Assembly: GCF_010645075.1 (NCBI RefSeq)
Contig: NZ_JAADZV010000001.1
Coordinates: 744,001 to 808,000 of the forward strand
DNA from: Flavobacterium limi
GTDB lineage: Bacteria; Bacteroidota; Bacteroidia; Flavobacteriales; Flavobacteriaceae
DNA: 64,000 nucleotides
Direction of reading: 5' to 3'
Shown here: in pieces, positions 1-64,000 of the stretch
How positions within the stretch are numbered: the stretch's first letter is position 1
Layout: each line of letters starts with the position of its first letter
The notes under the pieces: generated by a model
What the model saw: the letters and a program-made list of their open reading frames with translations, nothing else
Told to the model about the DNA's origin: nothing
The model's database searches: none
Program-made: the position numbers and the translations under genes

Positions 1-2196
1 CGGCAAATCTTTTAAAACCTGTTCTTTGGTTCTTCGTAAAATATAAGGCTGGATGAGGTTTTTTAATTCGGTTAAAATATTTTCATCCTGCTTTTTCTCA
101 ATCGGAATTTTAAAATTTTCTGCGAAAAAACTGTAGCTTCCCAGGATTTCCGGATTTATAAATTCCATTTGTGACCATAAGTCGTCGAGCGAATTTTCGA
201 TTGGAGTACCGCTTAAAGCGATTTTGTGAACCGTATTTATTCTGTTGATTGCTTTAAAAATTTTGGAATTTTTGTTTTTGATGTATTGACTTTCGTCCAA
301 AATCAAATAACGGAAATCGTATTTTTCTAAAATTGAAATATCACGATGAACAATGCTGTAACTGGTAAAAATCAAATCGGTTGAATTTATCCTGCCGGCT
401 AATAATTTTCGGTCATTACCCACGTATTGCATTTTCGAAAAATGAGGCGTGAACTTTCCGGCTTCATTAAACCAGTTAAAAACCAATGAAGAAGGAAGAA
501 CAATCAAAGCTTTTAGCGGTTCTCTTTCGACTGTCGTTTCGTTTGCAAACAAATCAAAATTGGTGGTTTTGGTTGTAAATCCTAACTGTTCGTGTACAGC
601 AACAAGGACGGCCAAAGTCTGCAGCGTTTTTCCAAGCCCCATATCATCCGCCAGACAAGCCCCCAGATTCGAGTTGAAATGCCCCAAAAGCCATTTAACA
701 CCATCAATTTGGTACTGTCTTAAAGTTGTTTTTAGCAAATCTGAAGATATGTATTCGGCTTTATGGATTTGGTCCAGATCATTGTCGATTTCTGAAATTC
801 CGTCTAAAGCCGTAAAATTGCTTTTACGCAAAAGTAATGCTCCATTTTCTGTTTTGGCTAATTTTGCCAAAGAACCATATTTACTGAACCATTCTAACGG
901 AATTACAAAATAGTTTCCGTCTGGAAGCATAAAAAGTCTTTCCCTGCTTTTTATATTGGGAATAATTTCGCTGAAATTGATTTTATAATTGCCAATTGTA
1001 ATAACTATTTTAATATCAAACCAGTCTGCTTTTGTTTCTTTTGAAATTGAAATTGTATTACTTTCTGTAATAATTTCTTTGTTTTCGAGTTTCAGGTTTT
1101 GAATTGTGAAACCTAAATTTTCAAGCTTTTCTTTATTGTCAATAATTAATTGAATATTGATGTAAGGATCATTGGTTTCTGAATCTGTTTCCAGTCCAAA
1201 CAATTCGTTTTTGATTTTTACTAAACCAATTTCAAGTAATTTTTTGATATATAAAATTTCGACAGCACTTCTTTTAAACTGAATTATTTTGGGCTCATTA
1301 GGAATACTGAAGTCTACAAAAGAATGTGTTTTTTTAGTTTTACCGGCGTCAAATACATAACCATTATAATCGAAATAAAGATTCAGGTAATAGCAATTCT
1401 TGAAGAAATCATAAACAGGCTGAATCGTACTGGAAATAATTTTGTCCCGAACTTCCATTTCAAAACCACTGGCTTCAATGTCAATCTTCTTTGCTATTTC
1501 GGGAATAAAGCCTTTAAAATAATTATCAACCAGCTTTGAGGGTATTTCAATTGATTTTTTCTTTAGAAAAGGAGTCAGTTTTTTAGAATTAAGCTCCTTT
1601 AAGCGTCCTAATTTCTTATTGATAATCAACCAGCCAGGTTCATCCAGCAGCATATCAATACTACAGTTCATAGGTAAAAAAGTAGTTTTGTTCTCTTTTA
1701 AAGAAAGCGTATAGGTTATACCTTCAGGGTGTTTGTCAAATTTTATATGAGGTTCAAATTCAAGTGGTTCAACACTGACCCTGGACCGATAAAAGTCTTT
1801 CTCAACCCCCAGATTCAAAGATAAAGGAAACTGTTCCTTCACGATTAAATCATAAAATGAACTTAAATTGAAGTTTAAATACTGCCGGATTGCAAACTCA
1901 ATTTTAGAATCTTTTTGCAAATCAGCAATAGTTTTAGCCGATTTGATTTTGGCACCGAATTTTTTAAAAATAAATTCAGGTTTTAAAGATTCACAGGCTG
2001 TGAGGATTTTTTGGGTATTGGAATCTAAATTTTCAAAATCAATTCCAAAACTTTCCAGTACACCTCTCGTAGCTTTCTTGTCGAGATATTTGATTTCACT
2101 GGTATCTTCAACGATATACGAGGTTGGAATATAGGTATTCAGATTTTTTTCAAAACTGATGTCAAAACAGAACTGAAATGATTTTACAGGTTCCAA
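1..2196 (-). CDS. SNF2-family DEAD/DEAH-box helicase (C-terminus beyond window)
   Basis: The minus-strand frame is open from 2196 to the left edge, so the C-terminal helicase lobe is missing. It starts at a TTG (2196-2194) just after an in-frame stop; no ATG is nearby. About 500 N-terminal residues are poorly conserved and probably carry accessory domains. The SNF2 ATPase core follows: Walker A DDMGLGKTLQ near residue 515, the Walker B box as DESQ near residue 634, and motif III SGTPIEN. The frame leaves the window inside the segment with ILRRTKEQVLKDLP, which normally links the two RecA-like lobes. Such proteins translocate on double-stranded DNA using ATP; bacterial targets are mostly unknown (RapA-like or nucleoid roles are possible). 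Family assignment is secure, biological role is not. Confidence 0.9.
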   Translation of the reverse strand, partial: MEPVKSFQFCFDISFEKNLNTYIPTSYIVEDTSEIKYLDKKATRGVLESFGIDFENLDSNTQKILTACESLKPEFIFKKFGAKIKSAKTIADLQKDSKIEFAIRQYLNFNLSSFYDLIVKEQFPLSLNLGVEKDFYRSRVSVEPLEFEPHIKFDKHPEGITYTLSLKENKTTFLPMNCSIDMLLDEPGWLIINKKLGRLKELNSKKLTPFLKKKSIEIPSKLVDNYFKGFIPEIAKKIDIEASGFEMEVRDKIISSTIQPVYDFFKNCYYLNLYFDYNGYVFDAGKTKKTHSFVDFSIPNEPKIIQFKRSAVEILYIKKLLEIGLVKIKNELFGLETDSETNDPYINIQLIIDNKEKLENLGFTIQNLKLENKEIITESNTISISKETKADWFDIKIVITIGNYKINFSEIIPNIKSRERLFMLPDGNYFVIPLEWFSKYGSLAKLAKTENGALLLRKSNFTALDGISEIDNDLDQIHKAEYISSDLLKTTLRQYQIDGVKWLLGHFNSNLGACLADDMGLGKTLQTLAVLVAVHEQLGFTTKTTNFDLFANETTVEREPLKALIVLPSSLVFNWFNEAGKFTPHFSKMQYVGNDRKLLAGRINSTDLIFTSYSIVHRDISILEKYDFRYLILDESQYIKNKNSKIFKAINRINTVHKIALSGTPIENSLDDLWSQMEFINPEILGSYSFFAENFKIPIEKKQDENILTELKNLIQPYILRRTKEQVLKDLP

Positions 2197-2239
2197 GATT
2201 TTAGGGTTTGGTTAGGTTGTAATTTGGGAATTCTATAAA

Positions 2240-2283
2240 ATTAAAAAGTTTTCAAATTATTACTATTTTGAAAACTTTTTAAT
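2240..2283 (-). terminator. Hairpin terminator after the methyltransferase
   Basis: A perfect 17-bp inverted repeat (2240-2256 with 2267-2283, 10-nt loop) contains runs of A and T that give a U-rich 3' side on either strand. It lies 29 bp past the stop of the minus-strand methyltransferase and upstream of the helicase gene, so it probably separates the two transcripts. Confidence 0.7.
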
Positions 2284-2311
2284 GAACTTAGGCACTTTTA
2301 TATTGAAAAAA

Positions 2312-3085
2312 TTAATTCTCCTGTTTGAAACAAAGCGGGATGATTTCTCCTTTTGCGAGACAATATTTCTCAACTAGTTCAGGAGCAATTTTATTGGTAT
2401 AATCTTCTTCAATAACGATAAAACCGATGCTTCTTAATTTATCGAAATAATCTCGCCCGTACACACGAACGTGATCGTATTGTCCGAAGATTTTAGCACG
2501 TTCTTTCTGATCTGTAATCGAATCATCTGCAAATGTAACTTCGCGGGATAAATCCTGTGGAATTTGAAGAACTGCCATTCCTCCCGGTTTTAAAACACGG
2601 TATAATTCCTGCATTGCTTTTGTATCATCCGGAATGTGTTCTAAAACGTGATTACACAAAATAACGTCATATTCATTGTCTTTGAAAGGCAAATTGCAGA
2701 TATCTGCTTTTACATCTGCTAGGGGCGAAAGTAAATCGGTTGTGGTGTAATCAAGATTTTTCTGCTTGCGGAATCTTTTGTAAAAGGCTTGTTCCGGAGC
2801 AAAATGCAATACTTTTTTAGGCGCTGAAAAAAAATCAGTCTGATCGTTTAAATACAGCCAAAGCAAGCGGTGTCTCTCTAGCGAAAGTGTACTTGGCGAA
2901 AGCACATTATTACGCTGTTTTCCGTATCCGTAAGGCAAAAACGATTTAAAGCTTTTTCCGTCAATAGGATCAGTAAATTTGCTTCCTCTTAATGATAAAG
3001 CTAAAATTGGGCGTACCACATAACTCAAACGAATTAATAATGGTCTTGGAATAGTATTTAAAACTAATTTGAAAAGTTTTTTCAT
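2312..3085 (-). CDS. Class I SAM-dependent methyltransferase
   Basis: This 257-residue protein has a Methyltransf_11-type fold. The glycine-rich SAM loop is replaced by VLHFAPEQAF (about residues 89-98), seen in a Bacteroidota subgroup. Next come an acidic SAM-ribose region (TTTDLLSPLADVKADI), motif IV DVILCNHVLEHIPDD and post-motif RVLKPGGMAVLQIP. A basic, hydrophobic N-terminus (MKKLFKLVLNTIPRPLLIRL) suggests membrane association. The substrate cannot be told from sequence; polysaccharide, lipid or quinone-type acceptors are all possible. ATG start. It is followed by a strong hairpin and preceded by a degenerate repeat shared with the neighbouring GxxExxY gene. Confidence 0.85.
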   Translation of the reverse strand: MKKLFKLVLNTIPRPLLIRLSYVVRPILALSLRGSKFTDPIDGKSFKSFLPYGYGKQRNNVLSPSTLSLERHRLLWLYLNDQTDFFSAPKKVLHFAPEQAFYKRFRKQKNLDYTTTDLLSPLADVKADICNLPFKDNEYDVILCNHVLEHIPDDTKAMQELYRVLKPGGMAVLQIPQDLSREVTFADDSITDQKERAKIFGQYDHVRVYGRDYFDKLRSIGFIVIEEDYTNKIAPELVEKYCLAKGEIIPLCFKQEN

Positions 3086-3092
3086 GAGGGCT

Positions 3093-3136
3093 GTTTCGCA
3101 GAGTTACACAAAGGAGACACAGAGTTTCACAAAGTG
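3093..3136 (-). repeat. Degenerate CTTTGTG/CTCTGTG repeat, left copy
   Basis: Read on the minus strand this is about four degenerate 10-12 nt units of the type CTTTGTGAAA / CTCTGTG. A similar block in the opposite orientation lies on the other side of the GxxExxY gene (3555-3596), so the gene sits between imperfect inverted copies. The gene's TGA stop lies inside this repeat. Confidence 0.65.
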
Positions 3137-3531
3137 TTTATAAATCTTTTTATATTGTTTTTTAAAATTTTTGAATCAAAATTGATAAGAAGTCCCAATG
3201 GATAATTACCAAGTTTTAAATAGCTTAATATCTGTGCAAAATTTACATCTGTAAAAGCTTCGACAGTCTTTAATTCGATTACAATTGTATTCTCAATCAA
3301 CAAATCAATTCGATATCCATGATCAAGTTTTATATCCTTATAGATAATTGGTAAAACTTTTTGTCTCTCAACAGACAAGCCGGAATTTACGATTTCATAA
3401 TACAAACATTCCTGATAAGCAGATTCTAATAATCCAGGGCCTAATTGTCTGTGAACTTCAATAGCAAGACCAATGATTTTGTATGTAATTTCATCTAATT
3501 TATTACGAGTTTCGTTGCTTTCTTCAAACAT
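3127..3531 (-). CDS. GxxExxY family protein
   Basis: This 134-residue protein has the family hallmark GPGLLESAYQECLYYE (about residues 31-46), preceded by IIGLAIEVHRQL. Further on are YRIDLLIENTIVIELKTVE and a QILSYLKLGNYPLGLLINF segment, reminiscent of the D...ExK layout of PD-(D/E)XK nuclease-like folds. The molecular function of the family is not established. The gene is usually found alone and scattered among otherwise syntenic genes, as here between a methyltransferase and map. Imperfect inverted repeats flank it and one supplies its stop codon, which suggests the cassette arrived as a unit. Confidence 0.85.
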   Translation of the reverse strand: MFEESNETRNKLDEITYKIIGLAIEVHRQLGPGLLESAYQECLYYEIVNSGLSVERQKVLPIIYKDIKLDHGYRIDLLIENTIVIELKTVEAFTDVNFAQILSYLKLGNYPLGLLINFDSKILKNNIKRFINTL

Positions 3532-3554
3532 TTTTAGGCTTGTAAATAAATATT

Positions 3555-3596
3555 CTTAGTGAATCTTTGCGTATATCTCTGTGAATCTCGGCGTAA
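3555..3596 (+). repeat. Degenerate CTTTGTG/CTCTGTG repeat, right copy
   Basis: Four degenerate units on the plus strand (starting CTTAGTGAAT, CTTTGCGTAT, CTCTGTGAAT, CTCGGCGTAA) match the minus-strand reading of 3093-3136 at roughly three quarters of positions with one gap. The block fills the space between the GxxExxY start and the map stop. Confidence 0.65.
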
Positions 3597-3599
3597 TAA

Positions 3600-4418
3600 C
3601 TACAATACTAAAGGCACTTTTCTAAATTCATCTTCTTCAGTGCTTTCGATTCCTAAAGCCTTGTAGATGTAATAGAAGGTCGATAAAATTTCAGGTTTTC
3701 CGTCGATTAAAGCAACGTCGTGTTCGAAATGTGCGCTTGGTTTTCCGTCAGCAGTCAGGATTGTCCAGCCGTCTTTTAGTTGTTTGATGTTTTTTGTTCC
3801 CATGTTGATCATAGGTTCAATCGCAACGACCATTCCTTCAACAAAAAGTTTTCCTCTTCCTTTTTTACCATAATTTGGCATTTCAGGCGCTTCGTGCATT
3901 TTTTGACCTAATCCGTGTCCAACTAATTCACGAACAACACCGTAACCGTGAGCTTCAGTATATTTTTGAATGGCATTTCCAACATCTTCAACGCGGTTTC
4001 CGGCTTTAAACTCTCTGATTCCTACGTACAGAGATTCTTTGGTTACCTGCAACAGTTTTTTGGTTTCCGGAGCAACCTCTCCAATTTCAAAACTATAGGC
4101 ATGATCTCCATGATATCCGTTTTTGAAAGCGCCGCAATCAACTGAAATCACATCACCATTTTGTAAAGGCGTGTTGTTCGGAATTCCATGTACTACCTGA
4201 GCATTAGGACTCATACAAAGTGAATTAGGGAAATCATACAATCCCAGAAAACTTGGAACAGCACCGTGGTCACGAATGAATTCTTCTGCTAATTTGTCTA
4301 GATATAATGTAGTCACTCCTTCTTTGATTTCAGAAGCAATCATTCCTAATGTTTTTGATACGATTAAGGCACTTTCGCGCATTAATTCGATTTCCTCACG
4401 GGTTTTTTGGATAATCAT
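3600..4418 (-). CDS. map: Type I methionine aminopeptidase
   Basis: Removes the N-terminal methionine from nascent proteins; a cytosolic two-metal hydrolase. From the ATG at 4418 it is 272 residues. The five metal ligands of the pita-bread fold are visible: two Asp in SVDCGAFKNGYHGDHAYSF, His in GHGLGQKMHEAP, Glu in VAIEPM and Glu in HFEHDVAL. A longer frame begins at a TTG (4442), but that triplet lies inside TACTTTTG (minus 4447-4440), a good -7 promoter box, so the ATG is preferred. It lacks the N-terminal extension of eukaryotic enzymes. The last 28 residues, past the catalytic core, look like a lineage-specific tail. Confidence 0.95.
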   Translation of the reverse strand: MIIQKTREEIELMRESALIVSKTLGMIASEIKEGVTTLYLDKLAEEFIRDHGAVPSFLGLYDFPNSLCMSPNAQVVHGIPNNTPLQNGDVISVDCGAFKNGYHGDHAYSFEIGEVAPETKKLLQVTKESLYVGIREFKAGNRVEDVGNAIQKYTEAHGYGVVRELVGHGLGQKMHEAPEMPNYGKKGRGKLFVEGMVVAIEPMINMGTKNIKQLKDGWTILTADGKPSAHFEHDVALIDGKPEILSTFYYIYKALGIESTEEDEFRKVPLVL

Positions 4419-4605
4419 ATTTTTCAGATTTTCAGTTCGCAAAAGTACAATTTTAATCTTATTTTTTTAGAGTTGATTTTGAAATTAATTAGGTCTAAAA
4501 TTTCAATAATTCAACTGAAAATCAAATGTCTTGTTGAATTCTAACATTTTTTTAAATAAATATCTGAGAAAAAAGCCATAAATTAGTAATAAAACGTTTG
4601 AAAAC

Positions 4606-5859
4606 ATGGAAACTATTATAGATCAGGATATAGTCAAAATGCAGGCTCTTAAGAAAATGAAGAGAAATGCTTTGGCACTTTTGGGTGTAGCAGTGCTTCT
4701 GTTTATAATTGCTATTTATTTTAAAATTCCGATGCTGCAGGCTTTTAGCGAAGCAGCAATGGTGGGCGGAATTGCAGATTGGTTTGCAGTTGTAGCGTTG
4801 TTTCGTCATCCGATGGGAATTCCCATTTGGCATACCGCAATTATTCCAACTAAAAAAAATGAAATTGGCGAGAATCTGGGAAATTTTGTTTCTGAAGAAT
4901 TTCTAAATCGCGAAAAACTGGAAATCAAATTAGAAGAGTTCAATTTTGCCACTAAAGCTTCTGACTGGCTTTCACAGGGAGAAAACGCAGATGAAATTGC
5001 CAATTTGGTTTCGGTGAACATTATTCCGGGTGTTTTAAAAACCATAAAGGATGAAGATATAAAACGATTTATTCAGGTTCAGTTTAAAGAAAAACTGGAG
5101 TCAATTAATTTAGGGGATTGGGTTGCAGTCGCATTAGAACCCCTACAGAAAGGAGATTTAAAGAATCAAATGCTGACTAACCTTCTTGAAGTAATGAGCA
5201 GTGAACTGACTAACAACAAAGATTTAATCCGACAAAAAGTTAAGTCTTCAACTCCTTTTTTGAGTTTCGGACTGGCCGATAAAAGTATTACCGAAGGTAT
5301 TTTTAATGGTCTGCAGGATTTTTTAAATGAAGCTAAAAATCCTGATAGTGAAGTACGACTAAAAATTGATGAATATATTTTTAATTTCCTGGAAAAAGTA
5401 AAAAACTCAGAAGAAATGAGAATTAAAATCAATAACATGATTTTAAATTTTGTTGGTAAAAAAGAAATACAGGATTATATCAATGGGATTTGGCACGAAA
5501 TAAAATTGTCCATCACAACTGATTTGGAAAAAGAAGATAATTCTTCAATTAAAAAAAGCGTTGCAGGATTTATTCAAACTTTTGGTAACGGTCTAAAGGA
5601 AGATCAGGTGATGACAGATAAAATTAATAATTTCATTAAAAATGATTTGCTTTCTGTTCTTCTCAATAATAAAAAAGTAATAGGGGATTTAATTTCATCA
5701 ACTGTAAAAAGTTGGGACGGTAAGGAAGTTTCAGAAAAATTAGAACTTGAAATCGGAAAGGATCTTCAGTATATCAGAATCAACGGAACTTTGGTTGGCG
5801 GATTTATTGGACTTATAATTTACGGTGTTGAATGGGTGTATCATTATTTTGCAATATGA
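4606..5859 (+). CDS. DUF445 family membrane protein
   Basis: 417 residues. One membrane segment lies near the N-terminus (about 25-45, LALLGVAVLLFIIAIYF) and another at the very C-terminus (GTLVGGFIGLIIYGVEWVY). Between them is a long helical, charged region. The signature EAAMVGGIADWFAVVALF followed by HPMGIPIWHTAIIP is diagnostic of DUF445 (YjiN-like). No biochemical role is established; the topology suggests an inner-membrane protein with a large soluble helical domain. It is a stand-alone gene, convergent with gpmI and separated from it by a shared hairpin. Confidence 0.9.
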   Translation: METIIDQDIVKMQALKKMKRNALALLGVAVLLFIIAIYFKIPMLQAFSEAAMVGGIADWFAVVALFRHPMGIPIWHTAIIPTKKNEIGENLGNFVSEEFLNREKLEIKLEEFNFATKASDWLSQGENADEIANLVSVNIIPGVLKTIKDEDIKRFIQVQFKEKLESINLGDWVAVALEPLQKGDLKNQMLTNLLEVMSSELTNNKDLIRQKVKSSTPFLSFGLADKSITEGIFNGLQDFLNEAKNPDSEVRLKIDEYIFNFLEKVKNSEEMRIKINNMILNFVGKKEIQDYINGIWHEIKLSITTDLEKEDNSSIKKSVAGFIQTFGNGLKEDQVMTDKINNFIKNDLLSVLLNNKKVIGDLISSTVKSWDGKEVSEKLELEIGKDLQYIRINGTLVGGFIGLIIYGVEWVYHYFAI

Positions 5860-5889
5860 TATCTCCATTCAGGTCAATCTTTAAAAAGC

Positions 5890-5923
5890 GAAAAGAGACA
5901 AATCCTAAAATTTGCCTCTTTTC
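5890..5923 (-). terminator. Hairpin between DUF445 gene and gpmI
   Basis: GAAAAGAG-type arms (5890-5903 with 5910-5923, one mismatch) form a 14-bp stem with a 6-nt loop. On the minus strand it is followed by GCTTTTT, so it best serves gpmI, though it can fold on both strands. Confidence 0.65.
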
Positions 5924-5944
5924 TATGTAAAAAAAAGTGGTTTT

Positions 5945-7462
5945 CTATAATAATGAATGACATGTCATTGCTTCAGGCTGCGGAACGCCCATTAATTCTA
6001 AAATAGTAGGAGCAATATCGCCTAAAACACCATTTTGAATATTTTTTAATTCTTTATCTACCAAAATAATCGGTACCGGATTTGTTGTATGTGCTGTATT
6101 TGGGCTTCCATCAGGATTAATCATCGTTTCGCAATTTCCGTGATCGGCAATTACAATAGTTGTATAATCGTTTGCAAGTGCGGCTTCGATAACTTGTTGT
6201 GCAGAGGCGTCAACAGCTTCGCAAGCCTTAATTGCAGCTTCCATAATTCCGGTGTGTCCAACCATGTCACCATTTGCGAAATTTAAGCATACAAAATCTA
6301 CTTCACCTTTGTTTAGTTCTGGTACAAGTGCGCTTGTAAGTTCATAAGCACTCATTTCAGGCTGTAAATCATAAGTGGCAACTTTGGGAGAATTTCTTAA
6401 AATACGGGATTCTCCTTCAAAAGGAACCTCTCTTCCTCCTGAGAAGAAAAACGTTACGTGCGGATATTTCTCCGTTTCAGCAATACGAATTTGTTTTTTG
6501 CCTGCTTTTTCTAAAACTTCACCAAGAGTTTCAGTGATATTATCTTTATTATAAACAACTTTTACGTTTAAATACGTTTCGTCGTAATTGGTAAGCGTAA
6601 CATAATACAGGTTTAATTTGTGCATGTTTTGCTCATGGAAATCCTGCTGCGAAAGCGCTTCAGTAAGTTCACGGCCTCTGTCTGTTCTGAAATTGAAGAA
6701 TATTACAACATCACCTTCTACAATAGTAGCTAATGGTTGTTCGTTTTCATCAACCATTACGATTGGTTCAATGAATTCATCTGTAATCTCTTTTGAATAG
6801 CTTTCAAGAATACTTGCAACCGCGTTTTTTGACGGAGTTCCTACTGCATTTACAACCAGGTCATAAGCTAATTTTACACGTTCCCAGCGTTTATCACGGT
6901 CCATTGCATAATAGCGTCCAATGACTGAAGCGATTTTTACCGGGGTATCTTTAATATGATTTTCTAAGTCCTGAATGTATTTGGCTCCTGATTTTGGATC
7001 AACATCACGACCGTCTGTAAAAGCGTGAACGAATACATTTTCTAAGCCATATTCCTGCGAAGCATCAATAAGTCCGCGTAAATGTGATGTGTGTGAGTGA
7101 ACGCCTCCATCAGAAACTAATCCTAAAAAATGCACTTTTTTATTGTTTTCTTTGGCATAAGTAAAAGCATCAACCAGAACCTGTTCTTTCGCAAGTGTTT
7201 GATGTGCTACTGCTAAATTTATTTTGGCTAAATCCTGGTAAACAATTCTTCCGGCACCAAGATTCATGTGGCCTACTTCACTGTTTCCCATCTGACCTTC
7301 TGGTAAACCTACATTTAATCCGTCAGTACGAAGCTGTGCACTCGGGTAATGTTGGTAAAGGCTGTTGATGAAAGGGATATTTGCGTTGTCTATTGCAGAT
7401 ACTTTAGGGTCAGGAGATTTTCCCCAACCATCTAAAATCATAAGGATTACTTTTTTGTTCAT
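5945..7462 (-). CDS. gpmI: 2,3-bisphosphoglycerate-independent phosphoglycerate mutase
   Basis: Interconverts 3- and 2-phosphoglycerate in glycolysis and gluconeogenesis; a cytosolic two-Mn enzyme of the alkaline-phosphatase superfamily. 505 residues, the normal length. Features in order: N-terminal metal motif MILDGWG; phosphoserine nucleophile (Ser61) in QMGNSEVGHMNLGAGR; the inserted transferase domain with HSHTSHLRGLI, HAFTDGRDVDP and IGRYYAMDRD; and C-terminal metal ligands in NFANGDMVGHTG, IVIADHGNCE and NTAHTTNPVP. ATG start. A well-formed promoter (7480-7508) precedes it. Single-gene transcript. Confidence 0.97.
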   Translation of the reverse strand: MNKKVILMILDGWGKSPDPKVSAIDNANIPFINSLYQHYPSAQLRTDGLNVGLPEGQMGNSEVGHMNLGAGRIVYQDLAKINLAVAHQTLAKEQVLVDAFTYAKENNKKVHFLGLVSDGGVHSHTSHLRGLIDASQEYGLENVFVHAFTDGRDVDPKSGAKYIQDLENHIKDTPVKIASVIGRYYAMDRDKRWERVKLAYDLVVNAVGTPSKNAVASILESYSKEITDEFIEPIVMVDENEQPLATIVEGDVVIFFNFRTDRGRELTEALSQQDFHEQNMHKLNLYYVTLTNYDETYLNVKVVYNKDNITETLGEVLEKAGKKQIRIAETEKYPHVTFFFSGGREVPFEGESRILRNSPKVATYDLQPEMSAYELTSALVPELNKGEVDFVCLNFANGDMVGHTGIMEAAIKACEAVDASAQQVIEAALANDYTTIVIADHGNCETMINPDGSPNTAHTTNPVPIILVDKELKNIQNGVLGDIAPTILELMGVPQPEAMTCHSLL

Positions 7463-7479
7463 TGGTTTTTAGTTTTTGG

Positions 7480-7508
7480 CAAAGATAAACCATTTATAAA
7501 ATACGCAA
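7480..7508 (-). promoter_or_regulatory. Bacteroidota-type promoter of gpmI
   Basis: On the minus strand TTG (7508-7506) is followed after 18 bp by TATCTTTG (7487-7480), matching the TTG / TAnnTTTG consensus used by the Bacteroidota primary sigma factor. The predicted transcript starts about 10 nt upstream of the ATG. Confidence 0.65.
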
Positions 7509-7868
7509 GAAACGATTGTGACAATTATACTTTATAAAATGAACACTATTAAAAAATAGTAATTTTATTGAAGCAGGCTTTGTTTTTTAAAATTAATGCA
7601 AGTCAACTTAAATTTTTGATCGTAATTGATAGCTCTTTTTTGGCTAATAAAGTTTAAAAGATTTAGATAAATAATGTCTTTTGGAGCAATATTTACTTTG
7701 GATTTTAATCAGGTAACAAATTGTTTTTACAAATTTAATCCGGCTAAATGTTTGATTTACAATAAAGTAAATTCTTGCCAAAAAAAATCATTTGATTAGA
7801 TTAGTTTAACTTTTCAACAGGTTTACTGTTAAAGTTTAAACAAAAATACCCACTTTTAGTGATATTAA
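7509..7868. other. AT-rich intergenic stretch between divergent genes
   Basis: This is the middle of the 473-bp gap between gpmI and the first L,D-transpeptidase. I found no credible reading frame, RNA gene or strong hairpin in it. The two divergent promoters sit at its ends; the rest may be upstream regulatory DNA. Confidence 0.5.
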
Positions 7869-7899
7869 TTTTGTCGGTTATAAATAAATTATACATTTG
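7869..7899 (+). promoter_or_regulatory. Bacteroidota-type promoter of the YkuD_2 gene
   Basis: TTTTG (7869-7873), 18-bp spacer, TACATTTG (7892-7899): a full match to the TTTG / TAnnTTTG consensus, placing the start of transcription about 30 nt before the ATG at 7936. Confidence 0.7.
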
Positions 7900-7935
7900 T
7901 CGAGTCCCAAAACAAATATAAACTAAACGTATTCA

Positions 7936-8655
7936 ATGATTTATAAGATTTATCCCGCAATTTTATTTTTGTTTTTGTCGTTTGCTACAGATTCTAAAAA
8001 TAATGCTGTTTCTACAAATGTAGCAGCAAAAAGCATCGCAAAAGTTGAAAAATCAACTGTAGATGCTAAAATTGAAAATATTTATAATACATTAAACACA
8101 AACAATTTTGTGCTTCCTGAACTAAGAACTTTTTCTGAGGCTTTAAAAGGATTTTACTTATTGAAGGAAAAAGGAGCTATTCAAAAAGATATTTTAACCT
8201 TGATTGATTTTAGTTTGTCATCAAACCTAAAACGTCTATGGGTAATCGATTTGACATCTAATACCATCCTGTTCCAGTCTCTTGTTGCTCATGGCAGAAA
8301 TACTGGTGAAGAATTTGCATCTGCATTTTCGAATATAAATTCCTCATTTAAAAGCAGTCTGGGTTTTTATGCTACAGGCGAAATTTATCAGGGTAAGCAT
8401 GGAGCTTCACTTCGTTTGGATGGTCTTGAAAGAGGGATAAATGATAAAGCCCGTGAGAGAGGTGTTGTAATGCATGGTGCCGATTATGTTTCTGAATCCT
8501 TTATCAGAGCTCACAAAAGATTAGGCCGAAGCCAGGGTTGTCCTGCAGTTCCGGTTGAATTGACAGATGATATTATTCAGGCTATAAAAGGTAAATCATG
8601 CCTGTATATCTATCATCCGTCGAGAAGTTTTCCTATGGAGCAGCTAATTTCGTAA
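7936..8655 (+). CDS. Murein L,D-transpeptidase catalytic domain protein (YkuD_2 type)
   Basis: 239 residues with an N-terminal export signal (MIYKIYPAILFLFLSFATDS). The C-terminal half is the YkuD_2 fold. It has WVIDLTSNTILFQSLVAHGRNTG, then VVMHGADYVSE with the catalytic His, and LGRSQGCPAVP with nucleophile Cys202. Family members act in the periplasm and cut or join peptidoglycan peptides through an acyl-Cys intermediate. The residues before the domain resemble a short linker. Its 3' end overlaps the 3' end of a second, unrelated-looking L,D-transpeptidase on the opposite strand by 12 bp. A clear promoter lies at 7869-7899. Confidence 0.9.
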   Translation: MIYKIYPAILFLFLSFATDSKNNAVSTNVAAKSIAKVEKSTVDAKIENIYNTLNTNNFVLPELRTFSEALKGFYLLKEKGAIQKDILTLIDFSLSSNLKRLWVIDLTSNTILFQSLVAHGRNTGEEFASAFSNINSSFKSSLGFYATGEIYQGKHGASLRLDGLERGINDKARERGVVMHGADYVSESFIRAHKRLGRSQGCPAVPVELTDDIIQAIKGKSCLYIYHPSRSFPMEQLIS

Positions 8656-10227
8656 TTTAGAATATAAATCTTCATCCAGATCGTAGACGTCATATCTAAA
8701 TGTCAGCTTGTCTTTTTCGCTCCATGCAGTCCAGTACCATTGATATAATTTGTATTTTTTGGTAATTCGGATACTAGTAGTTTTTTTTCGGGCAATAATA
8801 GTATCTATTTTATCTTTTGACCAGTTTTTAGAATCGTCTAAAATGTGCTGGGCTAATTCCAGCGGATTTTCAACACGTACACAACCGGAACTTAAAGAAC
8901 GATTACTTCTTTCAAAATAGTTTCGGTGGTTGGTATCATGTAAATACACACTATAATTATTAGGAAACATAATTTTGATTAATCCCAAAGAATTGTAATA
9001 ACCCGGTTTTTGAATATATCTGTAACTTCGGGGTTTATTGATGTTCCAGTTTGCCGGGTCAACTTCATGTCCGGCGGTGTCATAAATTGTGATATTTTTG
9101 TTTTTTAAATAATTCCGATTCCGTTTCATAGCCGGAACAACATCTTCTTTTAAAATAGTAGGAGGGACGGTCCAGGTTGGGTTGAAAACAATGCTTTTAA
9201 GTGTTGATGTCAAAACTGGTGTTCTTCTTTTACTGGTTCCGACAACCACATTTCTGACAGCTGTAGTGTCATTGTTTTCTACAACATGCAATTTGAAATC
9301 AGGAATATTTACGATAAAATAATTTTCTGAAAAATCGTTTGGATACCATCTCCAGCGTTCTAAATTCGCAATGATCTGATGTCTTCTTTTTTCTTTAGAA
9401 AAATTCAAAGCATGGATAGTACTTGCTCCGATAATACCGTCGGCAACTAAACCGTGACGGGATTGAAATTTTTTTACTCCTTCAAATGTTTTGCTGTCGT
9501 AAATATTAGTTAAACTATCTTTTCCTGACATGTCATTCCAATACAACAGCCTTTTTTTGATGTTTATTAATGCAATATTAGTATCGTTAGGCTTTATCAT
9601 TTCTGTTGATTCGATTAGTTTGATATTGTCAACAGGGAATTCATTGATAAGTTTTAGTGCATTTAGTAATTGTTTGTATATTGGCGCTTTTGATTGGATA
9701 TTTTCAACTAAACTGTCTAAAGTGTTATGATTGAAGCTTTTTACCAAAGCAGTATTGATGTCCAGATCCTTGTCTTCAAGAGCCCAATCGCGATATATAT
9801 ATTTAGGATTTAATTTTCCTTCATATAAATGGGTGACAAATTTTTCAAAATTATGGGTAAGCAGCAAATCATATTCAGCAAGCTGTTTGTTGTTTAGTTT
9901 GTTGATTTGTTTTTCATAAACATCCATTTTTTTTACCCGATAATCATTTGGGTTAAGTCCTAATTCATCAGATTTTTTTAATTGAGATAAAATGTAACTT
10001 CTCTTTTTAAGATTTCCCCAAATGGTTTTGTTATCAGATGAAAGATAAAATTGTTTTAATGTTTCACTCTTATAAGCATTTATAAGTGCAGTATCTATAT
10101 CAACAGTCCGCGCATCCGTAATTACGATTGCAGGCAAAGGTTTTTTTATTTTAGGTTGTGTGTCTTTTTGGTCTTTTTTACAGCTTATAAAAACACAAAA
10201 CAGGAACAGAAAGTAAAGTTTATTCAT
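8644..10227 (-). CDS. L,D-transpeptidase, YcbB/LdtD-like lipoprotein
   Basis: 527 residues. The N-terminus MNKLYFLFLFCVFISCKKDQ is a lipoprotein signal with a lipobox cysteine, so the protein is membrane-anchored. Layout: a helical scaffold domain; a peptidoglycan-binding helix bundle (VKKFQSRHGLVADGIIGAST, about 255-275); then the YkuD catalytic domain with NFIVNIPDFKLHVVEN-like strands, the YSVYLHDTNHR segment and SLSSGCVRVENPLELA with Cys449. This matches the YcbB group, which forms 3-3 crosslinks in peptidoglycan. The gene is followed 2 bp upstream by the GNAT gene on the same strand, so the two are probably co-transcribed. Confidence 0.92.
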   Translation of the reverse strand: MNKLYFLFLFCVFISCKKDQKDTQPKIKKPLPAIVITDARTVDIDTALINAYKSETLKQFYLSSDNKTIWGNLKKRSYILSQLKKSDELGLNPNDYRVKKMDVYEKQINKLNNKQLAEYDLLLTHNFEKFVTHLYEGKLNPKYIYRDWALEDKDLDINTALVKSFNHNTLDSLVENIQSKAPIYKQLLNALKLINEFPVDNIKLIESTEMIKPNDTNIALINIKKRLLYWNDMSGKDSLTNIYDSKTFEGVKKFQSRHGLVADGIIGASTIHALNFSKEKRRHQIIANLERWRWYPNDFSENYFIVNIPDFKLHVVENNDTTAVRNVVVGTSKRRTPVLTSTLKSIVFNPTWTVPPTILKEDVVPAMKRNRNYLKNKNITIYDTAGHEVDPANWNINKPRSYRYIQKPGYYNSLGLIKIMFPNNYSVYLHDTNHRNYFERSNRSLSSGCVRVENPLELAQHILDDSKNWSKDKIDTIIARKKTTSIRITKKYKLYQWYWTAWSEKDKLTFRYDVYDLDEDLYSKLRN

Positions 10228-10228
10228 C

Positions 10229-10666
10229 TTATAATTTTTTGTACATTAAATAATGTTCTCCAATTTCCGGGATATCAAACGGTTTTCCCTGGATTTTGTA
10301 TCCCATTTTTTTATAAAATCCAACAGCAGTTATCCGTGCATTGAACCATATTAAATCAATCTTTTTTGAAATACAATATTCTTCGCAGTGCTTTACGAGA
10401 GCTTCTCCAAAACCTTTTTTTTGGTGTGACTCTACAATAGCCATGCCGCGAATCTGAGACTGCGAATTTTCTGCAAAGATAGGATTGCTTTTTAAAAACA
10501 AGGATATTATTCCTGTTAAATTTGAACTATCAAATAATCCGAAATGATGTGTAGTATCTAAGTCATCACCATCAAAAAAGCAGGTTTGAACAGGTTTTCC
10601 TTTTCGAAGTACAGGATGTCTTACAATAAAAGTTTCCTTTGCGGATATTTCTTTAATTAATGTCAT
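10229..10666 (-). CDS. GNAT family N-acetyltransferase
   Basis: 145 residues, cytosolic. The acetyl-CoA binding motif A is visible as GMAIVESHQKKGFGEALVKHCEEY (split here as GMAIVESHQKKGFG then EALV), followed by WFNARITAVGFYKKMGYKI, the usual motif B. The substrate is unknown. A -7 box TAGCTTTG sits on the minus strand at 10690-10683, just upstream of the ATG. Its stop is 1 bp from the start of the L,D-transpeptidase gene, so it is the first gene of a two-gene operon. Confidence 0.9.
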   Translation of the reverse strand: MTLIKEISAKETFIVRHPVLRKGKPVQTCFFDGDDLDTTHHFGLFDSSNLTGIISLFLKSNPIFAENSQSQIRGMAIVESHQKKGFGEALVKHCEEYCISKKIDLIWFNARITAVGFYKKMGYKIQGKPFDIPEIGEHYLMYKKL

Positions 10667-10757
10667 GTTTTGAATAAAAAAACAAAGCTATAACATTTTA
10701 ATTTTAAATAGATTACTATAAATAGTGATTTTTTATTTATTTTTTTTCAAAAAAAGC

Positions 10758-10789
10758 TTGTTTTAAACCTTAGTTATTTTTTATATTTG
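10758..10789 (+). promoter_or_regulatory. Promoter of first tRNA-Gly
   Basis: TTG (10758-10760), 21-bp spacer, TATATTTG (10782-10789) followed by C. The tRNA begins 12 bp further on, close to the expected start of transcription. Confidence 0.7.
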
Positions 10790-10801
10790 CACCACAGTAA
10801 T

Positions 10802-10874
<73 letters not shown>

Positions 10875-10923
10875 CTAATCGAAACTTAGGTTGAGATTTA
10901 AATTTAAATAATTTTGTTTTTTA

Positions 10924-10954
10924 TTTTGCTGAAAGATTAAATTGTTTATATTTG
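10924..10954 (+). promoter_or_regulatory. Promoter of second tRNA-Gly
   Basis: TTTTG (10924-10928), 18-bp spacer, TATATTTG (10947-10954) followed by C. It lies between the two tRNA genes, so the second copy has its own promoter rather than depending on read-through. Confidence 0.7.
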
Positions 10955-10966
10955 CACCCTGTTAAT

Positions 10967-11039
<73 letters not shown>

Positions 11040-11043
11040 CTTC

Positions 11044-11076
11044 AAAAACCTCAAACAAATTGTTTGAGGTTTTTTT
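11044..11076 (+). terminator. Rho-independent terminator after the tRNA-Gly pair
   Basis: CCTCAAAC / GTTTGAGG stem (11049-11069 core), extended by an A-run before and a run of seven T after. Probably ends both the tRNA transcript and, from the other side, pepE. Confidence 0.8.
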
Positions 11077-11085
11077 GTTTTGCAC

Positions 11086-11793
11086 CTATTTTAAATTACC
11101 CAAATCACTTTCAGGTGCCAATTCTGTCGGAAGTTGGTTCTTTAAAAATAATCGGGCAGACAAATTCCCTTTTAAAGTAATTTTTTCCCCTTTTACTTCA
11201 AGCCAGCTGCCTTCTCTTAAGCCTAATACCGGAATTGTATTAAATGCATGGAATTCTTTGATACGTTCTTCCCGTGTTTCTCCCATGTGGGTAGATTTCT
11301 CTTCAGGATCTAAATAATGCGGATTCAGGTTAAAAGAAATCAATCCTAAGGTCTGAAAGCTTGGCGGATAAACAATAGGCATGTCATTTGTGGTCTGCAT
11401 CGAAAGGCCGCAAATATTACTTCCGGCACTAGTTCCTAAATATGGAGTTCCGTTTTTGACAGTTTCAGAAAGAAGCTGCATCATATTGTTTTTGTATAAT
11501 TGAGAAACCAGTAAAAAAGTATTTCCTCCGCCGGTAAATATTCCTTCGGCATTTTTTATAGCTGTTTCCGGATTTTCAAATTCATGAATTCCTTTTACAG
11601 AAATATTGATTTTCGCAAAAGCTTCTGAGGCTTTTGCAGTGTATTCATCATGAGAAATTCCGCCAGGACGTGCATATGGGATAAATAAAAGGTTTTTACA
11701 GTCTTTAAAATGTAATTTCAAGGAAGGTAACAAATATTCTAAATAGCTGCTGCCATGCAAGGTAGATGTACTGGCAATAATAACTTTTTTCAT
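11086..11793 (-). CDS. pepE: Dipeptidase E (peptidase family S51)
   Basis: 235 residues, cytosolic. Family S51 enzymes split dipeptides with N-terminal aspartate. The nucleophile elbow LGTSAGSNICG carries Ser122, preceded by GIFTGGGNTFLL, which forms part of the active-site wall. NLNPHYLDPEE with a conserved His follows. Length and motif order match PepE of enterobacteria. ATG start. It is transcribed towards the tRNA-Gly pair and shares their terminator hairpin. Confidence 0.92.
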   Translation of the reverse strand: MKKVIIASTSTLHGSSYLEYLLPSLKLHFKDCKNLLFIPYARPGGISHDEYTAKASEAFAKINISVKGIHEFENPETAIKNAEGIFTGGGNTFLLVSQLYKNNMMQLLSETVKNGTPYLGTSAGSNICGLSMQTTNDMPIVYPPSFQTLGLISFNLNPHYLDPEEKSTHMGETREERIKEFHAFNTIPVLGLREGSWLEVKGEKITLKGNLSARLFLKNQLPTELAPESDLGNLK

Positions 11794-11899
11794 AAAATTC
11801 TAAATGGTTTTCAGGTTTAAAGGTATTAAAAAAGGGAATTTTGGCTGTTAAAAAGCGGATTTTAATTAACATATTTTTATCAAGCTGTTAATAGTAAAT

Positions 11900-12718
11900 T
11901 TGGAGCACATTAGGATATTTTTACATTTTAAGAGTAATTCTAATTTTTTTATTTTGATTTCGAAGATTATTTGTTTTTCAGTATTGCTTTTGTTTCAGAC
12001 TGGCTGGTCTCAGGATGAGCAGCGTACAATGCTAAAAGGAAAAATCGTTTCAAATACAATTGATCTGGAAGGGGTTTATGTAATTAATGCGCAAACCGAA
12101 GTAATGGCAACTACTGCTGCTGATGGCTCTTTCTCTATAATGGCGAAAATCGGAGACACACTTGTTTTTTCATCAATTCAATTCAAGGAAAACAGAATTG
12201 TTTTAACAAAAGAAAATTTCTCAGACCTTAATTTTTCAGTAAAATTAAGCCTTCTCACGCATCAATTGCAGGAAGTAATCATTAAACGTTACGATAATAT
12301 TAATGCAGTGGCTTTGGGGATTATTCCGTCAGGTCAAAAAACTTATACAGAGGCAGAAAGAAAATTACATACTGCCACAGCTTTAAATCCAACTGCAAAT
12401 GCCGGAACAATGGCCGGAGGTTCTGTTTCTGCTGATCCGTTGTTGAATTTCTTTTCAGGTCGTACAGCAATGCTGAAGAAAGAAGTTGCTGTAGAGAAAA
12501 AAGAGTTTTTTATGAAGCTTTTAGAAAAGATGTTCCCGGTGGATCATTTTGTAGACAGGTTAAAAATTCCTCTTGAATATGTAAAAGGTTTTGAGTATTA
12601 TGCTGTAGAAAATGAAAGTTTTACTAAAATTCTGAATTCAAAAAATAAAACCTCTACAGAGTTTTTACTGGGGGAGCTAGCAGTTAAATATAAAGAGATA
12701 ATTGCCAGTGAAAAATAA
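11900..12718 (+). CDS. Secreted CarboxypepD_reg-like protein, tandem family member 1
   Basis: Up to 272 residues. Signal peptide ending near GWSQ, then a 7-strand carboxypeptidase-regulatory-like domain (LKGKIVSNTIDLEGVYVINA, AADGSFSIMAKIGDTLVFSS) ending at LQEVIIKRY. This is the domain found at the N-terminus of SusC-type receptors, but no plug or barrel follows. Instead come ALGIIPSGQKTYTEAERK, a DPLLNFFSGRTAMLKKE segment and a C-terminal helical region with KIPLEYVKGFEYY. Paralogous to the next two genes. The longest start (TTG, 11900) overlaps TAAATTTG (11895-11902), a good -7 box, so the TTG at 11954 may be the true start. Function unknown. Confidence 0.85.
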   Translation: MEHIRIFLHFKSNSNFFILISKIICFSVLLLFQTGWSQDEQRTMLKGKIVSNTIDLEGVYVINAQTEVMATTAADGSFSIMAKIGDTLVFSSIQFKENRIVLTKENFSDLNFSVKLSLLTHQLQEVIIKRYDNINAVALGIIPSGQKTYTEAERKLHTATALNPTANAGTMAGGSVSADPLLNFFSGRTAMLKKEVAVEKKEFFMKLLEKMFPVDHFVDRLKIPLEYVKGFEYYAVENESFTKILNSKNKTSTEFLLGELAVKYKEIIASEK

Positions 12719-13475
12719 CATTACACTCTTTATTTTAATTTTTTCTGTTTCGCAGGTTTCTCTGGGACAGGCCGTTATTTCAAAAGAAATTAAGGGACAG
12801 ATTTTTGAAGAATCCTCTTTTGTAGAAGGTGTAAATATTATTAATAATACTACTCAGGTTACAACTGTATCAGATGCAAATGGAGCGTTTTCTGTTGTGG
12901 TAAAAGAAGGAGATGTTTTGGTTTTTTCGTCCGTAAATTTAGAACCTGTAAGATATCGGGTTGTGGCTGAAGATTTGGTTTCAGATTTACTTCGGATAAA
13001 AATGGCAACAAAAAAAAATGAACTCAAAGAAGTAGTCATAAATGAAAACGCCAATATTACAGCCGAAAATCTCGGAATTATTCCAAAAGATCAAAAAAAA
13101 TATACTCCGGCAGAACGAAAATTAGCAACTGCCGGAGATTTTAAACCTGTACATCTTTTAGGTTTATTGGGCGGGTCTGTAGAAATTGATCCTGTTATTA
13201 ATAAAATAAACGGTCGTACTAAAAAGTTAAAGATAAATCTGGAAATTGAAAAAAAAGAATATTATATTGAAGAATTAGGTTATTTGTTTGAGGAGGAATA
13301 TTATATTGACTATTTAAAAATTCCTTCAGAACATATTCGTGGATTTAAGTTTTATTTGGTCGAGAACCAACAGGTGAAAATGCTTTTAAAGGAAAAAGAC
13401 AAGGCTAAATTAACTCTTTTAATGAGTGAATTAGCATTAAAATACAATGAAATAATTGCAAGTGAAAATAAATAA
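12708..13475 (+). CDS. Secreted CarboxypepD_reg-like protein, tandem family member 2
   Basis: 255 residues from a GTG at 12708, which lies inside the last codons of the previous gene (11-bp overlap). A TTG 6 bp upstream is the alternative. Signal peptide to SLGQ; regulatory-like beta domain with KGQIFEESSFVEGVNIIN, DANGAFSVVVKEGDVLVFSS and ELKEVVINEN. Next is the family-specific stretch AENLGIIPKDQKKYTPAERK, then DPVINKINGRTKKLK and KIPSEHIRGFKFYLVEN. It closely resembles member 3 and less so member 1. The overlap implies coupled translation. Function unknown; a periplasmic or surface partner protein is the likely setting. Confidence 0.85.
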   Translation: MKNNITLFILIFSVSQVSLGQAVISKEIKGQIFEESSFVEGVNIINNTTQVTTVSDANGAFSVVVKEGDVLVFSSVNLEPVRYRVVAEDLVSDLLRIKMATKKNELKEVVINENANITAENLGIIPKDQKKYTPAERKLATAGDFKPVHLLGLLGGSVEIDPVINKINGRTKKLKINLEIEKKEYYIEELGYLFEEEYYIDYLKIPSEHIRGFKFYLVENQQVKMLLKEKDKAKLTLLMSELALKYNEIIASENK

Positions 13476-14187
13476 TATTCTATATGTCATCTCATTATTT
13501 ATCCTTCAGATTTCTTTTGGACAAACCTACGGTGCCAAAGAAATTCAGGGACAAATTTTTGAGCAGTCTACTGTGGTAGATGGCGTGAATATTATTAACA
13601 ATAATACGCAGGTTACGGCTGTTTCAGATATAAACGGAATGTTTTCTATTCTGGTAAAAGAAGGGGATGTTTTGGTTTTTTCTTCGGTAAATCTTGAGCC
13701 TTTAAAACGTCGGATTAGTGCTGAAGATCTGGCTTCAAATTCAATTACAATAAAAATGGCAGCAAAAGAAATCGAGCTAAAAGAAGTAATTGTAAATGAG
13801 AATGCCCATATCACAGCAGAAAACCTCGGCATTATTCCGCATGGACAAAAAAAATATACGCCGGCTGAACGAAAAGTTTATACCGCAACATCAACTTCTG
13901 TAGACAAAGTATTAAATGCCATTTCCGGAAGAACTGCAATGTTGAAAAAAGAAGCTAAAATTGAGAAAAAAGAAATCCTTTTTAGAAAGATGGAATATCT
14001 TTTTGAAGAAAACTATTATACAGATCGTCTTAAAATTCCGTCAGAACATATCAAAGGATTTCAGCTTTATTGCGTGGATAGTCCCGAATTTGCTGTATCT
14101 TTGAGTACTAAGAATAAAACGATGAGTATGTTTTTAATAACAGGTTTGGCTCAGGAATATCTAAAAATCATAGAACATGAAAAGTAA
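13462..14187 (+). CDS. Secreted CarboxypepD_reg-like protein, tandem family member 3
   Basis: 241 residues from a GTG at 13462 (14-bp overlap with member 2; a TTG 6 bp upstream is possible). Signal peptide to SFGQ. The beta domain is very like member 2 (GQIFEQSTVVDGVNIINN, DVLVFSSVNLEPLKRR, ELKEVIVNENAHI), followed by AENLGIIPHGQKKYTPAERK, a shortened linker, VLNAISGRTAMLKKEAK and KIPSEHIKGFQLY. The near-identity of the N-terminal halves of members 2 and 3 points to a recent duplication. The gene overlaps the next by 11 bp. Function unknown. Confidence 0.85.
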   Translation: MKINNILYVISLFILQISFGQTYGAKEIQGQIFEQSTVVDGVNIINNNTQVTAVSDINGMFSILVKEGDVLVFSSVNLEPLKRRISAEDLASNSITIKMAAKEIELKEVIVNENAHITAENLGIIPHGQKKYTPAERKVYTATSTSVDKVLNAISGRTAMLKKEAKIEKKEILFRKMEYLFEENYYTDRLKIPSEHIKGFQLYCVDSPEFAVSLSTKNKTMSMFLITGLAQEYLKIIEHEK

Positions 14188-14932
14188 ATTAGGAGTATTT
14201 GTAGTATGTTTATTTTGTCAATTTATAATAGGACAGACTAATTCGAGAAAACCTTTACACGGAAGAGCGGTTAATAGTTCTCTTCCTATAGAAACGGGTA
14301 ATGTTATGAATATAAATGCTAATACCAGAACTTTTATAGGGCCAAACGGATTGTTTGATATCGTGGCAAGACCTAAAGATACCCTACTTTTCACAGGTAT
14401 GGCGTTTCAGTCCAAAAAAGTTGTACTAACAGAAAAAGACTGTGCAGAAGTGCTTTTTTCAGTGTCTTTGGATTTAGTAAATGTTGAATTAAAAGAGGTT
14501 TTGGTTCATAAAGAATTAAAAGTAAAATCATTACAGGGAGGCTCTCAAAGTATTGTTGATACACAGTTTGAAGATGATAAACTGTCTTCTCCAAAAAATA
14601 AGGTAATGTATTCAGATCAGACAATTAAATACGGAACCGATTTTGTCCGAATTTTTAAAGATGTGAAAAAGCTGCTTCGTAAAGACAAAGAAGTTGAAGA
14701 AGAAGTCATAAGTGATATTGCTTTCGTTGCCTATGCTAAAGACAATTTTACACCTGACTTTTACACTAAAACACTGGGGCTAAAAGAAGATGAAATTGAT
14801 TTGTTTTTAATGTATTGCTCTAATGATGCTGAATCCAAAAGGCATTTAAAAGCGGATCAAAAGTTTGAATTGATAGATTTTATGATTAATAAAAATAAAG
14901 ATTTTAAGAATGCTGAGGTAAGCCAAAAATGA
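14177..14932 (+). CDS. Secreted CarboxypepD_reg-like protein, divergent tandem member 4
   Basis: 251 residues with an ATG start inside the end of member 3. Signal peptide to IIGQ; beta domain LHGRAVNSSLPIETGNVMNI ... DTLLFTGMAFQSKKVVL ... VELKEVLVHKEL. It lacks the LGIIP..QKKYTPAERK block of its neighbours and instead has a polar stretch and YGTDFVRIFKDVKKLLRKD. The C-terminal helical part (KTLGLKEDEIDLFLMYCSND) aligns in position with the KIPxEYxKGF segment of members 1-3. It overlaps the DUF6702 gene by ATGA. Probably the oldest paralogue or a partner with a changed binding surface. Function unknown. Confidence 0.82.
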   Translation: MKSKLGVFVVCLFCQFIIGQTNSRKPLHGRAVNSSLPIETGNVMNINANTRTFIGPNGLFDIVARPKDTLLFTGMAFQSKKVVLTEKDCAEVLFSVSLDLVNVELKEVLVHKELKVKSLQGGSQSIVDTQFEDDKLSSPKNKVMYSDQTIKYGTDFVRIFKDVKKLLRKDKEVEEEVISDIAFVAYAKDNFTPDFYTKTLGLKEDEIDLFLMYCSNDAESKRHLKADQKFELIDFMINKNKDFKNAEVSQK

Positions 14933-15435
14933 AAAAGAATATAATGTATTCCCTTGTTGGAATATTGTTTTTATCACTGTCGTCTTTTGCATTTCATAAA
15001 TTCTACATGGGGATTTTTCAGGTGAATTATGCGGTTGAAAAAAAAATGATTCAGATAACTTCAAGAATCTTTGTGGATGACCTGAATAATGCAATCGAAA
15101 AAAAATATCATAAAAAAACCTTTATCGGAACTGAAAAAGAAACCCAGACCGATCTGGATTTGTTAAAAAGATACCTTGCAGAAAATTTCAGCATTAAAAT
15201 AAACGGTCAGCCCAAAACCATTGTCTTTTTATCCAAAGAACTCGAAGCAGATGATGTTTTGGTTTGTTATTCCAGAATTACTGCCGTAGAAAAATTTAAA
15301 ACATTAGAAATTACAAACACAATTTTGACAAGCTGGAATTCTGAACAGCAAAACATTACACATATTTCAGCCTATGGTACTAAAAGAAGTGTTCTTTTTA
15401 CAGAATCTTCAAGGAAAGAAGTGTTAAAGTATTAA
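14929..15435 (+). CDS. DUF6702 family secreted protein
   Basis: 168 residues; signal segment YSLVGILFLSLSSFAFHK, then the DUF6702 pattern HKFYMGIFQVNYAVEKKMIQ, ITSRIFVDDLNNAIEKKY and a C-terminal beta-rich half. In Bacteroidota these proteins are commonly found beside an M1 metallopeptidase and CarboxypepD_reg-like proteins, as here. The ATG overlaps the preceding stop by 4 bp (ATGA), so translation is coupled. No enzymatic motif is visible; role unknown. Confidence 0.82.
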   Translation: MKKNIMYSLVGILFLSLSSFAFHKFYMGIFQVNYAVEKKMIQITSRIFVDDLNNAIEKKYHKKTFIGTEKETQTDLDLLKRYLAENFSIKINGQPKTIVFLSKELEADDVLVCYSRITAVEKFKTLEITNTILTSWNSEQQNITHISAYGTKRSVLFTESSRKEVLKY

Positions 15436-15442
15436 TGAACAG

Positions 15443-15574
15443 GTGAAGGTTGTTGTTTTAATTGCTATTTTCACCGCATCAAAAAATTCCAAAAATATTT
15501 ATGAAATGAGCATCATTCAGGAATTGGTTGCAGTTACCAATTATGATATGCGAATTACATATACCAAAAAATAA
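15443..15574 (+). CDS. Possible 43-residue ORF or gene remnant
   Basis: A GTG-started frame fills the gap between the DUF6702 gene and the M1 peptidase gene. It begins VKVVVLIAIFTASKNSKNI and ends in YTKK 12 bp before the peptidase ATG. It reads like the C-terminal end of a secreted beta protein more than a complete gene, because it has no signal peptide or clear leader. It may be a real small gene, or the tail of a lost gene. Low certainty. Confidence 0.3.
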   Translation: MKVVVLIAIFTASKNSKNIYEMSIIQELVAVTNYDMRITYTKK

Positions 15575-15586
15575 TAAATTCTGCAT

Positions 15587-17830
15587 ATGAAAAGACTTTC
15601 ATTACTATTGCTTTTTCCTGTTATGTTATTTGCTCAGGAAAAAAATACGGATACTGCTCCAAAGCAACAAGGAAAGTATGATACGAACAAATTTAGCCAG
15701 ATGTACGATTTAATGGCTACGCCAAATATGTTTCGTACAGCATCAGGTGCGCCAGGCCCTGCCTATTACCAACAACAGGCAGACTACAAGATTGATATTG
15801 AATTAGACGATAAAAACTCAAAATTAAACGGTTCTGAAACAATTACGTATTCCAATAATTCGCCTGACAGTTTAGAATATCTATGGATTCAGCTGGATCA
15901 GAATCAGGCTAAAGCCAATACTCAGTCAACTTTGGCAGAAGGTGAAAAAATTAATCAGGTATTTCCATTAGGGAGCTTTTCAGATAAATATCTGAAGAAA
16001 AACCTTGAACGTGGTTTTAATATCGAATATGTAAAAGATTCGAAAGGAAATCCGATGTCCTATACAATCAATGAAACCATGATGCGTATCAATCTGGATA
16101 AACCTTTAAAACCCGGAGAAAAAATTTCACTGGCTATAAAATGGTGGTACAATATCAATAATTATCAAAAAGAAGGCGGGCGTTCGGGTTATGAATTGTT
16201 TGAGAAAGATGGCAACAAATTGTATGTAATTGCTCAGTTTTACCCTCGAATGGCGGTTTATAATGATGTTGAGGGCTGGCAGAACATGCAGTTCTGGGGA
16301 AGCGGAGAATTCGCATTACCATTTGGAAATTTTGATGTAAATATTACAGTTCCTGCTGATCACGTTATAAATGCCACTGGGGAACTAATAAACAGAAGCG
16401 AAGTTTTTACGCCTGAACAGGTAAAACGTTACCAACAGGCTCAGAAATCTTTTGACAAACCGGTTGTAATTGTAACACAGACTGAAGCTGAAGCAGCTGA
16501 AAAAGGTTTTTCTGAAAAGAAAAAAACATGGAAATTCAGTGCAAAAAATGTGCGCGATTTCGGAATCGCTTCTTCAAGAAAATTTATTTACGACGCTATG
16601 GCTGTAAAAATTGGAAGCCGAACCGTAATGGCCGAATCGGTTTATCCAAAAGAAGCAAATCCGCTTTGGGGAGAAACTTCAACGTTAACTGTGGCACATA
16701 CTTTAAAAAGTTATTCTTCACACACATTTGACTACCCTTATCCTAAAGCAGTTTCAGTTTCAGCTGAAGATCAGGGAATGGAATATCCAATGATTTGCTG
16801 GAACTACGGGCGTCCTGATGAAAATGGCGTAACCAGCAGGGAAGTTAAAAACGGAATGATAGGTGTAATAATTCACGAAGTTGGACACACTTTCTTCCCG
16901 ATGATTGTAAACTCAGATGAGCGTCAATGGACCTGGATGGATGAAGGTTTAAACTCATTTTTAGAATATCTGGCAGAACAGGAACTGGATCCAAAATTTC
17001 CTTCAAGACGCGGGCCTGCCAAAAATATTGTTCCGTATATGAGTGGAGACCAGAAGTTTTTGGAGCCCATTATGTCTAATTCTGAAACCATCCATCAATT
17101 TGGAAATAATGCCTACGGAAAACCGGCTACAGGGCTCAATATTCTGAGAGAAGTCGTAATGGGCAGAGAATTGTTTGATTATGCTTTTAAAACCTATGCC
17201 AACAGATGGAAGTTCAAACATCCAACTCCGGAAGATTTTTTCAGAACGATGGAAGATGCTTCTGCAGTTGATTTAGACTGGTTTTGGAGAGGATGGTTTT
17301 ATTCAACTGATTTTGTAGATATCGGAATCAAAGAGGTAAAGCAATATTATGTTTCTGAAACTCCAACAACAGATATCAAAAATGTCAAAGTGAGAAAAGG
17401 ACGCTTCGGTTACGAAAAAGGGCCATTTGTTTATTTGGTAGCAGGTGATAATACAGAAGTAAGTGCTTCGAATAAAAAGCCCCTGAAAGTTGAAGATTTT
17501 AAAACACTCTCAGATTATATAAACGAAACTTTCAGTGCCGAGGAAAAAGCAAGTATAAAATCACCTAAATATTTTTATGAAGTTGAATTTAATAAACCTG
17601 GCGGAATGATTATGCCAATTTTGGTTGAAATTACTTATGAAGACGGTACAAAAGATAATTATAAGTACCCGGCACAAATCTGGCGAAAAAATAATACAAC
17701 GGCTAAGAAGGTTTATGCAACTGAAAAAGCAATTAAAAGTATTCATATAGATCCGAAATTATTGACAGCTGATATTGACGTAGCCAACAATTCGTGGCCA
17801 AAAGCAGAACAAAAGTCAAAATTTGATTAA
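15587..17830 (+). CDS. M1 family zinc metallopeptidase, secreted
   Basis: 747 residues with a signal peptide ending at LFAQ. The N-terminal beta domain (about 50-290) resembles aminopeptidase N. The exopeptidase loop is GMEYP (in EDQGMEYPMICW) in place of GAMEN. The gluzincin site is H430-E431-V-G-H434 with the third zinc ligand E453 (WMDEGLNSF), the exact HExxHx18E spacing. A C-terminal beta region follows. It probably trims peptides in the periplasm or at the surface; specificity is unknown. It closes the run of secreted paralogues and DUF6702 and is followed by a terminator. Confidence 0.93.
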   Translation: MKRLSLLLLFPVMLFAQEKNTDTAPKQQGKYDTNKFSQMYDLMATPNMFRTASGAPGPAYYQQQADYKIDIELDDKNSKLNGSETITYSNNSPDSLEYLWIQLDQNQAKANTQSTLAEGEKINQVFPLGSFSDKYLKKNLERGFNIEYVKDSKGNPMSYTINETMMRINLDKPLKPGEKISLAIKWWYNINNYQKEGGRSGYELFEKDGNKLYVIAQFYPRMAVYNDVEGWQNMQFWGSGEFALPFGNFDVNITVPADHVINATGELINRSEVFTPEQVKRYQQAQKSFDKPVVIVTQTEAEAAEKGFSEKKKTWKFSAKNVRDFGIASSRKFIYDAMAVKIGSRTVMAESVYPKEANPLWGETSTLTVAHTLKSYSSHTFDYPYPKAVSVSAEDQGMEYPMICWNYGRPDENGVTSREVKNGMIGVIIHEVGHTFFPMIVNSDERQWTWMDEGLNSFLEYLAEQELDPKFPSRRGPAKNIVPYMSGDQKFLEPIMSNSETIHQFGNNAYGKPATGLNILREVVMGRELFDYAFKTYANRWKFKHPTPEDFFRTMEDASAVDLDWFWRGWFYSTDFVDIGIKEVKQYYVSETPTTDIKNVKVRKGRFGYEKGPFVYLVAGDNTEVSASNKKPLKVEDFKTLSDYINETFSAEEKASIKSPKYFYEVEFNKPGGMIMPILVEITYEDGTKDNYKYPAQIWRKNNTTAKKVYATEKAIKSIHIDPKLLTADIDVANNSWPKAEQKSKFD

Positions 17831-17847
17831 ATATAAAATTTAAAATC

Positions 17848-17870
17848 ACTCTGAAAAGAGTCTTTTTTTA
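17848..17870 (+). terminator. Rho-independent terminator after the M1 peptidase
   Basis: ACTCT-GAAA-AGAGT hairpin with a stable GAAA tetraloop (17848-17861), followed by C and seven T. Confidence 0.85.
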
Positions 17871-17904
17871 AGTAAATTTTAGAACACGTGCCTGCAAAAT
17901 TTAA

Positions 17905-17912
17905 TATCTTTG
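17905..17912 (+). promoter_or_regulatory. Promoter -7 box of tatA
   Basis: TATCTTTG matches TAnnTTTG and lies 21 bp before the tatA ATG. I see no good TTG element at the expected distance, so the assignment rests on the -7 box alone. Confidence 0.5.
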
Positions 17913-17933
17913 TGACACAAAAAAATAAAAGAT

Positions 17934-18281
17934 ATGTTTGGTATAGGAGGAGGAGAATTAGTTTTTATAATGTTTATAGTGCTAATGCTTTTTGGTTCAG
18001 ATAAAGTGCCTGAAATTGCCCGAACGATGGGTAAAGCGATGGCACAGTTAAAAAATGCAACAAACGATATTAAAAACGAAATTCAAAAAGGGGCAGAGGA
18101 AAATGGTTTTGACACAAAATCCCTGACTGACATAACCGGTAATATCAATGCTCAGATCAATGATGCAAAAACCAATCTGCTTGGTGATTCCGGAAACTTT
18201 TTGGGAGATACAGCAACAGAAATTAATAAAGTAAAAGAAGATATCGACTCCATTTCAGGACCTATAAAACGTCAAAGATAA
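17934..18281 (+). CDS. tatA: Sec-independent protein translocase subunit TatA/TatE
   Basis: 115 residues. The TatA/Hcf106 pattern is clear: a short N-terminus, membrane helix (GGGELVFIMFIVLMLFG), hinge FGSDKVPEIART, then amphipathic helix MGKAMAQLKNATNDIKNEI and a polar tail. TatA multimers form the channel through which folded twin-arginine proteins cross the inner membrane. The absence of an FGxxxLPE-type proline shift and a GSDKVPE hinge are normal for Bacteroidota. The next gene (PAP2) starts 1 bp after the stop, so they are co-transcribed. tatC is not in the window. Confidence 0.92.
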   Translation: MFGIGGGELVFIMFIVLMLFGSDKVPEIARTMGKAMAQLKNATNDIKNEIQKGAEENGFDTKSLTDITGNINAQINDAKTNLLGDSGNFLGDTATEINKVKEDIDSISGPIKRQR

Positions 18282-18282
18282 T

Positions 18283-18846
18283 ATGCTCGAAAAAATACAG
18301 GAATTAGATACCAGTTTGCTTGTGTATCTTAATAGTTTAGGTTCTGAAACATACGATCCGCTTTGGCTGATTATTACCAAACAACTTTACTGGACTCCTG
18401 TTTTTTTATTAATGTTTTATCTTATATACAGAAAAATAGGGGGAAAACAAACCTTGTATTTACTGCTTTTTATAGCTGTACTAGTTGCTTTTACAGATCA
18501 GGCTACTAATTTATTTAAAACTACTTTTCAACGCTTACGACCTTGTAATAATCCTGAAATCAATACAATTATCAGGGTAGTACAATCCCGAAAATCATAC
18601 AGTTTTTTCTCAGGTCATGCCGCTAATACTATGGCTGTAGCTACCTTTTTATTTTTCGTTTTAAAACACCATTTTAAATATTTAGGATTCTTGTTTTTAT
18701 GGCCTTTAATCTTCGCCTATAGCCGTATTTACTTAGGATTGCATTACCCTGGAGATATACTTACAGGTTATTTTTTTGGAGCGCTTTTCGGATTTTTGAT
18801 GTTCAAAATCTATCAAAATTTAAAGGCAAAATATTTTCCGGGATAA
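18283..18846 (+). CDS. PAP2-superfamily membrane phosphatase
   Basis: 187 residues with four to five membrane segments. The three PAP2 phosphatase motifs are present: KTTFQRLRPC (C1), SFFSGHAANTMA (C2) and SRIYLGLHYPGDILTGY (C3, with the catalytic His). Members remove phosphate from lipid substrates such as undecaprenyl pyrophosphate, phosphatidylglycerophosphate or lipid A. The exact substrate is not determined here. It follows tatA by 1 bp. A hairpin-bearing dispersed element lies just after it. Confidence 0.9.
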   Translation: MLEKIQELDTSLLVYLNSLGSETYDPLWLIITKQLYWTPVFLLMFYLIYRKIGGKQTLYLLLFIAVLVAFTDQATNLFKTTFQRLRPCNNPEINTIIRVVQSRKSYSFFSGHAANTMAVATFLFFVLKHHFKYLGFLFLWPLIFAYSRIYLGLHYPGDILTGYFFGALFGFLMFKIYQNLKAKYFPG

Positions 18847-18850
18847 TTTT

Positions 18851-18931
18851 CAGGAGCTGTTTCCGGCTGTCCGCTATATCTTTTGTTTTTTTTAAAGAAA
18901 AAACAAAAGGATGCCGCTTCCATCCGGGCTA
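18851..18931. repeat. Intergenic hairpin element, probably dispersed
   Basis: CTTTTG and CAAAAG arms around T- and A-runs (18880-18908) form a long hairpin that can terminate transcription on the plus strand. It is flanked by GC-richer shoulders (GGCTGTCCGC before; ATGCCGCTTCCATCCGGGCT after), the latter with a GGATG/CATCC mini-hairpin. A decayed copy of the right shoulder is at 53227-53253. The two copies and the GC-rich conserved shoulders suggest a repeated intergenic element rather than a simple terminator. Confidence 0.55.
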
Positions 18932-18958
18932 TGACATTTGTGTTTTCAAAACAAAATA

Positions 18959-19679
18959 TTAGTCCAAAAGAACTGTTTTCTCACTCCACTCTAATTCGTT
19001 CGGAAGTTCGTGTTTGCTAAATTCAATATGAATAACTCTTCGTCTTTCGTTATTTGTAGTTTTGTTTGAAGCATGAAACAATAAAGGTTTCATAATCATG
19101 ATACCACCTTTTTCAACTTCACAAATCGTTTCTTCTTTTTTTTCGAAATCCAGATTTTCAATCCTTAAAACTCCTTTTGAGTGTGAATTATTGATCACTT
19201 TCAAAGCACCATTATTTCTCGTAGTTTTATCAATATGAATTCTGATAGTGAAATTGTTTTCCAGAATTTTACAGGCGGCTGAACTGCAAACTGGTTTTGT
19301 TTTACAGTCCAGTTTTCAAATTGGCAATCTCAATTTTTTTATTGACAGAAATGGTCAAATCCTGATGATATGCCACAAACCAGTTTGATTTTTCAGGTTT
19401 GTCAAAATAAATGGATTTGGTTATAAAATACCCTTCACCAAAAGTCTCTTCAATAATATGTTTTAAATTTTGGTTAAAAATAAAATCTAAACTTTCCGGG
19501 ACTTCTTTATGAAATTGTCTTATAGCAAACAAATCCTGTGATTTCCTGAAAGTTGCATTTTCAGGATTACTTTCAGTTGTATTTTCAATTATAGAAATTA
19601 ATTTTTCAATTTCACTTTCTGTGTAAACCAGATTTATAATTGTAAAACCGTTAGAATTTATTTCGTGTAAATGGCTCAT
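18959..19679 (-). pseudogene. Phytanoyl-CoA dioxygenase family gene with two frameshifts
   Basis: Reading the minus strand, the N-terminal part (from the ATG at 19679) carries the iron ligands in AYHQDLTISV, then stops at 19302. The continuation is found by shifting frame near 19318-19321 (FENWTVKQNQFAVQPPVK) and again near 19266-19269 (ILENNFTIRIHIDKTTRNNG). The third part holds the distal His and Arg in PLLFHASNKTTNNERRRVIH and ends at 18959. Each break is explained by loss of one T in a short T-run. The joined protein would be a normal ~240-residue Fe(II)/2-oxoglutarate dioxygenase. Either a young pseudogene or two sequencing errors. Confidence 0.85.
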
Positions 19680-19740
19680 TAAAAATAGTTTTTGGTCAAA
19701 ACCTCAAAATCTTAGTAACTCAGTCACTTTGCTTAAGTAA

Positions 19741-20382
19741 TTAAAGCACTCTCGAAACAGTCAATCCATCACGAATTGGCAATAAAACTGTTTCTACTCT
19801 AGGATCATTTTTCAAAAGCAAATTATATTCTAAAAGTATTTTTGTACTTACATCATTAGGATGTACCGGTTCGAGGATTTTTCCGCTCCATAAAACATTG
19901 TCAGACAAAATGATTCCGCCCTTATTCATTTTCGGAACAATCATTTCCCAGTAATTAATGTAGTTTTCTTTATCAGCATCAATAAAAACCAAGTCAAATT
20001 TCACATCCAGAGTCGGAATAATATCGATTGCTTCGCCCAAATGCTGAAAAATTTGTTGTCCCCATGGCGAAGCATCAAAATATTTACGCTGAAAATCAAC
20101 AAGCTCTTCTTTAATATCAATGGTGTGAAGCTGTCCGTTTTCCTGCATTCCTTCACAAAGGCACAAAGCTGCATAACCGGTATAGGTCCCTATTTCCAAA
20201 ATATTTAGCGGTCGGATCAGTTTCGATAGCATACTTAAAACACGACCCTGAAAATGTCCGCTTAACATTCTGGGCAATAGAATTTTCTGATACGTTTCTT
20301 TATTTAATCTGGCGAGTAATTCCGGTTCGTTTTCAGAATGCTGTTCGATATAATCTTCTAATTCCTGTGATATAAAATGCAT
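19741..20382 (-). CDS. O-methyltransferase (caffeoyl-CoA OMT-like)
   Basis: 213 residues from the ATG at 20382. SAM-binding motif ILEIGTYTGYAALCL, acidic HTIDIKEE, and LVFIDADKENYINYWEMI with the metal-binding Asp, then GGIILSDNVLWSGKI: the Methyltransf_3 pattern, usually a divalent-metal-dependent catechol or caffeoyl-CoA-type O-methyltransferase. A longer frame extends 24 codons upstream, but TATTTTTG (minus 20415-20408), a -7 box, lies inside it, so the shorter start is preferred. The acceptor in this organism is unknown. Confidence 0.9.
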   Translation of the reverse strand: MHFISQELEDYIEQHSENEPELLARLNKETYQKILLPRMLSGHFQGRVLSMLSKLIRPLNILEIGTYTGYAALCLCEGMQENGQLHTIDIKEELVDFQRKYFDASPWGQQIFQHLGEAIDIIPTLDVKFDLVFIDADKENYINYWEMIVPKMNKGGIILSDNVLWSGKILEPVHPNDVSTKILLEYNLLLKNDPRVETVLLPIRDGLTVSRVL

Positions 20383-20442
20383 GAGATAATCTTCTAAATT
20401 TGAAGGACAAAAATACAAAAAATATCGGGTAACTTTTTTGCA

Positions 20443-20472
20443 TAAAAAAACCATCCGTTTTAGCGAATGGTC
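20443..20472 (-). terminator. Rho-independent terminator of the Ala/Lys-rich lipoprotein gene
   Basis: On the minus strand ACCATTCG, loop CTAAAA, CGGATGGT, then seven T. It lies 23 bp past the lipoprotein stop. Confidence 0.85.
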
Positions 20473-20494
20473 TTGATTTTGAATTCTGATGAAA

Positions 20495-20848
20495 TTATTT
20501 TTTCAAGGCTTCATTTACATCTTTTGCAGTTTTCACTGTGCCGTCTTTAGCAGCTTTAGCAGCAGCTTCTACTTTTTCAGCACCTTTTTTAGTAGCATCT
20601 TTTACATCTTCTATGGTCTCTTTAGTTTTTTCTTTTGCTTCCTCAGTAGCTGCTTTTGCTTTATCGGCTGCATTTTCTGCTTTCACAACGGCACTGTCTT
20701 TTACTTCTTCAATATCTGATGTCAGTGAATCTACTTTGTTGCCAAGTGTCAATTCATCTTCAGGTTTGTTTGCTTTTTTGTCTTCACAAGACTGAACTCC
20801 GAATGCTAATAAAGCGATAACTGCTAAACTTAAAATTTGTTTTTTCAT
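20495..20848 (-). CDS. Ala/Lys/Glu-rich helical lipoprotein
   Basis: 117 residues. Lipoprotein signal MKKQILSLAVIALLAFGVQSC with lipobox Cys at 21. The mature part is almost entirely A, K, E, D and T in an 11-residue-like helical rhythm (AADKAKAATEEAKEKTKETI, DATKKGAEKVEAAAKAAKDG), resembling apolipoprotein- or LEA-like amphipathic helices. No enzymatic motif. Such proteins may bind membranes or protect against stress, but this is inference. The regular composition leaves long open frames on the opposite strand, which are not genes. It has its own terminator. Confidence 0.8.
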   Translation of the reverse strand: MKKQILSLAVIALLAFGVQSCEDKKANKPEDELTLGNKVDSLTSDIEEVKDSAVVKAENAADKAKAATEEAKEKTKETIEDVKDATKKGAEKVEAAAKAAKDGTVKTAKDVNEALKK

Positions 20849-21065
20849 GATTAATTAATTTTTTAAAAATTGATAAAATATAAAGGTTATAAAGCTGAAA
20901 AAATAAAAGTACAAATTTTTAAATGAAGCGCTCTTTGTAAGATTATTTTCCTTTTGAGTGCAAGACAATTCCCGTGCCAAAATTTTACTTTTTCAACCGA
21001 AACCTAATTTTTTTATGAATTAGTTTTATACAATTAATTTAATCATTTATTTGAAATTCCTCTGT

Positions 21066-21659
21066 TTATTTAACAACTAAATTAGTATCATTTTTGCCGA
21101 AATCTGTCAAACTAATATTGAATATAATGGTTAATTCTTTTCCTGTTCTTACCACTCCAAGAGCAGCCGTAGGAGGTGCCATCTCAAAGTCTCCAAAAGT
21201 TATTCTGTTAGAGCCTTTCAAAGTAAAGTTTCCATTTTCGTTCGCTGTTATCCTTACCTGAGTTCTAAAATCTTTACTAACCCCGGCAATTGTATAGGTT
21301 CCGGTGAAATTCCAGGTCGTTTCATTTACTTTATCTGCAGATTTTAAAACATATCTGATAGCTTTGTGCGTTTTGGTGTCCAGCGTTTCATAAGCGATTT
21401 CATCCATACTGGTCTTACTGCTTTTAATGCTTTCTGCTGCTACCGTAATGGTTAAACTTTTAATATCTGTCAGTTTAGAATCTGTTGCGGTTATGATTGC
21501 AGAACCGGTTGCCTCAGTAGATTTCATAGACCAGTCGTGTACCGTAGAAGTACCCGCAACCTCAAAGGCTGCTCTTTCTATGGTATATTTTTTTTGTGCG
21601 TTTACTTGTAATGACAATGTGATTACGATTGCGAATAAAATTGATTTGATTGTTCTCAT
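21066..21659 (-). CDS. YceI family periplasmic protein
   Basis: 197 residues with signal peptide (ILFAIVITLSLQVNAQ). The lipocalin-like YceI barrel is visible through AAFEVAGTSTVHDWSM, LTDIKSLTITVAAESIKSS, the MDEIAYETLDTKTHKAIRY segment (classic YceI pattern of small molecules per converted residue) and FTGTYTIAGVSKDFRTQVRI. Family members bind isoprenoid chains (for example TT1927b binds a polyprenyl lipid). Here it acts in the periplasm; the ligand is unknown. Stand-alone gene. Confidence 0.9.
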   Translation of the reverse strand: MRTIKSILFAIVITLSLQVNAQKKYTIERAAFEVAGTSTVHDWSMKSTEATGSAIITATDSKLTDIKSLTITVAAESIKSSKTSMDEIAYETLDTKTHKAIRYVLKSADKVNETTWNFTGTYTIAGVSKDFRTQVRITANENGNFTLKGSNRITFGDFEMAPPTAALGVVRTGKELTIIFNISLTDFGKNDTNLVVK

Positions 21660-21980
21660 CTGTATGCATATTTGGGTTTAAAATAAGTAAGACATTGGTT
21701 TTGCCAGAAAAACTGCTGTCTTTTCTTGTACCAAATTTATTCGGAATTTAGCGCAGTGAAGCTGATAAAAATCATGGTTAAAAAAGTATTATAGCATTAT
21801 AATCATAGTGAGATTGAGAGTTAAAATGTAATAACTACTTATGTAAGTTATGCTAGACTATAAGATATTGTATTTTATTGTTTTTGATAATTCCCTAATT
21901 AGGTATTCTATTTTACCGGCATTGAGCAAGAATGGTTTCAAAAAGCTGAAAAAAATAACAAAAGTGATTAACTTTGCAAC
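21660..21980. other. Intergenic region between the YceI gene and rlmN
   Basis: About 320 bp, AT-rich, between divergent genes. The only signal I can support is TAACTTTG (21969-21976), a plus-strand -7 box directly before the rlmN ATG. No good TTG partner and no gene or RNA was found. Confidence 0.45.
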
Positions 21981-23024
21981 ATGCAAATTGAGAAAAAAGA
22001 CATAAGAGCCCTATCAAAAGATCAGTTACGTGAGTTTTTTGTTGCAAATAATGATAAAGCTTTTCGTGGAAACCAGGTGTATGAGTGGTTGTGGAGCAAG
22101 GGAGCACATAGCTTTGATGATATGACCAATGTAGCAAAACCTACAAGGGCGATGCTTGAAAACAACTTTGTGATTAATCATATCAAGGTTGATACAATGC
22201 AGCGAAGCAATGACGGAACTGTAAAAAACGCAGTTCGTCTGCATGACGGTCTGGTCGTAGAATCTGTTTTGATTCCTACTGAGACCAGAACAACAGCCTG
22301 TGTGTCCAGTCAGGTGGGATGCAGTCTGGATTGTAATTTCTGTGCAACAGCCAGATTAAAAAGAATGCGAAATCTGGAACCGGGCGAAATTTACGATCAG
22401 GTTCTGGCAATTGATAAAGAAAGCCGTTTGTATCACAATCATCCGCTTTCAAATATTGTTTTTATGGGAATGGGTGAACCTTTGATGAATTATAATAATG
22501 TTATCAAAGCTATTGATATGATTACTTCACCGGAAGGTTTAGGAATGTCGCCAAAACGTATCATGGTTTCAACATCAGGAATTCCGAAAATGATTAAAAA
22601 AATGGCCGACGATGATGTGAAATTCAAATTGGCGGTTTCCCTGCATTCTGCAATTGATGAAGTTCGTGCACGAATCATGCCTTTTAGCCAAAATTTTCCC
22701 TTAAAAGATTTGCGCGAAGCTTTGGAATACTGGTATCGAAAGACCAAAAGTAAAGTTTCATATGAATACGTGGTCTGGAAAGGAATTAATGATAATAAAG
22801 CGGCTGTAGATGCTTTGGTCAAATTTTGTAAATATGTTCCCTGTAAAGTCAATCTGATTGAATACAATCCAATTGATGACGGGGAGTTTCAACAAGCTTC
22901 AGAAGAATCTATTCTGGCTTATATAAAAGCATTGGAAAATATTGGAGTGGTGGTAAAAGTACGCCGAAGCCGCGGAAAGGATATTGATGCTGCCTGCGGA
23001 CAATTAGCGAATAAAGAAGCATAG
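21981..23024 (+). CDS. rlmN: 23S rRNA/tRNA (adenine-C2)-methyltransferase RlmN
   Basis: 347 residues; radical SAM enzyme that methylates C2 of A2503 in 23S rRNA and A37 in some tRNAs, affecting peptidyl-transferase function. The cluster-binding CxxxCxxC is C114-SLD-C118-NF-C121. The methyl-carrying cysteine near the end is C339 (DIDAACGQL). N-terminal helical domain (ALSKDQLREFF, FRGNQVYEWLWSKG) as in the family. The -7 box TAACTTTG ends only 4 nt before the ATG, so the mRNA may have almost no leader. Confidence 0.96.
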   Translation: MQIEKKDIRALSKDQLREFFVANNDKAFRGNQVYEWLWSKGAHSFDDMTNVAKPTRAMLENNFVINHIKVDTMQRSNDGTVKNAVRLHDGLVVESVLIPTETRTTACVSSQVGCSLDCNFCATARLKRMRNLEPGEIYDQVLAIDKESRLYHNHPLSNIVFMGMGEPLMNYNNVIKAIDMITSPEGLGMSPKRIMVSTSGIPKMIKKMADDDVKFKLAVSLHSAIDEVRARIMPFSQNFPLKDLREALEYWYRKTKSKVSYEYVVWKGINDNKAAVDALVKFCKYVPCKVNLIEYNPIDDGEFQQASEESILAYIKALENIGVVVKVRRSRGKDIDAACGQLANKEA

Positions 23025-23045
23025 GAATAAATATTTCTAAGAACA

Positions 23046-23088
23046 AAAAGCATTAAAAACAAAATTCGTACTTGTTTTTAATGCTTTT
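23046..23088. terminator. Bidirectional terminator between rlmN and the lipoprotein gene
   Basis: AAAAGCATTAAAAACAA (23046-23062) pairs exactly with TTGTTTTTAATGCTTTT (23072-23088). The stem has A/T-rich ends on both sides and lies between convergent genes. Confidence 0.8.
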
Positions 23089-23107
23089 CTTTTGGGCAAA
23101 AAAGGGG

Positions 23108-23968
23108 TTATTTTTTCAAATCTATTTCTGTAGTTATGCCATCTTTGGTTACATTTACAAGAGTATTGCAGTCACCGTTTCCGTAATCAACAATAGCGTT
23201 TGCACCATTTTTTGTGATAGATAAAATCCCTTTTAAAGCAAATGGTTTTTTGCAAGTACCGTTAAATTCAAGTGGTGTAGTGATTTCGGCTGAGAAAGTA
23301 TCACCATTTGGGAAAGTTGTTGTTCCGCTTCCGGTAACAACAGTAACATTGTCTTCCCAATTAAACCAGGTATCATAACCTGCAATGGTTTCTTTTGTCA
23401 AAGTTCCTTTTCGGGTATAAACTCCTCCGTCATCAAACGTAATGGTTAAGTCTATTGCTGCTGTCAGGACAGGATGTACTTCTGATTGTAAGGCGGTAGC
23501 TTTTTTAGTACGGACAATGCTTTTGCTCCCCTGAAGTTTTTTACCATTATGATAAAATCCCTCGAAAGTGTAACTGATAGTTTGAGTCGAGGCTGAAAAA
23601 TCATTAGAGAATGAAATAACCATTTTTCCTTTTACAGAATTGCCATTTTCAAGTGTACAGCCTTCAATACCAAAATCAACAGTTTTTGTCCATGTATTAT
23701 TGGTTAGGGCTGTAGTAACCGTAGCACAACTTGGCAGAAAGTTTTTGATGAGTCCGTCTGGTTTATTATTGATGTTTTGTTGTGCGGTAAATTGATCTTC
23801 TGCAATATTGGTAACATCTTCTATAGACGCATCTATTTTAGAATTGGTGATGATTTCATCATTAGAAATTGTTTTGGCCGTTCCGTCATTTGTATTTTCA
23901 TCGGAGTTACAACTCATGAAAAAACATAAAATGATGCATGTCCCGAAGAATGAAATTTTTGTCTTCAT
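23108..23968 (-). CDS. Hypothetical lipoprotein
   Basis: 286 residues. Lipoprotein signal FFGTCIILCFFMSCNSDEN with lipobox Cys. The mature part is beta-strand rich with many Thr and Gly and a repeated pattern: a TWTKTVDFGIEGCTLENG segment and a KPFALKGILSITKNGANAIV segment near the end, each with a cysteine and followed by NGxG. No domain I recognise with certainty. Similar proteins occur singly in many Flavobacterium genomes. It is probably a surface or outer-membrane lipoprotein. Convergent with rlmN. Confidence 0.75.
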   Translation of the reverse strand: MKTKISFFGTCIILCFFMSCNSDENTNDGTAKTISNDEIITNSKIDASIEDVTNIAEDQFTAQQNINNKPDGLIKNFLPSCATVTTALTNNTWTKTVDFGIEGCTLENGNSVKGKMVISFSNDFSASTQTISYTFEGFYHNGKKLQGSKSIVRTKKATALQSEVHPVLTAAIDLTITFDDGGVYTRKGTLTKETIAGYDTWFNWEDNVTVVTGSGTTTFPNGDTFSAEITTPLEFNGTCKKPFALKGILSITKNGANAIVDYGNGDCNTLVNVTKDGITTEIDLKK

Positions 23969-24109
23969 AATAAATAATTTAAGTTCTACTTTTAATTAAG
24001 GCTTCAAATTAGGTATTAGAATTAGATGTTTTTTTGGTGATTTTTAGAATTAGCACATAAAAAAATGTTATACTAACCTAAATAAACAACGTTTTTTTAT
24101 TTAAAATAG

Positions 24110-24117
24110 TATATTTG
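24110..24117 (+). promoter_or_regulatory. Promoter -7 box of the polyprenyl synthase gene
   Basis: TATATTTG, an exact TAnnTTTG match, ends 8 bp before the ATG at 24126, leaving room for only a few leader nucleotides. Confidence 0.5.
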
Positions 24118-24125
24118 AAAACGAA

Positions 24126-25103
24126 ATGAATATTACTTCTCAAATAAAACAGCCTATTTTTAATGAAATGGAACTTTTCGAAAAAAAGTTCTACGAATCA
24201 ATGACCTCAAAGGTTGCATTATTAAACCGTATAACCTATTATATTGTAAATCGTAAAGGAAAACAAATGCGTCCTATGTTTGTTTTTTTGACTGCAAAAA
24301 TGGTTTCAGGCGGTATTGTAAATGAGAGAACCTATCGTGGCGCTTCTGTAATTGAACTGATTCATACTGCAACTTTAGTTCATGATGATGTTGTTGACGA
24401 TAGCAATCGTCGACGCGGATTTTTCTCTATCAATGCACTTTGGAAAAACAAAATTGCGGTTTTAGTTGGGGATTATTTGCTCTCAAAAGGACTGTTGCTT
24501 TCAATCGACAATGGTGATTTTGATCTTTTAAAAATTATTTCTGTTGCTGTGCGTGAAATGAGCGAAGGCGAATTACTTCAGATTGAAAAAGCAAGAAGAC
24601 TTGATATCACCGAAGAGGTTTATTACGAAATCATCCGGAAAAAAACCGCTACGCTTATTGCTGCTTGTTGCGCTCTTGGGGCGAAAGCAGTAATCGAAGA
24701 CGATATTCAGGTTGAGAATATGCGTAAATTCGGTGAGCTTATCGGAATGGCTTTTCAGATCAAAGACGACTTATTCGACTACAGCGAAGAAGCTATCGGA
24801 AAACCAACCGGAATCGATATTAAAGAGCAAAAAATGACTTTGCCTTTAATACATGTTTTAAATACCTGTACTCCGCAGGAAAAAAAGTGGCTCATCAACT
24901 CCATCAAAAACCATAACAAAGACAAAAAACGAGTGAAAGAAGTGATTGCCTTTGTAAAAAACAATAATGGTCTGGCTTACGCCGAAAACAAAATGGTCGA
25001 ATTCCAGCAGGAAGCACTCTCCCTTTTAGAAAATTACCCGGATTCTGAATTCAAAGATGCACTTACTTTGATGGTGAATTACGTTATTGAAAGAAAGAAA
25101 TAA
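24126..25103 (+). CDS. Polyprenyl (trans-isoprenyl) diphosphate synthase
   Basis: 325 residues. First Asp-rich motif in LVHDDVVDDSNRRRG and second in IKDDLFDY, with GKQMRPMFVFL before and GDYLLSKG, SEGELLQIEKA between: the trans-prenyltransferase layout. It adds isopentenyl units to an allylic diphosphate, giving the side chain of menaquinone (octaprenyl or longer synthases) or a shorter isoprenoid. Product length cannot be read with confidence: the residues before the first DD motif are small (TATLVH), which favours a long-chain product. Stand-alone gene before the ECF operon. Confidence 0.93.
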   Translation: MNITSQIKQPIFNEMELFEKKFYESMTSKVALLNRITYYIVNRKGKQMRPMFVFLTAKMVSGGIVNERTYRGASVIELIHTATLVHDDVVDDSNRRRGFFSINALWKNKIAVLVGDYLLSKGLLLSIDNGDFDLLKIISVAVREMSEGELLQIEKARRLDITEEVYYEIIRKKTATLIAACCALGAKAVIEDDIQVENMRKFGELIGMAFQIKDDLFDYSEEAIGKPTGIDIKEQKMTLPLIHVLNTCTPQEKKWLINSIKNHNKDKKRVKEVIAFVKNNNGLAYAENKMVEFQQEALSLLENYPDSEFKDALTLMVNYVIERKK

Positions 25104-25220
25104 TTCTTTTTAATTAGAAAATTAGATAATTATAAAATTGTTTTACTTTGTTGTAAATCAGTTATTTATCTTTGTGTTTTTTGGAATTTGATTTTTTTTT
25201 ATTGAAATTTTTCCTTCTCA

Positions 25221-25249
25221 TGCAACCATTTTAAAACTTATCTCGTCTA
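25221..25249 (+). promoter_or_regulatory. ECF-type promoter upstream of the sigma gene
   Basis: TGCAACC (25221-25227), 16-bp spacer, CGTCTA (25244-25249): the classic -35 GCAACC / -10 CGTC form recognised by ECF sigma factors. It lies 45 bp before the ATG of an ECF sigma gene, which suggests autoregulation. A housekeeping-type TATCTTTG (25167-25174) lies further upstream. Confidence 0.6.
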
Positions 25250-25294
25250 TGCAAATAGAAGTCTGTTTCTAAAACCAAAACCGAACGCTTATTA

Positions 25295-25855
25295 ATGAAA
25301 ATTATTCAGTTATATCACGAAGAAGCTAAAATCATAAAGCTGGCTGTCGAAAATAACCGACAGGCACAGCAGCAGATTTATAGTAAGTTTTCTTCAAAAA
25401 TGTTAAGCGTTTGCCGTCAATATATAAAAGACATTCAGCTGGCAGAAGATGTAATGATAACCGCTTTTATGAAAGTGTTTACGAATTTGAGCAAGTTTGA
25501 ACATAAAGGAAGTTTTGAAGGCTGGATTCGCCGGATTATGGTTAACGAATGCATTTCGTATCTAAGAGTTCAGAAAAAAGTAAAATTTGTCGAAGATGAA
25601 TTTTTTACCGAAGAAAGTTTCAACGAAATCGACAGTCAGTTTACAGTAGACCAAATTCAGTTTTTAATTGATGCCTTGCCGGACGGATATAAAATGGTTT
25701 TCAATTTGTATGCAATCGAAGGTTATAAACACAATGAAATAGCCAAGATGTTAGGAATTAATGAAGGAACATCAAAATCGCAATTATCGCACGCCAGAAA
25801 GATGTTGCAGGAACAGATTAGTAAGTTAAAAAATTATTGTTATGGAACTGAATAA
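25295..25855 (+). CDS. ECF (sigma-70 family) RNA polymerase sigma factor
   Basis: 186 residues. Region 2: YSKFSSKMLSVCRQYIKDIQ, LAEDVMITAFMKVF and FEGWIRRIMVNECISYLR (promoter melting and -10 contact). Region 4: LPDGYKMVFNLYAIEGYKHN, EIAKMLGINEGTSKSQLSHA (helix-turn-helix that reads the -35). Acts with core RNA polymerase. The next gene, a single-pass membrane protein, overlaps by 14 bp, as expected for an anti-sigma factor. The GCAACC/CGTCTA promoter at 25221 suggests it transcribes its own operon. The inducing signal is unknown. Confidence 0.93.
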   Translation: MKIIQLYHEEAKIIKLAVENNRQAQQQIYSKFSSKMLSVCRQYIKDIQLAEDVMITAFMKVFTNLSKFEHKGSFEGWIRRIMVNECISYLRVQKKVKFVEDEFFTEESFNEIDSQFTVDQIQFLIDALPDGYKMVFNLYAIEGYKHNEIAKMLGINEGTSKSQLSHARKMLQEQISKLKNYCYGTE

Positions 25856-26561
25856 AATTGAAAAACAATTCAAAGAGCAATTAAATTCCCGGGAGATAAA
25901 ACCGTCGGAAATGGCTTGGGATAAATTAGACGCAATGCTCAATGCTGTTGATAGCAAACCAAAACGCAATTTTAAATGGCTGTATGTGGCTGCAGGTATT
26001 CTTGCTTTTTTGTTAGCGGGTACGGTTTATTTTAATCGTTTTGAATTTGTCAGAACAAATAAAGGTGTCCCACTAGTCCTTGAGCAAAAAACAGATAAAG
26101 TTATTTTAAACAAACAAGAAATAATTAAGAAGAGTATTTCACCTGTACAAATTCAGAAAAAAGTAACAAAGAATCAAGCCGTAGCTGTTTACAATAATAA
26201 TCCAGGTAAGCAACTGAATCAATTCAAAAATAAACTTGAGCCTTTAATGACTAATACTTTAAAAGAAGATAATGCGACAGCTGTTTCTCCTGAGGAAAAT
26301 ATTTACCAATCAACTGCTAAAAATCAATATATATCTGCAGAAAAATTATTGGCAGAAGTGAATGAAACTAAATTTCAAGCAAAAACAACTGTAGAGGCAA
26401 TTGAAAAAAGGAGAAAAGTTATTTCAGTAAATCCAAACGAATTATTGTTAAATGCGGAAAAAGAATTAAATCAATCTTTCAGAGAATCTGCATTGGATAA
26501 GTTTAACAAAAATTTTAAGGCTGTAAAAACTGTCATAGTGAATAGAAATTACGAAGAATAA
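25842..26561 (+). CDS. Membrane protein, probable anti-sigma factor
   Basis: 239 residues. The N-terminal cytosolic part (about 1-45) has KIEKQFKEQLNSREIKPSEM followed by AWDKLDAMLN, a pattern I associate with proteins encoded after flavobacterial ECF sigma genes. A single membrane helix (WLYVAAGILAFLLAGTVYF, about 47-65) precedes a Lys/Asn-rich periplasmic tail ending in a helical region. No zinc-binding HxxxCxxC is present, so it is not a ZAS-type anti-sigma factor. The role rests on context: 14-bp overlap with the sigma gene and topology. Confidence 0.75.
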   Translation: MELNKIEKQFKEQLNSREIKPSEMAWDKLDAMLNAVDSKPKRNFKWLYVAAGILAFLLAGTVYFNRFEFVRTNKGVPLVLEQKTDKVILNKQEIIKKSISPVQIQKKVTKNQAVAVYNNNPGKQLNQFKNKLEPLMTNTLKEDNATAVSPEENIYQSTAKNQYISAEKLLAEVNETKFQAKTTVEAIEKRRKVISVNPNELLLNAEKELNQSFRESALDKFNKNFKAVKTVIVNRNYEE

Positions 26562-26598
26562 ATAAAAATCATCAATCATCAATCAAAAAACGAAAATC

Positions 26599-28191
26599 AT
26601 GCAAAAAATTATTTTACTTATAATGATGTTAGTTGCTCTTGTGACTAAATCAAATGCCCAAAATCCAGATTCAATAAAAAGTACTTCAGAATGGAAAAAT
26701 AGAGGTTCGATGCCTGCCAGTTACGAAATGGGACCTGAGAAAAGCCCAGAATTCAGTAATCAAAATGTATTAAAAATTAAATCTGTTGAAAGTAAAATCA
26801 ATGGTTTTGGAACTCTTATGAAAACTATAAAGCCTGATTTATATTTAGGGAAAACAGTCAAAATGACTGCTTATGTTAAAAGTGAAAGTGTAAAATCATG
26901 GGCAGGACTTTGGATGCGTGTTGATTATTATGATGTTGGGACACTTGCTTTTGATAACATGGAAAAAAGAGCAATAAAAGGAACAAGAGAATGGCAAAAG
27001 TATGAAGTTGTTTTGTTTGTTCCCACTGAAGCAACATCTATTTCGTACGGTGCTTTATTAGATGGAACTGGCCAAATTTGGTTTAAAGATATAATACTTG
27101 AGGTGGTTGCAGATACAGTTCCGGAAACAGGCCTCAATAAAGGGCGTGAACACAAAGAAATCTCATTTGAAAAAAGAGCAAAAGCAATTGCTAATCAAAT
27201 TAAAAAAGTTACTGATAATGAAAAAAAAGCTCTAAAAACTGAAGTAGATTCATTAGACAATCAAGTTGCAAATGGAATCATTTCTAAAGAAAAGGGAGAG
27301 GAACTTAAATTAAAAAAAGCTCAGTTTCGAGCTGCAAATATTGAAAAAAATATAGCTATTGAAGAAACAAAATTAAATCAGCTGGTTCAGGATAAAGTTG
27401 ATGGGAAATTTGAAAATGAAGTAATTTCGAGAGATAGAACCAAATTAGTTTTGGGGATTAATACTGATTCGATTGGCGAACATAGCAGAGAATTGAATCT
27501 TACCGGACTGAAATTTTATAATGGTCAGAAGGACAAACACAATCGTCAATCAAAACGTACTACAAGTCAGATGGTTTTTGCTGCAGGATTTAATAATCTG
27601 ATGACTGATAAAAAAGTTGCAAATTCTGATTTTAAGTATTTGGATTCTCATTTTTACGAATGGGGACTAACGTATAATACCAGAATTTTGAAAGAGGATA
27701 ATTTATTACATTTTAAGTACGGGATGTCTTTGATGTATAACAATCTGAGAGCGACAGATAATCGCTATTTTCAAAAAAATGGAGAACAAACCGACTTAAT
27801 AACCAATACTGTGAATTTAGATGAATCACGTTTTAGGAATGTATATGTCATGGTTCCTCTGCATTTAGAGTTTGATTTTACAAAGAAAGAAATTCGAGAT
27901 AATGTTAGTTATTTTAGGACTCACAAAAGTGTGCGGGTTGGTTTGGGTGGTTATGCCGGGTTTAGACTGAAATCGAAACAAATTCTTTCTTTCGATGATG
28001 CAAACGGGAATGATGTGAAACAAAAAACCAAAGGTAATTATAATGTTAATGATTTTAACTATGGTTTAAGCACTTACGTAGGATACAAAGCTACAAGTTT
28101 ATATTTGAAATATGATTTGCAACCTTTATTTGAAAATAATATCGTAGATCAAAATAATATTTCGTTAGGCCTAAGATTTGATTTTAATTAA
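26599..28191 (+). CDS. Secreted protein with CBM-like domain and outer-membrane barrel
   Basis: 530 residues. Signal peptide to TKSNAQ. Residues about 30-175 look like a carbohydrate-binding-type beta sandwich (GTLMKTIKPDLYLGKTVKMT, WAGLWMRVDYYD, GTREWQKYEVVLFVP, GQIWFKDI). Residues about 195-285 form a charged helical stretch. The C-terminal 240 residues have alternating amphipathic strands and end in LGLRFDFN, a terminal Phe-containing pattern typical of outer-membrane barrels. It is the third gene of the sigma operon (37 bp after the probable anti-sigma gene) and ends in a terminator. Likely an output or sensor of the sigma pathway; not proven. Confidence 0.78.
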   Translation: MQKIILLIMMLVALVTKSNAQNPDSIKSTSEWKNRGSMPASYEMGPEKSPEFSNQNVLKIKSVESKINGFGTLMKTIKPDLYLGKTVKMTAYVKSESVKSWAGLWMRVDYYDVGTLAFDNMEKRAIKGTREWQKYEVVLFVPTEATSISYGALLDGTGQIWFKDIILEVVADTVPETGLNKGREHKEISFEKRAKAIANQIKKVTDNEKKALKTEVDSLDNQVANGIISKEKGEELKLKKAQFRAANIEKNIAIEETKLNQLVQDKVDGKFENEVISRDRTKLVLGINTDSIGEHSRELNLTGLKFYNGQKDKHNRQSKRTTSQMVFAAGFNNLMTDKKVANSDFKYLDSHFYEWGLTYNTRILKEDNLLHFKYGMSLMYNNLRATDNRYFQKNGEQTDLITNTVNLDESRFRNVYVMVPLHLEFDFTKKEIRDNVSYFRTHKSVRVGLGGYAGFRLKSKQILSFDDANGNDVKQKTKGNYNVNDFNYGLSTYVGYKATSLYLKYDLQPLFENNIVDQNNISLGLRFDFN

Positions 28192-28215
28192 GAATACAAT
28201 TAGGTTAGTTAGTAG

Positions 28216-28243
28216 AAAGCACTTCGAAAGAGGTGCTTTTTTT
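28216..28243 (+). terminator. Terminator of the ECF sigma operon
   Basis: AAAGCACTT / AGGTGCTTT stem (one mismatch) around a short loop, followed by a T-run. Confidence 0.75.
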
Positions 28244-28318
28244 ATACTAAATCATTAAATTTTGAAAGATGATTTATGTACTTTTACAGGCTTTCAACTT
28301 TAAAAATATTTTTACATT

Positions 28319-30382
28319 TTGATTTCACAAAATACAATAGATACTGTTTTTGAAACTGCTCGGGTAGAGGAGGTTATTGGTGATTTTGTCAATTTAAAGC
28401 GTGCCGGAAGTAATTTTAAAGGCCTAAGTCCATTTTCAGATGAACGCTCTCCATCATTCATGGTTTCTCCTGCAAAAGGAATTTGGAAAGATTTTAGCAC
28501 AGGGAAGGGAGGGAACTCTGTGAAATTCCTGATGGAGCATTCACAATTTACCTATCCCGAAGCCATTCGGTATCTGGCAAGAAAATACAACATTGAGATT
28601 GAAGAAACTGAGCAAACAGATGCCGAAAAAGCCATAACAGATGTTCGTGAAAGTATGTACCTGGTTTCAGAATTTGCAGCAAAATATTTTAATGATACAC
28701 TTTTAAACTCTGAGGAGGGAAAGGCAATTGGTTTGTCTTATTTTAAAGAAAGAGGTTTTACGAATGAAACTATCAAAAAATTTAATTTAGGATATTCACC
28801 GGAAACCTGGGACGCTTTAACAAAAGAAGCACTTGGAAAAGGTTATAAATTAGAATTTTTAGAAAGCACGGGCTTAACCATTGCCAGGGAGGATCGTCCT
28901 TTTGACCGTTTTAAAGGTCGTGTGATGTTCCCGATTCAAAGTATGTCAGGTCGCGTTTTAGGCTTTGGAGGACGTATTTTAACGAATGATAAAAAAGCTG
29001 CAAAATATTTAAACTCACCGGAAAGTGATATTTACCATAAAAGTAAAGTACTTTACGGGATTTTTCAGGCCAAACAGTCAATTGCTAAACAAAATAATTG
29101 CTATTTAGTAGAAGGATATACAGATGTAATTCAGTTTAATCAGGCCGGAATAGAGAATGTAGTTGCTTCATCCGGAACTGCTTTAACACCTGATCAAATT
29201 CGTTTGATAAATCGACTTACCCGGAATATTACGGTGCTTTTTGATGGTGATGCGGCAGGGCTTCGTGCTTCTATTAGGGGAATTGATTTGATTCTGGAAG
29301 AAGGAATGAATGTAAGAGTATGTGCTTTTCCGGACGGAGAAGATCCTGATAGTTTTGCCAGAAAAAATTCGCATGACGATCTGGTTGCTTATTTAGAGAA
29401 TAACAGCAAAGACTTTATTCAGTTTAAGGCTTCTATTTTGATGGGTGAAGCCAAAAACGATCCTATAAAAAAAGCCGATCTGATTCGGGATATGGTTGCC
29501 AGTATTTCTAAAATACCGGATCGTATTCAGCGAGAAGTATATATTCAGGAATGTGCCCGAATAATGGATATTTCTGAGCAGGTTTTGGTAAGTACTTTAG
29601 CGCAATTAATTCAAAAAGACATTGCAGAAGCTAATAAAAAGCAAAAACAGGAACAAAAACCTTTTCAGGTTTATAAAAACCAAAATCTAAATACGGGCTA
29701 CTCTGGTGGAGATCCTGAAGATCCAAGAAATGGTCCGCCAGAGGATTATTATCCAGTGGAGTCAGGATACTCCGTACAGCAACAAGCTGATAAAGTTGAT
29801 ATTTTATATCGTTTAGAACGAAAGGTAATTGAAATTTTATTGCTTTATGGCGATAAAACAGAAGAATTTGAAGATGTTCTTCTGAAAAATAATGAAGAGG
29901 GAGAGGTTGTAATGGTTACTGAAAAGAAGGAATACAAAGTTTTTCAACGGATTTATTTGAGTCTGCAGGAAGATGAAGTTGAGCTTTCTAATACTTTATT
30001 CCGTGATATTTTTAAAGATTTAATTGATTTTTATCTTCAAAATGAGAAATTTAGCCTGGAACAATATTTAATGCGTTTGCAGCCAGAGTTCGCTCAGGAA
30101 GTTACAGATATTTTAATGGAAGATGAAAGGTTAACGCTGCACAATTGGGAAGGACAGAATATTTTCACCAAAGCGAAACACGAAACGATAGCGCAATACG
30201 TTACAGAAACAGTGATGTCTATGCGCTGGTTTTTAGTTGGGAAAATTATAGAAGAATTAAAAAGCTCTATAAAACCTGATAATTCAGATAATACAGAGCT
30301 TTTGTCAATGGTAATGGATTACTCCGGTTTAGTTAATTCGTTTTCAAAAAAACTAGGAAGAGTAATGTCCAGATATCATTAA
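28319..30382 (+). CDS. dnaG: DNA primase DnaG lacking the zinc-ribbon ligands
   Basis: 687 residues; makes RNA primers for replication. Start is TTG (28319), immediately giving MISQNTIDTVF. The catalytic TOPRIM domain is intact (VEGYTDVIQFNQAG, LFDGDAAGLRA, EDPDSFARKN). In the N-terminal zinc-binding domain, the usual CPFH...CFxCGxGG becomes SPFSDERSPSF ... WKDFSTGKGGN, so all four metal ligands are replaced while the rest of the domain is conserved. The C-terminal helicase-interacting region follows a Gln/Lys-rich linker (about 445-500). Overlaps the convergent LuxR regulator by 4 bp. Confidence 0.95.
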   Translation: MISQNTIDTVFETARVEEVIGDFVNLKRAGSNFKGLSPFSDERSPSFMVSPAKGIWKDFSTGKGGNSVKFLMEHSQFTYPEAIRYLARKYNIEIEETEQTDAEKAITDVRESMYLVSEFAAKYFNDTLLNSEEGKAIGLSYFKERGFTNETIKKFNLGYSPETWDALTKEALGKGYKLEFLESTGLTIAREDRPFDRFKGRVMFPIQSMSGRVLGFGGRILTNDKKAAKYLNSPESDIYHKSKVLYGIFQAKQSIAKQNNCYLVEGYTDVIQFNQAGIENVVASSGTALTPDQIRLINRLTRNITVLFDGDAAGLRASIRGIDLILEEGMNVRVCAFPDGEDPDSFARKNSHDDLVAYLENNSKDFIQFKASILMGEAKNDPIKKADLIRDMVASISKIPDRIQREVYIQECARIMDISEQVLVSTLAQLIQKDIAEANKKQKQEQKPFQVYKNQNLNTGYSGGDPEDPRNGPPEDYYPVESGYSVQQQADKVDILYRLERKVIEILLLYGDKTEEFEDVLLKNNEEGEVVMVTEKKEYKVFQRIYLSLQEDEVELSNTLFRDIFKDLIDFYLQNEKFSLEQYLMRLQPEFAQEVTDILMEDERLTLHNWEGQNIFTKAKHETIAQYVTETVMSMRWFLVGKIIEELKSSIKPDNSDNTELLSMVMDYSGLVNSFSKKLGRVMSRYH

Positions 30383-31008
30383 ATAATTTCTAAAGTTTTA
30401 GCTTTATTAACTAAGTCAACTAAATTAGTTACATTCAATTTAGTCAATAGTCTTAGTTTATAAGTACTAATTGTTTTTTCGTTCAGGTTTAAAATTTTAG
30501 AAATTTCATTGTTTTTCTTACCGTCACTTAAATAACGTAGAACTTCGATTTCACGGTTAGAAAGTTTTCTGTACAAACGTTCACTTTTGCTTTGTTTTGC
30601 AATAAGTGCCATGTTTTTACGTACAGTCTCATTAATAATAACTTTTCCTTCGTGTACCTTGATAATTGAAACACCTAATGTTTCAAGTTTTTCTGTTTTG
30701 TGCACGTACCCGGAAACACCCGCTTTGATTGCGTTAGGAGCATACATTTGCTCGGCCAGATCACTAAAAATTACAATTTTCGTTTTTGGAAAATTCTTTA
30801 GAATCGACTTTACTTCAAAGATGCTTGAAAGACCTTCTAATTCCAGATCGAGAATTAAGATGTCAATCTCCTTCGTTTGAAGAATGTCTCTTACCATTGA
30901 AAAATTACCTACGTTGGCGACAATTGAAATTTGGTCATGGTCTTTAAAATACGACTTAACGCCAAAGTGAGTCACAGGGTGGTTGTCTGCTAGACATACT
31001 TTAATCAT
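30379..31008 (-). CDS. NarL/FixJ-type response regulator (LuxR HTH)
   Basis: 209 residues. Receiver domain with phospho-acceptor Asp54 (DILILDLELEG), IVIFSDLAEQ (the conserved Thr/Ser), and YVHKTE with the conserved Lys. The C-terminal LuxR helix-turn-helix is LSNREIEVLRYLSDGKKNNE, ISKILNLNEKTISTYKLRLL. Binds DNA when phosphorylated. The partner kinase is not next to it: the neighbour nadE is a metabolic gene, so this is an orphan response regulator. Tail-to-tail with dnaG (4-bp overlap). Confidence 0.93.
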   Translation of the reverse strand: MIKVCLADNHPVTHFGVKSYFKDHDQISIVANVGNFSMVRDILQTKEIDILILDLELEGLSSIFEVKSILKNFPKTKIVIFSDLAEQMYAPNAIKAGVSGYVHKTEKLETLGVSIIKVHEGKVIINETVRKNMALIAKQSKSERLYRKLSNREIEVLRYLSDGKKNNEISKILNLNEKTISTYKLRLLTKLNVTNLVDLVNKAKTLEII

Positions 31009-31099
31009 AATTTTACCTTTTTAGAATTGTTCATTGTTTTTGGAGCTGTAAAATTAATAAATAAATTCTGTAGTTTATAGCCGACAAATGTTAAAAAAA

Positions 31100-31906
31100 T
31101 TATTTTAACGTTTTTGGTATTTCACAAACAGGTATTGCTTCCATTTTATGTTTGTTGCTGGTGTTTAAACGTTTATAAATTTCAAAGACTGTTTTTTCAC
31201 GTGCATTGAAATTATCTGCCGTATTTCCTGCTTCTTCGGCAAGCATTGCCCATTCGAGTTCGTCATAACTTGCACCTAACTGATCTTCATCAGTTCTGTT
31301 GTCACCAAACAACCCATCTGTAGGTGCAGCTGTTAAAATTGAATTTGGAATTCTCAAAAATTCTCCCAAAGCGTATACATCTGACTTCATCAAATCTGCA
31401 ATTGGACTCAAGTCAACTCCTCCATCTCCATATTTCGTATAAAAACCAACCCCAAAATCTTCTACTTTGTTACCGGTTCCGGCAACTAAAAGTCCGTGAA
31501 TTCCAGCTAGATAATATAAAGATGTCATTCGTAAACGGGCACGGGTATTAGCTAATGAAAGGTTTAATTTTCCTTCATCATCAGATTTTGGTACAGCCGC
31601 TTTAAATGATTCGAAAGTTGTAGTTAGGTCCGTTTTTACATCTGAAACATTTGGAAAACGTTTCTTTAATTGTTCAATATGTTCTCTTCCTCTTGAAACC
31701 TGGCTTTCAGCCTGATGAATAGGCATTTCAACACATAAAACCTTTAAACCGGTTTGTGCACATAACGTAGAAGTAACCGCAGAATCAACTCCGCCGGAAA
31801 TCCCAATTACAAAACCATTAACTTTTGCGTTATTAGCATAATTTTTCAACCACTCTACAATGTGGATATTTACTTTTTCTGTTTGAATAGTGCTTTTTTT
31901 AGCCAT
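31100..31906 (-). CDS. nadE: NAD+ synthetase (ammonia-dependent type)
   Basis: 268 residues; last step of NAD synthesis, amidating NaAD with ATP. P-loop-like pyrophosphatase motif VIGISGGVDSAVTSTL near residue 33; VAGTGNKVED and GDGGVDLSPIADLMKSDV; GLFGDNRTDEDQLGASYDEL. There is no N-terminal nitrilase domain, so it should use ammonia directly rather than glutamine. ATG start. Divergent from gldB, with which it shares a compact upstream region. Confidence 0.93.
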   Translation of the reverse strand: MAKKSTIQTEKVNIHIVEWLKNYANNAKVNGFVIGISGGVDSAVTSTLCAQTGLKVLCVEMPIHQAESQVSRGREHIEQLKKRFPNVSDVKTDLTTTFESFKAAVPKSDDEGKLNLSLANTRARLRMTSLYYLAGIHGLLVAGTGNKVEDFGVGFYTKYGDGGVDLSPIADLMKSDVYALGEFLRIPNSILTAAPTDGLFGDNRTDEDQLGASYDELEWAMLAEEAGNTADNFNAREKTVFEIYKRLNTSNKHKMEAIPVCEIPKTLK

Positions 31907-31935
31907 AATAATTCAAGTTTTAAGATGTAGGGATG

Positions 31936-31943
31936 TATATTTG
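31936..31943 (+). promoter_or_regulatory. Promoter -7 box of gldB-gldC
   Basis: TATATTTG followed by C, an exact match to TAnnTTTG, 62 bp before the gldB ATG. No clear TTG partner is seen. Confidence 0.45.
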
Positions 31944-32005
31944 CAAAAATATTTTTTAAGTACATGTTTACTTAAGATAAGTAACACAAATCTAATTAAA
32001 ATAAA

Positions 32006-32962
32006 ATGAAAATATGTCGCTTTGTAGTGTTTCTGTCCTTGTTTTTTTTATCATGTGATCAAAAAAATAAGGTAGAAAAAGCTGTTGAAGAAATTCCGGT
32101 TGATATTAAGGTAGAACGTTTTGATAAAGTTTTTTTTGAAAGTAAACCTGAAGATTTAGAAAAAGTTAAAAAACAGTTTCCTTTCTTTTTTCCTCCAGGA
32201 AATGATGATTCAGTCTGGCTTCAGAAAATGCAGGAACCTATCTGGAGAGAAGTTTATGCTGAGGTTCAAAAAAAATATTCAAATTTTGAGCCTGTTCGTA
32301 AGGAGTTTAATTTGCTTTTTCAACACGTAAAATATTACTTTCCTAAAACAAAAACGCCAAAAGTTATTACCGTAATCGGAGAGATGGATTATACTGCAAA
32401 AGCTATTTATGCAGATAGTCTGGTTATTATTGCTTTGGAATTATATTTGGGGAAGGATCATAAATATTATCAATTCCCAAACTATCTGAAACAAAACTTT
32501 GAGGAAAAACAAATTATGCCGGATGTTGTTTCAAGTTTCACTTACAGAAATATTCCCGCCTATGATGATAAAAACTTGATTTCTCAAATGATATTCGAGG
32601 GAAAACAATTGTATGCTAAAGATTTGCTTTTGCCGGAGTATTCAGATGCTGAAAAAATTGGCTATACACCGGAACAGATAAAATGGTGTGAAGAAAATGA
32701 AGCATACATGTGGCGCTATTTCATAGAAAAAGAGATGTTGTATAGTGTCGATCCTAAGCTTACAACACGATTTATTGCTCCGGCTCCATTTTCTAAATTT
32801 TATCTGGAAATTGATAATGATTCTCCAGGGAGAGTTGGTGCCTGGATTGGCTGGCAAATGGTACGGTCATATATGAAAAATAATACTGTAACTTTGCCGG
32901 AATTATTAAAGATAAATGCAAAAGAAATTTTCGAAAAATCAAAATACAAACCTAAGAAATAA
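32006..32962 (+). CDS. gldB: Gliding motility lipoprotein GldB
   Basis: 318 residues with a lipoprotein signal (VVFLSLFFLSCDQKN). In F. johnsoniae GldB is needed for gliding motility and for type IX secretion-linked functions. Recognisable stretches are VDIKVERFDKVFFESKP, KYYFPKTKTPKVITVIGE and GRVGAWIGWQMVRSYMKN. Located at the cell envelope. The stop overlaps the gldC start (TAATG), so the two are translated together. The gldB-gldC pair identifies this as a gliding flavobacterium. Confidence 0.95.
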   Translation: MKICRFVVFLSLFFLSCDQKNKVEKAVEEIPVDIKVERFDKVFFESKPEDLEKVKKQFPFFFPPGNDDSVWLQKMQEPIWREVYAEVQKKYSNFEPVRKEFNLLFQHVKYYFPKTKTPKVITVIGEMDYTAKAIYADSLVIIALELYLGKDHKYYQFPNYLKQNFEEKQIMPDVVSSFTYRNIPAYDDKNLISQMIFEGKQLYAKDLLLPEYSDAEKIGYTPEQIKWCEENEAYMWRYFIEKEMLYSVDPKLTTRFIAPAPFSKFYLEIDNDSPGRVGAWIGWQMVRSYMKNNTVTLPELLKINAKEIFEKSKYKPKK

Positions 32963-33297
32963 TGTCAGATACAATAAAATCAGAAATTAAATTCAATATA
33001 GAATTAGATGAAAACCGTGTTCCTGAAAAATTATCATGGACAGCTAAAGATGGAGGAGTAGAAGGTGAAGAGGCAAAAGCAATTATGCTTTCTATCTGGG
33101 ACAGCAAGGCCAAAGAAAGCATGCGAATTGATTTATGGACGAAAGATATGCCTGTTGATGAAATGAAAATTTTCTTTCATCAGACATTAGTCGCGATGTC
33201 GGATACTTTTAAAAGAGCTACAGATGACGAAAAAATGGCAGATACAATGAAAGATTTCTGCGATTATTTTGCAGAAAAATTAGAACTAACCAGATAG
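32962..33297 (+). CDS. gldC: Gliding motility protein GldC
   Basis: 111 residues, no signal peptide: cytosolic. Matches GldC along its length (KFNIELDENRVPEKLSWTAK, KAIMLSIWDSKAKESMRIDL, CDYFAEKLELTR). In F. johnsoniae gldC mutants glide less well, so it supports rather than drives motility. It overlaps gldB by 1 bp and is followed by a hairpin shared with the convergent lipoprotein gene. Confidence 0.95.
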   Translation: MSDTIKSEIKFNIELDENRVPEKLSWTAKDGGVEGEEAKAIMLSIWDSKAKESMRIDLWTKDMPVDEMKIFFHQTLVAMSDTFKRATDDEKMADTMKDFCDYFAEKLELTR

Positions 33298-33313
33298 TTA
33301 AATTTTAATAAAT

Positions 33314-33358
33314 AAAAAATCTCAAATCATGTTGTAAATCATGATTTGAGATTTTTTT
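33314..33358. terminator. Terminator after gldC
   Basis: A 17-bp stem (33314-33330 with 33341-33357), loop of 10, with A-run before and eight T after. It overlaps the last codons of the convergent lipoprotein gene. Confidence 0.8.
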
Positions 33359-33965
33359 TCTCCTGATAGGTAGGTAAGCGTTTTACAGGTTTGATTGAAA
33401 TCTTTTTGATATCATTTATGATTTTTCTGTAACATCCCATTATTACTACTGATGTAGGGTAATTTGTAATGCTAAGCTCTTCTTCTAGACACCCGCCGGA
33501 TGCTCGGGAGTAAATTATTTCACCGCGATTCAAATCGTATACTTCTAAAATAACTTCTGCATATGTCATTTGTTTCTTGTAGTAAAAATGATTTTGAAAT
33601 TCAAAATTACTAAAGTCGTTTTTCGCATTTTTGCATTTTATATTCACATAATAATCAGAATCAGCTGCTTTTTTGAGTTCCAAAATTGCGGGTTTATCTA
33701 ATTTCAATGGGACTTGTTTGGTAGTGAAATATTTTCGTTCATCCATCGAATATTTAACCCTTCTTCCTAAGTATCTTGAAAAATCAGTCATGACAGAACG
33801 GGTTAATTTTGTTTTTGTATTTTGATCAACTTCAATGTCGCCGATAAGCCATGTACCTTTAGTAAAATCCAAACTATTCACCCTATCTGTACTGTGCAAA
33901 AAATAATGAGTGACATTGCAGGATGATAAGAGTATTAAAAGTAAAAAACAAAGAGTTTTCTTCAT
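33339..33965 (-). CDS. Hypothetical lipoprotein
   Basis: 208 residues. Lipoprotein signal (CFLLLILLSSCNVTHYF). Beta-rich mature region with FTKGTWLIGDIEVDQNTKTK, LGRRVKYSMDERKYF, ILELKKAADSDYYVNIKC and GEIIYSRASGGCLEEE. The last part resembles the general shape of CsgG/LpoB-type proteins (a vesicle of stress-related outer-membrane lipoproteins), but I cannot support that firmly. Its coding end runs into the gldC terminator hairpin. Function unknown. Confidence 0.75.
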   Translation of the reverse strand: MKKTLCFLLLILLSSCNVTHYFLHSTDRVNSLDFTKGTWLIGDIEVDQNTKTKLTRSVMTDFSRYLGRRVKYSMDERKYFTTKQVPLKLDKPAILELKKAADSDYYVNIKCKNAKNDFSNFEFQNHFYYKKQMTYAEVILEVYDLNRGEIIYSRASGGCLEEELSITNYPTSVVIMGCYRKIINDIKKISIKPVKRLPTYQEKKNLKS

Positions 33966-34061
33966 AAAGAATGGGATTAATTTGGTTCAAATATAATTTA
34001 AAAAAGATAATGCTTAAAGGTTATTCTGTAAAATAAAAACCAGATTCAAAAAAATCTCAAT

Positions 34062-34110
34062 AATGAAAACTCCCAAACTCCATTTTAGATGGGATTTGGA
34101 AGTTTTCATT
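34062..34110. terminator. Long hairpin downstream of engB
   Basis: AATGAAAACTCCCAAAC-type arm pairs with GTTTGG-type arm ending AGTTTTCATT (34062-34082 with 34090-34110, a few mismatches). It lies between the engB stop and the lipoprotein gene start on the minus strand and probably terminates engB. Confidence 0.6.
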
Positions 34111-34139
34111 ATTTAAAATTAAGTCTTATTGATTGTAAT

Positions 34140-34760
34140 TTAAAAACCGGAGTTGTTTTTAAAAACTTCCTGATTTACTTCATCGATATAAGAAAGCAAT
34201 TCTTCTTTTCCGATTGATTCTGTAGATGAGGTTACAAAATATTGAGGCATTTCAGTCCAGTTGTTTGCATACATTTGTTTTTTGTATGCTGCAATATGGG
34301 AATCAATTTTCACTTTACTGATTTTGTCCGCTTTTGTAAAAATAATACAAAAGGGAATTTCGCTTTCACCCATATAAGACATGAATTCGATGTCTATTTT
34401 CTGAGCTTCATGACGAATGTCAATTAATACAAAAGCGCATACCAGCTGTTCTCTGTTTTCGAAATAATCGGTTATGAATTGCTGAAAAACAGATTTGGTT
34501 TTTTTAGATACTTTAGCATAGCCATAACCTGGTAAATCGACCAAAAACCAGTTACTATTGATTTTAAAATGATTTATTAATTGTGTTTTTCCTGGTTTTC
34601 CAGATGTTTTTGCTAAATTTTTATGATTGGTAATCATATTGATTAGGGATGATTTACCAACATTGGATCGGCCTATAAATGCATATTCCGGCAAAAACTC
34701 AGCGGGGCATTTTGAAGCATCAGAATTACTGATAATAAATTCGGCGGTATTAATTTTCAT
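34140..34760 (-). CDS. engB: Ribosome biogenesis GTPase YsxC/EngB
   Basis: 206 residues. G1 IGRSNVGKSSLINMI, G2 region KTSGKPGKTQLIN, G3 DLPGYGYAK, G4 TKAD, and C-terminal SSTESIGKEELL. EngB assists late assembly of the 50S subunit. The usual TrmE-Era-EngA-EngB-septin family layout is complete. ATG start. The alpha/beta hydrolase gene lies 39 bp upstream on the same strand, so the two are likely one transcript. Confidence 0.94.
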   Translation of the reverse strand: MKINTAEFIISNSDASKCPAEFLPEYAFIGRSNVGKSSLINMITNHKNLAKTSGKPGKTQLINHFKINSNWFLVDLPGYGYAKVSKKTKSVFQQFITDYFENREQLVCAFVLIDIRHEAQKIDIEFMSYMGESEIPFCIIFTKADKISKVKIDSHIAAYKKQMYANNWTEMPQYFVTSSTESIGKEELLSYIDEVNQEVFKNNSGF

Positions 34761-34799
34761 GTTTTTTATTTTTTAAAACCTCCTCAAGAAAGTTAGATG

Positions 34800-35564
34800 C
34801 TATAATTTCTGCTCAGTAAGCCATTTCTCCAGAATTTCATTAAATTCATCAGGATGTTCCATCATAGCGGCGTGTCCACATTTGTCAATCCAGTATAAAG
34901 TTGAATTAGGCAATAATTTATCAAATTCTTCAGCAACATTTGGAGGTGTAACAGTGTCGTTTTTTCCCCAGATGATACATGTTTCAACCGTCATTTTTGG
35001 TAAATCCTTGGCCATATTATGACGGATAGCACTCTTTGCAATTGTTAAAGTTTTGATCAGTTTGATGCGGTCATTAGCGGTTGCATATACTTCATCAATA
35101 AGGTCAGGTGTTGCAATTTTAGGATCATAAAATACATCTTCAGCTTTCTTTTTGATGTATTCATAGTCACCCCTTCTTGGGTAACTATCTCCCATTGCGC
35201 TTTCGTAAAGTCCAGAACTTCCGGTAATTACAAGTCCGGCTACTTTTTCAGGATATAATTTAGTATGGTAAAGTGCGATGTGTCCTCCTAAAGAATTTCC
35301 TAATAAGACAACTTTGTCAAAACCTTTAAAATTGATAAAATCTTTAACGTATTTAGCAAAACTCTTTACATTGGTTTTTAAAATACTTTGTGTATATATT
35401 GGCAAATCCGGAATAACAACTTTGTATCCTTTTGTCGGGAAATATTGTGCTACACCATCAAAGTTACTGAGACCTCCCATTAATCCGTGTAAAATTACGA
35501 TAGGGGTTCCTTCTCCAGCTTCAAAATAGCTGTATTTGCCTTCTTTTTTGTAGTGTTTGTCCAT
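34800..35564 (-). CDS. Alpha/beta hydrolase
   Basis: 254 residues. Oxyanion region VILHGLMGGLSNF; nucleophile elbow LLGNSLGGHIAL (Ser near residue 95); acid in WGKNDTVTP; catalytic His in DKCGHAAMMEHPDEF. No signal peptide, so cytosolic. Close in style to MhpC/BioH-type esterases; the substrate is unknown. Upstream of engB on the same strand. ATG start. Confidence 0.88.
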   Translation of the reverse strand: MDKHYKKEGKYSYFEAGEGTPIVILHGLMGGLSNFDGVAQYFPTKGYKVVIPDLPIYTQSILKTNVKSFAKYVKDFINFKGFDKVVLLGNSLGGHIALYHTKLYPEKVAGLVITGSSGLYESAMGDSYPRRGDYEYIKKKAEDVFYDPKIATPDLIDEVYATANDRIKLIKTLTIAKSAIRHNMAKDLPKMTVETCIIWGKNDTVTPPNVAEEFDKLLPNSTLYWIDKCGHAAMMEHPDEFNEILEKWLTEQKL

Positions 35565-35851
35565 TTAATCTAATGCCAATTTCAATTTGGACAAATATAG
35601 GGTTTAATAAATAAAAATGAATTTTTGCTGCTGTTTTTTAACTATGTAATTTTTGTAGAACTTCTAACTTGTTATAAATCAGGTTTTATTGTTGATTTTG
35701 TCTAATTTGTAAAATGTTAAGAACCTGAATGATAAAATATTTTTTTAAGAAAAATACGCCTTAATTTTTTTGATTTATTAGTGATTTAGTTGATTCTGTA
35801 ATAATTAGTTAAGATATTGAAAGTCTATCGATTATGGGGAATGGGAGAATA
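35565..35851. other. Upstream region of the dcw cluster
   Basis: AT-rich DNA between the divergent alpha/beta hydrolase and mraZ. Two TGGG motifs (35835 and 35842) lead into the GTGGTA array. No gene or RNA is seen here. Confidence 0.45.
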
Positions 35852-35897
35852 GTGGTTAAACTTATTAACAAAGTGGTATATTGTGGTAAAATGTGGT
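35852..35897 (+). promoter_or_regulatory. Probable MraZ operator (GTGGTA repeats)
   Basis: GTGGT occurs at 35852, 35873, 35883 and 35893. The last three are spaced exactly 10 bp apart and the first 21 bp earlier, so all sit on one face of the helix. In other bacteria MraZ binds short G-rich direct repeats with 10-bp period upstream of its own gene and represses the cluster. The repeats lie just upstream of the -7 box and would block polymerase. Confidence 0.7.
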
Positions 35898-35908
35898 AAA
35901 AATTTTTA

Positions 35909-35916
35909 TATTTTTG
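35909..35916 (+). promoter_or_regulatory. Promoter -7 box of the dcw cluster
   Basis: TATTTTTG followed by C matches TAnnTTTG. The best TTG candidate (35881-35883) lies inside the GTGGTA array, 25 bp away, slightly long. Transcription would start near 35922, about 20 nt before the mraZ TTG start. Confidence 0.5.
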
Positions 35917-35941
35917 CTGTATAACATGTTAATGAGTTTTT

Positions 35942-36415
35942 TTGAACACAATTGTAGGGACATATGAGTGTAAAGTTGATGCTAAAGGCAGGTTAATGAT
36001 ACCTGCGCCTTTAAAAAAGCAATTGGCCTCGTCTCTTCAGGATGGATTTGTCTTGAAGCGTTCAGTTTTTCAGCCATGTTTGGAATTGTATCCGATGGAT
36101 GAGTGGAATTTGATGATGCAAAAAATTAATAAGCTGAATCGTTTCGTGAAAAAAAACAATGACTTTATCAGAAGATTTACAGCCGGAGTTAAAATAGTGG
36201 AGATTGATGCATTAGGGAGGTTGTTGGTTCCAAAGGATTTGGTTTCTTTTTCAAATATTTCAAAAGATGTGGTTTTTTCATCAGCAGTTAATATTGTAGA
36301 GATTTGGGATAAGGATTTATATGAAAAATCAATAAGCGGCGAAGATATGGATTTTGCAGATTTAGCCGAAGAAGTAATGGGAAATATTAATGACGACGAC
36401 AATGGAATATCATAA
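35942..36415 (+). CDS. mraZ: Transcriptional regulator MraZ
   Basis: 157 residues from a TTG start (35942). Two SpoVT-AbrB-like repeats: GTYECKVDAKGRLMIPAPLK and VEIDALGRLLVPKDL. MraZ forms an oligomeric ring that binds repeats upstream of its own gene. It is the first gene of the cluster; the end overlaps rsmH by 14 bp. The acidic tail (MGNINDDDNGIS) is longer than in most homologues. Confidence 0.95.
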   Translation: MNTIVGTYECKVDAKGRLMIPAPLKKQLASSLQDGFVLKRSVFQPCLELYPMDEWNLMMQKINKLNRFVKKNNDFIRRFTAGVKIVEIDALGRLLVPKDLVSFSNISKDVVFSSAVNIVEIWDKDLYEKSISGEDMDFADLAEEVMGNINDDDNGIS

Positions 36416-37298
36416 TCCGGTTTTACTTCATCCTACGGTTGATGGCTTAAATATTAAACCTGACGGGGTATATGTTGATGTAACGTTTGGAGGAGGCGGT
36501 CATTCAAAAGAAATATTGAAAAGATTAGGACCAAACGGAAAACTGTTTGCTTTTGATCAGGATGAAGATGCTTTAGAAAATGCTCTGAACGACGAAAGAT
36601 TTACTTTAATTAATGAGAACTTCAGATTTATAAAAAGATTTTTGCGTTTTTATGGTGTTAAAGGAGTAGATGGAATTTTGGCAGATCTGGGTGTGTCATC
36701 GCATCAGTTTGATGTTCCGGAAAGAGGTTTTTCGACAAGATTTGATGCCGGACTGGATATGCGAATGAGTCAGAAAAATGATTTGAATGCTTACAGGGTT
36801 GTTAATGAGTATGACGATGCGAATTTAAGAAGAGTGTTTTTTGATTATGGAGAATTGAAAAATGCTCCTGCTTTGTCAAGGACAATTGTCGAGGCGAGAG
36901 CGCATAGTCCAATTAAAACGACTGACGAATTAAAAGATGTTCTGGCGAAATATTTACCTGAAAGACTTCGAAACAAGATATTAGCTCAAATTTATCAGGC
37001 TATCCGTATTGAAGTAAATCAGGAAATGGATGTTTTGAAAGAATTTATTGAGCAGTCATTAGAAATTCTAAATCCGGGAGGAAGATTATCTGTGATCTCG
37101 TATCACTCTCTGGAAGACAGACTGGTAAAAAGATTTATTAAAAACGGAATGTTTGAAGGGGAGCCTGAGCGTGATTTTTATGGAAATTTTTCAGTTCCGT
37201 TTAAAACAATAGGAAAACTGATTGTTCCTGACGATGCTGAAATTAAAGAGAATAACAGGGCAAGAAGCGCAAAATTAAGAATTGCTGAAAAGATATAA
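36402..37298 (+). CDS. rsmH: 16S rRNA (cytosine(1402)-N4)-methyltransferase RsmH
   Basis: 298 residues from the ATG at 36402; a frame-compatible ATG 12 bp upstream exists, but MEYHNPVLL is the usual family start. SAM-binding VTFGGGGHSKEIL, DQDEDA, GILADLGVSSHQFD and the C-terminal block SYHSLEDRLVKRFIK, NNRARSAKLRIAE. Methylates N4 of C1402 in 16S rRNA. Within the cluster it is conserved by location, not by pathway. It overlaps mraZ by 14 bp. Confidence 0.96.
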   Translation: MEYHNPVLLHPTVDGLNIKPDGVYVDVTFGGGGHSKEILKRLGPNGKLFAFDQDEDALENALNDERFTLINENFRFIKRFLRFYGVKGVDGILADLGVSSHQFDVPERGFSTRFDAGLDMRMSQKNDLNAYRVVNEYDDANLRRVFFDYGELKNAPALSRTIVEARAHSPIKTTDELKDVLAKYLPERLRNKILAQIYQAIRIEVNQEMDVLKEFIEQSLEILNPGGRLSVISYHSLEDRLVKRFIKNGMFEGEPERDFYGNFSVPFKTIGKLIVPDDAEIKENNRARSAKLRIAEKI

Positions 37299-37310
37299 TA
37301 TATAGGTAGA

Positions 37311-37658
37311 ATGAAAAGCGGAGTATTTAGCATATTAAAAGCAAGGTTTCTGATACATGATGATGCTGTGAAAAACTGGCGATTCATTGTTTTTATTATT
37401 CTTCTAGCTATAATAATGATTGCTAATACCCAACGATATGAACAAAAGGTATTTGAAATTGCAAAACTAAGTAATGAAGTAAAAGAATTGAGGTCAGAAT
37501 TTGTTGATCGGCGTTCAGAATTGATGAAGTTAAAAATGGAGTCAACAATATCGAATAAGATGCTTGAAAAGCAAATTTTTCCATCAACGGTTCCTCCAAT
37601 AAAAATAGAAGTTAAAAAAGAAGAAGAAAAAAATTTCTTTCAAAGAATATGGCAGTAG
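37311..37658 (+). CDS. ftsL: FtsL-like cell division protein
   Basis: 115 residues. Short cytosolic N-terminus, one membrane helix (FIVFIILLAIIMIANTQRY), then a periplasmic coiled coil with a heptad leucine/valine pattern (VFEIAKLSNEVKELRSEFVD). Bacteroidota FtsL is too diverged to match FtsL by sequence alone, so the assignment rests on size, topology and its place between rsmH and ftsI. FtsL bridges FtsB/FtsQ to FtsW-FtsI. It overlaps ftsI by 10 bp. Confidence 0.8.
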   Translation: MKSGVFSILKARFLIHDDAVKNWRFIVFIILLAIIMIANTQRYEQKVFEIAKLSNEVKELRSEFVDRRSELMKLKMESTISNKMLEKQIFPSTVPPIKIEVKKEEEKNFFQRIWQ

Positions 37659-39658
37659 ACGATAGACATATATCCTACAGAATTTACCTCGTAGCAGTTT
37701 TCATCTTTTTGATGGCAATTGCTATTGTTGTTAAATTGACCAATATTCAGTGGGTTGAAGGAGATTATTACAGGAAACTGGCAAAACAACGTACGGTTAG
37801 GAATTTTGTAATTCCGGCGAATAAAGGAAATATTTATTCAGCAGACGGAAGTTTGCTGGCGACATCAATACCTAATTATGAAATAAGGTTTGATTCGAAA
37901 GCACCCAAAGAAGAAAATTTCGAAAAATATATAAAACCTCTTTCAGATTCTTTGTCTTCTGTTCTCGGACGTCCAAGTGGTTATTATCAGAATGAACTAA
38001 GAAAAGCAAGGGCAAATAAAAACCGTTATTATTTAATTGCCCGAAACTTAAGTTATACCGAGTATGTGAAAATTAAAGGCTTTCCATTATTTAATTTAGG
38101 AGCTTTCAAAGGAGGGATCATAGTTGAACAGGAAACGGTTAGAAAACACCCAATTGGTAAAATTGCTGAAAGGACAATAGGCTATGACAGAATCGATCCT
38201 GCTACAGGTGTAGAGGTTGGAAAAGGAATTGAGTGGGCATTTAAAAGTTATCTGAACGGGAAAGATGGTAAGATTTTAAAACAAAAAATTGCTAAAGGAC
38301 AGTGGAAACCTATTCGTGATTTAAATGAAGTTGATCCTATAGATGGTTATGACGTAATATCTACCATTGACGTTTTTATTCAGGATATTGCACATCATGC
38401 GTTATTGAAACAGTTAGAAGATTATGAAGCTCATCATGGATGTGTAGTGGTTATGGAAACGCAGACTGGTCATGTAAAAGCGATTTCAAATTTAGGAAGG
38501 CAGGAAGACGGATCGTATACTGAAACTACGAATTATGCTGTAGCAGAGTCTCACGAACCAGGCTCAACTTTTAAATTGGTTGATTTAATGGCAATTTTAG
38601 AAGACAAGGTGGCAGATACAAGTACAGTGTATGACAGTCATGGAGGTGTAGTTAAGTATTACGGAAGATCTGTTCGGGATTCTCACACAGGTGGATATGG
38701 AAAGATTTCACTAGCACGAGGATTTGAACTTTCATCAAATACTGTTATGGTTCAGGCAGTTTATGAAAATTATAAAGGCAATCCGTCAAAATTTGTAAAT
38801 CATATTAAAAATTTTGGCTTGGATAAGACTTTAGGGTTGCATTTTAAAGGAGAGGGAAGACCAGTTATTCCACATCCCGGAGATAAAAGCTGGTCAGGAA
38901 TTTCACTTCCATGGATGGCTTTTGGATACGAGGTTTCAGTTACACCAATGCAGACGCTGGCATTTTATAATTCGGTTGCCAATAATGGTGTAATGGTAAG
39001 ACCGCAATTTGTATCTGAAATTAAAGAATGGAACAGGACCATTAAGAAATTCGACACAGAAGTGATTAATCCAAAAGTTTGTTCATCCGAAACCATTAAA
39101 AAATTGAAAGCTGTTTTGTTGAATGTGGTTAAAAAAGGAACGGCTTCAAAATTGTATTCAAAAGATTTTTCGATGGCTGGAAAAACAGGAACCGCTCAAA
39201 TGAATTATGGAGGAAAAGAAGGGAAGTCAGCGTTGTATTATGCATCATCTTTTGTTGGATATTTTCCGGCAGATCATCCAAAGTACTCTTGCATTGTAGT
39301 GGTTCATAAGCCAAATACAGCCAAAAATAATTATTATGGAGCAGATGTTGCCGGGCCGGTTTTCAAAAGAATTGCCCAAAAAATATTTACAGATGCGCCT
39401 TCAACAAATAAAATCAAACGTTTAGATTCTAAAATTCCGAAGCAGGAATACAGCTATGATAAATTTAATGATGTTTCCAATAAAAAACCAAAGTTGATTC
39501 CGAATTTAAAAGGAATGCCGGGTATGGACGCAGTCGCATTACTTGAAAATTTAGGTTTAAAAGTTAGAGTAAACGGAGTAGGAAAAGTGAGGTATCAATC
39601 GATTCAGGCTGGTCAGAATATTAATAAAAACACAATTATAGTATTAGAATTATCGTGA
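37649..39658 (+). CDS. ftsI: Peptidoglycan D,D-transpeptidase FtsI (PBP3)
   Basis: 669 residues. N-terminal membrane anchor (LVAVFIFLMAIAIVVKL), non-catalytic dimerisation domain, then the transpeptidase with SxxK as SHEPGSTFKL, SxN as LSSNTVMVQ and KTG as SMAGKTGTAQM. A C-terminal PASTA domain (KPKLIPNLKGMPGMDAV to the end) follows; such a domain is not present in E. coli FtsI. Makes septal crosslinks. It overlaps ftsL by 10 bp and murE by 4 bp (GTGA). Confidence 0.96.
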   Translation: MAVDDRHISYRIYLVAVFIFLMAIAIVVKLTNIQWVEGDYYRKLAKQRTVRNFVIPANKGNIYSADGSLLATSIPNYEIRFDSKAPKEENFEKYIKPLSDSLSSVLGRPSGYYQNELRKARANKNRYYLIARNLSYTEYVKIKGFPLFNLGAFKGGIIVEQETVRKHPIGKIAERTIGYDRIDPATGVEVGKGIEWAFKSYLNGKDGKILKQKIAKGQWKPIRDLNEVDPIDGYDVISTIDVFIQDIAHHALLKQLEDYEAHHGCVVVMETQTGHVKAISNLGRQEDGSYTETTNYAVAESHEPGSTFKLVDLMAILEDKVADTSTVYDSHGGVVKYYGRSVRDSHTGGYGKISLARGFELSSNTVMVQAVYENYKGNPSKFVNHIKNFGLDKTLGLHFKGEGRPVIPHPGDKSWSGISLPWMAFGYEVSVTPMQTLAFYNSVANNGVMVRPQFVSEIKEWNRTIKKFDTEVINPKVCSSETIKKLKAVLLNVVKKGTASKLYSKDFSMAGKTGTAQMNYGGKEGKSALYYASSFVGYFPADHPKYSCIVVVHKPNTAKNNYYGADVAGPVFKRIAQKIFTDAPSTNKIKRLDSKIPKQEYSYDKFNDVSNKKPKLIPNLKGMPGMDAVALLENLGLKVRVNGVGKVRYQSIQAGQNINKNTIIVLELS

Positions 39659-41118
39659 AAATACTAAAAGACATATTATATAAGGTAGCTATTGAATCTG
39701 TTACAGGTTCAACAGACATTCCAATTCATAAAATAGATTTTGATTCAAGAAAAATTGAAGAAAATGATGTTTTTATAGCGATTCGTGGTACTCTTTCAGA
39801 TGGACATGATTATATCGAAAAAGCGATTCAGTTAGGTGCAGCAGCAATTATTTGCGATACATTGCCAGGAAATATTGAAAAAGGAATTACATACATACAA
39901 GTTAAAGACACTAATTCGGCTTTGGCTTTTATGGCTGCCAATTATTTTGACAATCCTTCCCGAAAATTAAAGCTGGTTGGGGTGACCGGTACAAACGGAA
40001 AAACAACTATTGCATCGTTATTATTTCAATTGTTTCAAAAAGCAGGTTTTAAAGTTGGGTTGTTATCAACAGTAAAAATCATGGTTGATGAAACGGAATA
40101 TAAAGCAACACACACAACTCCGGATTCAATTACAATTAATCATTATTTTAATGAAATGATTGAGGCTGGCGTAACACACTGTTTTATGGAAGTGAGTTCT
40201 CACGGAATTCATCAAAAAAGAACTGAAGCATTACATTTTGTTGGCGGAATTTTTACAAATCTTTCTCACGACCACTTGGACTATCATCCAACTTTTGCAG
40301 AATATAGAGACGTGAAAAAATCATTTTTTGATTCATTACCAAAAACAGCCTTTGCTTTATCAAATATTGATGATAAAAACGGAACTGTGATGCTGCAAAA
40401 CACAGTGGCAAGAAAATTTACATATGCCTTAAAAACGTATGCAGATTTTAAAGCACAAATTTTAGAAAGCCAGTTGTCCGGTTTATTATTGAAAGTAAAC
40501 GAGAATGAAGTTTGGGTAAAGCTAATCGGTACATTTAATGCTTATAATGTTTTGGCTATTTATGGTGCTGCAGTTGAATTAGGAATGGATAGTTTTGAAG
40601 CGTTGCGTTTGTTGTCTGATTTAGAGAGTGTTTCAGGTCGTTTTCAGTATATTATTTCAGAAGGTAATGTGACTGCAATTGTTGATTACGCCCACACGCC
40701 TGATGCTTTAGAAAATGTTTTAATAACTATTGATGATATCCGTACTAAAAATGAACAATTGATTACGGTTGTAGGTTGTGGCGGGAACAGAGATAAGGCA
40801 AAAAGACCAGTCATGGCACAAATTGCTGCAAATTTAAGTGATAAAGCTATTTTAACTTCAGATAATCCTAGAAATGAAGATCCTGAAGTTATTTTAGATG
40901 AAATGGAAGAGGGTGTCGAAGCCCATAATTATAAAAAACTCCTGAGGATTACAGATAGAAAACAGGCTATAAAAACGGCTTGTCAATTGGCTCAGTCCAA
41001 TGATATTATTTTAATTGCAGGTAAGGGACATGAAACTTATCAGGAAATAAATGGTGTACGTCATCATTTTGACGATATGGAAACGGTAAAAGAAATTTTG
41101 GAACAACTAAGAAAATAA
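39655..41118 (+). CDS. murE: UDP-MurNAc-L-Ala-D-Glu:meso-DAP ligase
   Basis: 487 residues from a GTG start that overlaps the ftsI stop (GTGA). ATP site VGVTGTNGKTTIASLLF; central motif EVSSHGIHQKRTEAL; C-terminal DYAHTPDALENVL. The motif DNPRNEDPEVI is the signature for meso-diaminopimelate, so the peptidoglycan is DAP type. Adds the third amino acid of the stem peptide in the cytosol. murF, the next ligase, is not in this cluster. An 84-bp gap with a hairpin precedes mraY. Confidence 0.96.
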   Translation: MKILKDILYKVAIESVTGSTDIPIHKIDFDSRKIEENDVFIAIRGTLSDGHDYIEKAIQLGAAAIICDTLPGNIEKGITYIQVKDTNSALAFMAANYFDNPSRKLKLVGVTGTNGKTTIASLLFQLFQKAGFKVGLLSTVKIMVDETEYKATHTTPDSITINHYFNEMIEAGVTHCFMEVSSHGIHQKRTEALHFVGGIFTNLSHDHLDYHPTFAEYRDVKKSFFDSLPKTAFALSNIDDKNGTVMLQNTVARKFTYALKTYADFKAQILESQLSGLLLKVNENEVWVKLIGTFNAYNVLAIYGAAVELGMDSFEALRLLSDLESVSGRFQYIISEGNVTAIVDYAHTPDALENVLITIDDIRTKNEQLITVVGCGGNRDKAKRPVMAQIAANLSDKAILTSDNPRNEDPEVILDEMEEGVEAHNYKKLLRITDRKQAIKTACQLAQSNDIILIAGKGHETYQEINGVRHHFDDMETVKEILEQLRK

Positions 41119-41126
41119 AAAAATAG

Positions 41127-41171
41127 AAATTCCAAATTCTAAAATCCAATTAGCGTTGGAATTTGGAATTT
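41127..41171. repeat. Intercistronic hairpin between murE and mraY
   Basis: AAATTCCAAATTC (41127-41139) pairs exactly with GAATTTGGAATTT (41159-41171); an inner CCAA/TTGG stem can extend it. There is no T-run, so it is unlikely to be a simple terminator. It may set mRNA stability or processing within the operon. Confidence 0.65.
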
Positions 41172-41202
41172 AATTCGAAATTAGAATTTAAAAAATAACG
41201 AT

Positions 41203-42432
41203 ATGCTATACTATTTATTTGAATATTTAAATAAAACATTAGATGTTCCTGGAACAGGCGTTTTTCAGTACATCACCTTCAGATCGGGTTTAGCTTTAAT
41301 GCTTTCGTTGCTTTTATCAACAATTTATGGTAAAAGGGTGATTAATTTTCTGCGTCGTCAGCAGGTTGGAGAAACAGTTCGTGAGCTTGGGCTTGCAGGT
41401 CAGAATGAAAAAGCAGGGACTCCAACAATGGGAGGACTGATTATCATTTTCGCAACTTTAATACCGGTTTTGTTATTTGCACGGTTGCATAATATTTATA
41501 TAGTATTACTTATTGTTACAACACTTTGGATGGGTACTATTGGTTTTGTAGATGATTATATTAAAATATTCAAAAAAGATAAAGAAGGGCTTAAAGGAAA
41601 ATTTAAAGTGATTGGTCAGGTTGGTTTGGGAATTATTGTTGGAGCTGTTCTTTATTTTAATCCGGCTGTTACAGTTAGGACAGATACAGGTTATAGTGAA
41701 AGCTTCAAAACAAATAATACTACTGTTGTTCTTCCTGCACCTGTTGAAGAAAAATCAACTGCAACTACCATTCCTTTTGTAAAAAACAATGAGTTAGATT
41801 ATGCTGAAATTTTGGCTTGGACAGGTGAAGGTTATGAAAAATGGGCATGGTTAATTTTTATTCCGGTTGTTATTTTTATTATCACAGCAGTTTCTAACGG
41901 AGCTAATTTAACTGACGGAATAGATGGTCTGGCTGCAGGTACTTCGGCAATATCCGTCTTAGCGCTTGGTATATTTACGTTTGTTTCGGGGAACATCATC
42001 TTTTCGAATTATCTAAATATTATGTATATCCCTAATTCGGGAGAAATGACAGTTTTTATATCGGCTTTCGTAGGTGCCTTGATAGGTTTTCTTTGGTATA
42101 ATTCTTATCCCGCTTCAGTTTTTATGGGAGACACAGGAAGTTTAACTATTGGCGGAATTATAGCCGTTTTGGCAATCGCCGTTCGTAAAGAGATATTGAT
42201 TGTTTTGTTCTGCGGAATTTTCCTTGCAGAAAATGCTTCAGTAGTGATTCAGGTTTTTTATTTTAAATATACTAAAAAACGTTTTGGCGAGGGCCGCAGA
42301 ATTTTCCTTATGGCGCCTTTACATCATCATTATCAGAAAAAAGGATATCATGAAAGTAAAATTGTAACGCGTTTCTGGATTGTCGCTGTTATGCTGGCAA
42401 TATTATCAATTGTTACCTTAAAGCTGAGATAG
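41203..42432 (+). CDS. mraY: Phospho-N-acetylmuramoyl-pentapeptide transferase MraY
   Basis: 409 residues, about ten membrane helices. Transfers phospho-MurNAc-pentapeptide to undecaprenyl phosphate, making lipid I at the inner membrane. Motifs [47 protein letters not shown] and [13 protein letters not shown] are present. It is longer than E. coli MraY (360) because of an insertion of about 60 residues (about 150-215), polar, between membrane helices and before NGANLTDG. murD begins directly after its stop. Confidence 0.96.
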
Positions 42433-43764
42433 ATGAGGTTGGTGGTTTTAGGAGGAGGAGAAAGCGGTGTAGGTACCGCTATCCTTGGAAAGAAAAAAGG
42501 ATATGATGTTTTTTTATCTGATTTTGGAAAGATAAAAGAAAGCTATAAAGAAGTTCTTATAATTAATGGAATTGCCTGGGAAGAGGAACAGCATACTGAA
42601 GATTTGATTCTGAATGCTGATGTGGTAATGAAAAGCCCGGGAATTCCGGAAAAATCTCAGATAGTAAAAAAGCTTGTAGCTGCAGGTGTCAAAGTAATTT
42701 CGGAAATAGAGTTTGCAAAACCTTACACCGAAGCATTGACTATTGGAATAACCGGAAGTAATGGTAAAACCACTACAACAATGCTGACCCATCATTTATT
42801 GAAATCAGCAGGATTAAATGTGGGTTTGGGAGGAAATATCGGAAAAAGCTTTGCCTGGCAGGTAGCCGAAAATAAATACGATGCCTATGTGCTCGAATTA
42901 AGTAGTTTTCAACTGGATGGAATTATTGATTACAGGCCCGATATTGCCATAATAACGAATATTAGTCCGGATCATTTAGACCGATATGAATATAAATATG
43001 AGAATTATATCAATTCCAAGTTCAGGATAACGATGAACCAGACCGAAAGCGATTATCTCATTTATGATTCAGATGATGAAGCGAGTACAGAATGGTTAAA
43101 GAATAATAAAACAAAAGCAAAATTAATTCCTTTTTCATTGACTAAATCATTCGATGAAGGGGCTTCTATAAATAACAACAAAATGGAAATAAAGATCAAC
43201 CAGGAAGAGTTTACAATGGAAACAGAATACATTGCGTTAGAAGGAAAACATAATATGAAAAATGCAATGGCAGCAAGCTCTGTAGCAAAATTGATGCAAA
43301 TTAGAAATGCAACAATTCGCGAAAGTTTATCAAATTTTCAAGGTGTTGAACATCGTCTAGAGAAAGTATTAAAAATTCAGAATGTACAATACATAAACGA
43401 CTCAAAAGCGACAAATGTAAACGCTACTTTCTTTGCTTTAGATAGTATGAATGTCCCAACTGTATGGATTGTAGGTGGTGTTGATAAAGGAAATGATTAC
43501 AATGAATTAATGTCATTAGTACGCGAAAAGGTAAAAGCAATTATTTGCTTAGGAATTGATAATCGTAAAATTATCGAAGCTTTTGGGAATGTTGTTGATA
43601 TAATGGTGGAAGTGAATAATATGAATGATGCTGTGAAAACGGCACAAAGATTAACAGAAAAAGGGGATGCTGTTTTATTATCTCCTGCTTGTGCTAGTTT
43701 TGACTTATTCGAAAACTACGAAGACAGAGGAAAGCAATTTAAACAAGCCGTTCACAACTTGTAA
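42433..43764 (+). CDS. murD: UDP-MurNAc-L-alanine:D-glutamate ligase MurD
   Basis: 443 residues, cytosolic, ATP-dependent ligase for D-glutamate. N-terminal Rossmann VLGGGESGVGTAIL; ATP site GITGSNGKTTTTMLTH; NISPDHLDRY; C-terminal YINDSKATNVNATFFAL and GGVDKGNDYNEL; final LLSPACASFDLFENYEDRGK. ATG directly abuts the mraY stop. A 55-bp gap with a hairpin separates it from ftsW. Confidence 0.96.
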   Translation: MRLVVLGGGESGVGTAILGKKKGYDVFLSDFGKIKESYKEVLIINGIAWEEEQHTEDLILNADVVMKSPGIPEKSQIVKKLVAAGVKVISEIEFAKPYTEALTIGITGSNGKTTTTMLTHHLLKSAGLNVGLGGNIGKSFAWQVAENKYDAYVLELSSFQLDGIIDYRPDIAIITNISPDHLDRYEYKYENYINSKFRITMNQTESDYLIYDSDDEASTEWLKNNKTKAKLIPFSLTKSFDEGASINNNKMEIKINQEEFTMETEYIALEGKHNMKNAMAASSVAKLMQIRNATIRESLSNFQGVEHRLEKVLKIQNVQYINDSKATNVNATFFALDSMNVPTVWIVGGVDKGNDYNELMSLVREKVKAIICLGIDNRKIIEAFGNVVDIMVEVNNMNDAVKTAQRLTEKGDAVLLSPACASFDLFENYEDRGKQFKQAVHNL

Positions 43765-43767
43765 AAA

Positions 43768-43803
43768 TTCAGGTTTTATATTAGATGTAATTTGAAACCT
43801 GAA
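43768..43803. repeat. Intercistronic hairpin between murD and ftsW
   Basis: TTCAGGTTT (43768-43776) pairs exactly with AAACCTGAA (43795-43803), loop of 18. Like the murE-mraY hairpin it lacks a T-run. Confidence 0.6.
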
Positions 43804-43819
43804 ATAAAAAGAAAGATTT

Positions 43820-45130
43820 ATGAAAGAGCTGGTAAACAAATTAAAAGGTGACAGGGTAATATGGTCATTTGTGGCTTTATTGGCACTGTTTTCATTTATG
43901 CCTGTTTTTAGTGCAAGTAGTAATCTGGCCTATATTGGTCATGGAACTGGAAATACGCTGGGCTATTTAATTAAGCATTTAGCGCACATTTGTATTGGTT
44001 TTATGATTATTTATTGGGTTCATAAAATCCCGTATCATTATTTTAGGGCTATTTCAAAAATTGCGCTGCCGGTAGTCTGGATTCTTTTGGTTTTTACGTT
44101 AGTTAAAGGAACTGTAATCTCCGGAGCAAATGCCAGTAGGTGGATTCAGCTTCCGTTTATAGGAATTACATTTCAGCCTTCGACAATTGCTTCAATTGTA
44201 CTTTTTATATTTGTAGCACGTTATTTGTCTAAGACGAAGCAGGAGAATGAGTCTTTTCAAACTTCATTGATTCAACTTTGGCTTCCGGTTTTTATTACTT
44301 TAGCACTTATTTTACCTGCAAATTTTTCGACTACTGCGTTGATTTTTTCAATGGTAATTATGTTGACCTTTATTGGTAAATATCCGCTGAAATATATTGG
44401 TTTTATTATTGGTTCAGGAGTTGCTATGCTGGCTTTTTTTCTATTAGTCGCTAAAGCTTTTCCTGATTCAAAATTTTTCAGCAGGGTTTCAACCTGGGAA
44501 AGTCGTATTATGAACTTTACAACTGATAAACCGGATGAAGATGATTATCAGATTGAAAAAGCCAAAACAGCAATTGCTTCAGGAAAATTGGGTGGATTAG
44601 GACCAGGAAAAAGTGTACAAAAAAACTTTTTGCCACAATCATCTTCCGATTTTATTTACGCGATTATTGTTGAGGAATATGGTTTAGTTGGAGGAGTAGC
44701 AATATTAATTTTGTACTTATTATTGTTGTTTCGATTTGTTATAGCGTCACACAAGGCAAACACGCTGTTTGGGAAATTAGTCGTCGTCGGACTTGGGTTT
44801 CCAATGATATTTCAGGCAATGATTAATATGGCGGTTGCAGTTGAATTATTACCGGTAACGGGTCAGACGCTCCCTTTGATAAGCAGTGGGGGAAGTTCGA
44901 TCTGGATGACTTGTTTTGGTCTTGGAATTATTATCAGTGTAACTAAAAAAGAAGAAGAAATCTCTGAAGAAAGAGAAGAGAAAGAAAGACGAAAAGAAGC
45001 ACTCCAAAGATTAATTGATAAAGAGCTGGCAGAAGAAGATTTACCTGCAGATGAAATATACGAAGAAGAAGTAATGTATTCTATTCAGGATAATTCTAAA
45101 AATCCTATGAGTGCAGTATTAAACAAATAA
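43820..45130 (+). CDS. ftsW: Septal peptidoglycan glycosyltransferase FtsW
   Basis: 436 residues of the SEDS family, ten membrane helices. Polymerises lipid II together with FtsI. Recognisable: GANASRWIQLPFIGITFQPS, SSSDFIYAIIVEEYGLVGG, NMAVAVELLPVTGQTLPLIS with SSGGSS just after. A long charged C-terminal tail (about 375-436, rich in Glu/Lys/Arg) is unusual compared with E. coli. RodA is the alternative SEDS protein, but position in the dcw cluster argues for FtsW. Confidence 0.94.
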   Translation: MKELVNKLKGDRVIWSFVALLALFSFMPVFSASSNLAYIGHGTGNTLGYLIKHLAHICIGFMIIYWVHKIPYHYFRAISKIALPVVWILLVFTLVKGTVISGANASRWIQLPFIGITFQPSTIASIVLFIFVARYLSKTKQENESFQTSLIQLWLPVFITLALILPANFSTTALIFSMVIMLTFIGKYPLKYIGFIIGSGVAMLAFFLLVAKAFPDSKFFSRVSTWESRIMNFTTDKPDEDDYQIEKAKTAIASGKLGGLGPGKSVQKNFLPQSSSDFIYAIIVEEYGLVGGVAILILYLLLLFRFVIASHKANTLFGKLVVVGLGFPMIFQAMINMAVAVELLPVTGQTLPLISSGGSSIWMTCFGLGIIISVTKKEEEISEEREEKERRKEALQRLIDKELAEEDLPADEIYEEEVMYSIQDNSKNPMSAVLNK

Positions 45131-45173
45131 AATTAAAAGAGAATAGTTTTAAATACTACAACTTTTCAAGAAT

Positions 45174-46259
45174 ATGGCAAAGTATAAATTCATACTAAGT
45201 GGTGGTGGAACAGGAGGGCATATTTACCCTGCAATTGCGATTGCAAACGAATTAAAATTACAATTTCCTGATGCTGAATTTCTTTTTGTAGGTGCCAAAG
45301 ATAAAATGGAGATGCAAAAAGTGCCTCAGGCTGGTTACGAAATAAAAGGACTTTGGATTGCTGGGTTACAAAGAAAATTAACGTTACAAAACATGATGTT
45401 TCCTTTAAAATTAGCATCCAGTTTATTAGCATCAAAGAGAATTATCAAACAGTTTAAGCCAAATGTAGTAATTGGGACAGGTGGCTTTGCCAGCGGGCCT
45501 CTTTTACAGGCTGCCGGATCAGCAGGAATTCCAACAGTAATTCAGGAACAAAATTCATTTCCGGGAATTACAAATAAGTTACTAAGTAAAAAAGCAAATG
45601 CAATTTGTGTGGCATACGAGAATTTAGAGCGTTTTTTTCCAAAAGAAAAAATTGTTTTAACAGGAAATCCGGTTCGTCAGGATTTAATTGATATTGATAC
45701 AAAACATAATGAAGCTATGGCTTTTTACGGTTTAGATCCGAATAAAAAAACGCTGTTAGTTTTGGGGGGGAGTTTAGGTGCCAGAAGAGTTAATCAGCTA
45801 ATCGAAAAAGAACTGGATAATTTTCTTTCGCAAAATGTACAGGTAATTTGGCAATGCGGAAAATTATATTTTGATGATTACAAAAAATTTAATCAGCCCA
45901 ATGTAAAAGTAGTTGATTTCATTGAAAGAATGGATTTTGTTTACGCCGCTGCAGATGTGATTATTTCCCGGGCAGGCGCATCATCAGTTTCTGAATTATG
46001 TATTGTAGGGAAACCGGTAATTTTTATACCGTCGCCAAATGTAGCTGAAGATCATCAGACCAAAAATGCTCAGGCAATTGTAGATGCTAAAGGTGCTATT
46101 TTATTGAGAGAATCAGAATTAGACAGCCAATTCAGTATTGTTTTTGAAGCGCTCCTAAAAGACGATGGAAAACAAAAACAGTTAAGTGACAATATTAAAA
46201 AACTGGCCAGACCAAACGCTACAAAAGTTATTGTAGATGAAATCAAAAAGTTGTTATAA
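45174..46259 (+). CDS. murG: UDP-GlcNAc:lipid I N-acetylglucosaminyltransferase MurG
   Basis: 361 residues, peripheral on the cytosolic face of the inner membrane; converts lipid I to lipid II. GT-B fold: N-terminal loop [48 protein letters not shown]-terminal [14 protein letters not shown] and [20 protein letters not shown], then [18 protein letters not shown] start. A 140-bp AT-rich gap without visible signals follows before murC. Confidence 0.96.
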
Positions 46260-46399
46260 TGTAACTTTTAAGAATAATTATAAAACACATTACAAAATTT
46301 AGAATGCTATTTTTAGGCGTTTTGAGTTGTTAAATAATAAAAAATATAAAAGCTTAATTACTAGTTTTTTAAAGTAAAATAGCTCAAAATAAAAATCAA

Positions 46400-47749
46400 A
46401 TGAATTTAAATCAAATACAAAATGTTTATTTTATTGGTATCGGAGGAATCGGAATGAGTGCCTTGGCCCGTTATTTCAAATACATCGGAAAAAAGGTTTC
46501 TGGTTATGATAAAACTCCATCGATGCTCACAAATGAATTGATAGAAAGTGGTATTGATATTCATTTTGAAGAAAATATTGGTTTAATTCCATCCGATTAT
46601 TATGTAGAAAACACACTGGTGATTTTTACGCCGGCAGTTCCTGTAACTCATTCAGAATGGAATTATTTTATTGAAAGACAATATCAGGTTAAAAAACGTG
46701 CAGAAGTTTTAGGTATTATTACCAAAGGTACATTTAGTTTTGCAGTAGCCGGAACGCACGGAAAAACAACTACTTCAAGTATTTTGGGACATATATTGCA
46801 TGAAAGCGGTGCAGACGTTACGGCATTTGTAGGTGGAATTGTGGAGAATTATAATTCAAATCTAATTGGAAACGGAAAGACGGTAACAGTTGTCGAAGCT
46901 GATGAATTTGACAGATCGTTTTTGCATTTGCACCCGAATATCGCCTGTGTAACATCGATGGATGCAGACCATTTGGATATTTACGGAACGAGTGATGCTA
47001 TTGAGGCATCTTTTGTAGAATTCGTCTCTAAAGTTGAAGATAAAAATAATCTTTTTATAACTAAAGAATTGCCTCTTGATGGAGTTCAATGTGCTATCAA
47101 TGAAGATGGTGTATATAAGGCTTTTAATGTTAGAATAGAAAATGGGACCTATGTTTTTGATGTTCATACACCATCAGAGGTTATGAAGGATTTGCGTTTT
47201 GGATTGCCTGGGAAACATAATCTGATGAATGCATTAATGGCAATTGCAATGTCAAAAACTTTTGGAACATCAACAGATGCTATTGCAAAAGCACTTGCTT
47301 CTTTTAACGGAATCAGAAGGCGTTTTTCATATCAGATTAAGACAGAAAAATTAGTCTATATTGATGATTATGCGCATCATCCAACAGAAATTAATGCCGT
47401 TCATCAGGCAGTTAGGGAGTTGTATCCGCATCGAAAGGTACTTGCAATTTTCCAGCCGCATTTATTCAGTAGAACAAGGGATTTTGTAGATGGATTTGCC
47501 GAAAGTTTGTCGGCATTTGATGAGGTGTTCTTAATGGATATTTACCCGGCAAGAGAACTTCCGATGGAAGGAGTGACTTCTGAATGGCTATTGGGTAAGA
47601 TGACTAATTCGAATAAAAAAATTGTTGCAAAAGAAGATTTACTGACAGAAATTAAAGCTAATGATGCGCCAGTAATTGTAACAATAGGAGCTGGTGATAT
47701 TGGAGAAATGGTGCCATCAATTAAAACGATTTTAAATGAAAATATTTAA
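46400..47749 (+). CDS. murC: UDP-N-acetylmuramate:L-alanine ligase MurC
   Basis: 449 residues, cytosolic; adds L-Ala, the first amino acid of the stem peptide. Rossmann FIGIGGIGMSALARYF; ATP site AVAGTHGKTTTSSILGH; VEADEFDRSF; MDADHLDIYG; C-terminal FNGIRRRFSYQI, DDYAHHPTEINAVHQA, FQPHLFSRTRDFVDGFAE. ATG start. Its end overlaps ftsQ by 14 bp. Confidence 0.97.
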   Translation: MNLNQIQNVYFIGIGGIGMSALARYFKYIGKKVSGYDKTPSMLTNELIESGIDIHFEENIGLIPSDYYVENTLVIFTPAVPVTHSEWNYFIERQYQVKKRAEVLGIITKGTFSFAVAGTHGKTTTSSILGHILHESGADVTAFVGGIVENYNSNLIGNGKTVTVVEADEFDRSFLHLHPNIACVTSMDADHLDIYGTSDAIEASFVEFVSKVEDKNNLFITKELPLDGVQCAINEDGVYKAFNVRIENGTYVFDVHTPSEVMKDLRFGLPGKHNLMNALMAIAMSKTFGTSTDAIAKALASFNGIRRRFSYQIKTEKLVYIDDYAHHPTEINAVHQAVRELYPHRKVLAIFQPHLFSRTRDFVDGFAESLSAFDEVFLMDIYPARELPMEGVTSEWLLGKMTNSNKKIVAKEDLLTEIKANDAPVIVTIGAGDIGEMVPSIKTILNENI

Positions 47750-48458
47750 TTGGACAAATATTAAATTAGTATTGATTTTTGGACTCATTCTCTTTCTGTA
47801 TTCATTTGCTCAGTATCGAAATGGAGACAGGAAATTGAAGAAATCGGAGGTTGTTTTTGTAGGAGAGAATACGCTTTTTGTGAAGCCCGAAACGGTTAAT
47901 AAATTGTTGATAGAAAATAAAAGAGACGCTTCCAGTATCCGAAAAGATGAGTTAGATTTGAATAAAATAGAAAAAAGCCTCGATGACCAGGACATGATTG
48001 AAAAGTCAGATGTTTTTGTAAGTATCGATGGAGTTCTCAAAGCGCGGGTAAAACAGAGAACACCAATAGTAAGAGTTTATGATGGTGGGAGCTCTTTCTA
48101 TATTGACTATGAAGGCAATAAAATGCCTTTGTCAGACAATTTTACGGCGCGTGTTCCTCTTGTTTCGGGAACAATAAATAAAAAAAATAACGAAGATTTA
48201 GCTGCCCTATTTCGCACAATTTATGACGATGCGTTTTTGAAAAAAAACATCATTGCAATAGAAATTATGCCTAATGGTAGCTTAAAAATGTTTAATAGAA
48301 ATTATAATTACTTCATTGATTTTGGAAGAACAATGAATGTGGGTGAAAAATTCAGGAATTATAAAGCTTTTTTTCAAAAGGCTGTTTTAGACAGTTCGTT
48401 ATATAAATATAATAAAATTGATCTGAGGTTTACGGAACAAGTAGTTTGCACAAAATAA
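47736..48458 (+). CDS. ftsQ: Cell division protein FtsQ
   Basis: 240 residues. Short cytosolic start, one membrane helix (IKLVLIFGLILFLYSFAQY), POTRA-like region (VVFVGENTLFVKPETVNKLL ... IEKSLDDQDMIEKSDVFVSI), and a beta domain (RQRTPIVRVYDGG-like stretch, FYIDYEGNKMPLSD). FtsQ links FtsL/FtsB to the divisome. Bacteroidota FtsQ is diverged; position between murC and ftsA and topology support it. It starts inside murC and ends 6 bp before ftsA. Confidence 0.88.
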   Translation: MKIFNWTNIKLVLIFGLILFLYSFAQYRNGDRKLKKSEVVFVGENTLFVKPETVNKLLIENKRDASSIRKDELDLNKIEKSLDDQDMIEKSDVFVSIDGVLKARVKQRTPIVRVYDGGSSFYIDYEGNKMPLSDNFTARVPLVSGTINKKNNEDLAALFRTIYDDAFLKKNIIAIEIMPNGSLKMFNRNYNYFIDFGRTMNVGEKFRNYKAFFQKAVLDSSLYKYNKIDLRFTEQVVCTK

Positions 48459-48464
48459 TAGAAA

Positions 48465-49874
48465 ATGGAAAAAGATAACATTGCAGTAGGTCTAGATATT
48501 GGAACAACCAAGATAGTTGCCATGATAGGCAAGAAGAATGAGTACGGAAAATTAGAAATCCTGGGTATTGGTAAATCCAAAAGTTTAGGTGTGGCAAGGG
48601 GTGTAGTAAATAATATTACACAAACTATTCAGTCAATTCAGCAAGCTATTCTTGAAGCCGAAGCAAATTCAGGTTACAAAATTAAAGATGTGGTTGTGGG
48701 TATTGCCGGACAGCACATCAGAAGTATTCAGCATACAGATTACATTAGCCGTAATAATCCGGAAGAAGTAATTGGCGAAAAAGATATTCAGCTTTTAATT
48801 GATCAGGTAAATAAACTGGCCATGTTGCCGGGTGAAGAAATTATTCATGTTTTGCCGCAGGAATTCAAAATTGACGGACAATCTGAAATAAAAGAACCAA
48901 TCGGGATGTATGGCGGGAGACTGGAATCTAGTTTTCACGTTGTAGTAGGACAGGCATCATCAATCAGAAATGTTGGAAGATGTATTCAGAGTTCAGGAAT
49001 TGAATTATCAGGATTAACATTAGAACCATTAGCTTCAGCAGACGCTGTTTTAAGTCAGGAAGAAAAAGAAGCAGGTGTTGCACTTATCGATATTGGTGGA
49101 GGAACAACAGATTTAGCCATTTTTAAAGATGGAATTATTCGACACACTGCTGTTATTCCTTTTGGAGGAAATGTAATTACAGAAGACATAAAAGAAGGAT
49201 GTTCGATTATTGAAAAACAGGCTGAGCTTTTAAAAATAAAATTCGGATCGGCCTGGCCGGGAGAAAATAAAGATAACGAAATCGTTTCTATTCCGGGTTT
49301 AAGAGGAAGGGAGCCAAAAGAGATTTCGCTTAAAAATCTATCTAAAATTATTCATGCACGTGTAGTAGAAATAATTGAACAGGTTTTTGCTGAAATTAAA
49401 GCTTACGGGCACGAGGATCCGCGTAAAAAATTAATTGCCGGAATTGTTCTTACTGGTGGAGGTGCTCAGTTAAAACACATTAAGCAGTTAGTAGAATATA
49501 TCACTGGTATGGATACCAGAATTGGATATCCAAACGAACATTTAGCAGGTAACTCCAGCGAAGAAATTTCCAGCCCATTATTTGCAACAGCAGTCGGACT
49601 GGTTATGAATAGTATTGAAAATAGTACTCAAAGTGCTGTTAGAATGGAGGTTGTAAATGAGCAGCCAAGAGTGGTTTACAAAAATGTTCCTCCAGTAACT
49701 CAACAGCGATACGAAGTTGAAGAAAACTACGTTGAAAGAGTTGAGACGGTTGAAGAGCCAAGAGAAGTTAGAACTAATGTTGCTGTCGAGGAGTCTACAG
49801 AAACTAAAATCAGAAGGTCATTTTTTGATAGATATGTCGATAAAATCAAAGAATTTTTAGACAACGCAGAATAA
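48465..49874 (+). CDS. ftsA: Cell division protein FtsA
   Basis: 469 residues, actin-like ATPase that anchors FtsZ to the membrane. Motifs: AVGLDIGTTKIVAMIG (phosphate 1); VVVGIAGQHIRSIQ in the 1C domain; ALIDIGGGTTDLAIFKDG (phosphate 2); IVLTGGGAQLKHIKQLVEY (adenosine); C-terminal amphipathic helix RRSFFDRYVDKIKEFLDN that binds the membrane. About 40 residues longer than in E. coli owing to a Glu/Val/Arg-rich linker before that helix. 6 bp after ftsQ. Confidence 0.96.
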   Translation: MEKDNIAVGLDIGTTKIVAMIGKKNEYGKLEILGIGKSKSLGVARGVVNNITQTIQSIQQAILEAEANSGYKIKDVVVGIAGQHIRSIQHTDYISRNNPEEVIGEKDIQLLIDQVNKLAMLPGEEIIHVLPQEFKIDGQSEIKEPIGMYGGRLESSFHVVVGQASSIRNVGRCIQSSGIELSGLTLEPLASADAVLSQEEKEAGVALIDIGGGTTDLAIFKDGIIRHTAVIPFGGNVITEDIKEGCSIIEKQAELLKIKFGSAWPGENKDNEIVSIPGLRGREPKEISLKNLSKIIHARVVEIIEQVFAEIKAYGHEDPRKKLIAGIVLTGGGAQLKHIKQLVEYITGMDTRIGYPNEHLAGNSSEEISSPLFATAVGLVMNSIENSTQSAVRMEVVNEQPRVVYKNVPPVTQQRYEVEENYVERVETVEEPREVRTNVAVEESTETKIRRSFFDRYVDKIKEFLDNAE

Positions 49875-49949
49875 AGAAAAGGAAAATTACTATTGGCCCC
49901 AAGTCAAGAAGTAAAAAATGTATTAAATAAGAATTTCAAAACCAAAAAG

Positions 49950-51932
49950 ATGATGAGCAACTCAGAATTTGGAAGTATTTCATTTGATTTACCAAAAAAC
50001 CAATCAAATGTAATCAAAGTAATAGGTGTAGGAGGGGGCGGAAGTAACGCTATTAACCACATGTTCCAGCAGGGAATAAAGGGGGTTGATTTTATCGTTT
50101 GTAATACAGATTCACAAGCATTGCAAAACAGTTCTGTTCCAAACAAAATTCAGTTAGGAGTAAATTTAACAGAAGGTCTTGGAGCTGGAGCTAATCCTGA
50201 TGTAGGACAACAATCTGCTATTGAAAGTATTGCTGATATAGAAAAAATGTTAGACCGCAATACAAAGATGGTATTTATTACCGCTGGTATGGGGGGTGGA
50301 ACAGGTACAGGTGCTGCTCCGGTAATTGCACAATTAGCAAAAGAAAGAGAAATTTTGACTGTTGGTATCGTAACAATTCCTTTTCAGTTTGAAGGTAAAG
50401 TACGTCAGGAACAAGCGCTTTTAGGAATTGAAAAGTTACGTAAGCAAGTAGATTCACTAATTGTAATCAATAATAACAAGTTAAGGGAAGTGTACGGAAA
50501 TCTTGGTTTCAAAGCCGGATTCTCTAAAGCGGATGAAGTTTTGGCAACAGCCTCAAGAGGTATTGCTGAAGTAATCACACACCACTATACCCAAAATATA
50601 GATTTACGTGATGCTAAAACTGTTTTGTCAAATAGTGGAACAGCTATCATGGGATCTTCTGTCGCTTCGGGTGAAAACAGAGCTAAAGAGGCTATTGTTT
50701 CAGCATTGGATTCTCCGTTATTAAATGACAATAAAATTACAGGAGCCAAAAACGTATTGTTGCTTATCGTTTCTGGGTCTGATGAAATTACTCTTGACGA
50801 AATTGGAGAAATCAATGACCATATTCAGGCAGAAGCAGGTTATAATGCTAATATCATTATGGGGGTTGGTGAAGACGAAACTCTTGGTGAAGCTATTGCT
50901 GTAACTATTATTGCAACTGGTTTTGATGTTGAGCAACAGAACGAAATCGTAAATACAGAGCCTAAAAAAATCATTCATACACTAGAAGATGAACAAAGAA
51001 GTGTTCATAATTTAACAAACAGACCTCTTACTTCCTTTGATTTGAATGCAGAAACATCAACCCCTCCAACTGAGCCAAAAGTTGTTTTTGATTTGATGGA
51101 AGATACGGTTGCTTCAGCTATACCAACTCCGATAACTCCAGTTGCGGTTGCTCCAACTATCAATCAGGAGGAGTTAGTAGTAATGTCTGAGTTCATCAAA
51201 AATCTTGATGTTACTTTTGAAATTGTTTCGCCTATTACAGATATCGATTTTACTATTTCAACTCCTGAGGTACAATCTTTTCAGGAAACTCAATTAGCCC
51301 CACAAAGAACTTTTGAGAAACAGGAACAGACTACTTTTTCATTTGATTTACCTCTTTTTAGAGCTGAGCCAGAAGTAAAAAAAGAACCAGTTGTTGAGGA
51401 TAATAAAATTTTGTTCGAATTGACAAACGAAACCCGTAATATAAAAGTTAATGAGCCAGTTTCATTTGTGCCGGTAACAGAGCTTTCTGAAAATGGAATC
51501 ATAAAATATTCTTTAGAAGAATATATGGAAGTTGAAAATGAATTAGTTGCTTCAAAACCAGTAGAAAAAGTGGTAGAAGATGTAGTTCCAGAGGAATTAA
51601 ATATCACATTGAAGCCAAGGGTTGAGTTTGCCAGCGAACCTGACTTTTCAACCACTTCGAATGTTTCTCCAATGGAATTAACAATTGAGGAAACATTACG
51701 TTTAAGAGCTGAAGAAAGAAGGAAGAAACTAAAAGAATTTAATTATAAATTCCATAATAATGTTTCGAGAATCGATGAACTTGAAAAAGAACCAGCCTAT
51801 AAAAGATTGGGGATCGATTTGTCGAATTCACAATCTAATAATACCAATTCAAGAATTTCGGTCGGAACAGACAGTAATAATGACTTGCAATTGCGTTCAA
51901 ATAATTCATTCCTACACGACAACGTAGATTAG
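49950..51932 (+). CDS. ftsZ: Cell division protein FtsZ with long C-terminal linker
   Basis: 660 residues from the ATG at 49950 (a second ATG follows at 49953; the frame is open back to a TTG at 49893, but the family starts at MMSNSEFG). Tubulin-like GTPase forming the Z-ring. GVGGGGSNAINHM, GTP signature GGGTGTGAAPVIA, T7 loop NLGFKAGFSKADEV. After about residue 320 comes an unusually long, low-complexity linker (to about 590), then a helix DELEKEPAYKRLGIDLSNSQ and a C-terminal peptide. Ends in a terminator. Confidence 0.96.
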   Translation: MMSNSEFGSISFDLPKNQSNVIKVIGVGGGGSNAINHMFQQGIKGVDFIVCNTDSQALQNSSVPNKIQLGVNLTEGLGAGANPDVGQQSAIESIADIEKMLDRNTKMVFITAGMGGGTGTGAAPVIAQLAKEREILTVGIVTIPFQFEGKVRQEQALLGIEKLRKQVDSLIVINNNKLREVYGNLGFKAGFSKADEVLATASRGIAEVITHHYTQNIDLRDAKTVLSNSGTAIMGSSVASGENRAKEAIVSALDSPLLNDNKITGAKNVLLLIVSGSDEITLDEIGEINDHIQAEAGYNANIIMGVGEDETLGEAIAVTIIATGFDVEQQNEIVNTEPKKIIHTLEDEQRSVHNLTNRPLTSFDLNAETSTPPTEPKVVFDLMEDTVASAIPTPITPVAVAPTINQEELVVMSEFIKNLDVTFEIVSPITDIDFTISTPEVQSFQETQLAPQRTFEKQEQTTFSFDLPLFRAEPEVKKEPVVEDNKILFELTNETRNIKVNEPVSFVPVTELSENGIIKYSLEEYMEVENELVASKPVEKVVEDVVPEELNITLKPRVEFASEPDFSTTSNVSPMELTIEETLRLRAEERRKKLKEFNYKFHNNVSRIDELEKEPAYKRLGIDLSNSQSNNTNSRISVGTDSNNDLQLRSNNSFLHDNVD

Positions 51933-51956
51933 TCTTAAAAAATCATAATATTTGGA

Positions 51957-51997
51957 TAGCCCGAAAATTGGATTTAATTTTCGGGTTATTTTTTTTA
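51957..51997 (+). terminator. Terminator of the dcw cluster
   Basis: CCCGAAAATT (51960-51969) pairs with AATTTTCGGG (51976-51985), loop of 6, followed by a T-rich run. It closes the mraZ-ftsZ operon. Confidence 0.85.
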
Positions 51998-52131
51998 TCT
52001 TCGCACAGAATTTAAAATTTGACTTTTTTGAACAGTTTTTAAAGCGAATCAATTATTAGTACCAATAAAGTCAAAAACAATCAAATTACTATAGTAATGA
52101 TAAGCAGTGCTTATCTAAATAAAAATAAAAG

Positions 52132-52581
52132 ATGAGTTTACAAGCACAAATCATGGACGAGATTAAAACTGCCATGAAAGCAAAAGATACAGTGGCTTTA
52201 GAAGCTTTAAGAGCTGTTAAATCTGAATTATTATTAGCATCGACATCATCAGGATCTAAAGAAGAATTAACTGAAGATGAAGAAATAAAACTGCTTCAGA
52301 GATTAGTAAAAACTCGTAAAGAAAGCGCAAGAATTTTTACTGAACAAAACCGTCCTGATTTAGCTGAACCAGAATTGGCTCAGGTTGCTGTAATTGAAAA
52401 GTTTTTACCGGCTCAGTTAAGCGAAGAAGAAGTAGAAGCTGTGATAGCAAAAATCATTGCAGAAACAGGGGCTTCAGGAATTGCGTCAATGGGCAAAGTA
52501 ATGGGATTAGCATCTGCCCAGTTGGGAGGAACAGCTGAAGGAAAGACAATTTCTACAATTGTAAAGAAATTACTTTCATAA
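52132..52581 (+). CDS. GatB/YqeY domain protein
   Basis: 149 residues. YqeY-type helical domain: IMDEIKTAMKAKDTVALEAL, LLQRLVKTRKESARIFTEQN, KFLPAQLSEEEVEAVIAKII, GKVMGLASAQLGGTAEGKTI. This domain resembles the tail domain of GatB that contacts tRNA, but as a free-standing protein its role is not settled. A near-consensus TATCTTCG lies about 130 bp upstream. Probably expressed from its own promoter after the dcw terminator. Confidence 0.92.
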   Translation: MSLQAQIMDEIKTAMKAKDTVALEALRAVKSELLLASTSSGSKEELTEDEEIKLLQRLVKTRKESARIFTEQNRPDLAEPELAQVAVIEKFLPAQLSEEEVEAVIAKIIAETGASGIASMGKVMGLASAQLGGTAEGKTISTIVKKLLS

Positions 52582-52639
52582 ATATAATTTAAGAGTTTGA
52601 TTATCCGAACTCTAAAATCATAAATCTAAATAAAATAAA

Positions 52640-52713
52640 GACCACGTAGTTCAACTGGATAGAATATCAGATTTCGGCTCTGAGGGTTGGGGGTTCGAAC
52701 CCCTCCGTGGTCA
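52640..52713 (+). tRNA. tRNA-Arg (anticodon TCG)
   Basis: Acceptor GACCACG/CGTGGTC, anticodon stem TCAGA/TCTGA around loop TTTCGGC (anticodon TCG), T-arm GGGGG-TTCGAAC-CCCTC, discriminator A. CCA is not encoded. Reads CGA-family arginine codons. Confidence 0.96.
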
Positions 52714-52726
52714 CTATGAAAAAATT

Positions 52727-52761
52727 AAAGCCTGCAAAGTGTATGTTTTGCAGGCTTTTTT
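52727..52761 (+). terminator. Terminator after tRNA-Arg
   Basis: AAAGCCTGCAAA pairs with TTTTGCAGGCTTT, loop GTGTATG, then a T-run. Confidence 0.85.
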
Positions 52762-52821
52762 ATGATTCGAAAATTATTCTCGAAATTTTTGTTTTTTTGT
52801 GCTGTCAGTATTTCTGATTAG

Positions 52822-53179
52822 AAATTACAGACACTAAATTGGCTTGATGTATCGGTCAATCCAATTATAACGGGTGGTGCTGTAATGGAATCGGTTGTAT
52901 TTACCGGAACTCTCACTACAGGTAAATATGTTAATGGATACACTATCGTAAATTATACAGGATATGATTTTGATAATAAATGAAATGTAAGATCTTCCGG
53001 GAATTCTAACAGGGCTGGGTGCAAGTGTCACAGGAGAGTTTAGTGTGAATTTTACCTCAGGTAACGCAGTTATAGCTACAGTAGATAATTCAGGAATAGC
53101 TGCTAAAGTAAAAGCTACAATGGCATCGAGTTCTATATTTAGATTTACTGCTAACAATACAGGGAGACTACATATATAG
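52822..53179 (+). pseudogene. Decayed beta-rich secreted protein fragment
   Basis: Two adjacent plus-strand frames read as one secreted-protein domain. The first gives TGGAVMESVVFTGTLTTGKY and NGYTIVNYTG before a TGA at 52981. The second, one base shifted, gives LPGILTGLGASVTGEFSVNF, TSGNAVIATVDNSGIAAKVK and ends at TAG (53177-53179). The Thr/Gly-rich strand pattern is that of flavobacterial surface or lipoprotein repeats. There is no start or signal peptide, so the 5' part is lost. The long minus-strand frame across this stretch is a shadow. Confidence 0.55.
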
Positions 53180-53295
53180 GATTCAAAAAAAGAATTGTAA
53201 ATTCAACGGTAGCTATCGGGACTGCCACAAAAGGATGTCGCTTTCCTCTGGGTTAGGATTTTCTGTTTTTAAAAGTAAGATATTGTAAAATAAAT

Positions 53296-53664
53296 TCATT
53301 TATTATTCAGAACCTTTTGCAGGTAGTTTTGAAAATTAGCAAATCCATTTTGTGAAGCGTTTTCCAGATCTAGCATTTTGCTTAAACTAGTGTCGTAAAT
53401 CTGCCAGTTTTGAATTTTTGCAAGTTTTGCTATTTCAAATAATGCTTTTTCGCTATACAGCGAAATCATTTTGTTGCTAACTGGTGCGTCGTCGGTGTAA
53501 AAATCTATTTAAGAATCAATTTCTTTAATTTCCTCTCCTTCTTTTGAACCAAAATATTCTGATATAATACTATCGAAATCTGTCTGGATGAATGCTTGCT
53601 CATCAATTTCTTCGATCGAATTAATTTTTTGTGATGAATTAAATAAAATGATGTCCCAACTCAT
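53296..53664 (-). pseudogene. Small cytosolic gene broken by an internal TAA
   Basis: From the ATG at 53664 the frame reads MSWDIILFNSSQKINSIEEI ... EGEEIKEIDS and then hits TAA (53511-53509, codon 52). In the same frame translation continues without further stops as IDFYTDDAPVSNKMISLYSE ... LQKVLNNK to TGA (53298-53296). The whole would be about 122 residues. The pattern MSWDIxLFNS is one I know from small Bacteroidota hypothetical proteins. The break is either a nonsense change or a deletion that joins two ends. No function known. Confidence 0.7.
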
Positions 53665-53688
53665 AATTCTAAGTTTAATAATTGTTTT

Positions 53689-54435
53689 TTATTCCTCAAA
53701 AACTTTTTCAGTATCTATCGGATTGTTTTCCTGATACAATTTCTGGCCAATGATTCCTTTATCTCCCAGAGCACGGCCCTTAATTAGCCAGGCAGTTCCA
53801 AAAGCAAAAAGAGAAAGCGCTTCAAAAACTAATGTAGAATAAGGAAACAGATGGAGTTTTTCTGCTATTGGCACCATAACAATGAATAGCAATATCGAAT
53901 AACCGCAAAATCGGTAAATATTGTTTTCGTTCAAAATGCTTTTAGATAAAGGTATTTTGTTTTCGTGACTAATTGTAAAGACATTAATAGCAAGTAAAGC
54001 AAATATTAAAAACAATAAAGCGGCAAATCCATAATGAAGCCATCCCATCCATTTTTCTGAGTACGGAATCAGTGTGTAAATCTTATCTGATGCGACTTCA
54101 GGGTTTGTTGGTACTAAAGCAACACCTAAAGCCGTAACTCCGGCAATATTGGTTAATAAGTTGTCGTTTTTTAGGATTGAAATATTTCCATGACCTTTAT
54201 AGCAAATCAAAAATAAACCAACAGCACATAAGGCTCCGGTAAAAATTTCCCTCAGATTTGTATAATAATAGTGACTTATTGAATGTTGAAGAGGAGTTTG
54301 AAAAAAAGATATGAAAGACAAAACAACCAGTAATATTGGTAAACTGATCCCTAAATAGCCAATTGCACGCCGGATTCGTCGATAAGTGAAAATGTCATAG
54401 CTCTCAATTTTGATTTCCTTATTTTCTATTTTCAT
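53689..54435 (-). CDS. Hypothetical polytopic membrane protein
   Basis: 248 residues with six to seven membrane helices (for example LGISLPILLVVLSFISFF, IFTGALCAVGLFLICY, GFAALLFLIFALLAINVF, ILLFIVMVPIAEKLHLF, LFAFGTAWLIKGRAL). Between helices 1 and 2 is SISHYYYTNLREIFTG, a conserved polar loop. No catalytic motif that I recognise; a DUF998-like relation is possible but unproven. It is the last of three minus-strand genes with short spacing (DUF962, DinB, this). Confidence 0.75.
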   Translation of the reverse strand: MKIENKEIKIESYDIFTYRRIRRAIGYLGISLPILLVVLSFISFFQTPLQHSISHYYYTNLREIFTGALCAVGLFLICYKGHGNISILKNDNLLTNIAGVTALGVALVPTNPEVASDKIYTLIPYSEKWMGWLHYGFAALLFLIFALLAINVFTISHENKIPLSKSILNENNIYRFCGYSILLFIVMVPIAEKLHLFPYSTLVFEALSLFAFGTAWLIKGRALGDKGIIGQKLYQENNPIDTEKVFEE

Positions 54436-54460
54436 TTACGAATCATTTTATGTGAAATAA

Positions 54461-54940
54461 TTATCTCATAATATCGGTATCAACAGGGATATATCCTAAG
54501 TGTCTGCTTAAAGATAATATTTGTCCTTTGTGATGGTATTCATGGGTAATTACATGGCTAAAAAGCCTAATAGGTTTTGTTGAATGTTTGACATTTTGTA
54601 TTTTGTATGATATTTCATCGCCAAAATAATCCATTTTTGAAATGAATTCGAACATAAAATCATCTACAGTAGTAAACAATATAATTACATCCTGTATTGT
54701 TTTGAAATTTTCGTATTCAGAATAGATTACATTTTTCTTCAAGGCAAGGTTTGCAATCCAATATTGATAGGTGTTTGTAATATGAACTAATAGATTTCTA
54801 ATGCTTCCGCCACGGCCAAATGAAGAATTCTGGTTCACAAAATCCTCTGGAGAAATTGTTTTGCAAAATTCGAACAATACTTCTCGTGATTCTTTTATAT
54901 ATTCATATTGCTCTTTAGAATATACAGATATAAATTCCAT
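54461..54940 (-). CDS. DinB family protein
   Basis: 159 residues; four-helix bundle of the DinB/YfiT type. The three metal-ligand histidines are plausible: His in LLVHITNTYQYWI and HEYHH in the ITHEYHHKGQILSLSRHLGY segment. Members act as metal-dependent thiol transferases or are of unknown function; some are induced by DNA damage. ATG start. Between the Mpo1-like gene (upstream) and a membrane protein gene (downstream) on the same strand. Confidence 0.88.
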   Translation of the reverse strand: MEFISVYSKEQYEYIKESREVLFEFCKTISPEDFVNQNSSFGRGGSIRNLLVHITNTYQYWIANLALKKNVIYSEYENFKTIQDVIILFTTVDDFMFEFISKMDYFGDEISYKIQNVKHSTKPIRLFSHVITHEYHHKGQILSLSRHLGYIPVDTDIMR

Positions 54941-54965
54941 AGCTAAATATTAAATATTACCAGAA

Positions 54966-55430
54966 TTATTTCTTAGAAAACAAATTATCCACAACCCAGG
55001 CAGGACCGATCATTAAAAACTGTATATCTTTAAGGAAAGACGGTTTTTTTCCTTCAATGTTATGTCCATAGAATTGCCCAATCCATGCAATAACAAAAAC
55101 ACCAACAGAAAACATCCATAGGGGTAAAACCTGGCCAATGTAATAATTTGCAATCAGACAAATAGCTGAAAAAACAGCAATTTTGACAGCCATAGTAATT
55201 GATAACCTGATGTAAAAGATAAGTACAAAAATCAATACAACAGCTGCCCAATTTTCTATTATCGGAACATTGAGTGATAGCGTCTTGGAAATGAAATTAC
55301 TAGGGATACTCATCAATAAACCAACAATGGAGAAATAAATCGCAGGAACACAGATATAATGTATCGCTTTGTTTTTTGGGTTTTGATGACTAACAGCATA
55401 TTCTTCAAACCATTGATCTAATGTTCTCAT
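54966..55430 (-). CDS. DUF962 / Mpo1-like membrane protein
   Basis: 154 residues with four membrane helices. Hallmarks: WFEEYAVSHQNPKNKAIHYI (His residues of the metal site), WIGQFYGHNIEGKKPSFLKD and MIGPAWVVDNLF. Yeast Mpo1 is an Fe-dependent dioxygenase of 2-hydroxy fatty acids; the bacterial proteins share the same His pattern, so a lipid oxidation role is plausible. First of a probable three-gene minus-strand operon with the DinB and membrane-protein genes. Confidence 0.88.
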   Translation of the reverse strand: MRTLDQWFEEYAVSHQNPKNKAIHYICVPAIYFSIVGLLMSIPSNFISKTLSLNVPIIENWAAVVLIFVLIFYIRLSITMAVKIAVFSAICLIANYYIGQVLPLWMFSVGVFVIAWIGQFYGHNIEGKKPSFLKDIQFLMIGPAWVVDNLFSKK

Positions 55431-55594
55431 TTTTTGTAATTTAGGATTATATCAAAGCTATTAAATATTTTTGAGTTTTTGAGTCAGTTTTAAAATCTAT
55501 TGCTATTATAAAATTGTGAATATCTATTTTTCGAATAAACGATTTTTTTTCTTTGAAAATATATCTTTGACTTCCTTAAAAAATACAAAAAGAA

Positions 55595-56140
55595 ATGAGC
55601 GCAATTTGGTACGAATGTAAAGTAAAATACAGAAAAACGGATGATATCGGATCACAAAAGGTTACAACAGAGCCTTATTTGGTAGATGCTATATCTTACA
55701 CAGAAGCTGAAAGCAGAATTAATGAAGAAATGAAGGCATATGTAAGCGAAGAATTTAAAATTACGAATATAAAAGTGGCAAATTATGCAGAAATTCATCC
55801 TTTTGAAAATGCAGACCGTTGGTTTAAATCAAAAGTTTCCTTAATTGCTTTTGATGAAGAAAGCGGAAAAGAGCGTAAGACGAATATGTATTTACTGGTT
55901 CAGGCAAATGACGTAAAAGAGGCTTATGATAACACTGTTGCAGTTATGAAAAATACAATGGGTGATTATACTATTCCAGCAATTTCAGAATCACCGATTA
56001 TGGATGTTTTCCCTTATTTCAGTGGAGAAGAAGAAGAGTTGGAACAATTAGAAAGGTTCAATTCGCTTAAGGCATCCAGACCTGACTTAGTAGTTGCAGG
56101 TGAAACAGAAGAAAATTTTATTGAAGCAGAAACTGAATAA
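55595..56140 (+). CDS. DUF4494 family protein
   Basis: 181 residues, no signal peptide. Starts MSAIWYECKVKYRKTDDIGS and contains VDAISYTEAESRINEEMKAY, FKSKVSLIAFDEESGKERKT and YTIPAISESPIMDVFPYF, all DUF4494 features. Found across Bacteroidota; function not established. The C-terminal 40 residues are acidic. A -7 box TATCTTTG (55562-55569) lies 26 bp before the ATG. Followed by a hairpin terminator. Confidence 0.85.
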   Translation: MSAIWYECKVKYRKTDDIGSQKVTTEPYLVDAISYTEAESRINEEMKAYVSEEFKITNIKVANYAEIHPFENADRWFKSKVSLIAFDEESGKERKTNMYLLVQANDVKEAYDNTVAVMKNTMGDYTIPAISESPIMDVFPYFSGEEEELEQLERFNSLKASRPDLVVAGETEENFIEAETE

Positions 56141-56152
56141 GATTAATAAAAA

Positions 56153-56195
56153 AATAAAAGAAAAGAGGACTCTATGGTTCTCTTTTTCTTTTATT
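56153..56195. terminator. Terminator after DUF4494
   Basis: AATAAAAGAAAAGAGGAC (56153-56170) pairs with GTTCTCTTTTTCTTTTATT (56177-56195) with one bulge. The arms are A-rich and T-rich, so it can work on both strands. Confidence 0.7.
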
Positions 56196-56264
56196 AGTTT
56201 TAGTAAGCACTTAATGTTATGTTAGGATAGGTTTTTCAAAATTAGTTTAAGATGATATAATTTT

Positions 56265-56360
56265 TCAATAGCCAGAATGAATCCACTTTTCTAAAATTAG
56301 AATACAAATAGTTACTAAAAGAAACGAAATCCAAAGGCTAAGAAGCATTTTTTTTGTCAT
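56265..56360 (-). CDS. Possible 31-residue single-pass membrane peptide
   Basis: ATG at 56360, stop TGA at 56267-56265. The predicted peptide begins MTKKMLLSLW, has a hydrophobic core (ISFLLVTICILIL) and ends KWIHSGY. Two N-terminal lysines, a single hydrophobic helix and aromatic residues at the far end fit a small inner-membrane peptide. An A-rich leader (AAAAAATAAAATATT) precedes the start. There is no conserved context. Cannot be told from chance by one sequence alone. Confidence 0.4.
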   Translation of the reverse strand: MTKKMLLSLWISFLLVTICILILEKWIHSGY

Positions 56361-56732
56361 AATATTTTATTTTTTCAAATCTTAACCAAATTGTTAATAA
56401 ATTATTTAAAAAAAATTATTTTAACTTTTAATATGATAATTAATTTATGTTATTCATAAAAAGAATAAAATTTACATATAAAAATGTTTGTTTAATAAAA
56501 AAGATTAAATTTTTTAACTGCCCAATATTACAAATAAATCGATGAAATGCAAAATAAATCGACAAAATACTTATTTTTTTATTCAAGTGTTTTGCGTAAT
56601 TTATAAATTGAGGCGTTTGGATTTTATTTGTTAAAATATTATATCATTACAGGACTAAAAATGATTTGTAATTGAAAATTTTCAATAAAAAAATTAAGAT
56701 AGTTTAAAGCTTGGATTTTAGTGATGTAAAGA
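56361..56732. other. AT-rich intergenic stretch
   Basis: Very AT-rich with long runs of T and A. The only structure I see is a near-direct repeat: AAATAAATCGATGAAAT (56532) and AAATAAATCGACAAAAT (56552), 20 bp apart, which could be two turns of a regulator site. No gene is supported. Confidence 0.4.
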
Positions 56733-57959
56733 TTATTTTTGATAATAATCAAAGGCTTCATCCCATAATTGATCAATTTTTATTAGGGATTTCTCAAGCG
56801 GAATGACTTCCCATTTGTTATTGTTTTCTATTCCAAGACCGATATTTTTTAATTTTAATAACGCATCTTTTACATCAAAATCCAGATTGGCGTTAAGTGT
56901 AGTTTTAAACCAGGATTCTATTTGATTGTCAAGCTCTTCAGCGGTTAATGGATTCTTACTTTTGTGTAAAAAAGTGTAGGCCAAAATAGTTTCCTTCAAT
57001 ATTTCTTCTTCTGATGAATTTAAAAGCGAATAAAAAGCGCCGCTATTATTTCCCAGATTTTTAAAATACAAACTGTCCGAAAGCATTTTAGAATATCTTA
57101 TCTTCTTGTTTATAAAATTATTGTATTGGCGAAAACAATAGGCAGATAAAATTCCCAATGCAATTAATCCCTGATTTAAGGAGGTTTTACTGTTTAATAA
57201 ATCAATGGCTTCACCTGTCTGATAAGCCTCATACATATTAATCAAAGCCGGAATGACTTTGGCACTTAATAATGAAACGCCTCCAAAAATTCCCGGAACC
57301 CAAAGCAAAAGTTTGTCAGTTGCGGACATTTTGGGAATTGCATTTGGGAAAATTGTTTCTAGGTCATTTTTAGGAACGCGCTTAAAGATTTTCAATACAA
57401 TTGATCCTGGATCTACAGGTACTTTTCCTAGTTTTACTTTTTTCTTTGTCAGATAATCTGCTTCGTTATAATTGAGGTAAATCATAACGCGGTCATAGTA
57501 CTCAATTTCTATTTCCTTCTTCCAGAAAATATATTTTGTAATTTTTTCTTTTGTTTTGTGTTGACCGCGAACATATAGTTCATAATCTTTAAATGCATTT
57601 AAATCTATTGCAAGTTTTAAACCAATTAAATCAGAATCCTTAAAGGCTTTATCTAACACTTCCTGCTCTACACGCCTGTAGTTGCCATTTTCCAGGACTT
57701 TTAGAAGCGTTTTTTTAAAGGTCGAAAAATCACTTTTTCCAATATACCCTTTGCGTTCTTCCTCGCTCAAATCCGGATCGAATAAGGCATAGTTTTGTTT
57801 GAGGTTTCGATTAAGATTAAAAGCTTCATGATGATAATAATGTTCGATAATGTCGAATAGCTTTTTAAAATCTTCCACTTTTTTTTGATCTTCTGCGAAA
57901 GCAGCTGTTTGATCGAGTAAAAATTCCTTGTTAAAGGGAATATAATGTTCTCGTGTCAT
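56733..57959 (-). CDS. DUF3754 (TMEM143-like) membrane protein
   Basis: 408 residues from the ATG at 57959. A frame extends 17 codons upstream, but TATTTTTG (minus 58006-57999), a -7 box, lies inside it. Matches the DUF3754 arrangement: N-terminal helical region, then LKIFKRVPKNDLETIFPNA, IPKMSATDKLLLWVPGIFGG, a pair of membrane helices around 230-300, and a C-terminal helical region. Related proteins include TMEM143 in eukaryotes. Function unknown. Confidence 0.82.
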   Translation of the reverse strand: MTREHYIPFNKEFLLDQTAAFAEDQKKVEDFKKLFDIIEHYYHHEAFNLNRNLKQNYALFDPDLSEEERKGYIGKSDFSTFKKTLLKVLENGNYRRVEQEVLDKAFKDSDLIGLKLAIDLNAFKDYELYVRGQHKTKEKITKYIFWKKEIEIEYYDRVMIYLNYNEADYLTKKKVKLGKVPVDPGSIVLKIFKRVPKNDLETIFPNAIPKMSATDKLLLWVPGIFGGVSLLSAKVIPALINMYEAYQTGEAIDLLNSKTSLNQGLIALGILSAYCFRQYNNFINKKIRYSKMLSDSLYFKNLGNNSGAFYSLLNSSEEEILKETILAYTFLHKSKNPLTAEELDNQIESWFKTTLNANLDFDVKDALLKLKNIGLGIENNNKWEVIPLEKSLIKIDQLWDEAFDYYQK

Positions 57960-58052
57960 ATGAATTTTGAGACTTAATTTAGTGGTATCCTGGAAATACA
58001 AAAATACCACCCGGAATTTGATTTTTGTGAGTGGTAGTGAATAAAGTTTAGT

Positions 58053-58688
58053 TTATGATTTTAATATTCTGAAACGCCCCGGATACTTATCCCACAAACT
58101 TTTTTTGTTGCCATAATAATCCATAAAATCTTCACAAACAAAAACAGCATGGGCATTTGACCATGCCACAACTCCACAAAATTCACTTCCTGAAAGGCGT
58201 TTTAACTCTTGTACATGCTTGCCCTTTTGAAATCCTAAATATTTATAAATAGTTGGGGTGTGTATTTCACCATCTTCTAAATCTTCAAGAGCTTTGTCAA
58301 AAGTTTTCTCCTTGTCTAAAATTTGCTTGTATTTTGCCATCACAGCATAAGTCAATACTGCATAGTCTGTTATTTTTTTACTGTCCTCATTGGTTTTAAT
58401 GAATACAAATCCGGCAGAGAATTCAGCTTTATTTAACTCATCGGTTTTTAGTTTAAACGTAGCATTATTTTTTAATGTTATCTGATATAAACTGTCATTT
58501 ATTTTTTCAGTAATAAAAAGATTGTCTAATCCATAAATATTTAAGGAAGCTTTGATGAAAGCAATTGAGGAGCAATTTGTACGCTCTCCCTGTTTAAAAC
58601 TTTCAAATATTTTATCAGAACTAAGTTGTGCGTGAGAATTTGAACAGGCAAATATTAAAAATAAAAATGTCGAAATGATAGATCGCAT
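58053..58688 (-). CDS. Secreted protein, possible papain/calpain-like fold
   Basis: 211 residues with signal peptide (IISTFLFLIFACSNSHAQ). The segment GERTNCSSIAFIKASL has Cys39 preceding a helix, and AWSNAHAVFVCEDFMDYY has His180 at the start of a strand: the order Cys, then His, then a C-terminal polar residue (DKYPGRF) resembles cysteine proteases of the papain/calpain type. This is inference from pattern only; the overall similarity is low. No neighbour suggests a job. ATG start. Confidence 0.7.
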   Translation of the reverse strand: MRSIISTFLFLIFACSNSHAQLSSDKIFESFKQGERTNCSSIAFIKASLNIYGLDNLFITEKINDSLYQITLKNNATFKLKTDELNKAEFSAGFVFIKTNEDSKKITDYAVLTYAVMAKYKQILDKEKTFDKALEDLEDGEIHTPTIYKYLGFQKGKHVQELKRLSGSEFCGVVAWSNAHAVFVCEDFMDYYGNKKSLWDKYPGRFRILKS

Positions 58689-59370
58689 GGTGTTAGGAAT
58701 TATAATTTGTTTTTTTAAAAGTATTTGGAAAATGTGGCTTTTTGCAAAGCTATAAAAATCAACTCATAATTGATGTTTTTAACACTTAATTTTCTTCGTG
58801 AAACTGCCTTGTACACGAATATTTTGCTGTAGCGAAGACAGAAAGGTAAATATTTACAGCCTGGTTCTGGTTTATAAAAACGAATTATAATAAAAGATTG
58901 AAAACGGCTATAGCAAATTTCTGGATTTGTTAATAGAAGCCATTACAAAAGAGAGTGTGTACTTAGAGAAAAATCTATCGTAATTTAAAGATGATTGCAA
59001 AGAATAACAAAAAAACCGAGAATGTTATTTTGTAATAAACTGAAAGTTAGTTTGTTATACAGGGTTAAAATAAAAAATGAGATTTTAATCTTTTTACGGA
59101 TTTAAATCTCACTAATTATTCCAAAAAAAGTTCTTCATTTACAATTCCTTGCGGATTAACTAAAAATGATGGTTAAAATTATTCTTTGCAAGAATAGAAC
59201 TAATTTTGATTCTGGCTATACGTATAAATACCTGTTTTTGTAAAAAAAATAAAAAATAATATTAATTTATTACTTCATGCAGTTTTGCTATTTTCAAAAA
59301 TCATTGATGAAAATTTTCATAAACAATTCCACTAAATTTTTATCTAAAATATTAAAATCTATTTTTTATA
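58689..59370. other. Intergenic region with coding remnant and hairpin
   Basis: About 680 bp. At 58846-58983 (plus strand) a frame reads VNIYSLVLVYKNEL, two stops, then KIENGYSKFLDLLIEAITKE and VYLEKNLS to a TAA: it looks like the tail of a dead gene. At 59079-59112 an inverted repeat (TGAGATTT arms, one mismatch) forms a hairpin. Nothing else is supported. Confidence 0.4.
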
Positions 59371-60624
59371 TTAATTATTGGAATTTAATGACGATTTCCC
59401 AAATCCATAATTTATTCCAAATAGGGTAAAAATGTTTTTATCAATTCCGAAATTAGTTCCATATGCACCGGTTATAAATAATCCGTCACTTATTTTATAT
59501 TGTATTGTCCCCACCTTTCGTTCACTATTTAAATTACTTTTGTCTGAGTAATCTCTTTTTATATATTCATACGAAATGGATAAATCTTTGATAGAATATT
59601 CTAATTTAAAACCTAAATCAAATGCGTTTATCCGCTTAAATACATCTAAAGAACCTTCTTCCGGTAAATTATCACGTATAAATCTGGTGCATAATATGAA
59701 AGCTAAATTATCATTTAATTCAGTCTTATCTACACTAAAGGCATTCACTGCAGCATTCATCCATAAACCACTTCTGTTAAAACGTTTGTTTTTTGTTGTA
59801 TTATCTGGAAATGCTTCTGAATAAGCAAATGCTAAATCAACCTGAATTAAAGGAAGGTCATCTAATTCTTTTAAATAATTTTGAATAAGAGTATCTTTTT
59901 TGATGTTTTCTTCTAATAAATCAGGAGCCTGATTTTCAAAATCATCCATTTTTTTTTGAAGAAGTGCTCTGTTTGCAATTGCGTTTTGATATTCTGTGTT
60001 AATGCTGTCCTTTAAAGTGTTATCATCTTCATTTTTTAATTGTGTATATATTTCTCTGATTTTATTATCTATCCTGTTTAATTCTATTTCGAGAGCATCA
60101 ACATCTTTTTGATTTGGGCGTAAGTTTATTATTCTTTCAGAAAAATTAGCCAAAGCAGTTTTTAATTTTTGATTTTGTTTTTCGCTTCTGTATGTAATAA
60201 GATTTGTTTTTACACCAAAGGCTATATAGTTTGTATTTTTAATCAAACTGCCGGAGGTAGAATCATTAAAAACAGAAGCTAAAGAAATACTCATTTTATT
60301 AAATATACCTGTGAATGTATTTGCTTTGCCTGTTTCATCTTTTATATTTAAATATTGGAAAACATTAGCATTTTTAGGTTTAAAATACCAATAAGGAGTT
60401 ACTTCTAATGCAAAATTTTTAGGAATCGCCGTCCCATTGTTAGTAAGGCTCATTATACTTGCAGCAAATGCCTTCGGGTTAGAAGGTCTGTCTATATTAC
60501 TTGGAGCTATATCAAGGATTTGAAATCCCGGAGTGTTTAGGTTTTTTAAATCTTTAAGTTCAATATTTTGCGCTTGTAGTGAAAACGTACACCACAGCAA
60601 TACTATAATTAGAAGATTTTTCAT
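59371..60624 (-). CDS. Hypothetical outer-membrane protein with coiled-coil insert
   Basis: 417 residues with signal peptide (LLIIVLLWCTFSLQAQ). The N-terminal third and C-terminal third have alternating strand patterns (NFALEVTPYWYFKPKNA, NYIAFGVKTNLITY; LIQVDLAFAYSEAFP, LGFKLEYSIKDLSISYEYIK, GLFITGAYGTNFGID), suggesting a barrel. Between them, about 155-240, is a helical, charged segment (LRPNQKDVDALEIELNRIDN) with coiled-coil periodicity. No family recognised. Preceded 33 bp upstream by a small gene on the same strand (probable operon). Confidence 0.75.
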   Translation of the reverse strand: MKNLLIIVLLWCTFSLQAQNIELKDLKNLNTPGFQILDIAPSNIDRPSNPKAFAASIMSLTNNGTAIPKNFALEVTPYWYFKPKNANVFQYLNIKDETGKANTFTGIFNKMSISLASVFNDSTSGSLIKNTNYIAFGVKTNLITYRSEKQNQKLKTALANFSERIINLRPNQKDVDALEIELNRIDNKIREIYTQLKNEDDNTLKDSINTEYQNAIANRALLQKKMDDFENQAPDLLEENIKKDTLIQNYLKELDDLPLIQVDLAFAYSEAFPDNTTKNKRFNRSGLWMNAAVNAFSVDKTELNDNLAFILCTRFIRDNLPEEGSLDVFKRINAFDLGFKLEYSIKDLSISYEYIKRDYSDKSNLNSERKVGTIQYKISDGLFITGAYGTNFGIDKNIFTLFGINYGFGKSSLNSNN

Positions 60625-60657
60625 ATGAGTTAATATTTGTCCTTTGAATTTGATTTC

Positions 60658-61065
60658 TTACCTGCTTAATAAGTTGATTTTTTTAGTTGCGATTATAGTT
60701 TCTCCACTAGTACTTTTCTTTTTTTCAGCAGGAAGTAATTCAAATGGATTTTTTTGATTTGATTCTCCACCTTCTAAATAATAATGAATCTGTAAATTCT
60801 CAAAGCAACTTCCCCAGGCAGTTTTAGGAATTTTAGTAAGTACGATGTCAGTTTCAATTTTTATAGTACCTCCGTCTAATTGTGAAGCAAAGCCCAAACT
60901 AGTTTTACTAACTAATCCGGCTCCATTTGATGACGCTCCTTTATTATATATACTGCCATTAATAATTAACTTTATTTCAGTCACAGCAATACCATGTGTA
61001 GAAACCGTAACAGTTATAAAGACTTCTTTTTTATCTTTTCCAATAAAGTAATTTTCTATTGCCAT
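60658..61065 (-). CDS. Hypothetical protein upstream of the outer-membrane protein gene
   Basis: 135 residues, no signal peptide. Begins MAIENYFIGKDKKEVFITVT, then a beta-rich region (GAGLVSKTSLGFASQLDGGT, IETDIVLTKIPKTAW) and a polar tail. The pattern resembles a small beta-sandwich. First gene of a probable two-gene minus-strand operon with the barrel protein gene 33 bp downstream. No function recognised. Confidence 0.72.
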   Translation of the reverse strand: MAIENYFIGKDKKEVFITVTVSTHGIAVTEIKLIINGSIYNKGASSNGAGLVSKTSLGFASQLDGGTIKIETDIVLTKIPKTAWGSCFENLQIHYYLEGGESNQKNPFELLPAEKKKSTSGETIIATKKINLLSR

Positions 61066-61282
61066 AAATTTTAAAATTAATGTATTTTGTTCAACAAGAT
61101 TACTACATTTAGAAAAAATAAGAACAAGTATTTGTACGGTATTTAGTATGTAAAATAAATTAATTTGTTTGTAATGAGTGTTTTAATTATTGAAAAAGAG
61201 TGTCCTATTTTGAAAATGTTTTTGCATGGATATAAAATAATAAATCTAAGTAAGCTTGTAAATATCTGACTTAGTTGATGTT

Positions 61283-61290
61283 TAAATTTG
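61283..61290 (+). promoter_or_regulatory. Promoter -7 box of the DoxX gene
   Basis: TAAATTTG, a TAnnTTTG match, 45 bp before the ATG at 61336, with a TTG (61256-61258) 24 bp upstream. Because it contains the TTG that would open a longer frame, it supports the downstream ATG. Confidence 0.5.
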
Positions 61291-61335
61291 TGTAGAATTT
61301 ATAGGCATAAAATAAATATAAAAAATATCTTAAGT

Positions 61336-61743
61336 ATGGAAAACACAAACACATCAAAACTTCAAAATTTCGTTAGAATATTTCTCGGATTATTTATGAT
61401 TACAGCCGGAATAGGACATTTAACTTTTCAAAGAGATGATTTTCAGGCACAGGTTCCTAATTGGATTCCTCTTAGTAAGGATTTAGTGGTGATACTTTCG
61501 GGAATCGTTGAAATCATATTGGGTCTGGCAATGCTGTTTTTGACGAAGTATAAAACTAAAGTCGGAATTGCACTTGCTGTATTTTATATTTTAATTTTTC
61601 CCGGGAACATTGCGCAATATGTAAATGGAACTTCCGCTTTTGGTCTTGACACTGATCAGGCTCGATTAATCCGGCTATTTTTTCAGCCAGTTTTGATTTT
61701 TTTAGCGTTGTGGTCTACTGGAACTTTGTTTAGGAAGAAATAG
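61336..61743 (+). CDS. DoxX-like membrane protein
   Basis: 135 residues from the ATG at 61336, four membrane helices. Pattern FVRIFLGLFMITAGIGHLTF, FQAQVPNWIPLSKDLVVILS, IVEIILGLAMLFL and NIAQYVNGTSAFGLD is that of DoxX/DUF4149-type proteins. DoxX-like proteins are linked to redox or quinone functions in some bacteria; the role here is unknown. A longer frame opening at TTG 61288 is unlikely because that TTG is inside the -7 box. Confidence 0.85.
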   Translation: MENTNTSKLQNFVRIFLGLFMITAGIGHLTFQRDDFQAQVPNWIPLSKDLVVILSGIVEIILGLAMLFLTKYKTKVGIALAVFYILIFPGNIAQYVNGTSAFGLDTDQARLIRLFFQPVLIFLALWSTGTLFRKK

Positions 61744-62211
61744 TTATAATCTGGATATAAATTTGTTTAAAGGAATGGCTTCATCAAAATACTGTTTGAA
61801 TTTTTCCGATAGTATTTTATTTTTGAATTTGATGATTGTATATGTACTGTCAAAAGCGTTTATCTCAATAACGGCATTTTCGACTTGAAATTTTCCATTT
61901 TCCCAAATTGAATCATTTTCTTCAGTATAGGGCAAATTATTTTTATCAATTATGATTTCCTGATTTTTTGGAAAACCACAAATCACTCCCCAAATTATTT
62001 GCGTTTCAGAGTTAAGAATCTCATGGAAATTTTCATTTGAAAGAATAAAAAAATCTTCTTCATGATTAATTGATAAATATTTATCAGAGATAAATTCAAC
62101 ATCACTAATTAACCAGTTATATGATTTAATGTCAGCTAAAACTGGGTTTAATATTTCTTTTAAATTAGTGTGAAATTTTAGTCTTTCGCTATGTTGAATT
62201 ATCCAGTTCAT
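61744..62211 (-). CDS. Hypothetical protein
   Basis: 155 residues, cytosolic, acidic, with a mixed alpha/beta pattern (LADIKSYNWLISDVEFISDK, HEEDFFILSNENFHEIL, IIWGVICGFPKNQEIIID, AFDSTYTIIKFKNK). It weakly recalls DUF2691-like proteins or toxin-immunity proteins in shape, but I cannot support either. Convergent with the DoxX gene: the two stops are adjacent. It lies 17 bp after the response regulator gene on the same strand. Confidence 0.7.
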   Translation of the reverse strand: MNWIIQHSERLKFHTNLKEILNPVLADIKSYNWLISDVEFISDKYLSINHEEDFFILSNENFHEILNSETQIIWGVICGFPKNQEIIIDKNNLPYTEENDSIWENGKFQVENAVIEINAFDSTYTIIKFKNKILSEKFKQYFDEAIPLNKFISRL

Positions 62212-62228
62212 TATCCTTTTTTTAAAAT

Positions 62229-62939
62229 TTACTTAAAAAAACTATCCAATAAAATCTGATACTTTCTTCCGACAGGGATAATTTCATTGTTGCATAGTGT
62301 CAGATTTTTAAAAGTAACAGAGGTAATTTTGCTCACATTTACAATGTAAGAACGATGTACCTGAAGGAAATCAGTGCAATCTATTTCTGCGGCTATGCTT
62401 GCCAGAGATCCGTAAATAATCATTGGGAGGCTATGTCCGGAACTGTAAAGTTTCATATAGTTGCCCAGACTTTCGATGTAAATAATATCGCTCAAAAGAA
62501 TATTGGTCATTTGGCCGTTTACACGATGAGAAAGTACTTTTCCGTTGGAGGTGTTTTCTTTCTTTATGTTGTTTCCTGAGAAATAAATTTTAGCCTTTTC
62601 AATTGCTTTAGAGAATTTTTCGAAGGAAATAGGTTTCATCAGATAATCTATAGCATCATTTTGATACGCTGAAAGCGCAAAATCAGAATAAGCCGTGGTG
62701 ACAATTGTAAGTGGGCGGTTGGGTTGCAATTCCATTAATTCTACACCCGAAATTACCGGCATATTAATATCAAGGAAAATAATATCGTATTTGTTTTCGT
62801 TGAGCATTTTAAGAGCTTCCATTCCGCTAAAAGCGCTTCCGGAATGTTCCAGATCGTCAAATTTTGCAATATGCGAGGAGAGCGCCTTATGTGCAGGAGA
62901 TTCATCGTCAATAATCAGACAACGGTAGGTAAATTCCAT
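62229..62939 (-). CDS. LytR/AlgR-type response regulator (LytTR)
   Basis: 236 residues. Receiver with phospho-acceptor Asp57 (IIFLDINMPVISG), VTTAYSDFA and YLMKPISFEKF with the conserved Lys. The C-terminal LytTR DNA-binding domain follows (IIYIESLGNYMKLYSSG, LQVHRSYIVNVSKI, IIPVGRKYQILL). Overlaps its kinase by 25 bp, the standard arrangement for a LytS/LytR-type pair. Targets unknown. The GC/AT profile is normal for the window. Confidence 0.94.
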   Translation of the reverse strand: MEFTYRCLIIDDESPAHKALSSHIAKFDDLEHSGSAFSGMEALKMLNENKYDIIFLDINMPVISGVELMELQPNRPLTIVTTAYSDFALSAYQNDAIDYLMKPISFEKFSKAIEKAKIYFSGNNIKKENTSNGKVLSHRVNGQMTNILLSDIIYIESLGNYMKLYSSGHSLPMIIYGSLASIAAEIDCTDFLQVHRSYIVNVSKITSVTFKNLTLCNNEIIPVGRKYQILLDSFFK

Positions 62940-63910
62940 ATGCTTAATTTTACGATAAAGGTATCTTTTTCTTTTTTACAGCTTAAGACGTGTTTTAAGC
63001 CATAAACTTCTAATCGTCTTTTAAGGTTTTCGATTCCAATTCCCGTACCCGAAAGTCGTGAACCTGAAACGAGAAAATTGTTTTTTAGAGTAAAAGTCAA
63101 ATTTCGGCAATTTAATTTTAAATCCAGATGAATAAAAGGCTCCTGGGTTTCGGCAGAGAATTTAACAGCATTTTCTACTAAAGGCAAAAAGAACAATGGC
63201 GGAATCTCGGTCAGATTATAAACACCTTCAATGTTTTGAATGACACACAGTCTTTCGTTTCTAAAGGTATAATATTCAATATATTTTTTAACAAAGGCTA
63301 TTTCTTCTTCAATTAAAACATAATCTTTTTTGGTAGCTTCAATCTGATACCGAAGCATGTCAGAAAGATTCAGTATCCGGTCAGGAACTTTATCCGGTTC
63401 TGCTAATGCTTCCCCGTAAAGGTTATTCATAGCATTCAGTAAAAAATGTGGATTCAATTGCTGCTTCAAAAACAAAAGTTCAGACTTGAAATTCATTATA
63501 TCTTTATCTGTTTGTATAATTTTTTTGGTAATAAAAATATGTACAAAGTAAAAGAAAGTTCCATTTATAATGAGTGACAATATTTGCAGTGTCTTTAAAT
63601 TTCCTAATCCAACTTCGGGAAAAAACCAGGCCATACAATAGTAAAAACCAGTCCAGTAGACTACCATAAGTATAGAAAAAAGTTTAAATTTTTTACGGAA
63701 TAAAAAGGGTTTGATTATAAAAAGATTAAAACAGGTAACCCAAACGATAGTGGGGAAATAACCAACAGCAATTTTGCTGAGAATATAAGGCCAGTCATGT
63801 CCGTCCAGTTTTATTTCATCGTACACACAAGCCAGGATAATCAAATATACAAGCGTGTTTACGATAAGGTTGCGTAGAAAAAAGTTCTGGTAGATTTTTG
63901 CAATTGTCAT
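62915..63910 (-). CDS. LytS/YehU-type sensor histidine kinase
   Basis: 332 residues from the ATG at 63910; the frame stays open to the window edge, via a GTG at 63997, but TATTTTTG (minus 63923-63916), a -7 box, lies just upstream of the ATG. Four membrane helices (LIVNTLVYLIILACVY, VGYFPTIVWVTCFNLFI, FSILMVVYWTGFYYCMAWFF, ILSLIINGTFFYFVHIFI), then the His_kinase motif QLNPHFLLNAMNNL with phosphorylated His155, and the ATP site LPLVENAVKFS and GTGIGIENLKRRL. Phosphorylates the response regulator that overlaps it. Signal unknown. Confidence 0.93.
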   Translation of the reverse strand: MTIAKIYQNFFLRNLIVNTLVYLIILACVYDEIKLDGHDWPYILSKIAVGYFPTIVWVTCFNLFIIKPFLFRKKFKLFSILMVVYWTGFYYCMAWFFPEVGLGNLKTLQILSLIINGTFFYFVHIFITKKIIQTDKDIMNFKSELLFLKQQLNPHFLLNAMNNLYGEALAEPDKVPDRILNLSDMLRYQIEATKKDYVLIEEEIAFVKKYIEYYTFRNERLCVIQNIEGVYNLTEIPPLFFLPLVENAVKFSAETQEPFIHLDLKLNCRNLTFTLKNNFLVSGSRLSGTGIGIENLKRRLEVYGLKHVLSCKKEKDTFIVKLSIWNLPTVV

Positions 63911-64000
63911 AGCGGCAAAAATAATATAATAGTATAGGTTATAGTTGTTAGTGAGAGATAAATTATACAAACGCCATTCGTATAAATCATACGCCACTGG

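Follow-up and report, generated by a model that had tools for sequence, protein, structure and literature searches.

The bamP locus of Flavobacterium limi: BamP, three homologues with another linker and a probable internal promoter

Why should four paralogous genes be encoded in an overlapping series directly before genes for a DUF6702 protein and an M1 metallopeptidase? The question is raised by the window analysed here, a stretch of 64,000 nt of Flavobacterium limi (GCF_010645075.1, contig NZ_JAADZV010000001.1, positions 744,001-808,000 of the forward strand), whose features are collected in Table 1.

Gene order and overlaps

A previous sequence-only reading of this DNA had described a head-to-tail run of four paralogues with overlaps of 11, 14 and 11 bp, and then of 4 bp into DUF6702. 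The ORFs were found so placed in the window sequence, and the same values were read from it: 11 bp between genes 1 and 2 (gene 2 GTG at 12708, gene 1 stop ending at 12718), 14 bp between genes 2 and 3 (GTG at 13462, stop ending at 13475), 11 bp between genes 3 and 4 (ATG at 14177, stop ending at 14187) and 4 bp between gene 4 and the DUF6702 gene (14929-14932). For gene 1, the TTG at 11954 is a more likely start than the TTG at 11900 chosen earlier, because the latter lies inside the conserved element TAAATTTG. The divergent gene at the left border of the block is presumably peptidase-E-like.

When 80 related Flavobacterium loci were compared, with starts assigned by a rule favouring start codons that lie close to the stop of the preceding gene and are followed by Lys, the overlap into gene 3 was of 14 bp in 78/80 loci and that of gene 3 into gene 4 of 11 bp in 79/80; the overlap of gene 4 into DUF6702 was of 4 bp in 57/80 and of 1 bp in 16/80.

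Table 1. Features of the locus, in window positions
Feature	Position	Strand	Basis
Divergent gene, left border of block	11086..11793	-	Same gene in 80/80 loci
-7 element TAAATTTG, upstream of gene 1	11895..11902	+	Conserved in alignment
Gene 1, BamP homologue, GIP-type linker	11954..12718	+	NF053692 109.7 bits; start revised
Gene 1 linker motif LGIIPSGQKTYTEAERK	12314..12364	+	Sequence, alignment
Gene 2, BamP homologue, extra copy	12708..13475	+	NF053692 88.6 bits
Gene 2 linker motif LGIIPKDQKKYTPAERK	13071..13121	+	Alignment
Gene 3, BamP homologue, GIP-type linker	13462..14187	+	NF053692 93.3 bits; 9n2d_E E=2.4e-9
Gene 3 linker motif LGIIPHGQKKYTPAERK	13825..13875	+	Alignment, AF2 model
-7 element TATCTTTG, probable internal bamP promoter, inside gene 3	14096..14103	+	Conserved as DNA
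Gene 4, bamP	14177..14932	+	NF053692 367.5 bits; PDB 9n2d_E E=9.2e-120
DUF6702 protein	14929..15435	+	PF20420 126.2 bits, cut-off 24
M1 metallopeptidase	15587..17830	+	PF01433 53.2 bits, cut-off 27.7
TatA-like gene, within conserved block	17934..18281	+	PF02416 above cut-off; in 78/80 loci
PAP2 phosphatase gene, within conserved block	18283..18846	+	PF01569 above cut-off; in 78/80 loci

BamP and its homologues

The score of gene 4 against NF053692 was above the NCBIfam cut-off of 230, and its residues 1-249 matched residues 1-248 of PDB 9n2d chain E end to end. These matches identify gene 4 as the orthologue of Fjoh_1771 (PDB 9N2D/9N2E chain E), the BAM subunit of Flavobacterium named BamP; its N-domain was recognised because of the full-length match to chain E. 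Genes 1-3 scored below the same equivalog cut-off, with matches (88.6-109.7 bits) that span nearly the whole model, and judged from their sequences they are BamP homologues not filed as BamP. In the same genome, the best NF053692 matches confined to the N-domain reached 58.7 bits (L013) and, for long SusC-like frames, at most 39 bits.

The earlier suggestion of one envelope system is thus borne out, the system being the BAM complex (NF053692; PDB 9n2d chain E), but the remark that no mechanism is described does not stand, as that of BAM has been published together with the structure of BamP (Liu et al., 2025; PMC12611786). In the published structure, the N-domain of BamP binds POTRA 4 and 5 of BamA, its C-domain lies between POTRA 1 and BamD, and the lumen and seam of each BamA are occupied by the loop of a single BamP. 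The homologues BamP2-4 of F. johnsoniae resemble BamP in their folded domains, but their loops have diverged; deletion of all four genes led to darobactin sensitivity, the homologue deletions having additive effects that were suppressed by BamP overexpression. BamP2 and BamP3 had no appreciable expression on rich medium, and a BAM pull-down brought BamP and BamP4, with no other homologue reported in the available text (PMC12611786).

Window genes 1 and 3 have their orthologues in the two genes that precede bamP in F. johnsoniae CI04, and these two may correspond to members of BamP2-4. Compared with BamP2, BamP3 and BamP4 of F. johnsoniae, the window has one extra copy at the bamP locus, whereas the second BamP locus of its genome is a mere remnant.

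Genes 1-4 each start with a signal-peptide-like segment, and their N-terminal beta domain is SusC-NTE-like. In genes 1-3 this domain is followed by a linker and a helical C-domain, a layout taken from an AF2 model for gene 3 and from the alignment alone for genes 1 and 2. The gene 3 model shows strands at 26-99, a weak strand at 106-113 and helices at 134-240. Its top PDB fold match in Foldseek was the lone NTE domain of a SusC transporter (9hfj, E=2.2e-6, 81 columns), and 9n2d_E was found at rank 2 (E=2.3e-6, 142 columns, with a superposition rmsd of 15.3). In contrast to SusC transporters, gene 3 has no plug or barrel, but a linker and a helical domain instead. The C-domain of genes 1-3 is homologous to that of BamP, as detected with a wider profile from which the N-domain was removed (A7) against the BamP C-domain profile (A6; probability 96.4, E=1.4e-9). 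Three shallow profile comparisons were all weak (P=0.0023 for A3, the linker plus C-domain of genes 1-3, against A6; 0.061 for the L013-type comparison given below; and 0.00019), the usable results coming from A7.

Truncated SusC transporters were rejected because the C-domain is homologous to BamP's. Carboxypeptidase regulation was also rejected, as the family search detected no peptidase domain in genes 1-4, as were parts of the T9SS, for which family searches gave no match. The label CarboxypepD_reg-like given earlier held for part of the run: Pfam CarbopepD_reg_2 (cut-off 32.2) was above cut-off in genes 2 (36.7 bits) and 3 (42.6 bits), but below it in gene 1 (29.7 bits) and unreported in gene 4.

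Genes 1-3 are like BamP in layout and C-domain, but differ from it in the linker. The segment LGIIP..QKxYTxAERK noticed earlier is this linker, and it stands at the place of the BamP stretch that threads into BamA. It had been considered unique to members 1-3, but G[IL]P was present in 24/25 other genera aligned. Among gene 3 orthologues, the entropy of the linker was 0.38 compared to 0.84 for the N-domain. In the comparisons of A3 and A7 with A6 there was no alignment over the linker; therefore, it is from its position alone that the GIP linker (GIPxYxGKxxTxxER-like) may be proposed to enter the BamA barrel and lateral seam. The shared block KIPxEYxKGF is present at the C-terminus of genes 1-3, but its letters are KIPLEYVKGF, KIPSEHIRGF and KIPSEHIKGF, respectively.

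A linker so strongly conserved but unlike that of BamP could also mean that the partner of genes 1-3 is a different BamA-like barrel of the TamA type instead of BamA, and F. johnsoniae does have other BamA homologues (PMC12611786). We regard this as unlikely, because the additive darobactin effects and their suppression by BamP overexpression point to the same BamA site.

Promoter elements and the choice between plugs

For the search of promoters, the Bacteroidota sigma-A -7 consensus TAHHTTTG was used (PMC6847099, section 14). The element upstream of gene 1 read TAnnTTTG in 52/58 aligned sequences, and in 71/80 loci TAHHTTTG occurred between 950 and 700 nt upstream of the stop codon of gene 1. 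The element inside gene 3, TATCTTTG, was found at an offset of -81 from the bamP start in 80/80 loci and was retained in 81/81 codon-aligned sequences, with the synonymous codons of gene 3 frozen at this place, a signature which suggests that bamP probably has an internal promoter of its own. For the -33 element (TTTG) there is just a TTG at 14070-14072, 23 nt upstream; this element is generally weak in F. johnsoniae (PMC6847099, section 14). A sigma-70-type scan gave 37 promoters (28.3 expected, sd 5.2) and 5 terminators (4.7 expected), and was set aside because its model excludes the promoters of this phylum.

We consider it likely that BamP (gene 4) and the paralogues encoded by genes 1-3 are alternative, mutually exclusive plugs of BamA, switchable by promoters. 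This reading builds on what was observed: how the proteins are related and laid out, where the linker stands and how well it is conserved, the order of the genes and the promoter signature. Because one BamP loop fills one lumen and seam, paralogues on the same BamA would be expected to exclude each other. Genes 1-3 would, by homology, offer BamA another linker at the place of the BamP loop, and the four proteins would be mutually exclusive alternatives for the same pore. Gene 1 has a promoter element of its own and bamP could additionally be transcribed from the one in gene 3, so that the cell could alter which plug is made; the two promoters may respond differently. The internal promoter would also explain the expression of BamP compared to its low-expressed homologues in F. 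johnsoniae, if these are the genes directly upstream. A locus thought to be without a described mechanism is now placed on a solved machine, and the motif of the sequence-only reading would mark the loop by which a class of plugs found throughout the family probably enters BamA.

That reading had instead proposed a fixed ratio, that is, a single hetero-oligomer of the four products with its stoichiometry kept by the overlapping genes. The nearly invariant overlap lengths fit with this, as does the adjacency of BamP-class and GIP-class genes in other genera (G096, G065). However, copy number varies, a gene-2-type ORF being present in 9/80 related Flavobacterium loci, and the conserved internal promoter element lies before bamP only, so bamP could be made apart from genes 1-3. 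Moreover, the published BAM particles contain BamP, whereas its homologues are absent from the subunit list in the available text (PMC12611786), and a single BamP loop fills BamA. A fixed ratio is thus highly improbable.

DUF6702, the M1 enzyme and wider distribution

Linkage of these genes had been expected to be conserved, and the comparison of gene order found it held across genera: the M1 gene came after DUF6702 in 30/30 genera compared and a BamP-like gene directly before DUF6702 in 27/30. The DUF6702 protein is the only one in the window genome, and its single-sequence AlphaFold model was too poor to be used (mean pLDDT 58). The M1 metallopeptidase carries HEVGH-x18-E, in agreement with HEXXH-x18-E. 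Tight binding of Ni, Co and Cu is described for a metal sequesterase from the Pfam family of the DUF6702 protein, and M1 neighbours are also noted in print (PMC12537917); no mention of BamP-like neighbours was found in the available text of that work. The studied protein has a His first after its signal peptide, as do 65% of family members (PMC12537917), whereas the relatives of the window protein have the motif FHKFY (80/80), by which this His would be at position 2 in 80/80 if the usual small-residue cleavage, judged by eye, applies.

The metal binding and the linkage could be taken to mean that the M1 enzyme receives its substrates, or metal, from the products of genes 1-4 and DUF6702. We find this improbable, as BamP-like genes were also detected away from DUF6702/M1, in 7 genomes of a second family of the order (L220-L226) as well as at two further loci, the second one of Flavobacterium and the L013-type one, and the displaced His would argue in the same direction. 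For the earlier suggestion that peptides are delivered or guarded for the peptidase, nothing in favour was found beyond gene order. DUF6702 and M1 make up a neighbouring unit that is conserved, and any tie of this unit to BAM is putative.

In searches of other genomes, A3 matched 30/196 genomes of the order, namely 27/30 listed family genomes and, weakly, 3 others (E 4.5e-7 to 1.7e-4). A7 matched 50/395 phylum genomes: from the window's own family 39/41 of those listed, 7 from a second family of the order (f5, E 5.6e-12 to 1.1e-10), G437 (f29, E=2.2e-30) and, marginally, G492, G521 and G654 (E 4.8e-4 to 3.6e-3), with no match in "same class" genomes outside the order. A phylum-wide BamP was not found with either profile among these 196 and 395 genomes.

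Along with the -7 element before bamP and the remnant state of the second BamP locus, a further BamP-like family (L013-type) is new here, and was present in 19/19 family genomes sampled. Its linker and C-domain are related to the GIP type (A7 vs. A5, probability 94.9, E=4.4e-8, 132 columns); compared directly, its C-domain and that of BamP gave P=0.061 with shallow profiles (A5 vs. A6). It is conceivable, though we hold it doubtful, that the BAM of Flavobacteriaceae has interchangeable, separately regulated plugs (GIP-linker, BamP and, so far unrecognised, L013-type) and a quality-control arm made of DUF6702 and M1. The GIP-linker class would then be found family-wide beside DUF6702-M1, and each class would carry a different conserved loop. 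If true, plug switching, through the internal bamP promoter and copy gain or loss, would adjust the set of outer-membrane proteins that BAM inserts or the set of seam-binding antibiotics that it keeps out.

Outside the order, the L013-type protein gave weak near-full-length matches in five genomes (E 1.3e-12 to 1.2e-7), which the A7 search did not confirm: G459, G479 and G443 gave no match and G493 and G504 were not among the matches. The L013-type family, present in all family genomes sampled, bears on a question of the BamP paper, what else shields BamA in the phylum (PMC12611786).

BamP and its paralogues in the gene run

The fourth gene of the run was identified as bamP with the NCBIfam model for this protein, NF053692 (cut-off, 230 bits), against which it scored 367.5 bits, whereas genes 1, 2 and 3 scored 109.7, 88.6 and 93.3 bits, respectively, covering nearly the whole model without reaching the cut-off. 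At E values up to 1, the model matched 46 places in the F. limi genome (5.4 Mb in 27 contigs); the next-best scores after these four genes were those of a BamP-like gene encoded elsewhere (locus L013, 58.7 bits) and of a C-domain remnant (54.1 bits), and long SusC-like frames gave 39 bits or less. The beta domain common to the family, on its own, yields lower scores with this model. Two of 14 control genomes matched at E up to 1, none (0/14) over the cut-off, and no match was obtained in them at E up to 1e-10. At this last threshold, all 61 genomes of the genus gave a match, over the cut-off in 27; therefore, not every member of the genus has BamP proper.

Gene 4 also matched chain E of PDB entry 9n2d, the F. 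johnsoniae BamP of the BAM complex, with E = 9.2e-120, and gene 3 matched the same chain with E = 2.4e-9. BamP is described as tripartite, with an N-domain that sits on POTRA 4 and 5, a linker that climbs into the BamA barrel and exits at its lateral seam, and a three-helix C-domain placed between POTRA 1 and BamD; three more F. johnsoniae homologues, BamP2-4, have related folded domains and diverged loops, only BamP4 among them being appreciably expressed in rich medium, and loss of all four leads to darobactin sensitivity (PMC12611786). The sequence-only reading had assigned the run to one envelope system, correctly; the fixed ratio of paralogues that it also proposed is unlikely, and a reading as alternative plugs of BamA suits the paralogues best, each of which would offer another linker in the same barrel and seam position.

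Gene order, overlaps and start codons

The run of genes 1-4, DUF6702 and M1 was present in the window as that reading had described it, and the overlaps of 11, 14, 11 and 4 bp were correct and conserved across the loci of relatives. The comparison set consisted of the best 80 of 197 confirmed loci of gene 1-3 relatives, from Flavobacterium or close relatives, in which the presence of a gene of the 1-3 type is given by the selection. The order pepE-like (minus strand), gene 1, gene 3, bamP, DUF6702 and M1 was kept in all 80, with tatA and PAP2 also in 78, the remaining two loci stopping soon past M1. A gene-2-type ORF was found in 9/80 loci, one copy (L031) being split in two pieces, as gene 1 was at L093. 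The overlap into gene 3 was 14 bp in 78 loci and that into gene 4 was 11 bp in 79, and DUF6702 was entered with 4 bp in 57 and 1 bp in 16. Gene 3 started with GTG (64 loci), TTG (14) or ATG (2), and bamP with ATG in 80/80. The start of gene 1 is more likely TTG 11954 than TTG 11900, because the latter falls within the conserved TAAATTTG element.

When the family was sampled outside the genus, with one genome for each genus, DUF6702 was detected in 103 of 120 genomes. Among the 30 best-scoring of these 103, whose neighbourhoods were viewed, M1 lay downstream of DUF6702 in all 30 and a BamP-like ORF (phmmer match to a window gene with E no higher than 2.4e-11) immediately upstream in 27. The three exceptions had, respectively, a gene of BamP type some 1.5 kb upstream, three BamP-like genes followed by a second M1 copy, and no BamP-like gene recognised in about 7 kb. 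A DUF6702 protein is described as binding Ni, Co and Cu tightly, and M1 neighbours have already been noted (PMC12537917). The titles and abstract openings listed by literature searches on BamP, DUF6702, darobactin/BamA, TAnnTTTG and NF053692 do not name a BamP-DUF6702-M1 linkage, part of which may be shown in Extended Data Fig. 3a of PMC12611786 (bam loci). A tie of DUF6702 and M1 to BAM is suggested only by gene order.

Two further observations concern other parts of the window. At 7936-10227, two tail-to-tail genes, which we take to be L,D-transpeptidase-like, overlap by 12 bp at their 3' ends. On the minus strand at 18959-19679, two adjoining ORFs of 81 and 125 aa look like pieces of one gene, presumably phytanoyl-CoA-dioxygenase-like and possibly broken.

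Linker motif and BamP-like genes at other loci

Alignments of genes 1-3 with BamP and an AF2 model of gene 3 placed the LGIIP..QKxYT segment after the beta domain and ahead of the helices; the motif singled out by the sequence-only reading is the linker. The model (mean pLDDT 80.5, pTM 0.41) showed strands at 26-99, pLDDT below 50 at 106-113 and helices from 134. In a Foldseek search of PDB chains, a lone SusC NTE domain was its closest fold, ahead of the BamP chain 9n2d_E, which ranked second (E = 2.3e-6, 142 columns, rmsd 15.3). With borders of our own choice, mean column entropies of N-domain, linker and C-domain were 0.84, 0.38 and 0.36 for gene 3 (81 sequences), 0.82, 0.61 and 0.40 for gene 1 (80 sequences) and 0.52, 0.52 and 0.74 for BamP (81 sequences). 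Thus, genes 1-3 are better conserved in the linker and C-domain than in the N-domain, unlike BamP. When the ORFs directly upstream of DUF6702 in 25 other genera were aligned (L122 and L132 of the 27 being omitted as divergent), G[IL]P was counted by eye in 24 of the 25 and TxxER in 16; the motif, if degenerate, is family-wide.

A linker plus C-domain profile (A7) of these 25 genera and window genes 1 and 3, with the N-domain removed, matched the BamP C-domain with a probability of 96.4 (E = 1.4e-9); shallower profile comparisons were weak (P = 0.0023 and P = 0.061), and no alignment between GIP-type linkers, those of the LGIIP class, and BamP linkers appeared in the profile comparisons. In a tree of 56 proteins, with weak deepest forks and several long rows, window gene 4 grouped with F. 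johnsoniae BamP, its second-locus pair and proteins of genomes G096 and G065 (support 95/82), and window genes 1-3 fell in a separate group (99/100); rows labelled GIP-type formed no single supported group in this tree. BamP-class genes adjoin GIP-class genes in G096 and G065.

The gene preceding the L013 BamP-like gene is presumably DEAD-box-helicase-like. The L013 linker plus C-domain profile matched A7 (probability 94.9, E = 4.4e-8, 132 columns), and directly against BamP the shallow L013-type profile gave a weak P = 0.061. Strong orthologues (E of 7.5e-54 or better) were present in 19/19 listed family genomes of a 198-genome phylum sample. In F. johnsoniae CI04, an L013-type gene is present in addition to three genes at the bamP-DUF6702 locus and a pair at a second locus. 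At this second locus F. limi keeps the neighbours, which we take to be HAD-like, TPR-like and TspO-like, with only a BamP C-domain fragment left between them. BamP4 may be a second-locus gene or the L013-type gene.

BamP-like genes were also found apart from DUF6702 and M1. One example is another family of the same order (f5), where the GIP-type genes of seven genomes (L220-L226) had no DUF6702 or M1 match within the surrounding stretches of 9.5 to 13 kb. Detectable BamP homologues are said to be restricted to Flavobacteriaceae (PMC12611786). A GIP-type gene (L227 6386-7285, E = 2.2e-30) was also seen on a 32 kb contig of G437, a genome of family f29 outside the class, as a result of either transfer or contamination.

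Candidate internal promoter of bamP

Positions of the candidate promoter element and of BamP-like sequences at other F. limi loci
Feature	Position	Strand	Remark
TATCTTTG, -7 element, candidate internal bamP promoter	14096-14103	+	within gene 3; TAnnTTTG match
L013 BamP-like protein, 257 aa	L013 1492-2265 (F. limi C22:88913-89683)		same layout
BamP-type C-domain remnant	L014 1483-1713 (F. limi C11, near 300.9 kb)		site of two BamP-type genes in F. johnsoniae CI04

When the sense strands of seven window genes (genes 1, 3, 4, DUF6702, M1, tatA and PAP2) were scanned, TATCTTTG was the sole TAnnTTTG, kept in 81/81 sequences and placed at -81 from the bamP start in 80/80 loci; the runner-up repeated TAHHTTTG offset in the block was common to 15/80 (background, 0.744 per kb). 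In F. johnsoniae, the -7 consensus reads TAHHTTTG (PMC6847099), and the same -7 box is reported for F. psychrophilum sigma-A (PMC9723704). The codons under the element were frozen, with GTA in 79/79 sequences having Val there, TCT in 81/81 and TTG in 81/81, for expected homozygosities of codon use of 0.31, 0.24 and 0.22, these counts coming from related sequences and not from independent trials. The six-codon windows at 209-215 were the most frozen in gene 3 (0.88 vs. a mean of 0.26), the end of which is generally constrained; with a limit of at least 97%, 20 of the 548 conserved codons of four- or six-fold degeneracy counted as frozen over the seven genes, and 4 of 51 in gene 3. A start near 14108 would mean a leader of about 69 nt, the published mean being 33 nt (PMC6847099).

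TATCTTTG thus probably belongs to an internal promoter of bamP, and the titles and abstract openings listed by the same searches name no such promoter. Gene order in F. johnsoniae CI04 (L066) suggests that the two genes preceding bamP encode BamP2 and BamP3, in which case an internal promoter would account for BamP being made and BamP2 and BamP3 not.
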